This document shows, piece by piece, positions 1-32,372 of a DNA stretch of 32,372 nt. Position 1 is the first letter of the stretch. Each line of letters starts with the position of its first letter. The translations under genes were made by a program, and so were the position numbers. Below the pieces are notes generated by a model. It did not search any database, had not been told where the DNA came from, and saw only the letters and a list, made by a program, of their open reading frames with translations. This DNA comes from Candidatus Krumholzibacteriota bacterium (GTDB lineage Bacteria; Krumholzibacteriota; Krumholzibacteriia; Krumholzibacteriales; Krumholzibacteriaceae), in the NCBI GenBank assembly GCA_016926065.1, contig JAFGPI010000106.1:1-32372 (forward strand), given 5' to 3'.

Positions 1-293
1 ATCCGATCCACCACCCGGAGCAACACCGCTCCCAGAATAAATCCGGCGGCCGCCGGGAACCAGGAGGGAAGCGTCCGGTCGGCGTACATCTCTATGGAGG
101 GAACCAGCAGCGCCCAGAAGCTGGCCGCTATCATCACCCCGCCGGCGAAACCCAGCATCCAATCGAGCAATTTCCGGTTGACCTGGTCGACAAAAAATAC
201 GGTCGCCGCGCCCACCGCCGTCATGCCCCAGGTAAAGAGGGTGGCGATCAGGGCCTGGACCAGCGGATCGAATTTCTCCAAGAACACCGTCAC
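1..293 (-). CDS. ZIP-family metal transporter, N-terminal part (cut by window edge)
   Basis: This gene is absent from the ORF track because it starts with GTG and runs off the window. The minus strand reads MTVFLEKFDPLVQALIATL, then a hydrophobic stretch and GFAGGVMIAASFWALLVPSIE, which is the TM2 pattern of GufA/ZupT-type ZIP transporters that bring Zn2+, Fe2+ or Mn2+ into the cytoplasm. About 97 residues and three membrane segments are visible; the His-rich metal site of TM4-5 lies outside. GTG at 293 was chosen because GAGGAG sits 8 bases upstream. It is the last visible gene of the redox-stress operon, 70 bases after the rubrerythrin-like gene, so it may supply or balance iron or manganese for the diiron proteins. 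The family is fairly sure; the metal is unknown. Confidence 0.72.
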   Translation of the reverse strand, partial: MTVFLEKFDPLVQALIATLFTWGMTAVGAATVFFVDQVNRKLLDWMLGFAGGVMIAASFWALLVPSIEMYADRTLPSWFPAAAGFILGAVLLRVVDR

Positions 294-362
294 CGGAATA
301 TCTCCTCGGGAACGCAGTCGAGACCATAAGAGCTCGTTGCTGTCAAGCTCAGGGATCCAAGG

Positions 363-863
363 TTAGTCTCTTTCCTTGGCCTTTTTTATCTCGCGGGAAA
401 TCTGTATTACGTGTTTGTGCTCCTCTTCGATAAGCATATCTATCTTATCCCTTCCCAGATTTTCCCTGGTCATCGATTTCATGGTCTGGAAGAAGAGGAT
501 GGTATCCTTCTCGAAGGTAAGGGCGGCCCGCAGGGCCGCCAATTCGTCACCCACGCTCTCGGCGACCGCCTCGGCTTCGCGCTCGTTGTTAAAAAGACGC
601 GATTTAACCAGAGCTTCCAGGTAGAGGCCCTCCTGACTCTCGGGATCCACGACGGTGGGGGTGGTATCTTTGGGGGGAAGCGCCTCCCGCAGCTTCTTGA
701 AGATCACCCAGTGTTTCTTTTCCTCACCGGCAAGAAAATTGAAGACTTCCTTGATCTTGGGGTTCCGGGCGAGCTCGGCGGCCTTATTGTAATAAGCTTC
801 ACCGTTCTTCTCGATATCCATCCCCATTTCAAAAATTTCATCGGCGTTGAAGGTAATGCTCAT
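363..863 (-). CDS. Rubrerythrin-like ferritin-fold diiron protein (no rubredoxin domain)
   Basis: A 166-residue four-helix-bundle protein of the rubrerythrin/ferritin-like family, probably cytoplasmic, acting in peroxide removal or iron handling. Both half-sites of a diiron centre are visible: Glu in IEKNGEAYY with EEKKH in helix 2 (about residues 18-52), and FEKD with EEEHKH in helices 3-4 (about residues 117-150). The C-terminal CxxC rubredoxin domain of classic rubrerythrin is missing, so electrons would have to come from a separate partner; a free rubredoxin gene lies just upstream in the same operon. The start follows GGAGGAGG at normal spacing. The exact reaction cannot be told from sequence. 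Confidence 0.88.
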   Translation of the reverse strand: MSITFNADEIFEMGMDIEKNGEAYYNKAAELARNPKIKEVFNFLAGEEKKHWVIFKKLREALPPKDTTPTVVDPESQEGLYLEALVKSRLFNNEREAEAVAESVGDELAALRAALTFEKDTILFFQTMKSMTRENLGRDKIDMLIEEEHKHVIQISREIKKAKERD

Positions 864-934
864 TACCTGGCCTCCTCCTGGTGAATAGAGTATTGCGGGC
901 CGGTTTGAAGTTTAGATATTCTTCCGGTCCATTT

Positions 935-1093
935 TCATATCTCCTCGAATTCTTCCTTACCCGCTCCGCAATCAGGACATACCCAATCGTCCGGGAGATC
1001 CTCGAAGGGCGTGCCCGGGTCCACGTCGCCGTCCGGATCGCCTTCCACGGGATCATATATGTATCCGCAAACCAAGCACTTCCACTTTTTCAT
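935..1093 (-). CDS. Rubredoxin
   Basis: A 52-residue gene too short for the ORF track. The minus strand encodes [15 protein letters not shown] at the start and [18 protein letters not shown] at the end, with the two CxxC pairs that bind one Fe in rubredoxin and the usual aromatic and Pro-Gly landmarks (YIYDP, PGTPF, LPDDW). AAGGAG lies 6 bases before the ATG. It is a small cytoplasmic one-electron carrier. Its place between the flavin reductase fusion and the rubrerythrin-like gene, downstream of fprA, fits the known chain NADH - flavin reductase - rubredoxin - flavodiiron protein or rubrerythrin. Nothing is missing or unusual. Confidence 0.95.
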
Positions 1094-1306
1094 TTCTCTC
1101 TCCTTTCAAGGCAAACTTAAAATCCACCTGACCCTGATAGAGGGCGCTTAACCGATGCCGGACCGGCATGCCTCCGCCATCGCCGAATCACACCCGCTCC
1201 ACCAGAGATCGATTTTCCCTCTTGCCCCATTCTCCTTCCGTACTTATTACTACAACCGAGACCCGATCCTCAAGCTAAATATCTGCGCTGAGAGCCCCGC
1301 TTCCGG
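1094..1306. other. Intergenic gap between rubredoxin and the rubredoxin-flavin reductase fusion
   Basis: 213 bases with no convincing gene. It holds a perfect 7-bp palindrome (ATGCCGG-A-CCGGCAT, 1155-1169) without a U-run on either side, so it is not a clear terminator. A 37-codon minus-strand frame beginning near 1241 has its Shine-Dalgarno directly against the ATG and no recognisable content; I do not call it. Confidence 0.4.
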
Positions 1307-1924
1307 TTATTGCTTGTCTTTCGTTTCCCGAAAGTAGGAGTACGTCATCGGCTCCTCGTCCCGGAGAACTTTTCCCCCCACCAGATCACCGATAAAGACG
1401 CTATGCGTCCCGGCATCCACCGTCTTATCCGTTAAGATCTCGCATTCTATATACCCGATGGCGTCTCTGTAGACGGGGCAGTCCGTTCTTCCGGTTATGA
1501 CCGGTATCCCCTTGAACTTGTCAAAATCCCTGCCGGACCGGTATCCGAAGCGCCGCACTATGCGGTGATCGTTCACTCCCAGGATCGATACCGCGAAAAC
1601 GCCGCTTTTTTCCATGAACTCATGGGTCAGGTTATCGTGATTGATTGCCACGGCGAAGCGGGGAGGATCCGCGGTTACCTGGAACAGGGTATTGCAGATC
1701 TGCCCGTTGACTTTTTCGCCTTCGCGGGAGCTGATCATATACAGGCCGTAGCTTACCTTGAAACAGGCGGCGATGACACCCCCGATTTCCTCCTCCGGAA
1801 ATTTGAACTCATAATCCTTCTGGAAGGATGACCGATCGGCCGTACACCGGGGACAGTGTTCCGGCGGGAAAAGGCCAACCGTCACGAATCCGCAGCCTTC
1901 ACACTTCCAGCTCTGAGATATCAT
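1307..1924 (-). CDS. Rubredoxin-like domain fused to FMN flavin reductase (Hrb-type NADH:FprA oxidoreductase)
   Basis: 205 residues. Residues 5-40 form a short rubredoxin-like zinc/iron ribbon (CEGC at about 9-12, CPRC at about 24-27, followed by SSFQKDYEF). Residues about 55-200 match the FMN-binding split-barrel flavin reductase family (ICNTLFQVTADPPRFAVAIN, SGVFAVSILG, AGTHSVFIGDLVGG). High-molecular-weight rubredoxin (Hrb) of acetogens has the same two activities and passes NADH electrons to FprA, which is encoded immediately upstream here. In Hrb, as I recall, the rubredoxin part is C-terminal; here it is N-terminal. The likely role is electron donor to the flavodiiron protein in O2/NO reduction. 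The start follows AAGGT, 6 bases before the ATG. Confidence 0.85.
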   Translation of the reverse strand: MISQSWKCEGCGFVTVGLFPPEHCPRCTADRSSFQKDYEFKFPEEEIGGVIAACFKVSYGLYMISSREGEKVNGQICNTLFQVTADPPRFAVAINHDNLTHEFMEKSGVFAVSILGVNDHRIVRRFGYRSGRDFDKFKGIPVITGRTDCPVYRDAIGYIECEILTDKTVDAGTHSVFIGDLVGGKVLRDEEPMTYSYFRETKDKQ

Positions 1925-1931
1925 GCTTTAC

Positions 1932-1996
1932 CTTGTTACCTTTCCGTAAATCTACAGCTAACCGCTCTGGTCACCCATCCGTCAATTTACAGTTAA
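1932..1996 (-). repeat. Imperfect tandem repeat in the leader of the flavin reductase gene
   Basis: Two 30-base units (1932-1961 and 1967-1996, offset 35) match at 23 of 30 positions by my count. On the minus strand both read roughly TTA-ctgta-atttacgg-ggt. A weaker third relative (TAACCGTAAATTTAGGGGGG) is the leader of fprA at about 3200-3224. The repeated segment carries a Shine-Dalgarno-like purine run, so the gap between fprA and the next gene seems to have grown by copying a ribosome-binding leader. Confidence 0.55.
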
Positions 1997-2016
1997 AAGC
2001 TATTCCGCTCGAAAAA

Positions 2017-3195
2017 TCATTTTTTCACGAGCTTCCCCAACTTCTTGCCCTCCGCCTTGATCTCCTCCAGTTCCTCTAGGTCCGGTATATATTTCACGTT
2101 TATTTTATCCAGGGGGAGCTCCCATTTCAACTCCCGCAGAACCTTCTCGATCTCTCCCGCCGCCTGCCCTCCCCACCCATATGAACCAAAGGCCAAACCC
2201 ATCCGGCCCTTCGGCCTCAAGCCGCTCAGATATGTCAGGAAGGCGCCCATGCTGGGGAGCATTCCGTTGTTGAGCGTGGGGGACCCCACCAGGATCAGCC
2301 TGGAGGTAAGAACCTCGGTCATGATATCGGAGATGTGACTGGTATTGAGATTCCTTATCGTGACGTGAATATCTTCCTCCGCCAAGCCCTCCATCAACGC
2401 GAAGGCAACCTTCTCGGTAGAGCCCCACATCGTGTCATACACGATCAAGGCTTTCTTTTCCGTTTCCCCGTTCGCCCATTTGCCGTACTCCCGAAGAATC
2501 TCTCCCACCAGGGAGCGCCAGACGACGCCATGGCTCGGTGCGATCATATCTATTTCCAATCCCTCCACCGCCCGCAGCGCGTTCTTCACCTGGGCGCCGT
2601 AGGGAAAGACGATATTGGCGTAATATTTCCCCGCCTCCTGCTTCAGGATGTCCCACCCGACTTCATCGTCGAACCGCTCGGAGGTGGCTATATGCTGTCC
2701 GAAAGCGTCGTTCGAAAACAGCAATTTATCGGAGGCGCTGTAGGTAACCATATTGTCGGGCCAGTGCACCATGGGGGTATGAACGAACTGAAGGGTCCGC
2801 TCTCCGATATCCAGGACGCCTCCGGATTCGACCACCTGGAAATCCCATTCCCTTTTATAATGCCGGGAAAGGCCCTTCTCCCCCGGGGGCGAGGTTATCA
2901 CCCGGGCCCGGGGGGCCAGTTCCAGGAGACGGGGGATCGAACCGGAATGATCCATCTCCACGTGATTGGAGAGAATGTAGTCTATCTTCGAGGGATCGAC
3001 TATCTCCCTTATACGGGATAGCATCTCCTCGAAAAGGTAATGTTTTACGGTATCGACCAATACTATCTTCTCATCCACAATCAGGTAAGCGTTGTAGGTC
3101 GAACCCCGCTGCGTAAGATAACCATGAAAATTCCTGAGCTGCCAATCGATACCGCCCACCCAGTAGATGCCGGGTTTGATCGCGATCTTGTTCAT
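2017..3195 (-). CDS. fprA: A-type flavoprotein / flavodiiron O2-NO reductase
   Basis: 392 residues from ATG 3195; the longer track ORF (from 3255) overlaps the perR end and lacks a ribosome site, whereas GGGGGGAG lies 7 bases before 3195. The N-terminal metallo-beta-lactamase-like half holds all diiron ligands: HVEMDH, the His in PMVHWPD, the Asp in FSNDAF and the His in APSHGV. The C-terminal flavodoxin half starts near residue 258 with the FMN phosphate loop YDTMWGSTEK. Flavodiiron proteins are cytoplasmic and reduce O2 to water and/or NO to N2O with electrons from a rubredoxin or Hrb-type partner; both are encoded downstream. It lies 38 bases after perR, so peroxide control is likely. Length and motifs are standard. 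Confidence 0.95.
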   Translation of the reverse strand: MNKIAIKPGIYWVGGIDWQLRNFHGYLTQRGSTYNAYLIVDEKIVLVDTVKHYLFEEMLSRIREIVDPSKIDYILSNHVEMDHSGSIPRLLELAPRARVITSPPGEKGLSRHYKREWDFQVVESGGVLDIGERTLQFVHTPMVHWPDNMVTYSASDKLLFSNDAFGQHIATSERFDDEVGWDILKQEAGKYYANIVFPYGAQVKNALRAVEGLEIDMIAPSHGVVWRSLVGEILREYGKWANGETEKKALIVYDTMWGSTEKVAFALMEGLAEEDIHVTIRNLNTSHISDIMTEVLTSRLILVGSPTLNNGMLPSMGAFLTYLSGLRPKGRMGLAFGSYGWGGQAAGEIEKVLRELKWELPLDKINVKYIPDLEELEEIKAEGKKLGKLVKK

Positions 3196-3233
3196 GGATT
3201 TACTCCCCCCTAAATTTACGGTTACCCGTTTTC

Positions 3234-3650
3234 TCAATCCCTGCAGTTGGAACACAATCCGTACATATACGCCTGTATCTCTTCAATAGAGTTTCCGTCT
3301 ATCTCCTCGGCCGCCAGGATGGGACAATCGCCGGGGCAGTTGAGCTCGACATTGATCACTTTTCCGCAATTCTTGCAGAGAAAGTGGTGGTGCAGATGCG
3401 GGATGGGATCGAAACAGGCTTTGCCCCGTTTGCGAATCGACAATTCCTGTATCTCCCCGATATCGCTCAAAAGTTTCAGGGTGGAATAGACGGTGGCTTT
3501 CGACATGGTGGGATATCTCTTCTTTATCTCATCGTAGATATCATCCACGGTCGGATGGCCCATGCTGTTGAGCATGTATTCAACGATGGCCATCCTCTGC
3601 GGCGTGAGCGTAATCCCCTTTTTCCTCAAGCGTTCAACCATCTTTTTCAT
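3234..3650 (-). CDS. Fur-superfamily regulator, PerR-like, with Asp104 replaced by Asn
   Basis: 138 residues: winged-helix DNA-binding domain (about 1-85, HPTVDDIY and SKATVYSTLKLL) and a dimerisation domain with the structural Zn site CKNC ... CSNC. Aligned by eye with B. subtilis PerR, His37, Asp85, His91 and His93 of the regulatory metal site are present, but the position of Asp104 is Asn (CGKVINVE against CGKIVDF). Asp104 decides iron-dependent peroxide sensing in PerR, so this protein may sense differently. It stands at the head of fprA-hrb-rubredoxin-rbr and only 16 bases after the RND pump gene, so it is probably on the same mRNA as the pump. CGGAGG and AGGAGG both precede the ATG. Confidence 0.88.
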   Translation of the reverse strand: MKKMVERLRKKGITLTPQRMAIVEYMLNSMGHPTVDDIYDEIKKRYPTMSKATVYSTLKLLSDIGEIQELSIRKRGKACFDPIPHLHHHFLCKNCGKVINVELNCPGDCPILAAEEIDGNSIEEIQAYMYGLCSNCRD

Positions 3651-3666
3651 AGCAGCTATCCTCCGT

Positions 3667-6600
3667 TTATCCTCCTAATTTCGATAACCCTCCCGCTTTC
3701 ACCAATCGTCTTTCAGCCAGCGCACTATACAGTACCGGTACGAGGAAAACCGTAACCAGTACAACAGTCATACCACCAAACGAAGGTATGGCCATAGGAA
3801 TCATAATGTCAGCCCCCTTGCCTGAAGAAGTGAGCACCGGTATCAAAGCCAGTATTGTGGTCGCCGAGGTCATCAAGGCAGGACGGATACGGCGGATTCC
3901 GGCCTGGATGGTGGCCTCTCGAATATCATTCACAGTGGAAGGTCTTCTCGCGGAAAAAATCTGTTTAAGATAAGTCGATATGATTACTCCGTTATCGCTG
4001 GCAATTCCGAAAAGTGCCAGAAAACCTACCCATACAGCCACCGACAGATTATACTGCCTTATCTGGAACAAATTTCGCATGTCAACACCTAACACCGAGA
4101 AATTCATAAACCAACCTCTGCCATAAAGCCACAGCATTAGAAATCCACCCGACCAGGCGACGAATATTCCCGAAAACACCAGGAGCGAGACGGGAACATC
4201 CTTGAATTGGAAGTAAAGAATCATAAAGATGATCAAGAGCGCCAACGGCAGCACTACTCGGAGCTTTTCCTCCGAACGAACCTGATTTTCGTAACTTCCG
4301 GCAAATGCATAGCTCACTCCCGCAGGTATCTCAAGTTCGCCGCTTTTGATCTTTTCTTTAAGATACCGGTCGGCAGCACGCACAACATTCACCTCTGCGA
4401 AGTCCGGTTTGCCGACGAAAATCACGTAGCCAGTAAGAAATGTGTCCTCCGCTTTAATCACCATTGGTCCTCTCACGAACTCAATGTCAGCCAACTCAAT
4501 CAGGGGGATCTGTGTTCCCCGCGGCGATGGGACAAGGATTCTTTCAAGCATCTCGGTGGTATTTCGAAGTTCTCTTTGATAACGAACCCGCACCGGATAA
4601 CGTTCACGGCCTTCGACAGTGGTGGTGAGCTTTTTGCCGCCCAGGGCCACTTCAATAACATCCTGGATCTGGCGAATATGTATTCCATATCTGGCTATCT
4701 TTTCTCTGTCTATGTCGATTTCCAAATAGGGCTTGCCCACTATGCGATCCGCTATTACGGCCGCAGGATCGATTTCCGGAACCGCTTTCAGATGTTTCTC
4801 GATAGCGAATCCAACCTTTTCGATGGTTTTCAGGTCGGGCCCTCTTACCTTTATGCCCATCGGAGCGCGCATTCCCGATTGCAGCATTACGATGCGCGTG
4901 GCTATCGGTTGCAGTTTTGGGGCCGAGGTTGTCCCCGTAAGTTTACCGGCCTTGACAATTTCCTTCCAGATATCGTCGGGAGAGCTAATTCTCTTTCTCC
5001 AGTTCCGAAAAGGTCTTCCACTATCGTCGGGAATCAGTTCTCCTTTCTCATCACGAACGAAAGAATCTGTTTCTGCTTGGTATTTGAATTTGAGAGGTTT
5101 CCCCTTTTTATCCATGATATACTCTGATTTAAAATTGATGATCGTCTCTATCATGGATACGGGTGCCGGATCTAGGGGGCTTTCCACACGACCTACCTTG
5201 CCGACTACCGACTCGATCTCCGGTATCGCGCTGAAAGCCTTGTCCTGAGTCTGTAAGATATCTATGGCCTCTCCGATGGAAGCGTGCAGCATCGTGGTCG
5301 GCATATAAAGAAAAGAGCCTTCATCCAGATCCGGCATGAATTCCTTTCCCAGGCCGGGGAAGGCGTGGTTCATCACCACAAACGGCCGCGTCGATTTGAT
5401 CCAATCCGGCATAAATCCCGTGAAACGATCGAATCCAAGCCATGACAAACCTCCCATCAATATCAAGACAACCGGTATCGAAAGGAATAAATTCTTGTGA
5501 TAGAGGCACCATCGCAATACAGGCTCATATATCCTTATTAATAATTTGAACAGCAGGAGAAAACCGCCCAGAAGCGAGAAGACAAAGATGAAGTTCGATA
5601 TATAGGCCTTACCCGCTCCCAGTGGACGCCAGTGCCCCGTCAGCAGCAAACCAACAATAAAAACTACTAAATAGGGGTATGCTTTCCGAACCACTTCGTT
5701 AATTTTTCCGGGAACCAGATTTTTAAATAGAAGGTAGCCCGCGATTATGAGCAGTGTTGTTCCAACCAGCCAAAGCGCCCATAAATAGGATGCCCCGGCG
5801 GCAAGCAGCAATCCCAACGGCAGGAACTTTTTCGATTTTCGAGAAGTTACCCTCGCGGTGAACAAAATATGAGCGAGTGGGGGAACAACGGTAAGGGCCA
5901 CTAATACTGATGCCACAAGGGCAAATGTTTTCGTATAGGCCAATGGTTTGAAAAGCTTGCCCTCGGCGGCTACCATTGCGAAAACCGGCAGAAATGATAT
6001 AACGGTGGTGGAAATAGCAGTCAGAACCGCGCCGCCGACTTCCGATGCGGCCTCGTATATCAATTCCAAGGTGTTCGAGCCGTGCGGAGCAGCGTGTAAC
6101 TTTTTGAGAATATTCTCGCAGACCACGATCCCCATATCAACTATGGTTCCGATGGCGATCGCAATTCCTGATAGCGCCACGATGTTCGCATCCACTCCGA
6201 AGATCTTCATGGCGATAAAAACAATCAGAACGGTTAGGGGAAGAAGCCCTGAAATCAAAAGGGAGCTTCTGATATGCATGAGCATGATGATCACCACAAT
6301 AATGGTCACCAGTATTTCATCGATCAGAGCGGTATTCAAAGTGCCTAAGGTTTCATATATCAATCCTGTACGATCGTAAAAAGGAACGATCCGGATCTGT
6401 GATACGGTTCCATCGGGGAGAGTTTTCTTCGGGAGACCGGGAGAGATCTCCTCTATCTTTCTTTTAACATTTTTTATCACATTAAGTGGATTTTCTCCAT
6501 AGCGAACGACTACCACTCCACCGACTGCTTCAGCGCCTCCCTTGTCGAGGGCTCCGCGTCTTAACGCCGGCCCCAATGAGATGGTCGCGATGTCCTTGAT

Positions 6601-7467
6601 CCTAATCCCCGTATTATCTATTTCCTTGATAACGCTGTTTTCGATATCTTCTAATTCTTCGATAAATCCCAATCCGCGGATCATATATTCCACTTTGTTT
6701 ATTTCGATCGTTTTTGCGCCTACATCGATGTTAGACATTCTCACCGCATTGAACACTTCCGGTAACGTAACGCCATGGGCCAGCATGGCATCCGGATTCA
6801 CGTCGATTTGATATTCCTGCACAAATCCTCCGATGGAAGCCACCTCGGCAACCCCATCGGCCGACATAAGGGCGTATCTTACCGTCCAATCCTGGATCGA
6901 CCGTAATTCGTGCGGGTCCCATCCACCCGTCGGGTTTCCATCATTGTCCGTTCCCTCCAGTGTGTACCAGAAAATCTGCCCCAGGGCCGTGGCATCCGGC
7001 CCCAGGGATGGTATTACATTCTCGGGCAATGACCCGGACGGGAGAGCATTCAGTTTTTCCAGAACCCGTGAACGTGACCAGTAAAAATCGATTTTTTCCT
7101 TAAAAATGATATAAATCGTCGAAAAACCGAAATACGAATAACTTCTTATCGTTTTGACACCCGGTATCCCCAGCAGGGAGATGGTCAGAGGATAGGTAAT
7201 CTGATCCTCAATGTCTTGCGGTGACCGGCCCATCCACAGCGTAAAAACAATCTGTTGATTTTCTCCAATATCAGGGATCGCGTCGACAGGAACCGGATCG
7301 CGGGGGAGCATTCCGGTATTCCAGTCAAACGGCGCTACCATTATTCCCCAGACAATCAACACCAGGGTAATAGTGACTATGACCAGCTTGTTCTCAAGAC
7401 AATACCGAATCACTTTGTTGAGAAATGTTGCGGATTGTTTCGCTTGGTTTTTCGGGTCGAAATCCAT
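3667..7467 (-). CDS. cusA: CusA/CzcA-type heavy-metal RND efflux pump, extended form
   Basis: 1266 residues, about 200 longer than E. coli CusA. Hallmarks of the heavy-metal RND family are the TM4 proton-relay block GTIVDMGIVVCENI (about residue 440), LGKEFMPDLDEGSF and the Met-containing pore segment MLQSGMRAPMG. Extra length lies in a hydrophobic insert of three to four helices before IYEPVLRW (about residues 545-660) and in a charged loop with KKGKPLKFKYQ and a PDDSGRPF segment. The inner-membrane pump exports Cu(I)/Ag(I) or divalent metals from periplasm or cytoplasm through the adaptor and outer-membrane channel encoded just upstream. It starts 12 bases after the adaptor. Base composition is lower in GC than in flanking genes (about 42% in one sampled 60-base line against 77% in one from the desulfurase-like gene). 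Confidence 0.93.
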   Translation of the reverse strand: MDFDPKNQAKQSATFLNKVIRYCLENKLVIVTITLVLIVWGIMVAPFDWNTGMLPRDPVPVDAIPDIGENQQIVFTLWMGRSPQDIEDQITYPLTISLLGIPGVKTIRSYSYFGFSTIYIIFKEKIDFYWSRSRVLEKLNALPSGSLPENVIPSLGPDATALGQIFWYTLEGTDNDGNPTGGWDPHELRSIQDWTVRYALMSADGVAEVASIGGFVQEYQIDVNPDAMLAHGVTLPEVFNAVRMSNIDVGAKTIEINKVEYMIRGLGFIEELEDIENSVIKEIDNTGIRIKDIATISLGPALRRGALDKGGAEAVGGVVVVRYGENPLNVIKNVKRKIEEISPGLPKKTLPDGTVSQIRIVPFYDRTGLIYETLGTLNTALIDEILVTIIVVIIMLMHIRSSLLISGLLPLTVLIVFIAMKIFGVDANIVALSGIAIAIGTIVDMGIVVCENILKKLHAAPHGSNTLELIYEAASEVGGAVLTAISTTVISFLPVFAMVAAEGKLFKPLAYTKTFALVASVLVALTVVPPLAHILFTARVTSRKSKKFLPLGLLLAAGASYLWALWLVGTTLLIIAGYLLFKNLVPGKINEVVRKAYPYLVVFIVGLLLTGHWRPLGAGKAYISNFIFVFSLLGGFLLLFKLLIRIYEPVLRWCLYHKNLFLSIPVVLILMGGLSWLGFDRFTGFMPDWIKSTRPFVVMNHAFPGLGKEFMPDLDEGSFLYMPTTMLHASIGEAIDILQTQDKAFSAIPEIESVVGKVGRVESPLDPAPVSMIETIINFKSEYIMDKKGKPLKFKYQAETDSFVRDEKGELIPDDSGRPFRNWRKRISSPDDIWKEIVKAGKLTGTTSAPKLQPIATRIVMLQSGMRAPMGIKVRGPDLKTIEKVGFAIEKHLKAVPEIDPAAVIADRIVGKPYLEIDIDREKIARYGIHIRQIQDVIEVALGGKKLTTTVEGRERYPVRVRYQRELRNTTEMLERILVPSPRGTQIPLIELADIEFVRGPMVIKAEDTFLTGYVIFVGKPDFAEVNVVRAADRYLKEKIKSGELEIPAGVSYAFAGSYENQVRSEEKLRVVLPLALLIIFMILYFQFKDVPVSLLVFSGIFVAWSGGFLMLWLYGRGWFMNFSVLGVDMRNLFQIRQYNLSVAVWVGFLALFGIASDNGVIISTYLKQIFSARRPSTVNDIREATIQAGIRRIRPALMTSATTILALIPVLTSSGKGADIMIPMAIPSFGGMTVVLVTVFLVPVLYSALAERRLVKAGGLSKLGG

Positions 7468-7479
7468 AAAATCTCACCA

Positions 7480-9432
7480 TTATTTAGGAGGCATTTTCTC
7501 CTTTATAGTGCCGCACCTGAGCATCGATGCTCCATAAAAGGAATTATAGACCGTATCCACTTCCTGCAGCCAGAAGGCACCCTGATTGTCATCTGCCATG
7601 GGACAGAATGTGAGGAAAAAATCTCTACTTCCTTTATGGCCAAATACATCATGGAGTTCGATCATGGTTCTTGAAAGGAGTAAAAAGGAATGACGGCTTT
7701 CCGCTATGTTCTTTGCGGTAACTCCTTTTTCCGCTGATTTTACAATCTCACCTGATAACTCCATCCATTTTTTGTGTTCGTTTCCCTGGAACAGATTCAT
7801 ATCAACCTTTTTTACGGTCCCTACCATTTTTTTATTAATTTTCACGGCCTGAGCATAGTCATCTGCAGCGAGAGCCATCTGAATCCTGAAATAGGTGTCG
7901 TATACCGGTTCCAGAGCATTCACGGCCTTGTAGTCCCGGAGTTGCCCTTCTCCTTTCTGACGTTCGGACGCGGCCATTTCACCAATCCCATTCTCACCGG
8001 TCATATGCGTCCCCGGACGGATTTCCGGAGTCCCGGTTCCCCGCTCATGTTGATGAATCAGACTCCTTGTTCCGCCTTCAGGATTCATCATGCTCGGCCT
8101 GGCGAGGATTTGAAGCTCGCTATCTATCTTGAAGGCTCCGTTTGTAACGACGAGTTCTCCCTCGATCAGACCGGACTTCACAATATAGTAATCACCGGCC
8201 CGGGGACCGAGCTCAACCTCCCGTCCCTCGAACACCGGCATTTCCGTTTCGGGCAGTTTTATATAAACCACAGCCCTCTTGCCTGTTACGAGCGGAGCCG
8301 TAACCGGGATCACCAATGGGGCCTCGGATATCACGGCTGTGGCTTTATCCACCGCCTCTCCCCTGATGTTCAATATGGAACTCACCGTTCCACTCACAAA
8401 CATTCCCGGTTTTAACCTGCCTAACCTATTGTCGGCTTCCACCCTGATATTAACCGAACGGGTCTTTTCGTCAAAAACCGGATCTATAAAGGTGATTTTA
8501 CCAATAAATCTGTTCCCGGGAAATGCCAGCGATGTAAATTCGACATCCCGCCCCACATCCAGCCAGGGGAGATCGGATTGGTAGGCCTGGAAGAAAATCC
8601 AAACCCTGGACAGATCGGCTATGGTATATATCCTTGTGCCTGTGTTTACATACATCCCTTCCCAGACGTTCTTTTCAATCACCGTCCCCCCCCTAGGCGC
8701 GTTGATGGTTAAATGATCGCTTGTTTCGCTGGAAAGCTCTATGTGTTTTATCTGCTCTTCGGTCAGACCATAAAGAAGAAGTTTCTTACGGGCTGCATCC
8801 AGGGTCGTCTCCGTAGTACCCTTGAATATCTGGTTCTCACTTTTTGATATTGATTCTACCGCCCGCCTTGCCTGGATCAATTCCTCCTGCGCACTTACCA
8901 GTGCCGGCGAATATATGGATGCTAACGGATCACCCTTGGTAACTGTTACTCCCGTGTAATTGGCGAATATAAGTTCCAGGCGCCCCGGCATCCATGCGGT
9001 GATATAAGCAATTCCGGTTTCGTCATAGTCGATATTTCCGGTCATTCTTATTTTTGCTTCAACAAATTTACGAACAGCTGGAGTCGTCTGGATACCGGCC
9101 AGCAGGGCAGCGCTTTTCGTCATTTTTAGTTGACGTTCTCCCAGTTCCTCTCCATCGTCACCCGATTCCACGGGAATAAGATCCATGAAGCAGATCGGGC
9201 ACTTGCCCGGCTCCCGAAGTTGAATCTGTGGATGCATGGAGCAGGTCCAAATGGTCGACTGAGGTTTCCGCCCTGCTGCGCCGGTGTCTTCGTGCGACAT
9301 TTCATGCCCCGGGGGGCTTTCCCCGCTGCCGCGGAGGAGGAATCCGAGGGCAAACGCCGTTATAACAATCAACACAGAGACTGCCAAACCGATTCCATGC
9401 TTGCGACTAATTTCATTCCAATTAATATTCAC
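7480..9432 (-). CDS. cusB: CusB-type RND adaptor with metal-binding HMBD and DUF3347 domains
   Basis: 650 residues. An N-terminal membrane anchor (about 13-33) is followed by a heavy-metal-binding domain (about 62-88: WTCSMHPQ ... GKCPICFMDLIPV), the usual membrane-fusion-protein barrel-sandwich, lipoyl and beta-barrel core (to about 470), and a C-terminal DUF3347 domain (about 505-645) ending in FCPMADDNQGAFW and MLRCG. It links the RND pump to the outer-membrane channel and probably hands over metal. His/Met-rich stretches (GHEMSHED) support Cu/Ag. The usual Gly in CPICGMDL is Phe here. It is followed by the pump gene after 12 bases. Confidence 0.92.
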   Translation of the reverse strand: MNINWNEISRKHGIGLAVSVLIVITAFALGFLLRGSGESPPGHEMSHEDTGAAGRKPQSTIWTCSMHPQIQLREPGKCPICFMDLIPVESGDDGEELGERQLKMTKSAALLAGIQTTPAVRKFVEAKIRMTGNIDYDETGIAYITAWMPGRLELIFANYTGVTVTKGDPLASIYSPALVSAQEELIQARRAVESISKSENQIFKGTTETTLDAARKKLLLYGLTEEQIKHIELSSETSDHLTINAPRGGTVIEKNVWEGMYVNTGTRIYTIADLSRVWIFFQAYQSDLPWLDVGRDVEFTSLAFPGNRFIGKITFIDPVFDEKTRSVNIRVEADNRLGRLKPGMFVSGTVSSILNIRGEAVDKATAVISEAPLVIPVTAPLVTGKRAVVYIKLPETEMPVFEGREVELGPRAGDYYIVKSGLIEGELVVTNGAFKIDSELQILARPSMMNPEGGTRSLIHQHERGTGTPEIRPGTHMTGENGIGEMAASERQKGEGQLRDYKAVNALEPVYDTYFRIQMALAADDYAQAVKINKKMVGTVKKVDMNLFQGNEHKKWMELSGEIVKSAEKGVTAKNIAESRHSFLLLSRTMIELHDVFGHKGSRDFFLTFCPMADDNQGAFWLQEVDTVYNSFYGASMLRCGTIKEKMPPK

Positions 9433-9531
9433 CGAAACTCCCCCTCAGAATACATGCATCTTATACCCGGAAGCGGTTAATCCTCGGGTTTACGATAGGT
9501 CACTCCTGATAATATTCATCTTTTTGACCAA

Positions 9532-10026
9532 TCAGTGTATGTGTTCTTCGTGTTTCTTTATGCTCTCTTTTTCTCCATGGTTTCCGTTCATATTTTCGAG
9601 TTTCCCAAGATACTTCGCGGGATCGGAATCGAATGCATCAATACACTTCTCCGAGCATAAATATATTCCGCGTCCCTTATAATAAACGAAAAAATCCTTG
9701 TTTATGGCATTTCCCGAGACCGGACAGGTAGTCTGAACATTTTCGAAAATAGTTCCTTCTGCCGCCGCTTTCTCGAAAAGCAGATCCGGATCGGCCTTGA
9801 ACTTGTCTATACACATCGGACAGCAAAAGTAAATTCTTTGCCCCTGGATATTCATGAATAGGGTGGTGTCTACGGCACCTCCCATCACTGGACAATGTGT
9901 CTGCTTTTTCAGCACCAAGGAATCCACCCCGGGGGATATTTTCTTCTCTTCCTGTGAATAGACGCAGACCGTGAAAAGCATCGAACTGATAGCGATTATC
10001 AATAAAATCTTTTGTTTTTTCATCAA
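9532..10026 (-). CDS. Periplasmic two-YHS-domain metal-binding protein
   Basis: 164 residues. A signal peptide (KKQKILLIIAISSMLFTVCVYS) is followed by two similar YHS/TRASH-like modules: about 45-88 (CPVMGG ... YFCCPMCIDKFKADP) and about 100-143 (CPVSGN ... YLCSEKCIDAFDSDP). The tail is His-rich (HGEKESIKKHEEHIH). The Cys pairs and His tail suggest soft-metal binding in the periplasm. It sits inside the efflux operon between the channel and the adaptor, where E. coli has the unrelated chaperone CusF, so a metal-delivery role is a reasonable inference. The two modules probably arose by duplication. Confidence 0.82.
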   Translation of the reverse strand: MMKKQKILLIIAISSMLFTVCVYSQEEKKISPGVDSLVLKKQTHCPVMGGAVDTTLFMNIQGQRIYFCCPMCIDKFKADPDLLFEKAAAEGTIFENVQTTCPVSGNAINKDFFVYYKGRGIYLCSEKCIDAFDSDPAKYLGKLENMNGNHGEKESIKKHEEHIH

Positions 10027-10059
10027 ATACCTCCCTGCAGAAAATCCTGAATTAGCCTG

Positions 10060-11403
10060 TTAATCCTTGCCGGTAAGCACTTCTATTTCCGCGAGCACTT
10101 TTGCCTTTTTCACCAAGGCCTGTTCCAGATTCAACCGGAAATTCAACAACTGCCGTTGAGTTTCTATAACGTTCATGAAATCCGTATCACCGGCTTGATA
10201 GGCAGTAAAGGTGACGTTTAACAATTGCTCTAACTTGGGGATGATCCCGTTTCGATAGAGATCGATTTTCCTCCCGGCATCCTCGAGCTCATACAATACC
10301 CGCTCCGCGGTCTCGTACAATTTGTTTTCCCGGTTTTTTAACTTGTATTTGGACATTTCCAGTCTTGCCCGGGCTTCGTTTTTCTTGGCAGAATTTTTTT
10401 CAAACCATATGGGAAGGCTGATACTTACATTGATTCCCCACGGATCCTTGCCGCTTTCTGGCATTTGAGGATTAATGGCATCCCCGATTTCGATATAATC
10501 TATTCCTATAGTAAAGTTGGGATATGAGGACTTTCCGGAATATCTTATATCAGCTTCCGCTTTCTTCATCATATGTTCGAGAGCCTTCAAATCCGGATTT
10601 TGGGCCACGATAAAATTTTTAATTATTTCTATATCAACAACAGACTCCGAATCCACAATGCTGACAGGAGCCGACAGCACCACCGAATCTGGAAGGTCGA
10701 GCGCGCTTGCCAATCTCGCGGCCACAGGAGCCTTTCTCCCTAATAACGACAGCAATTTGTCCTCTAGGAGACCGAGTTCGACTTGGACCCTGATCACGTC
10801 ACCTTGCCCAAGCAACGCCGTTTTATACTTGGTACGGGCCACGGACTCCCAGCTTTGCAATAGTTCCATGTTGTCTCTGGTGATCTTTATTTCCCGGCCT
10901 AGATAGTAATAATCAAAGTACGCTATTTTGACTTCGAAGAACAATTGCAGCTTTTTCGACCGGTATTTTTGATACGCGATATTAGCGGATTCAAATGCCG
11001 CGTCACTCCTGGCCCCCAACGTACCGAACCAAGGGAACATCTGCCTTAGAGCCACTCTGTGGTTCTGCGGTCCAACTCTGGTTTCCACCTTTTCAACGAA
11101 ATAGCCATAGGAAAGTACCGGATCAGGCAGGCCCGAAACCAGCGGAATGTGTTCCAATTCAGATTTCCATTCATAAAATGCGGCTCTCAGTTCGGGATTG
11201 TTCAATGCCGCAAAAGCCAGGTAATCTTCAAGCGTACCGCCAATATCGACCGCCCCCTCCGCGAGGTATCCTCTCTCAATAGATCTTGCCCTTGTATTCT
11301 CTGTTTCTCTGTTCTTGGCCGCGGCAGAAAAAGAAACCTGAAATAGAACTAATCCGGCGAGAATAAAGATTGTACCTCCAGCGTATCGTTTTTTAATACT
11401 CAT
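10060..11403 (-). CDS. TolC-family outer-membrane efflux channel (CusC/CzcC-like)
   Basis: 447 residues with an N-terminal signal (about 8-30), then the two-fold alpha-helical TolC repeat rich in coiled-coil heptads. Typical segments are LAAFAALNNPELRAAFYEWKS-like at the start of repeat 1, LPDPVLSYGYF, LRQMFPWFGTLGARS and, in repeat 2, NVSISLPIWFEKN and AYQAGDTDFMNVIETQRQLL. It forms the outer-membrane exit duct for the CusBA-type pump encoded downstream. The start has no strong Shine-Dalgarno and overlaps by 4 bases (ATGA) the stop of an 18-codon ORF, which suggests coupled translation. The gene begins 55 bases after the desulfurase-like gene. Confidence 0.9.
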   Translation of the reverse strand: MSIKKRYAGGTIFILAGLVLFQVSFSAAAKNRETENTRARSIERGYLAEGAVDIGGTLEDYLAFAALNNPELRAAFYEWKSELEHIPLVSGLPDPVLSYGYFVEKVETRVGPQNHRVALRQMFPWFGTLGARSDAAFESANIAYQKYRSKKLQLFFEVKIAYFDYYYLGREIKITRDNMELLQSWESVARTKYKTALLGQGDVIRVQVELGLLEDKLLSLLGRKAPVAARLASALDLPDSVVLSAPVSIVDSESVVDIEIIKNFIVAQNPDLKALEHMMKKAEADIRYSGKSSYPNFTIGIDYIEIGDAINPQMPESGKDPWGINVSISLPIWFEKNSAKKNEARARLEMSKYKLKNRENKLYETAERVLYELEDAGRKIDLYRNGIIPKLEQLLNVTFTAYQAGDTDFMNVIETQRQLLNFRLNLEQALVKKAKVLAEIEVLTGKD

Positions 11404-11456
11404 AAGCCATTATTCCTGTTTCGCCTCCGGGCATTGCCGTCAAAGACCTTTTTCAT
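11400..11456 (-). CDS. Possible 18-residue leader ORF before the efflux channel gene
   Basis: MKKVFDGNARRRNRNNGL followed by TGA that overlaps the channel-gene ATG as ATGA. It begins 2 bases after the desulfurase-like stop and has only a weak ribosome site. It could couple translation across the junction, or be the surviving start of a gene displaced when the metal-efflux genes were inserted. No family recognised. Confidence 0.25.
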   Translation of the reverse strand: MKKVFDGNARRRNRNNGL

Positions 11457-11458
11457 TC

Positions 11459-12622
11459 TCAATGTTTCTTCCATAGTGGAGAGAGTTCTCTTAATTTTGT
11501 TACCGTTTCCTTCACCGCGCCGATTACCACCGGCGCGTCTTCGGCTTTGGTGGAGCGTCCCAGGGTCAGTACCATGGAACCGTGAACCTCTTCGTGCTTC
11601 AAGCCAATGGCCAGCAGAACATGGGAAGCCTCCAGGGTCTGGGATGAACAGGCCGATCCGGTGGAAACCTGGATGCCCTGCCGGTCCAGAAGCAGCAGGA
11701 TGCCTTCGCCTTCGATGCCGGTGAACCGGAAGCTCGCGTGGTGGGGCAGCCTTTTTTCGGGATGTCCGGTCAAGAACGTCTCCTCCACCTCCAGTATGCC
11801 CTTTATAAGAGCGTCCCTGATCTTCTTCAGCCTCGCGCTCTCCCTCTCCATTTCCAGGCCGGCCAGCCTGGCCGCTTCCCCCATGCCCGCTATGGCAAAA
11901 ATATTTTCGGTGCCCGATCTCAAACCCCGCTCCTGCCCACCCCCGGGTAGGAGCGGCTGAAGCTTCAGGCCCGGTTTCACGTAGAGCGCCCCCGCCCCTC
12001 TCGGTCCGTAAAGATCGTTTGAGGACAGGGTAAGCAGATCTATCCCCTCGGCCTGGACGTCCAGGGGAATCCTCCCCGCGGCCGCCGTCGCGTCCACGTG
12101 CAGGTATCCCCCCCGGCCGTGTACGATTCCGCTTATCTCCCGGATCGGCTCGATGGTCCCTATCTCGTTGTTGGCGTAGAGCACGGAAGTCACCACGGTC
12201 TCTTCCGTCACTACTTCCTCCAGCTTTTTTAGATCCACGATTCCGTACGAATCGACCGGCACCAGGTCGTACTCGAATCCGTTCTTCTTCAGTTCCTTCA
12301 GGGGATTTAGCACCGACATGTGCTCTATGGAGCTCGAGGCCACCCGCCTGCCCCGGGCGACGTTCCGGTAGGCGGTCCCTTTTATGGCCAGGTTGTTGGC
12401 CTCGGTGGCGCCCCCGGTGAAAATGACGCTTTTTTCGCCCGGCGCGTTAATGAAGTCCGCGATCTTCCGCCTCGCCTCATCGATTGCCTTCTTCGCTTCC
12501 AATCCGGCGGAATGCAGGGACGAGGGATTGCCGAAATCCTCTTTAAGGTAGCGGACGGCGAACTCGAAAACTCTTTGGTCCACCGGCATGGAAGATTGAT
12601 GATCCAGAAATATCCTCTTCAT
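11459..12622 (-). CDS. IscS/NifS-like protein lacking the PLP lysine (predicted non-desulfurase)
   Basis: 387 residues, full length for class I cysteine desulfurases, with the family fold clear throughout (FTGGATEANNLAIKG, YANNEIGTIEPI, GGGQERGLRSGTEN). Against E. coli IscS, the Schiff-base Lys206 and its His205 neighbour (SGHKIYGPKG) are replaced by Asn202-Asp203 (SSNDLYGPRG), and Gln183, which contacts PLP, is Ala180 (VDATAAAGRIP). His101 and the persulfide loop Cys325 (TGSACSSQTLE) are kept. It therefore cannot form the normal internal aldimine but could still carry a sulfur or be a cluster ligand. Archaeoglobus fulgidus IscS is known to have Asp at this position and to lack desulfurase activity. 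Its operon partners are DsrE- and TusA-like sulfur carriers. The reading frame is intact, so it is not an ordinary pseudogene. Confidence 0.9.
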   Translation of the reverse strand: MKRIFLDHQSSMPVDQRVFEFAVRYLKEDFGNPSSLHSAGLEAKKAIDEARRKIADFINAPGEKSVIFTGGATEANNLAIKGTAYRNVARGRRVASSSIEHMSVLNPLKELKKNGFEYDLVPVDSYGIVDLKKLEEVVTEETVVTSVLYANNEIGTIEPIREISGIVHGRGGYLHVDATAAAGRIPLDVQAEGIDLLTLSSNDLYGPRGAGALYVKPGLKLQPLLPGGGQERGLRSGTENIFAIAGMGEAARLAGLEMERESARLKKIRDALIKGILEVEETFLTGHPEKRLPHHASFRFTGIEGEGILLLLDRQGIQVSTGSACSSQTLEASHVLLAIGLKHEEVHGSMVLTLGRSTKAEDAPVVIGAVKETVTKLRELSPLWKKH

Positions 12623-12630
12623 TTCTCCTC

Positions 12631-12990
12631 CTAGAAATTCAAAACGGCATCCGCGTCCAGCGCCAGGTCGTTCAGGGTCGCGGCCCCCACGATTTTCGCC
12701 GCGGGAATGAAATCGCCCCTGGGAATTCCCAGCAAGCGGGTGCTTTGCTCGCAGACATACAGCTTCACACCCGCGCTGACCGCCTGGTCCATGACCTCTT
12801 TCAGCCCGGGAAAACCTTCCATTTCGATCTTTTCGGCCTCGCCTTTCTTGACCACGGTTACGCCCTTTATGAGAAAGTAAATATCGGCCTCCACATCCAT
12901 CGCCCGGGCGGTGGCGGCAAGGATGAAGGGGGCGTAAAGCCTCTCCGGCGTATCGATGCCGCTGCTTTGCACGTATAGAATTTTACTCAT
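12631..12990 (-). CDS. DsrE-family sulfur-carrier-like protein
   Basis: 119 residues from ATG 12990, with AGGGGGG 8 bases upstream; the track start (GTG 12999) is too close to that ribosome site. The fold signature is a Rossmann-like DsrE/DsrF domain: KILYVQSSG at the start, DIYFLIKGVTVVKK in the middle and VKLYVCEQS near residue 80, where the conserved Cys that carries persulfide in DsrE-type proteins is present. Cytoplasmic. The stop is 8 bases before the IscS-like gene and the start is close to the tusA-like stop, so the three are almost surely co-translated. Probable role: an intermediate in sulfur relay with TusA. Confidence 0.85.
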   Translation of the reverse strand: MSKILYVQSSGIDTPERLYAPFILAATARAMDVEADIYFLIKGVTVVKKGEAEKIEMEGFPGLKEVMDQAVSAGVKLYVCEQSTRLLGIPRGDFIPAAKIVGAATLNDLALDADAVLNF

Positions 12991-13003
12991 CTGATCCACC
13001 CCC

Positions 13004-13309
13004 CTATTTCAACCTTTTTATCAGAAAGGTCATGGTACTGTCCTTTTTGCCAAACTCCAGTATTTCCTGGCCGGCTCTTTTGGCCCAGCTTTTAATATCC
13101 TGCTCGGCGGCGGGATCATCCGCCACCACCTTCAGCACCCGGCCGACCTCAATCTCTCCCAGGGCCTGCTTCGTCATCAAGATCGGCAGGGGACAGTAAA
13201 GCCCCACGCAATCCAGTTCGGCGTCGTGCCGCGCCGCGTTATTCCTTCCCCCATCAGGATCGCGGCGCGTTACATCGCTTTTCCCTGTATCGAAATCTCG
13301 CCGCTTCAT
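13004..13309 (-). CDS. TusA-family sulfur carrier with a repetitive N-terminal extension
   Basis: 101 residues from ATG 13309, which overlaps the ferredoxin-like stop as ATGA with GGAGAG just upstream; the 217-residue track ORF is a read-through of the preceding gene in another frame. Residues about 30-101 are a TusA/SirA domain: LDCVGLYCPLPILMTKQAL with the CPxP active Cys, and KSWAKRAGQEILEF. The first 30 residues are unusual: three 12-residue units with RRDxDxG (MKRRDFDTGKSD, VTRRDPDGGRNN, AARHDAE). The domain passes persulfide sulfur between partners in the cytoplasm. The neighbours (DsrE-like and IscS-like) make a small sulfur-transfer cassette. An internal start nearer the domain cannot be excluded. 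Confidence 0.86.
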   Translation of the reverse strand: MKRRDFDTGKSDVTRRDPDGGRNNAARHDAELDCVGLYCPLPILMTKQALGEIEVGRVLKVVADDPAAEQDIKSWAKRAGQEILEFGKKDSTMTFLIKRLK

Positions 13310-13332
13310 ATTATCTCTCCCTGTATCGAAAT
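13222..13332 (-). repeat. 36-bp tandem repeats spanning the ferredoxin/tusA junction
   Basis: The 15-mer ATTTCGATACAGGGA occurs twice exactly 36 bases apart (13318-13332 and 13282-13296 on the plus strand as TCCCTGTATCGAAAT), and a more diverged third unit follows (ATCCTGATGGGGGAA). The first unit includes the end of the upstream gene, the Shine-Dalgarno and the tusA ATG; the next two encode the 12-residue repeats of the TusA extension. The pattern suggests a start region that was tandemly copied and then translated. Confidence 0.65.
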
Positions 13333-14136
13333 GATGTAATTCTGAATCGGTATCTTCATTCCCGATTTCTCCAAAGCCTTCTTCACGATCATCCCCACCC
13401 CCCCGCAGCAGGGAACCTCCATCTGGACCGTGGTGATCGATTTGATCCGGTGGGTGGAGAATATGGCGGCAAGCTTGGTTACGTATTCCTCTATATAGGG
13501 GTCCAGCTTGGGGCAGAACATTATCACGATCCTCCCCCGCACGAATCTCCGGTGAAAATCGGCATAGGCGAAGGGAGAACAATCGGCCACGATCAGCAGA
13601 TCGGCATTGGTGAAATAGGAGGCGGCGGGATTGAGCAGCTTCAGTTGCACCGGCCACTGTCTCAGTTCCGAGGCCATCTCGCCCCCCCCGGCGGTCTCCT
13701 CTCCCCCGGCCGCTCTCTCCCTGAAATCCTTCATCATCGCACCCGGGCAGCCTCCCCCCTGACGAGGAGATCCGGAGTCATGGAAATCGGGTATTTCGAT
13801 TCCGTTTTCGCGAAGGTATGCCATAGCCTGTTTCAGGTATTCCATCTCATGATGGTCCTTGAGATGCTTCAGGTGCGCCTTAATCGTGTTTTCCCCCTGG
13901 GCAACGATGTTTTTCATCACCTTCCGCTCATCGTAAGGCTCGGCCTCCCTTTCCTCGATCGCAATCGCTCCCCGGGGGCAGGTATTGATACAGGCCCCCA
14001 GCCCGTCACAGAAGAGATCGCTGATCAGCCGCGCCTTTCCGTCTATAATCTGCAGCGCTCCCTCGGGGCAGTCGGGCACGCAGGCTCCGCATCCGTCGCA
14101 TTTCTCAGTATCGATCTTGATTATTTTCCTTTTCAT
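13306..14136 (-). CDS. Dicluster ferredoxin-domain protein linked to hcp
   Basis: 276 residues. The N-terminus holds a ferredoxin domain with one complete 4Fe-4S motif, CDGCGACVPDCP (about 13-24), and a second, CDGLGACINTCP (about 43-54), in which the middle Cys is Leu; this CDGLGAC form is common in this protein family. The remaining 220 residues have a family-typical Cys set (GGCPGAMM, VADCSPFAYADFH, MFCPKLDPY, EVPCCGGVGM) that could hold another cluster or substrate. Such proteins are often encoded beside hybrid-cluster protein genes in anaerobes and are plausible electron donors for it. It starts 61 bases after hcp and overlaps tusA by 4 bases. The C-terminal domain's function is unknown. 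Confidence 0.82.
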   Translation of the reverse strand: MKRKIIKIDTEKCDGCGACVPDCPEGALQIIDGKARLISDLFCDGLGACINTCPRGAIAIEEREAEPYDERKVMKNIVAQGENTIKAHLKHLKDHHEMEYLKQAMAYLRENGIEIPDFHDSGSPRQGGGCPGAMMKDFRERAAGGEETAGGGEMASELRQWPVQLKLLNPAASYFTNADLLIVADCSPFAYADFHRRFVRGRIVIMFCPKLDPYIEEYVTKLAAIFSTHRIKSITTVQMEVPCCGGVGMIVKKALEKSGMKIPIQNYIISIQGEII

Positions 14137-14197
14137 TTACTCACCCGTTGTTTATTCCTTTGCACGGCTCACCTGGGCGCCCCGGCCGATCCTCCCC

Positions 14198-15508
14198 TCA
14201 ACCCATCATGCGAGCGATATCCTCCCGCGGGTCCCCCATGAGCCGGATTCCGTAATTATCAACCAGCACCCGGAGGATCTCGTCGTTGATCCAGGCCGGT
14301 ATGATAGGTCCCAGGGTAACGCCTTTAATGCCCAGATGGAGGAGGCTCCAAAGGATGGCGACCGCTTTTTGTTCCATCCAGCTGATATTCAGCTCGAGCG
14401 GCAAATCGTTGATTTCCACCTTGAACAGGCCGGCCAGCGCGGTGGCGATCTCGACGGCCACGATGGCATCGTTACATTGGCCCAGATCGATAAGGCGCGG
14501 CACCCCCTCGATATCGCCCAGATCCATGTCGTTGAACCGGAACTTCCCGCAGGCCAAGGTGAGAACCACGGTATCGGGCGGAAGATTTTCCACGAATTCC
14601 CGGTAATAAACGCTCCTTTTCAGCGGCGCGTCGCAACCTCCCACCAGGAAAAACCTTTTTATCTTACCGGCCTGGACCAGCTCCTTTATCTTGCCCGCCA
14701 GGGATAGCACCACCCCGGCGGAGAATCCCGTGGTGAGTTGATAATCCCCGGGTTTATCCGGCAGCTCCGGAAGCGCTGCGGCCTTCTCCATGACCGCGCT
14801 GAAATCATATCCCTCAACATGCTTTACCCCCGGCATGTGCACTGGCCCGCTGGTGAACATGCGGTCCCTATACTCCTCCCGGGGAGGCATGATACAGTTG
14901 GAAGTGACCAGGATGGCCACCGGATATTCGGCGAATAATTTTTTCTGATCGAACCACGCCTTCCCCAGATTTCCGGCCAAATGAGCGTACTTGCGCAGGC
15001 CCGGGTATCCGTGGGCGGGTAACATCTCGGAATGGGTATAGACATTTATACCGCTTCCCTCTGTTTGCTTGAGAAGCTCTTCCAGCGCCTTGAGGCTATG
15101 TCCGGTGATAAGGATACCGGGGCCCTTGACGGTGCCCGTTTCAACCTTTACAGGCTGGGGTTCCCCGTATGCCTCTATATGCGCCCGCTTGAGGAGCTTC
15201 ATGGTACGGATATTCATCGCCCCCGCCTCCAGGGCCATGCGGACGAACTCTTCCCCGTCGAAATTCACGTTCGTGAGGGTGGAATAATACGTCCGGGCGA
15301 GAAATTCATTGACCACATCATCGGTGTATCCCAGCTCGCGAGCGTGATAGAGGTAGGCCGATATCCCCTTGGAGGCGAATAGCAGGTTATCCTGCAGGCG
15401 CGCCACGGTAGCTTCCTTGCCGCATACGCCCTTTACGGTGCATCCGGTTCCCTGAGCGGTTTGTGAACACTGGTAACAAAACATTCCTGGTTTTTTATCT
15501 TCAGACAT
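14198..15508 (-). CDS. hcp: Hybrid-cluster protein / hydroxylamine reductase, short class III form
   Basis: 436 residues, about 110 shorter than E. coli or Desulfovibrio Hcp, matching the class that lacks one helical domain. The N-terminal cluster motif is [19 protein letters not shown] (Cx2C-x8-Cx5C, the 4Fe-4S type). All hybrid-cluster ligands of the Desulfovibrio protein can be found: [45 protein letters not shown] and SWMEQKAV. Hcp acts in the cytoplasm on NO and hydroxylamine (NO reductase activity in E. coli, hydroxylamine reductase in vitro). AGGGGG precedes the ATG. It is the first gene of the minus-strand block and faces an Rrf2 regulator across a 1-kb control region, the usual layout for nitrosative-stress genes. 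Confidence 0.95.
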
Positions 15509-15666
15509 AATTCCCCCTAACCTTGACGGTTATTATAAATCGAAAGAATTGATTATTGATCGATCCGGCTCCACGGTTTCCAGGTATGCCACCTCCCCTT
15601 TCGAATTTCCAGCCGGCAGCGAATAACTATAAACTTTCAAGAGCGCTCCACTTTCTTAATATATTT

Positions 15667-15728
15667 TATTTGTCAATACTAATTCCAATACTATAATACA
15701 TATTATCTTGATTTTAATATTTGTCAAT
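15667..15728. repeat. 11-bp direct repeat TATTTGTCAAT upstream of hcp
   Basis: TATTTGTCAAT occurs at 15667-15677 and 15718-15728, 51 bases apart, in an AT-rich stretch. On the minus strand each gives a TTGACA box; only the distal one has a good -10 partner. They could be promoter elements, regulator half-sites, or chance in AT-rich sequence. Confidence 0.4.
15700..15727 (-). promoter_or_regulatory. Candidate sigma70 promoter for hcp
   Basis: On the minus strand TTGACA (15727-15722), 16-base spacer, TAATAT (15705-15700). It would give an hcp leader of about 190 bases. A second TATAAT (15537-15532) nearer the gene lacks a good -35 and might need an activator. Confidence 0.5.
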
Positions 15729-15839
15729 GAGTTAATTTCACAATTTTAATATGTTGCAATTACATAACAAGTTACCATTGCATATTATTCCCTGAACAGG
15801 GCCACAAAGATATGGATTAAAAAAATTTTAAAATAAAAC

Positions 15840-15868
15840 TTGACTCATTTACCATATTGGACTATATT
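15840..15868 (+). promoter_or_regulatory. Candidate sigma70 promoter for the Rrf2 regulator
   Basis: TTGACT (15840-15845), 17-base spacer, TATATT (15863-15868). It faces the Rrf2 gene 660 bases downstream, with only a gene remnant in between, so the mRNA leader would be long, or the remnant was inserted between promoter and gene. Confidence 0.5.
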
Positions 15869-15872
15869 GATC

Positions 15873-15885
15873 CTAGATGATCTAG
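15873..15885 (+). promoter_or_regulatory. Perfect 13-bp palindrome at the predicted transcription start
   Basis: CTAGAT-G-ATCTAG lies 4 bases after the -10 box, where a repressor operator would block transcription. A regulator such as the nearby Rrf2 protein is a candidate, but the sequence is not a known Rrf2 site to me. Confidence 0.4.
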
Positions 15886-16002
15886 AGACAAACATCATGA
15901 GATCGGATTTCGAAAATCATCAACCAGATCTTTACAAGCGGTCACGCGGGCTGCCGAAAGAATACGATATAGGACCCGTGAATAGCATTTGATTCGTTTT
16001 GC

Positions 16003-16170
16003 GTGCTGGGGCTGATACTTCAGATCCTGACATCAGTTGCTCTCGGCGTGGACAACACAACTGAAGAGGCAGGCACTGGCTTGGAGAGTAGGAGCATAAC
16101 ACATAAATTCATCGACAGGCTTGCCCCTCAAAGCAGCCCGTATTTGCTCCAGCACGCTGAATATCTAACG
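16003..16170 (+). pseudogene. Remnant of a DUF255/thioredoxin-domain (YyaL-like) gene N-terminus
   Basis: The frame from GTG/TTG-type starts near 16003 reads a hydrophobic leader and then THKFIDRLAPQSSPYLLQHAEY, which resembles the conserved opening of the DUF255 (YyaL/spermatogenesis-associated-protein-20) family, NRLxxExSPYLLQHAHNPVDW. The likeness stops right after HA; the following residues (LTECTAHRRIADR) are unrelated and the family's CHWCH thioredoxin motif is absent. About 20 residues match, so this is a fragment of a lost gene rather than a working one. The rest of 16170-16480 shows nothing recognisable. The match was made from memory and could be checked by profile search. Confidence 0.45.
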
Positions 16171-16530
16171 GAATGCACTGCTCATCGACGGATTGCTGAC
16201 CGTAAGGCTTCGTTTATAAATTCCCTAAAAAATAGCCGGCCTTTTTCTTTCCATCCAAACCTTTCAGATCCTTTACACTTAGATCACTTCCCCCCAGCTC
16301 AATCCCGGGGAAGGCGAAATCTCCTTCCTCAGATTAATATACGCAAAGTGCTCCCGGGCACTGACGGAAATAGCATATCCCCCCCGAATTCCACCGAGAC
16401 ACGGCGGACTAAGGGGCTCGTACCTCTTGCCGGGGCCGATCCCCGGTATTATATTGCCGCGTGAGGGGGATTGTAGTAATAATGTTGCATATTCCTATGC
16501 ATGCCAGGATGAAACTGAAAAAGGAGGAAT

Positions 16531-16953
16531 ATGGAGTTCATACTGCGAAAGACAGATTACGCGATGCGGGCGCTGCTCAAGCTGAGTCGGAACATTCAGG
16601 GAGGACCGATATCGACCAGTGTTATCGCGGAGGAGGAAGATATTTCTTACCCCCTGGCCTGTAAACTCATGCAGAGCCTGCAGCAGGCCAGGATCGTAAA
16701 GAGCTGCATGGGTCCGGCCGGCGGATTCGAACTGGTCAGGGATCCCGCGAAGATCAGCCTGCTGGATATCATCGAGACGATCCAGGGTCCGGTCGTCCTG
16801 GGCAAGTGTCAAAGCAGAGAAAACGGCTGTGAGCGCAAACCAGACTGCCCGGTAACCGTGAAGTTGGGAGAACTCAAAGATCACATGGAAAACTATCTGG
16901 CGGGCGTAACCTTCGCCGATCTCGTATCCTGGGAACGTCCCGGAAGAGAGTAA
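16531..16953 (+). CDS. Rrf2-family Fe-S transcription regulator (NsrR/IscR-like)
   Basis: 140 residues beginning MEFILRKTDYAMRALLKLS, the standard Rrf2 winged-helix start, with ISYPLACKLMQSLQQARIV as recognition helix region and the GPAGGFEL wing. Three Cys near residues 90-104 (GKCQSRENGCERKPDCPV, spaced Cx6Cx5C) match the cluster-binding loop of IscR/NsrR/RsrR-type sensors. These are cytoplasmic repressors or activators that read NO, O2 or Fe-S status. AAGGAGG lies 5 bases before the ATG. Its divergence from hcp suggests that it controls hcp and itself in response to NO or redox stress. Which signal it reads cannot be told from sequence. Confidence 0.9.
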   Translation: MEFILRKTDYAMRALLKLSRNIQGGPISTSVIAEEEDISYPLACKLMQSLQQARIVKSCMGPAGGFELVRDPAKISLLDIIETIQGPVVLGKCQSRENGCERKPDCPVTVKLGELKDHMENYLAGVTFADLVSWERPGRE

Positions 16954-16976
16954 AGACCACCGCTTCACCCTCTTGG

Positions 16977-16997
16977 CTTAAAGGCCACTGGGCCTAA
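16977..16997 (+). terminator. Weak hairpin after the Rrf2 gene
   Basis: TTAAAGGCC-ACTG-GGCCTAA can pair over 7-8 positions just after the Rrf2 stop but has no U-run, so termination is uncertain. Confidence 0.25.
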
Positions 16998-17095
16998 CAC
17001 GAACTTCCCATAATTGACATGCCTGCTGGATTCGGCCGTTAGGGAACCTTATTCAGGGATTAGCAGGTTTCTCAAGGTGCTGTTTTCCCAGGCCT

Positions 17096-17185
17096 GATTC
17101 TCAGGGACCGGGACTCATCAGTCCGGATTCCCAGGGGCCGGGACTGATCAGCCCAGATTCTCAGGGACCGAGGTTCATCAAGCGC
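17096..17185 (-). repeat. Three 30-bp tandem repeats at the 3' end of a rubrerythrin-like gene
   Basis: Units 17096-17125, 17126-17155 and 17156-17185 each begin GATTCyCAGGGrCCGrG and contain CATCA or GATCA. The last unit holds the stop codon and final residues (LMNLGP) of the minus-strand gene; the other two are copies lying beyond the stop. Exact 30-base periodicity by my count. A partial relative, GATTCCCAGGG, appears at 17802 on the other side of the gene. Confidence 0.7.
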
Positions 17186-17667
17186 TCACCGGTGAGAAAT
17201 TCATCCGAGTTGAGATCCTGTCCCATCTCGATCTGTTTGTGCTCCGCCTCCAGGATGGCCAGATGGCTGCGTTCCATGCTCGCCATGTAGTGCAGGAGCG
17301 ACTTGCTGTTCGGATCATTCGTCTTGCCGGCCAGATCGGCATAGAACTTCTCCGATTTCTTCTCCGCCTGCATGGCCACCTCGAAAAGCTCCTTCAAGGA
17401 AGCTTCCCGTTCGAGCACTTCACTTATGCTGGGAACGAGCGATTTCGGGGGAGGCTGAAGCTCCACTTCGGGAAATTTCTTGTGGTAAGCCTCGGTAAGT
17501 ATCTTCTGATGATGCTTTTCCTGGGAAATCAGGAAATCAAACTTATCCGCCAGGTCCGGATTACTGGATGTCTCCTTCATCCGTTCATAGAGCCTGACGG
17601 CCTCAATCTCCGCCTTGATGGCGATACTCAACACTTCCAGGGTGGTATAATCCCGCTCCTTTTTCAT
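17161..17667 (-). CDS. Rubrerythrin-like ferritin-fold diiron protein
   Basis: 168 residues from ATG 17667, with AAGGA 7 bases upstream; a tandem ATG at 17670 is also possible and the track start at 17727 has no ribosome site. Two Glu/ExxH halves are visible: EIEAVRLYE with QEKHH, and AEKKSEKFY with MERSHLAILEAEH. No rubredoxin domain. It is a cytoplasmic diiron protein of the rubrerythrin-like group, with peroxide reduction or iron oxidation as likely chemistry. It stands alone on the minus strand between the Rrf2 gene (convergent) and a small membrane-protein gene. Its 3' end is part of a three-copy 30-bp repeat. Specific function unknown. Confidence 0.85.
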   Translation of the reverse strand: MKKERDYTTLEVLSIAIKAEIEAVRLYERMKETSSNPDLADKFDFLISQEKHHQKILTEAYHKKFPEVELQPPPKSLVPSISEVLEREASLKELFEVAMQAEKKSEKFYADLAGKTNDPNSKSLLHYMASMERSHLAILEAEHKQIEMGQDLNSDEFLTGERLMNLGP

Positions 17668-17727
17668 CATCGATTCCTTTCCGCTGGGCACAAACGGTGC
17701 CGGCCAGCCGAATATTTCTTCACGCAA

Positions 17728-17913
17728 TTTTTATTATGATAATCCATTCCTACAAAGTCAACCTTCATCCAAAATCGTCCCCTCTTCCCCGAGTAAAAAA
17801 CGATTCCCAGGGAGAGGGGATCCAGGGGGCACTTGGGAATAGCGCGGGATCTCCGCGAGAAGCTTCCTCCGGCACCGAGTAAATCCGGATGGTGGTCAGC
17901 CCTTTATTTCAGT
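17728..17913. other. Intergenic gap
   Basis: No gene seen. A long-range inverted repeat TCCCCTCT ... AGAGGGGA (about 17778-17820) with a 30-odd-base loop and a partial copy of the 30-bp repeat (17802-17812) are the only structures noticed. Confidence 0.3.
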
Positions 17914-18111
17914 TTAAGCTTCACGGCGGGCGAGCACACCCCACAGCATTAATAATCCAAAAATGCCGAAAGCGGCGGCCCGCATGATATTGCCCGCGGA
18001 CCCCCCTCCCCCCCGTATCAAACCCAGATAAATACCGCAAGCGACAAGTCCCCCCACCGCCAAAATGGTAAATAGCCATCTAGGTGGTAACCGTCTTCCT
18101 TCTCCTGCCAT
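17914..18111 (-). CDS. Small two-helix membrane protein, unknown function
   Basis: 65 residues with two hydrophobic segments (WLFTILAVGGLVACGIYLGLI and AAAFGIFGLLMLWGVLA) separated by a Gly-rich loop and with basic ends, so probably a small inner-membrane protein with both termini in the cytoplasm. AAAGGAG lies 5 bases before the ATG, a better start signal than chance, and the gene follows the transglutaminase stop by 28 bases, so the two were probably one operon. No family recognised. Confidence 0.6.
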   Translation of the reverse strand: MAGEGRRLPPRWLFTILAVGGLVACGIYLGLIRGGGGSAGNIMRAAAFGIFGLLMLWGVLARREA

Positions 18112-18139
18112 CAGGGCTCCTTTCTCAAAAAACGAAGGG

Positions 18140-18968
18140 TCAGTCCTCCGCCCCGGCCATGCGCTCCACCTTTACCGGGGAAGCATACACGAAAGGCCAT
18201 TCCCCGTCTTCCGTCAGTATGTAGGGAATGTACTCGCTGCCGCACCGCGTACCGGTTGAGGGATCGACCTGGACCCAGCCTTCGGCGGCGATATATACCT
18301 CACCCCACACGTGTCCGCTACGGTCAAAAATCCAGCCTCCTACCTGCCTCGCGGGCAGACCGGCCGCCCGGCAAAAGGTGACGAAGCAATCGGCGAAATC
18401 CCAACAGCGGCCATAGCCCTGTTCCAGCACCCGCGTGACGCCATATCGTGATCCGACCACTTCACCGCCATACTGAAGGTTCTTCCCGGGCACCAACCAA
18501 TCGAGAATCGCCTCCATTTTCCCCTCCGCATCGACCGCGGCCCCGGCAATTTCTCCGACCAACTTCCTTATCTCGGGCTTGTCGCTCGGCCAGTGCGGTC
18601 CGGGTAAACTCGATCACCGTCGTTCCATCGATCATCACATATCGAGGATTGTTCCCGTGCATCGCGAGGATATTCCGGTAAACGGCCTCCGCGCCTGAAG
18701 CGGTTTCGCATTCGACGAGATTGATCTGTACCGTCTTCCCCTCAAAGGAAAAGACCGAATTGGATATGGCTTGGGCATTACCTCCCAATTTCCGGGCGAT
18801 CGCGTCCCTTTGGAATGGGGATACCTCGACCCTCTTTTCCAATTTCCAGCCCCGGGGTAGCGGGATTTTCCCCTGGATAATTTCCTGATACCGGGGTGCC
18901 TCCACGGCGGGAGATGCGGCCGACAGCAGCAGGATCAATATCAGGTGCACGCCCAATTTTTTTATCAT
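18140..18968 (-). pseudogene. Secreted transglutaminase-like protein, broken by a frameshift
   Basis: Two overlapping ORFs make one protein. The 5' ORF (from 18968) has a signal peptide (KKLGVHLILILLLSAASPAVEA) and ends out of family at ERQARDKEVGRRN. The second frame continues naturally as KPEIRKLVGEIAGAAVDAEG and holds a transglutaminase-like core with the Cys-His-Asp triad: YGRCWDFADCF, SGHVWGEVYI and VQVDPSTG. The shift falls at about 18578-18590 (GCGACAAGCCC); loss of one base, for example from GCGGGACAAG, would explain it. The joined product would be about 275 residues, exported. Such domains act as peptidases or amide-bond enzymes in the periplasm. Either a real recent mutation or an assembly error. 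Confidence 0.75.
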
Positions 18969-19060
18969 TTTTCCTCCGCCATTCCCGAATCGAGTATAAT
19001 TTTATTGCTTTCAGCCATAATTTAAACAGAGGAGGCCGGTTCCCTCCAAGAAAAAAAGAG

Positions 19061-19099
19061 TTGACATCCCGTTTATTAATAGTAATAATTATTATTATC
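19061..19099 (+). promoter_or_regulatory. Promoter with overlapping Fur/PerR-like operator
   Basis: TTGACA (19061-19066) with a 16-17 base spacer to TAATAAT (19083-19089). The -10 lies inside the perfect palindrome TAATAATTATTA (19083-19094), itself in an AT-only run typical of Fur and PerR boxes. The next gene is a Fur-family regulator, so autoregulation is expected. Confidence 0.6.
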
Positions 19100-19114
19100 A
19101 ATAGGGAGAGCGTC

Positions 19115-19516
19115 ATGGAAAGAGCGAATTGGAGCAGAAGGACAAGGCAGCGGGAGATGATCCTGCGGGAGATCAAGAAACTAAGGACACATCCCTCCGC
19201 CGCCGATATTTACGAAATCGTCCGTAAAAAACTTCCCCGTATCAGCCTGGGTACGGTTTACCGAAACCTGGAGGATCTTTCCCGGGCGGGAATAATCAGG
19301 AAAATCAGGGACGGGGGAACCCGCGCCCGCTACGACGGTACCGCGGCGGGACACTACCACCTGCACTGCCAGCGGTGCGGCCGCTTGGTGGATTTGGAAA
19401 AAGATCCCTCCCCGCCCGTCCGGGTAGGCCCCGGGAAAATGGATGGATGGGAGATCACCGGTTACCGCCTGGAATTCACGGGGATCTGCCCTTCCTGCTT
19501 GAAGAAGAAGGTTTGA
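19115..19516 (+). CDS. Fur-superfamily regulator, PerR-like with full regulatory metal site
   Basis: 133 residues from ATG 19115 with GGGAGAG upstream; the longer track ORF starts in the opposite-strand gene. Winged helix (HPSAADIYEIV, SLGTVYRNLEDLSRAGII) and dimer domain with structural zinc pairs CQRC and CPSC. All five PerR regulatory ligands are present by eye alignment: His in HPSAADIY, Asp in RYDG, two His in GHYHLH and Asp in GRLVDLE. It heads a plus-strand unit with ferritin and two rubrerythrin-like genes, so it probably represses iron-storage and peroxide-defence genes until peroxide or iron changes. An Irr/Fur-type iron role is possible. Confidence 0.9.
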   Translation: MERANWSRRTRQREMILREIKKLRTHPSAADIYEIVRKKLPRISLGTVYRNLEDLSRAGIIRKIRDGGTRARYDGTAAGHYHLHCQRCGRLVDLEKDPSPPVRVGPGKMDGWEITGYRLEFTGICPSCLKKKV

Positions 19517-19603
19517 GAAAGGATCCCCGCTTTTTAGTTGAGCTGTGAGGATAAAAAGTGTAGATTCAAAATCCCGCTGAATCATCAACGAAAGGATTTA
19601 GTG

Positions 19604-20125
19604 ATGTTGAACAAGAAAATCGAAAAGGCCCTGAACGACCAGGTAGCGGCCGAATTTTATTCCGCCTATCTTTATCTGGCCATGGCCGCTTTCCTGGAAA
19701 GCCTCGATCTGCCGGGATTCGCCAACTGGATGCGGGTCCAGTACCAGGAGGAAACCGCGCACGGTCAGATCCTCTATAATTATATATTCGAGCGGGACGG
19801 GATGGTGATCTTACAGGCGATCGACGCCCCACCGGAGGAGTGGAAATCGGTGCAGGACGTGTTCGACGAGGTTTACAAGCACGAACAGAAAGTCACCGCC
19901 CTGATCAATAACCTGGTCGATCTGGCCCTCTCCGAAAAGGATCACGCCACCTATAATTTCCTGCAGTGGTTCGTCAAGGAACAGGTGGAAGAGGAGGCCA
20001 GTGCCAAGGCGGTCCAGCAGCAGCTCCGCCTCCTGGGTGATTCCAAGAGCGGGCTGTTTATGGTGGACCGGGAGATGGGCGCCCGGATTTTCAACACTCC
20101 CGCTCCTCTCCTGGGGCAGGACTGA
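19604..20125 (+). CDS. ftnA: Ferritin (FtnA-type iron storage protein)
   Basis: 173 residues from ATG 19604 with AAAGGA 7 bases upstream (the track's earlier start lacks one). Typical non-haem bacterial ferritin: MLNKKIEKALNDQV at the start, ferroxidase-site Glu in AAEFYSAYLYLAM, QEETAHGQILYNYIFERDG with the Glu-x-x-His pair, and FLQWFVKEQVEEE. Twenty-four such subunits form a cytoplasmic shell that oxidises Fe2+ and stores Fe3+. It follows the PerR/Fur-like gene by 87 bases and precedes two rubrerythrin-like genes. No haem-binding Met of bacterioferritin at the expected site was noted. Confidence 0.95.
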   Translation: MLNKKIEKALNDQVAAEFYSAYLYLAMAAFLESLDLPGFANWMRVQYQEETAHGQILYNYIFERDGMVILQAIDAPPEEWKSVQDVFDEVYKHEQKVTALINNLVDLALSEKDHATYNFLQWFVKEQVEEEASAKAVQQQLRLLGDSKSGLFMVDREMGARIFNTPAPLLGQD

Positions 20126-20240
20126 GATAGCATGTTACCCGGGCGCGATCGGCATGGATTGAACCTACAGGACAGGCAACCGGGCAATAATTAGCGTGGG
20201 GGAGCGACTGCTCCGGGATAATAACGGCAGGGAGGCGATC

Positions 20241-20753
20241 ATGACCCTGGAAGAAGCGATTAAAACCGCCCTCGAATATGAAGGCAAGGTCCACCGTGTA
20301 TATCTGGAGGCCCTCAACGCCGATATTGGCGAGGAGGGCAAACGGGTGTTCAGGGCGCTCTGCGACGAGGAGAAGAGGCATCTCGAATACCTGCGCTCCC
20401 GTCTGGATGAATGGCAAAACCGGGGAGAGCTGAGGGAGGAATTCCTGGAAACCGCGATTCCGGGCCGGCGGGCGATCGACGAAGGCGTTTCCAGGCTGCG
20501 GAAGAGGCTCTCCGGCGGCCGGAAAACGAAGCACGATATCGATCTGGAAATGCTCCAGAGAGCGCTCCAGGTGGAGGAGGAGACCAGCAATTTCTACCAG
20601 GAGATGGTTCGCACCCTGGATGAGACGGGACGGCTGCTGTTTCAGCGTTTCGTGGAAATAGAGGAAGGCCACAAGGCCATAGTGCAGGCGGAAATAGATT
20701 ACCTCCGGGGCACCGGCTTCTGGTTTGACATCCAGGAATTCAAAATGGGATAG
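20241..20753 (+). CDS. Rubrerythrin-like ferritin-fold diiron protein
   Basis: 170 residues from ATG 20241, where GGGAGG lies 5 bases upstream; the track start at 20196 has no ribosome site. Two half-sites for a diiron centre: EYEGKVHRVY with DEEKRHLEYL, and EETSNFYQEM with IEEGHKAIV. No rubredoxin domain. The middle (about 75-110) is a basic linker, RRAIDEGVSRLRKRLSGGRK, longer than in its neighbours. It lies between ferritin and another family member in one transcription unit. Peroxide or iron chemistry is likely; details unknown. Confidence 0.87.
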   Translation: MTLEEAIKTALEYEGKVHRVYLEALNADIGEEGKRVFRALCDEEKRHLEYLRSRLDEWQNRGELREEFLETAIPGRRAIDEGVSRLRKRLSGGRKTKHDIDLEMLQRALQVEEETSNFYQEMVRTLDETGRLLFQRFVEIEEGHKAIVQAEIDYLRGTGFWFDIQEFKMG

Positions 20754-20787
20754 CTTGAGCTTTCGCGAACGGATAAAGGAGAACGGT

Positions 20788-21240
20788 ATGACCGAATTTA
20801 AATCAGTGGATGACATTCTCGATTTTGCCATCAACAACGAACAGAAGGCGATCGATTTCTACACCGGACTGGCGGACCGGATGGAGATCCCCGCGGTGAG
20901 CAAGCTCTTGCTGGAATTTGCCGGGGAGGAGAAGAAACATAAGGCGAAATTGCAGGAGATAAAAGCCGGCAAAACCTTGCTGGCGGTCAAGGACCGCATC
21001 ATGGATCTCAAGATCGGCGATTACCTGGTGGACGTGGAAGGTACGCCCGATATGGATTACCAGAACGCACTCATCCTGGCCATGAAAAGAGAGAAGGCCG
21101 CTTTCCGCATGTACAGCAACCTGGCCGCCCGCGTCGACGGCGATCTGAGGGAGATTTTTCTGGGCCTGGCCCAGGAAGAGGCCCGGCACAAGGTCCGTTT
21201 CGAGATAGAGTATGACGAGTACGTTTTAAAGGATAATTGA
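20788..21240 (+). CDS. Rubrerythrin-like ferritin-fold diiron protein
   Basis: 150 residues from ATG 20788, AAAGGAG 6 bases upstream; the track start lies inside the preceding gene. The two diiron half-sites are NEQKAIDFY with GEEKKHKAKL, and REKAAFRMY with QEEARHKVRFEIEYDEYV. It lacks a rubredoxin domain. It resembles the gene at 363-863 in size and motif spacing (FAGEEKKH against FLAGEEKKH), so the two may be paralogues controlled by different regulators. Last gene of the fur-like/ferritin unit, followed by a strong terminator. Confidence 0.88.
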   Translation: MTEFKSVDDILDFAINNEQKAIDFYTGLADRMEIPAVSKLLLEFAGEEKKHKAKLQEIKAGKTLLAVKDRIMDLKIGDYLVDVEGTPDMDYQNALILAMKREKAAFRMYSNLAARVDGDLREIFLGLAQEEARHKVRFEIEYDEYVLKDN

Positions 21241-21279
21241 CCCTTGCCGTACCGGCACGGAGGCTGGATGCACAAGAAG

Positions 21280-21318
21280 GCCCCCGGATCCCGCGGGATT
21301 CCGGGGGCTCGTCTTTTA
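21280..21318 (+). terminator. Strong intrinsic terminator after the ferritin unit
   Basis: GCCCCCGGATCCCGC pairs with GCGGGATTCCGGGGGC over about 15 positions with one bulge, followed by TCGTCTTTTATC. It ends the plus-strand unit and may also stop transcripts coming from the minus-strand gene. Confidence 0.8.
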
Positions 21319-21345
21319 TCTCTTACCTCGGTTTAAGCTCGTCGA

Positions 21346-21930
21346 TTACTGGATCAAAGCCTTTATCGCGCCCCAGCTGGTCTCTTCATTGTCCACGGCG
21401 CATTCGTGCACGATGACGCCATTGGTGATCTCGAAGTTGCAGCCCATTACATCTATCGATACCCATTCCGGGTTGTAATCGTAGATGATGTAGTCGTAGC
21501 TCACGTGCTGCGGTTCGGCGAAGACCCCGCATTCATCGACGAAGGTCTCGCGCACGATATAGAGCGCCTCGTCGCATCCGGGTAGCGGCGGTTCCGTGTT
21601 ACCTAATCCGAGCTGCGAGTATTCCGGCGTCGACCAGTTCACCGCCACGGTGATATCGGTGGTGCACTCCGGATCCATGGCCGCCCAGTCGAACTCGATA
21701 TGGATTATCTTGCCGCGAGTGGGATCGAAGGGATGATCGTAGAACCACTCGTTTATCCAGTTGGAAGGATAGACGTACCAATGTCCATCGTTAAAACCGC
21801 TCCCACCTCCGCTGATAATGATGCCCGCACCGACCGTAATATAAAAATTATCGGTGATCTCCTCGGCCGAAACCGGCGCTGTAAAGGTAAGTATGAGCGC
21901 GATCGTTAATAAAATAACCGATTTTTTCAC
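21346..21930 (-). CDS. Secreted protein of unknown function
   Basis: 194 residues with a GTG start preceded by AAGGGGGG and a clear signal peptide (KKSVILLTIALILTFTAPVSAEE). The mature part is acidic, rich in Trp and Tyr, and predicted beta-rich: GFNDGHWYVYPSNWINEWFY, KIIHIEFDWAAMDP, ITVAVNWSTPEYSQLG, DYIIYDYNPEWVSIDV. Four Cys could form two disulfides outside the cytoplasm. I recognise no catalytic motif and no named family. It has its own promoter with a CIRCE-like inverted repeat at the start of a 210-base leader, so it may respond to protein-folding stress. Confidence 0.75.
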   Translation of the reverse strand: MKKSVILLTIALILTFTAPVSAEEITDNFYITVGAGIIISGGGSGFNDGHWYVYPSNWINEWFYDHPFDPTRGKIIHIEFDWAAMDPECTTDITVAVNWSTPEYSQLGLGNTEPPLPGCDEALYIVRETFVDECGVFAEPQHVSYDYIIYDYNPEWVSIDVMGCNFEITNGVIVHECAVDNEETSWGAIKALIQ

Positions 21931-22116
21931 TTTAGCCCCCCTTAAAATTTAGTGCTGCCGCGAAGATAAAAGAACCTGTCACCCGGGAAGTTATGTGAAA
22001 ATAAATTTCTGTATCTCCGCGTTACGAATTCTCCTTGCCGAAATCCGCCCTGATAAGAATATTTCTCCCACCTCCTTTCGTAACCCTCAGGGCAAAAGGT
22101 ATTCAAAACTCCTTCG

Positions 22117-22140
22117 AGCACTCAGATACAATTGAGTGCT
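22117..22140 (-). promoter_or_regulatory. CIRCE-like inverted repeat
   Basis: AGCACTCA-N8-TGAGTGCT. The half-sites AGCACTC/GAGTGCT are exactly those of the HrcA operator CIRCE (TTAGCACTC-N9-GAGTGCTAA), but the spacing here is 10, not 9, and the outer TTA/TAA are missing. It lies about 5 bases after the predicted transcription start of the secreted-protein gene, where CIRCE usually sits. Confidence 0.5.
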
Positions 22141-22151
22141 TTTATAGGTGC

Positions 22152-22180
22152 ATTCTATCACAACGGCGTTGAATTTTCAA
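22152..22180 (-). promoter_or_regulatory. Promoter of the secreted-protein gene
   Basis: On the minus strand TTGAAA (22180-22175), 17-base spacer, TAGAAT (22157-22152). This is a good sigma70-type match and places the start near 22145, just before the CIRCE-like repeat. Confidence 0.6.
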
Positions 22181-22642
22181 TAAAAATGTCTCTCAACAAG
22201 ACATATAACAAACAATTACGGCTAAATCTCACGCGGCCCGGAAATCCATTATCCGGACGCCCGGCACCCGGCCCCACGCCTAAATTCCGCCCCCCGCTTT
22301 TTCTCCGGGCTGTTCCGGTCCCTCACCGCCCAGCTAAGGTTAACGATGACAAGGCATAACCGGTATTTAAAATGTATTTTGAATTATAAATTAATTTTTT
22401 GCTTAAAGCGGTTCACATAATTGGCGCTAACGATGACGATTTTTCGAACGGCTCCCCCTATCCTTGCCACTATCCACCTGGAAACTGAAACGAGCCTGCG
22501 CTGTGATATTCCTGCCTTCCGCTTCCCAAGCAGCTGGAACCGCCAATAATTCATTGACTGCGGGAAGCAAATCAACGGAGAATGTTACCTGCAAGTGCTA
22601 GCGGGTAACCGAAACCGGCAGGCTCGAAAGGCGGGATATCGA
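22181..22642. other. Intergenic region before the cytochrome genes
   Basis: About 460 bases without a gene I can support. AT-rich stretch at 22360-22410 may carry the promoter of the cytochrome genes, but no clean -35/-10 pair was found. The phrase TAACGATGAC occurs at 22340 and 22428. Confidence 0.35.
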
Positions 22643-24001
22643 ATGAGAAGAATAATCATACCAGTGGTAGTACTCACCGTGATGCTGAACCTGGCCCTCA
22701 CTCCGGGATCCGGGGAGAAGGGGGAAAGTGCCCCCTTCGGGGCTTTCCGGGAGAACGATTTCGAAAGACCCCTCACCTGCCGCCAGTGCCACATCGATAT
22801 CTACGAACAGTGGCGGCAGGCTATGATGTCGCAATCCTACGTGCATCATTGGGACGAGATCGAGTATTTCGACCTGGCCCTGGAACACGCCAAAAAGGAT
22901 TCCTCCCTGGAGGGCGCCATATCCGGCTGCAACGGCTGTCACACCCCCCTGATGTGGCTATCCGGGGTGAAGACCCCTCCGCGGCCGGAAGAGGGATCGC
23001 GGGCGAACGAGGGCGTTTCCTGCGATATCTGTCACACCATCACCGCACGGACCGGCGAACCTTCGGTCAACTTCAACTACGTCAACTCCCCGGGAAAGAC
23101 CAAGTACGCAAACCGCCGGGGAGTCAAAAGCCCCTACCACGAGACCCAGTACCTCGAATTCGTAAGGACGGCCGAATACTGCGGTATCTGCCACAACGAG
23201 ATGAATCCCTTCGGGATCTGGGTCAAGTCCACCCAGCTCGAGTGGGCGGCGGGACCCTACGCCAAGGAGGGAGTGCAATGCCACATCTGCCATATGCCCC
23301 GGGCCCCGGGCAGAAACGCCAACACCGCCGAGGAGGAGCACCCGGACGTGGCCCAGCATCTTTTCCACGGCGCCCACGATCCGGGAAAGGTGGGAGGAGC
23401 GATAGAGATGCGGATGCACCCGGTGGAAAGGGAGTTCGAACCGGGGGACCAGGTGGTAATCAAGGTACAGCTTTTCAACGGCAAATGCGGTCACAAGGTC
23501 CCCTCCGGATCGGCCGAGGAGAGGCAGCTCTGGCTGAGATTGACGGCCACCGACGCGGCGGGACGGGAGTATCACCTTCCGGTGGACCGCAAGGGATTCG
23601 AGGGCGAGGAGCAGACCATAACCAGCAATGAACCGGCCTACCAGGATATGGGATTCATGCTCGGCCGGGCCGGCTTCGCCGGCATCCCCCGGGACGCCCT
23701 GCCCGAAGGCGATCGGATATTCTGCCTCCCCTACTTCGACCGGGAGGGGCGCAGGACCATCGCCCAGTGGAATACGGCCTCTCTGGGCACCGATTACCGG
23801 ATCGGACCCCGGGAGACCAAGATAGAGACATACACCTGGACCATACCGGACGACATGGAGCCGGGCCGGGTAACCGTCAGGGGGACCCTTAAATACCGGC
23901 GGCTGGTGAAATCGGTGGCCGAGTTTCTGAAGGTTCCGGAGGACGAGACGGAGATAATCCCGGTCAATAACGCGGAGACCTGGTTCGAAGTCGTGGACTG
24001 A
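22643..24001 (+). CDS. Pentaheme c-type cytochrome (cytochrome c554-like)
   Basis: 452 residues from ATG 22643, chosen because it starts directly with a signal peptide (MRRIIIPVVVLTVMLNLAL); the track GTG at 22595 would put 16 basic residues before it. Five haem motifs lie in the first half: CRQCH (about 46), CNGCH (96), CDICH (127), CGICH (180), CHICH (213). The second half (about 220-452) has no Cys-haem motif and looks beta-rich (FEPGDQVVIKVQLFNG, KIETYTWTIPDDM), like the accessory domain of cytochrome c554-type proteins. It is exported and carries electrons in the periplasm or on the cell surface. The Cyc2-like gene begins 28 bases later, so the pair probably forms one electron path. Confidence 0.88.
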   Translation: MRRIIIPVVVLTVMLNLALTPGSGEKGESAPFGAFRENDFERPLTCRQCHIDIYEQWRQAMMSQSYVHHWDEIEYFDLALEHAKKDSSLEGAISGCNGCHTPLMWLSGVKTPPRPEEGSRANEGVSCDICHTITARTGEPSVNFNYVNSPGKTKYANRRGVKSPYHETQYLEFVRTAEYCGICHNEMNPFGIWVKSTQLEWAAGPYAKEGVQCHICHMPRAPGRNANTAEEEHPDVAQHLFHGAHDPGKVGGAIEMRMHPVEREFEPGDQVVIKVQLFNGKCGHKVPSGSAEERQLWLRLTATDAAGREYHLPVDRKGFEGEEQTITSNEPAYQDMGFMLGRAGFAGIPRDALPEGDRIFCLPYFDREGRRTIAQWNTASLGTDYRIGPRETKIETYTWTIPDDMEPGRVTVRGTLKYRRLVKSVAEFLKVPEDETEIIPVNNAETWFEVVD

Positions 24002-24029
24002 ATGCTTTTAGCGAAAAGGGAGGTTACAG

Positions 24030-25235
24030 ATGCCGTATCTCCAGGGCAGATGCATAAGGAATCCCGTTTGGGCCTTGCTTATTTTAGCTTTTATCTTAAC
24101 GCTTTGGCCTTCAGCGGCGGGGGCCATCCCCGCCTTCGCGCGTAAATACAAGTTTTCCTGCACAACCTGCCACGCGCCCGTTCCGAGGTTGAAACCTTTC
24201 GGGGAGGATTTCGCGGGCAACGCCTTCCAGCTGGACGAAAAGGAAGAGCCCAAAAGATATTTTCACGAGACCGGTGACGAGCATCTCACGCTGATGCGGG
24301 ATCTCCCCCTGGCGGTGAGATTCGACGCCTTCGTGGGACACACCCATTTCTCCGGCGGGAACATGAGCATGACCGATCTTAAGGTGCCCTACGGGCTTAA
24401 AATGATGTCGGGCGGTAACCTGTCGCGGCATATCGGGTACTACTTCTATTTCTATATGTCCGAGCAGGGAGAAGTGGCAGGCATCGAGGACGCCTATATC
24501 CATTTCAACGATCTGGGGGGAAAGGATCTCGACGTGATGGTGGGTCAGTTCCAGGTGTCGGACCCCCTGTTCAAGAGGGAGCTGCGCCTTACCTACCAGG
24601 ATTACCTGATATACAAGCTCAGGGTGGGCGAGTCCCCCACCAACCTGGCCTACGACCGGGGGATCATGATCTTATACGGCGCCCCCACCGGCACCGACGT
24701 GGTGCTGGAGATCGTGAACGGAAACGGTAAGGACGAGGAGGGAGAAACCGGATTCGACAACGAGCAGTGGAAGAACGTCTTTCTGCGCCTATCCCACTCC
24801 TGCGGGCCGGTCAGGGTCGGTGGATTCGGCTATTTATGCAACTCGAAAAAACTGGGCGCCGGTAACCTGGAAAACCAGCACTACTACTGGGGAGTGGACG
24901 GGACGGTCGATTTCGGAAAAACAGTTCAGATCAACGGGCAGTACCTGGAGCGCCGCGACGACAATCCCTTCTGGGAAACGGGCCCGGTGGAAGAATACAG
25001 GGTCAAGGGCGGTCTGGCCGAACTGGTATGGGCCCCCCGGGGAGTGGACGGAAGATCGTACGTGACCCTGCTGGCGAATATCATAGATTCGGATAAGGGG
25101 CTCTACGACTGCCGGGCCGTTACCCTGAGCTACAGCTACCTGTTGAGGCGTAACATGAGGCTGCTGGCGGAAGTCACCTACGAAGACGAATGGGAGCAAT
25201 ACGATTTCATCACCGGACTGGTGTCGGCCTTTTAG
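24030..25235 (+). CDS. Cyc2-like fused monohaem cytochrome - outer-membrane beta-barrel
   Basis: 401 residues. Signal peptide (WALLILAFILTLWPSAAGA), then AIPAFARKYKFSCTTCH with one haem at about residue 44, then a long region of alternating amphipathic strands (YYFYFYMSEQG, AYIHFNDL, VMVGQFQVSD, LRLLAEVTYEDEW) ending in Phe, the outer-membrane barrel signature. The haem region matches the Cyc2 pattern AxPxFARQTGxxCxxCH except that QTG is KYK. Cyc2 is the fused porin-cytochrome of Fe(II)-oxidising bacteria; related families serve other electron exchange at the outer membrane. GGGAGG lies 6 bases before the ATG and the pentahaem gene directly precedes it. Direction of electron flow is unknown. 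Confidence 0.78.
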   Translation: MPYLQGRCIRNPVWALLILAFILTLWPSAAGAIPAFARKYKFSCTTCHAPVPRLKPFGEDFAGNAFQLDEKEEPKRYFHETGDEHLTLMRDLPLAVRFDAFVGHTHFSGGNMSMTDLKVPYGLKMMSGGNLSRHIGYYFYFYMSEQGEVAGIEDAYIHFNDLGGKDLDVMVGQFQVSDPLFKRELRLTYQDYLIYKLRVGESPTNLAYDRGIMILYGAPTGTDVVLEIVNGNGKDEEGETGFDNEQWKNVFLRLSHSCGPVRVGGFGYLCNSKKLGAGNLENQHYYWGVDGTVDFGKTVQINGQYLERRDDNPFWETGPVEEYRVKGGLAELVWAPRGVDGRSYVTLLANIIDSDKGLYDCRAVTLSYSYLLRRNMRLLAEVTYEDEWEQYDFITGLVSAF

Positions 25236-25350
25236 GCTGGCCGGCCCCCCGGCCACCGGGTGAACCGGCCCCTCGGGGTAAGCTAAACCGATCCCTCCCG
25301 CGCTCAGGGGTTTTGCCAATCTATCCGGTTTGGTTTAGTATCGGGTCCCT

Positions 25351-25438
25351 CACCGAGGAAGAACCGCGCCATCCGGATCTATCCCGGGGCATATAATTCG
25401 TAGAGCCCGCCACCGAGGAGGTATCGCGCCGGCCGGAT
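25351..25438. repeat. Imperfect 28-bp direct repeat, 60 bases apart
   Basis: CACCGAGGAAGAACCGCGCC (25351-) and CACCGAGGAGGTATCGCGCC (25411-) each run on to CCGGAT and match at 23 of 28 positions. They lie in the 250-base gap before the S9 hydrolase gene. A GC-rich hairpin GGCCGG-CCCC-CCGGCC (about 25240) is also in this gap but has no U-run. Confidence 0.45.
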
Positions 25439-25486
25439 GCATGAGTTGCGCGGATATTTCATAAAGATCACTGGTAAGGAGGCATC

Positions 25487-26569
25487 ATGAACAAAAGTGC
25501 TGTTTGCATGATACTGACCGTGCTGCTTCTGGCATCTTTCAGTCCCGCCCGGGGCCAGGACCGGGAGGATAAGAGCGCGGTCCAGAAACTGTTAGAGGCG
25601 AATGAGAATCTCCGTCACCGGCTGGACGAGATGGAAAAACTGGTCGATGACCTGGTATGGTTTGAAAGGGTGGGAGGGGTGGCCTACATAGACAAGGTCT
25701 ACCTGACCGGCCCGCCGCGCTGGAGGGAGAAGAATCCCACCGCCCAGGGAGCGGGCAACCGGGTCAAGTTCTGGTCGTACGTATTCATCCCCCGGGGGAT
25801 AGATACCACCAAGAAGTACCCCCTCATCGTCCTCCCCCATGGAGGGGTGCACAGCAACTTTTCCACTTACTATACCCATATCGTAAAAGAGCTGATGGCG
25901 CAGCGCTATATAGTGGTGGCCCCGGAATACCGGGGCAGCACCGGATACGGACGCTCCCATTACGAAAAGATCGATTACGGCGGACTGGAGATCGAGGACG
26001 CCCGCTCCAGCCGCGACTACATGCTGGAGAACTATAGCTTTGTCGACGGCGGCAGGGTGGGAATCATCGGCTGGAGCCACGGCGGCCTGATAGCCTTAAT
26101 GAACGTCTTCGAGCACCCCGATCTTTACCAGGTCGCCTTCGCCGGAGTGCCGGTCTCCGACCTGATCGCCCGCATGGGATATCAGACCCAGAATTACCGC
26201 GATCTCTACTCGGCCGATTTTCATATCGGCCAAACCGCCTACGAGAACTTGGGGGAATACCGCCGGCGCTCACCGGCCTGGCAGGCCCACAAGCTCAAAA
26301 CACCCCTCTTGATACACACCAACACCAACGACGACGACGTGAACGTGCTGGAGGTGGAGCACCTGATCAAATCGCTCCAGGCCGCGGGGAAGAAATTCGA
26401 GTACGAGATCTTTCAGGCCGTGCCGGGAGGTCACTCCTTCGACCGCATGGATACCCGCCAGGCCAAGGAGATACGCCTCAAGATATACCGGTTCCTGGCA
26501 GGCTATCTGAAGCCCCCGGTGAGTTTCAATTCGGTGCAGGATATCGAAAAGGCGGCCTACCGGGAGTAG
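25487..26569 (+). CDS. Exported S9 (prolyl-oligopeptidase type) alpha/beta hydrolase
   Basis: 360 residues with a signal peptide (about 1-23) and AAGGAGG before the ATG. The hydrolase domain (about 95-345) has the S9 features: oxyanion strand LPHGGVHSNF, EYRGSTGYG, nucleophile elbow GWSHGG (Ser about 197), acid TNDDD and base GGHSFD. The N-terminal beta-propeller of prolyl oligopeptidase is missing; instead there is a short coiled coil (AVQKLLEANENLRHRLDEMEKLVDD). It may be a peptidase or an esterase acting in the periplasm or outside. No operon partner is obvious: cytochromes lie 250 bases upstream and glgC is convergent. Confidence 0.85.
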   Translation: MNKSAVCMILTVLLLASFSPARGQDREDKSAVQKLLEANENLRHRLDEMEKLVDDLVWFERVGGVAYIDKVYLTGPPRWREKNPTAQGAGNRVKFWSYVFIPRGIDTTKKYPLIVLPHGGVHSNFSTYYTHIVKELMAQRYIVVAPEYRGSTGYGRSHYEKIDYGGLEIEDARSSRDYMLENYSFVDGGRVGIIGWSHGGLIALMNVFEHPDLYQVAFAGVPVSDLIARMGYQTQNYRDLYSADFHIGQTAYENLGEYRRRSPAWQAHKLKTPLLIHTNTNDDDVNVLEVEHLIKSLQAAGKKFEYEIFQAVPGGHSFDRMDTRQAKEIRLKIYRFLAGYLKPPVSFNSVQDIEKAAYRE

Positions 26570-26661
26570 GTCCGTGATCATAGCCTTTCCCCAGGGGAAC
26601 TGTGCCGGGATGCCGTACAGTGCCTACAGGATGGGGGCATATTAGCGGAAAGAGCCTCCGC

Positions 26662-27936
26662 CTAAAACTTCGTCCCGTCCTGCAGCACCGCTCCCTTGGC
26701 CACCACGATGATACCGTCGCGCACGAATATCTTTTCCTCCGGATCGTCGTAATTCTTGAGCTGCTTCCGGTTCTCCAGCACCACGTTTTTCCCGATCCTC
26801 ACGTTTGTATCTATGATCGCCCTCTTGATCACCGAGCGGGGACCGATCCCCAGGGGAGGGACGCGCTGGCCGGGCGCGGAACTGGAATCGTACGAATCGG
26901 CTCCGATGATCAACGAATCCTCGATCAGCGCGCCCGCTCCGATCATGGAACGCAGGCCGATTATGGAGCGCCTTATCTCGGCCCGGTCTATGAAACAGCC
27001 GGCGTTGAGTATCGATTTTTCGATGGTTCCCTTGCTCACCTTGGAGCCGGGAAGAAAGCGGGGGTGGGTGTAGAGGGGCAGATTTATCTCGAAGAGGTTG
27101 AACTTGGGGTCCTTTTCGAGAAGTTCCATATGAGCCCGGTAAAAAGCCTTGATCGTTCCGATATCCACCCAGTAGTCGTCGAACAGGAAGGCATGCACGT
27201 TCAACCGGCCCAGGGCTTCGGGCAGCACCTCCTTGGCGAAATCGATCACCTGGGGATTATCCCCCAGAACCTCCCGCAGCACGCCGAATTTGAATAGATA
27301 GATTCCCATGGACCCCAGGTAGGGACGGCGCCGGGATTCCGCGGCGGAAAGCCCCAGGGCCCTGGTATTGGTCCTCATCTCTACCAGGGCCGCCCCCCGC
27401 GGTTTCTCCCTGAACTCGGTGATCCGGCCCCGGGCATTGTCATGCAGGATTCCCAGGTCCGGCGCCTGGGCGCGGTTGACCGGGTGCACGGCAATGCTGA
27501 TATCGGCGCCTTTCATGCGGTGATGATCTATGAAGTCCATGAAATCCATGCGGTAGAGATGATCGCCCGAGAGGATCAGAACGTCCCGGCAGGGAAAATC
27601 GCTGAGATGGGGAAGGACCTGCCGCACCGCGTCCGCCGTTCCCTGGTACCAGTCGGATGAGACCGGGGTCTGCTCCGCCGCCAAGATTTCCACGAATCCG
27701 TCGCTGAAGTTGTCGAACCGGTAGGTGCGCGAAATGTGTTGATTGAGCGAGGCCGAATTGAATTGCGTCAACACGTAAATGCGGTTCAGCTTCGAATTGA
27801 TGCAATTGCTGACCGTAACGTCTATCAGGCGGTAGTTGCCGGCCAGCGGCACCGCCGGCTTGGAGCGGTTCTTGGTCAGCGGATAGAGCCGGGTCCCTCT
27901 TCCGCCGCCCAGTATCACCACGGTTACGTCTTTCAT
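26662..27936 (-). CDS. glgC: Glucose-1-phosphate adenylyltransferase (ADP-glucose pyrophosphorylase)
   Basis: 424 residues. The N-terminal nucleotidyltransferase domain has GGGRGTRLYPLTKNRSKPAVP, RLIDVTVSNCINS, the glucose-1-phosphate region ITEFREKP and DYWVDIGTI; the C-terminal half is a left-handed beta-helix (GCFIDRAEIRRSIIGLRSMI, RSVIKRAIIDTNVRIG). It makes ADP-glucose from ATP and glucose-1-phosphate for glycogen synthesis in the cytoplasm. The form, with KPAVPLAG and a PPLGIGPRSVIKRAIID segment, is nearer the cyanobacterial/plant type than the enterobacterial one. AAGGAAG precedes the ATG. It lies 88 bases after the M16 genes on the same strand. Confidence 0.95.
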   Translation of the reverse strand: MKDVTVVILGGGRGTRLYPLTKNRSKPAVPLAGNYRLIDVTVSNCINSKLNRIYVLTQFNSASLNQHISRTYRFDNFSDGFVEILAAEQTPVSSDWYQGTADAVRQVLPHLSDFPCRDVLILSGDHLYRMDFMDFIDHHRMKGADISIAVHPVNRAQAPDLGILHDNARGRITEFREKPRGAALVEMRTNTRALGLSAAESRRRPYLGSMGIYLFKFGVLREVLGDNPQVIDFAKEVLPEALGRLNVHAFLFDDYWVDIGTIKAFYRAHMELLEKDPKFNLFEINLPLYTHPRFLPGSKVSKGTIEKSILNAGCFIDRAEIRRSIIGLRSMIGAGALIEDSLIIGADSYDSSSAPGQRVPPLGIGPRSVIKRAIIDTNVRIGKNVVLENRKQLKNYDDPEEKIFVRDGIIVVAKGAVLQDGTKF

Positions 27937-28024
27937 GACTTCCTTCAGGAGGAAATGCCGGGTGGGGCCCGGCTTTCCCCCTGCGTGCTCACCCGCCGCT
28001 GGGGCGGGATTAAATCACCTCTTT

Positions 28025-29446
28025 CTACTCCGTCTTCAGCTCGATTTCCTGAACCTCGCCGAAATCGCTCAGCGGCCGGTCGAACTGATCCTTGTCTCCG
28101 ACCACCAGCACCGACAGCTTGTCCCGCAACAGATATTTGTCGGCCGCCCGGCGGATTTCCTCCACGGTGAGCTTGGCGTAGGTCTCCATGTCCATCTCCG
28201 GGGTATCCAGGGGCCGGCCTTCGAATCTCAGCCCCACCAGCCTTCTGACCATGCCGCTCTTTGAATCGTAGTCGAATACCTGCCCATTGAGAAAAGAATC
28301 GACCGCCTTTCTCAGCTCCTCCTCGGTGGGGCCGACGGTCTTCATGCGGGTAATCTGATCCATAATAATATTTATGGCCCGGCTGTATTCATCCGCCTTG
28401 GTGCCCCGAGAGTAGGCGTAGAAGGGCCCCACCGCGAAAGCGTCCTGCCCGTAACGGGAGCCGGTGGAATAAGCCAGTCCCTTCTTCACCCTCACTTCCT
28501 CGGTGATCCAGGAGGTAAAGGAACCTCCGCCGAGGATGAAGTTCATGATGTTTACCGCGCAGTGATCGGGATTATTGGAGTTTATCCCCAGGTGTCCGAT
28601 CATGATGTAAGCCTGGTTGATATCCTTATAGGCGTAATGATAACTTTCGGCCGGCTTGGCCTTCACCTCGGGCACGGGGGGGATATCGACCTCCGCCCTT
28701 TCCCACCCGGACAGCGCCAGGTTCAGGGCCTTCTCGATTTCCGCCCGGGTCACATCCCCGCTGACGCCGAGGATGGCGTTGTTGGGGTGAAAATAGGTCC
28801 GGTGGAAATCCACCAGATCGTCCCGCATCACCGCGGAGACGGTGGCGGTGGTGCTTTCCCAGCCGTAGGGATGATCCTGGTAGAGGATCTTCATGAACTC
28901 CCGACGGGCTATGTCTCCCGGTTGATCGTTCTGCCTCCTGATCTCCTCCAGCATATCGTTGCGCTTCTTTTCTATCTTATCCTCCGGAAAGAGGGGATTC
29001 ATTATCAGATCGCTCATGATGGAAAGAACCTGGGCCAGGTCTTTTTTCATGCAGCTGGCCGCGATAATGCTGTTCAAACTGCCCCCGTATATCTCCACGC
29101 TGGCCGGCAGGAACTCGAGCTCATCGTTGAGCTTATCGGAGGGCCAGTCCCGGGAGCCTCCGTTTCGAATGACCCAGTTGACCATTTCGTTCAGACCGTA
29201 TTTTTCCGGATCGGGGAAATAGGTTTTTATCAGGATAACTACGTCCACCACCGGTATTTCTTGGTCCTCGATCAAAAACCCTTCCAATCCGTTATCCAAT
29301 GATATATCAATCACTTCCGGAGTTGTTATATCCAATTGGGGATACTTCAAATCACTGGGGTGTTTTCTCTTCCCGGCCAGCAGCGGGGTGGCCAGGGCGA
29401 TCGCCAGCACCACCGCCAACACCCCGATAAGGACCTTTCTTTTCAT
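28025..29446 (-). CDS. M16 peptidase-family protein without zinc motif (non-catalytic subunit)
   Basis: 473 residues from ATG 29446 with AGGAG 7 bases upstream; ATG 29464 is an alternative. Signal peptide (KVLIGVLAVVLAIALATPLLA). Both M16 halves are present (YPQLDITTPEVIDISLDNGL; SYHYAYKDINQAYIMIGHLG; the GGGSFTSWITEEVRVKKGLAYS block), but the zinc motif HxxEH is replaced: the aligned segment reads YGLNEMVNWVIRNGG. The C-terminal R/Y pair region of M16 (GLAYSTGSRYG) is kept, the usual state of the partner subunit in two-gene M16 systems. It is the companion of the catalytic gene just upstream and is probably periplasmic. Confidence 0.88.
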   Translation of the reverse strand: MKRKVLIGVLAVVLAIALATPLLAGKRKHPSDLKYPQLDITTPEVIDISLDNGLEGFLIEDQEIPVVDVVILIKTYFPDPEKYGLNEMVNWVIRNGGSRDWPSDKLNDELEFLPASVEIYGGSLNSIIAASCMKKDLAQVLSIMSDLIMNPLFPEDKIEKKRNDMLEEIRRQNDQPGDIARREFMKILYQDHPYGWESTTATVSAVMRDDLVDFHRTYFHPNNAILGVSGDVTRAEIEKALNLALSGWERAEVDIPPVPEVKAKPAESYHYAYKDINQAYIMIGHLGINSNNPDHCAVNIMNFILGGGSFTSWITEEVRVKKGLAYSTGSRYGQDAFAVGPFYAYSRGTKADEYSRAINIIMDQITRMKTVGPTEEELRKAVDSFLNGQVFDYDSKSGMVRRLVGLRFEGRPLDTPEMDMETYAKLTVEEIRRAADKYLLRDKLSVLVVGDKDQFDRPLSDFGEVQEIELKTE

Positions 29447-29467
29447 TTCGGCTCTCCTTTTCATTTT

Positions 29468-31375
29468 CTATTCCTTGTCCTTGTCCTTAACAAAACCGGC
29501 GGCCTTGGCCTGTTTCCACAATTCCTGGGCGTATGCCTTCATCTCGGCTTCCGAGCGCATACTCTGAAACTTCTGCACCACCGCCTGGGCCTCTTCCGGG
29601 GGAAGGGACATGATGTAGGCCCGCAGCACCTGCTGGTCGAATTCCTCCGCTTCTCCCGTCTCGCCTTCTTCCGCTTCCTCTTTCACCTGTACCCGGAAGG
29701 CCACGGTGCGGTTTTTCGGCACCAGGTATTTCTTGGCTATCTCCATCACCTCTTCGGGTGTCACTTCCTTGATCATTTCGTTCTGCTTGAACATGGCCTT
29801 GTAGTCGCCCAGGAAGATTTCTCCGATCAACAGCGTAAAGGCGATGCCCAGGTTGGATCCCAGCTGCCTGATCTGCCGCGCATCCAGCTGATTCTTGATA
29901 CGCTGCAGCTCGCGGTCCGAGACCGGCTCGGTCTTGAGCTTATCGATCTCCTCGTATATCGCCTGCTCCACTTCTTCCAGGGTATGCGGGTGCCGGGGCT
30001 CGGCCTGGATGACCAGCAGGTTGTCATACCGGTTTCCCGGGCCCTCGTAGACCCGGGGAGGCCGGGCGGTGAGCTGTTTCTCCTCGAATATCGTTTTGTA
30101 GAGCCGGGAAGTGCGCCCTCCCGCCAGAACATCGGAGAGAACCTGGAAGGCCACCGCTTCGGGATTGGGAAATATCGGCTTATGATATCCGATCATCATC
30201 TTGGGATTGGCGTCGTGCTCGATCACCAGCCTCCTTTCCCCCTGCTGCTCGGGCTCGCGCGTTTCCAGGGGGGGAGGGGGCTCCTGGGCGGGTATCGATT
30301 CGAAGTACTTCTTGGCCAGCTTCTTGACCGCTTTCGCATCCACATCCCCCACCACCACGGCGGTGGCGTTATTGGGGGCGTAGTTGATCCGGTGGTACTC
30401 CATCAGCTCCTTCCGGTCGGTGGTCAAAAGATCGCTCATCCAGCCCAGCACCGGCCACTTGTAGGGACAGGCGGTAAAGGCCACCGAGTTGAAGGCCTCG
30501 TCCAGAACGTCGTCGGGGTCGTTTTCGCTCATGCGCCGCTCCTCCATCACCACGTCCCTCTCCGACCAGAATTCGCGGAAGACCGGAGTATCCATCCGAT
30601 CCGATTCCATGGTCATCCACAGCTCCAGCCGGTTCGCCGGAAGTTAGACGTAATAGACGGTGAAATCACTGGAGGTGCCGGCGTTGAGCATCCGGGAGCC
30701 GTTGTTCATGTAGGTTTCCCAGAGCTCGTTGTTCACGATATAATTCGCGCGCTGTTCTTCCTGCAGCCGGGCGATCTCGCCCCAGGCCGCTTCATACTCC
30801 AGGTACATCTGGAGAAAATCTTTTCCCTCATCCTGGAGAAGATGCTTCCGTTCGGTAAGTTCCGGGGGAAGCTTCTCCAGGGCGTTGATCTTTTCCACCA
30901 GCAGCTTGTTCTGCTTGTATTTATCCGTTCCGACCTCTTCCTTTTCCGCTTCGGTGAACTTGTTCAGTATGGTCTTGCTGAATTCCTTGAAAATTTCAAA
31001 ACGCCATTCACCCATCTCCTTGCGCAGGTGGATGGTCTTTTCACCCAGCTCATCCGTTTTTTCGATATAGGGAATCTCTTTTTTATAATTATTGGTACCC
31101 ATCATCGTGGTGCCCTTGAACATCATGTGCTCAAGCAGATGGGAGATTCCCGTGACATTCGGTTTTTCGTTGGCGGACCCCACGTTGAACACGATGGCGA
31201 AGAAAGCCACCGGTGCCTCGTGGCGCTCTACCACCAGGAATTTCATCCCGTTCTTAAGCTCGAATTCATTGACCTTGTCTTCCAGCGTTACAGCCCCCCC
31301 CGGGGACTGCATGAGCAGTCCCACGGCCAGCAACCCGATCACCGCCAGGAAAAGGCCCCTGCCCTTTCTGTGCAT
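29468..31375 (-). pseudogene. Catalytic M16 zinc peptidase interrupted by one in-frame TAA
   Basis: Two track ORFs form one gene in one frame. From ATG 31375 (AAGGAGG upstream) come a signal peptide, the N-terminal M16 domain and the zinc motif HLLEH (GISHLLEHMMFKGT). A charged insertion of about 110 residues follows, then SSDFTVYYV, TAA (30646-30644) and, without shift, LPANRLELWMTMESDRM, PVFREFWSERDVVMEERR and the second M16 domain. In relatives this place reads VSLPSNRLELW, so TCA to TAA, one base, explains the break. The Glu zinc ligand expected in the VMEERR region lies after the stop, so the truncated product should be inactive; restart at ATG 30616 would give a protein without HxxEH or signal peptide. 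The intact length would be about 635 residues. Confidence 0.85.
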
Positions 31376-31890
31376 GCTTCCTCCTTCCCGGAAGTTCATT
31401 GAATCAGAGGGCTTTCTCGACCCTCTTCGCGATTCCTTGCATACGATTCGCGCCCAGGTCAATCAGGCTTATCCGCCCGATAGTCATTATTAAAAATGAA
31501 ATGGTAGCAGCCTCTCCCCGGATATTCAACAGATTTCAGGACAGGCTCCACGGGAAAGGTGGATCCAACGTGGCAGGGATTTCCCCTGGCCGTTTACCGC
31601 CGGATCAAGGACGCACCAGAATTTTACGCCAAAACTTTATATTACCATGGCGGCCGGCTGATAACTGATACCTTGATTTATTTGTAAGAATCTGAGAATA
31701 TTGTTTATGCCGGGGGAAAAATAGTATAAAAATTTGGGGTGGAAGCTTCCCCCGCGGGATGGGCCGAGGATCCACAGCACGGTGGGGCTATACAACCCCG
31801 CGTAAAAATGAAGACCGCATCCCGCCCCGGGCGCTGCAAAAAACCGGTATTGGGGGAAAAACCCCCGGCAGACTCATAGAAGGTGGAGTG
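31376..31890. other. Divergent intergenic region between M16 and enolase-like genes
   Basis: About 500 bases without a gene I can support. It holds a plus-strand promoter candidate, TTGTTT (31701-31706), 18-base spacer, TATAAA (31725-31730), and a hairpin GGGGG-AAAAA-CCCCC (31852-31866) 24 bases before the enolase-like start, which could affect its translation. No clear promoter was found for the M16 genes. Confidence 0.4.
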
Positions 31891-32372
31891 ATGGTAATAA
31901 TCAAATCCGTTTCGTGCCGTAAAATTCTCAACTCCCACGTGAAATTCACCAACGAGTTCATTATCGAGCTGAAGGACGGCCGCCGGGGATCCGGCGGAGC
32001 ACCCCAGGGGGAAACCATCAGCCTTTACGAGGACCGCGGCGATTCGGCCGATTCCCGCAACATTATTCAAGCGGTGGAAAGGGATATGTGCAAGGGGATC
32101 TCCGTGGACCAGGAAGGTTTCGATGCCTACCTCCAGGAGAGGATCCCGATGTTCGGCAGGAATAACGCTTACGCCCTCTCCCTGGCCTTTTTCAGCGCCT
32201 CCGGGGGGAGGGAGGAAGGGGCCGGGACCGGCGGCGGGGAGACCGGTGCCGGGATTTTTCCCTCCATCTGCCTGAATATCCTGAACGGGGGAAACCACGC
32301 CTATACCAATCCGGTATTGAGCGATTTCCCGGAGTACCTGTTGGTCTCCCGGAGTCATGATCCGGAGAAGAT
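31891..32372 (+). CDS. Divergent enolase-like protein, N-terminal 160 residues (cut by window edge)
   Basis: Not in the ORF track because it runs off the end. GGTGGAG precedes ATG 31891. The N-terminal enolase domain is recognisable: CRKILNSHVKFTNEFIIELKDG aligns with the enolase start REILDSRGNPTVEVEVxLxDG, FGRNNAYALSLAFFSAS with LGANAILAVSLAVARA, and NILNGGNHA with NILNGGxHA. Catalytic parts differ: the loop GASTG is GETIS, so the Mg-binding Ser is changed to Thr, and QEF after the His motif is SDF. The His of GGNHA is kept. It is probably a paralogue with altered activity rather than the glycolytic enzyme. A Gly-rich insert (GREEGAGTGGGETGAG) precedes the barrel domain. Confidence 0.7.
   Translation, partial: MVIIKSVSCRKILNSHVKFTNEFIIELKDGRRGSGGAPQGETISLYEDRGDSADSRNIIQAVERDMCKGISVDQEGFDAYLQERIPMFGRNNAYALSLAFFSASGGREEGAGTGGGETGAGIFPSICLNILNGGNHAYTNPVLSDFPEYLLVSRSHDPEK

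Follow-up and report, generated by a model that had tools for sequence, protein, structure and literature searches.

A conserved gene pair encoding a pentahaem cytochrome and a Cyc2-like cytochrome-porin in a Krumholzibacteriota genome

Two adjacent genes, here called pen and cyc, encode an exported pentahaem c-type cytochrome (Pen) and a Cyc2-like fused cytochrome-porin (Cyc), and form a real, widespread and conserved two-gene module. The window, which is the whole stretch of DNA analyzed (32,372 nucleotides), is a complete contig of a metagenome-assembled genome (94% complete, 0.8% contaminated) that has Krumholzibacteriota as its closest named relatives. Fused cytochrome-porins are a kind already known; the pairing with a nearly obligate pentahaem partner is new. 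The pair may act as a two-part conduit dedicated to carrying electrons across the outer membrane to or from dissolved redox partners, a reading to which a probability of about 0.5 is given. Cyc would be a porin of 16 strands with a single haem in its N-terminal segment, which probably plugs the pore at its periplasmic mouth. From outside, a dissolved redox partner would enter the pore and exchange an electron with this haem, and Pen, a soluble periplasmic protein with five putative bis-histidine haems, would dock on the plug and move electrons between plug and periplasm. The conduit would more likely discharge electrons to dissolved acceptors, or work both ways, than feed oxygen respiration, because the organism appears to be an anaerobe in which no oxygen reductase was detected. 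Candidate acceptors are Fe(III) chelates and humic or other shuttles.

The gene pair and its conservation

Both genes were found on the plus strand, side by side, as an earlier note on this DNA had described them: one for an exported five-haem protein, the other for a one-haem protein (Table 1). Between the last sense codon of pen and the start codon of cyc lie 31 bases, and cyc is preceded by GGGAGG, which resembles a ribosome-binding site. Among the non-overlapping open reading frames of the window, only these two encode CXXCH proteins. Pen is an exported protein with a hydrophobic N-terminal helix and without a lipobox cysteine before haem 1; it is not regarded as a lipoprotein, because no cysteine stands ahead of the first haem. 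The CX3CH variants of this first motif read CGTSCH and similar (e.g., in loci L095, L099, L103 and L106). Cyc has a single CXXCH, a hydrophobic N-terminal segment and phenylalanine as its last residue; C44, C47 and H48 are invariant across 80 sequences.

Table 1. Positions of the two genes and of their parts in the window
Feature	Position	Strand	Length or residues	Remark
pen, pentahaem c-type cytochrome gene	22643..24001 including stop (sense 22643-23998)	+	452 aa	
pen haem motif 1, CRQCH	22778..22792	+	C46-H50	CX3CH in 27/66 relatives
pen haem motif 2, CNGCH	22928..22942	+	C96-H100	invariant, 67 sequences
pen haem motif 3, CDICH	23021..23035	+	C127-H131	invariant, 67 sequences
pen haem motif 4, CGICH	23180..23194	+	C180-H184	invariant, 67 sequences
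pen haem motif 5, CHICH	23279..23293	+	C213-H217	invariant, 67 sequences
cyc, Cyc2-like fused cytochrome-porin gene	24030..25235 including stop (sense 24030-25232)	+	401 aa	
cyc haem segment AIPAFARKYKFSCTTCH	24123..24173	+	residues 32-48	Cyc2 motif and single haem site
cyc predicted 16-strand beta barrel	24312..25229	+	residues 95-400	AlphaFold2 and Foldseek PDB matches
cyc loop between strands 5 and 6	24555..24650	+	residues 176-207	15/32 near-invariant, most of any loop

A public genome scan with Cyc yielded 268 relatives, the best 80 of which were kept as named loci. In all 77 of these that could be tested, pen lies directly upstream of cyc on the same strand, the other three having fewer than 200 bases of upstream DNA; the earlier question whether the pentahaem gene always precedes the porin gene is answered affirmatively for every locus with enough upstream DNA. 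In two of the 77 loci pen is split into two pieces in two frames (L082, 8705-9695; L101, 940-2093), which are assembly errors or broken genes. The named loci span about a dozen phyla: Krumholzibacteriota, Latescibacterota, Calditrichota, KSB1, Zixiibacteriota, Ignavibacteriota, Bacteroidota, Acidobacteriota (including Aminicenantes), Gemmatimonadota, Eisenbacteria, Glassbacteria, Neomarinimicrobiota and one deltaproteobacterium. Among 58 related genomes, pen is present in 33 and a match to Cyc in 34, most of the matches being orthologues and those in G012, G016 and G028 divergent only. This number, together with the 268 relatives of the public scan, argues that the pair is not a chance arrangement. 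Both genes occur in 31 of the 58 relatives, cyc alone in one (at a contig end), pen alone in two and neither in 24 (Fisher p = 6e-13, with relatedness not corrected for). The evolutionary distances of Pen and Cyc are correlated (r = 0.72, a value as high being reached in 0 of 1000 permutations), to which shared ancestry contributes. Besides pen and cyc, no other gene family recurs in more than 13 of the surveyed loci. Homologues of pen without an adjoining haem porin were seen in four places (L236, 6924-8285; L237, 6519-7862; L238, 5944-7305; L239, 134-1423), the contig of L239 ending 133 bases beyond the homologue, and three of these homologues group on a branch of their own within the pen tree. 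Pen can therefore have another role, which counts against the conduit.

Iron-storage and Fur/PerR-like genes had been placed 1.4 kb from the pair in the earlier note. The gene at this distance upstream belongs instead to the rubrerythrin family (20785-21240); the ferritin gene (19601-20125) lies 2.5 kb from the start of pen, and the Fur-family gene (18965-19516) lies 3.1 kb from it. A homologue of the ferritin open reading frame lies near the pair in only three surveyed loci, so that this neighbor is local and not conserved, and a search of the window turned up no canonical Fur box; on these two grounds a link to iron homeostasis by neighborhood was dropped, and the neighborhood is not supported as a clue to function. 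Genes of oxygen and nitrogen stress type are abundant in the window, at 363-863, 14198-15508, 17161-17727 and 19601-21240; the set comprises several rubrerythrin-like open reading frames, a hybrid-cluster-protein-like open reading frame, the ferritin and the Fur-family gene.

Sequence features and predicted structures

The published Cyc2 motif is AXPXFAR[Q/K][T/Y] (PMC8406198), and Cyc reads AIPAFARKY ahead of its haem site. KYK had been taken for a departure from the Cyc2 signature, a claim that the published motif overturns: KY at the QT position fits it, and what differs here is only the change of the following G to K, at a position outside the motif. KYK was accordingly discarded as diagnostic of a non-Cyc2 protein. 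The only CXXCH of Cyc is N-terminal (CTTCH, residues 44-48); PXL stands four residues past it, with P52 and L54 invariant, and the 401 residues and 16 predicted strands compare with the at least 365 residues and 16-strand porin barrel of Cyc2. The window protein thus agrees with Cyc2 in motif, PXL, length and predicted barrel. The full strict motif is retained in 53 of 79 relatives of Cyc.

An AlphaFold2 model of Cyc built on 80 sequences (mean pLDDT 81.5) has 16 strands, and its best matches among solved structures (Foldseek against the PDB) are the 16-strand general porins Omp32, OmpT, PorB and OmpF, and also OprP, the fold reported for Cyc2 by Keffer and colleagues (PMC8406198). Of the 16-strand barrel with a plugged haem that the earlier note had envisaged, the barrel is thus borne out as a prediction, a model lacking one having been named there as the contrary outcome; the plug is not, since residues 29-62, among them the haem site, are modeled with low confidence, the haem segment at pLDDT < 50, and this counts against the conduit. 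The barrel is unusually conserved. Its loop between strands 5 and 6, in which 15 of 32 positions are at least 90% identical, would by strand order correspond to the L3 constriction loop of general porins. The mature protein has no conserved histidine or methionine beyond the CXXCH, which likewise counts against the conduit. Direct searches with Cyc against the PDB and Pfam/NCBIfam returned nothing useful, and Pfam scans of its relatives gave scattered weak porin-type matches only.

The AlphaFold2 model of Pen (pLDDT 88.9) has its best solved fold match in the pentahaem cytochrome c552 of Thermochromatium tepidum (PDB 5ze8; E = 8.5e-19), which is also the top profile match of Pen; with five haems and this predicted fold, Pen conforms to PHC and c552-like proteins. 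Exactly five histidines outside the haem motifs are invariant across 67 sequences (H68, H166, H239, H245 and H284), which, judged from the alignment, fits five bis-histidine haems. A study of cable bacteria placed ExtKL and Gsu2801 together in a pentahaem family structurally homologous to c552 (PMC11976967), and in Geobacter the Pen relative ExtKL is encoded together with the porin ExtI (PMC5877670). All 67 members of the Pen family match the ExtKL model NF040886 weakly, the window protein scoring 46.2 bits, below the equivalog cut-off of 250. A weak local alignment with GHxxPxG as its anchor places Ser290 of Pen opposite the selenocysteine of its relative MccSep (position 325), and this serine is at least 90% conserved in the family. 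Membership of Pen in ExtKL was rejected on the score and the serine at the selenocysteine site. Assignment to NrfA-type enzymes was rejected as well, there being no CXXCK and five invariant distal histidine candidates that would fill all haems. Because of the five histidines and the serine, Pen is more likely an electron carrier than a reductase.

A degenerate DNA pattern for PxFAR-x5-CxxCH detected Cyc2-motif genes in 85 of 396 genomes from the phylum of an Ignavibacterium relative, of the types QTG, KYGT, KYHT, KYQT and others. Among the motif genes read, pen stands upstream only of the type FAR[KRQ]Y..SC..CH.P.P.LK..G and close variants. The pen-linked proteins were compared in a tree with QTG-type proteins and other relatives found here, and form one clade on a long branch (SH-aLRT 100) with the QTG-type proteins elsewhere. 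The suggestion of a distinct Cyc2-related family is upheld to this extent, and the placement that had been named as speaking against it, a grouping with proteins whose known function is unrelated, did not appear in the tree. Within the clade, loss of pen is clear in a single row, L196. The deep order of the tree is not to be trusted, because the search was short and the porin columns align poorly; the clade itself is well supported. A search of plasmids for reference Cyc2 returned two distant QTG-type records only. In the Bacteroidota sample, two or three different types of Cyc2-motif porin occur together in several genomes (QTG, KYHT, and KYGT or KYQT), and no pen was seen among those read (within L162 to L191 and the 396-genome sample). 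The motif PTFARNVPELCGKCHR, with the same haem-motif pattern as Cyc2, occurs in a separate family of proteins about 650 aa long (L200, 2595 to 4601; also L206, L229, L199 and L202). Its members differ in length and ends, lack pen, and would be false positives in motif-only searches for Cyc2.

Host physiology and possible functions

The genome looks anaerobic, as had been supposed: neither a haem-copper oxidase (COX1) nor a bd oxidase was detected in the 94% that is assembled, and the unassembled 6% could hold oxidases. In the order to which the window belongs, the pair occurs in 16 of 25 genomes and COX1 in 0 of 25, and across the 58 relatives the two are unrelated (p = 0.60); the pair is therefore not tied to haem-copper oxygen respiration. 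The genome contains a cytochrome c assembly gene, next to an open reading frame that, from its sequence, is read as ResB-like. Neither a NapC-type quinol dehydrogenase nor a paired-CXXCH cytochrome was found in the genome, and this counts against the conduit. Cytochrome_C554 is matched at two loci in the genome; of the two, L245 (6342-7577), on a contig other than the window, is a four-haem open reading frame whose N-terminal part is metallophosphatase-like.

The points counted for a conduit are the gene order, the co-presence and the correlated distances of the two genes, the porin model of Cyc, the c552 fold match and five histidines of Pen, the ExtKL-ExtI pairing, the lack of a detected COX1 or bd oxidase, and the cytochrome c assembly gene. 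The main rival is Fe(II) oxidation of the Cyc2 type, in which Fe2+ would enter the pore, the haem would take the electron, and Pen would carry it inward to an anaerobic respiration, e.g. nitrate reduction. Such a function agrees with the published motif and predicted architecture found in the window protein, with surveys that assigned most Cyc2 homologues from these phyla to cluster 3 and suggested iron oxidation coupled to nitrate (PMC9769843; PMC8478452), and with four genomes, name-matched to those studies, whose sole Cyc2-motif gene is the one linked to pen. However, no oxygen reductase was found in the genome, the relatives show no association with COX1 (p = 0.60), the function of cluster 3 is the most uncertain according to its authors (PMC8406198), and the paired clade lies at a large tree distance from the QTG-type proteins; Fe(II) oxidation is considered unlikely here. 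Pen might also be a periplasmic reductase, e.g. of an oxyanion, for which Cyc would serve as the porin that admits the substrate, its haem handing over electrons. In Geobacter, selenite reduction has been linked to ExtKL and ExtI (PMC5877670), and Pen has weak matches to nitrite reductases, but the candidate invariant distal histidines of all five haems would leave no open site, Ser290 occupies the selenocysteine position of MccSep in the weak local alignment, and all haem motifs are CXXCH or CX3CH with no CXXCK active-site motif, so that catalysis by Pen appears improbable. Still more improbable is an assimilatory iron porin, in which Fe(III) complexes would be reduced inside the pore with electrons from Pen, and the cell would take up Fe(II); it would suit the Fur-family gene, the ferritin and the two rubrerythrin-family genes upstream in the window, but not the restriction of the ferritin neighbor to three surveyed loci, the window without a canonical Fur box, or the lack of conservation among the other neighbors of the pair.

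Cyc2 is taken as a genetic marker of iron oxidation by microbes, through which metagenome surveys have credited this process to Calditrichota, Krumholzibacteriota, KSB1, Zixibacteria and others. Cluster 3 of Cyc2 was called in the same phyla and Fe(II) oxidation proposed (PMC9769843; PMC8478452). Four of the genomes with the pair, those of L087 and L104 (both Dive96) and of L118 and L123 (both DeMMO), bear names that match these two studies, and no Cyc2-motif gene other than the pen-linked one was found in any of them, which suggests that the surveys flagged exactly this gene. The pen-linked porins have probably been lumped under cluster 3 so far and counted as iron-oxidation genes. It is tentatively proposed that the paired clade consists of functionally separate trans-outer-membrane conduits and not of iron oxidases, in which a one-haem pore connected to its own pentahaem carrier would let anaerobic heterotrophs of about a dozen phyla dump or trade electrons with dissolved partners. 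In that case part of the iron-oxidation potential assigned to cluster 3 in these phyla would be mis-assigned; a dedicated partner and genomes devoid of oxygen reductases, if true, mean that the survey claims need to be re-tested. Pen is a candidate for the taker (or giver) of the pore-haem electron, and since this pentahaem partner is fixed, the fate of that electron can be tested with two proteins.

Comparison with known systems

In MtrAB, MtoAB, PioAB and the Pcc systems of Geobacter, a decahaem or octahaem protein threads a large haem-free porin. The pair resembles these systems in combining a porin with a multihaem cytochrome, and there electrons pass over the outer membrane; it falls outside their definition, as Cyc is a small 16-strand porin with one haem and Pen has five haems. 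Cytochrome c552 of T. tepidum is the best match to the predicted fold of Pen, although the identity is only about 20%, and to our knowledge it has no porin partner. The likeness to ExtKL and PHC of Geobacter and cable bacteria (PMC11976967; PMC5877670; NF040886) consists in five haems, a C-terminal beta domain and an adjoining porin; Pen differs in its score far below the cut-off and in the serine at the weakly aligned selenocysteine position, and its partner porin carries a haem of its own.

The closest counterparts of Cyc are the Cyc2 fused cytochrome-porins (Keffer 2021, PMC8406198), divided into clusters 1-3 (McAllister 2020, PMC7029218). Shared features are one N-terminal CXXCH, AXPXFAR[Q/K][T/Y] with PXL, a length above 365 aa and a predicted 16-strand barrel with OprP among the similar porins. 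A fixed pentahaem partner of Cyc2 is not mentioned in the accessible papers, a search to which preprints and many subscription papers did not belong. Unlike Cyc2, cyc is preceded by a pentahaem gene wherever this could be tested, with one loss seen, and its products form a clade separate from the QTG-type and other relatives found here; their barrel and strand 5-6 loop are unusually conserved, the full motif persists in only part of the relatives, and they are found in genomes without detected oxygen reductases.
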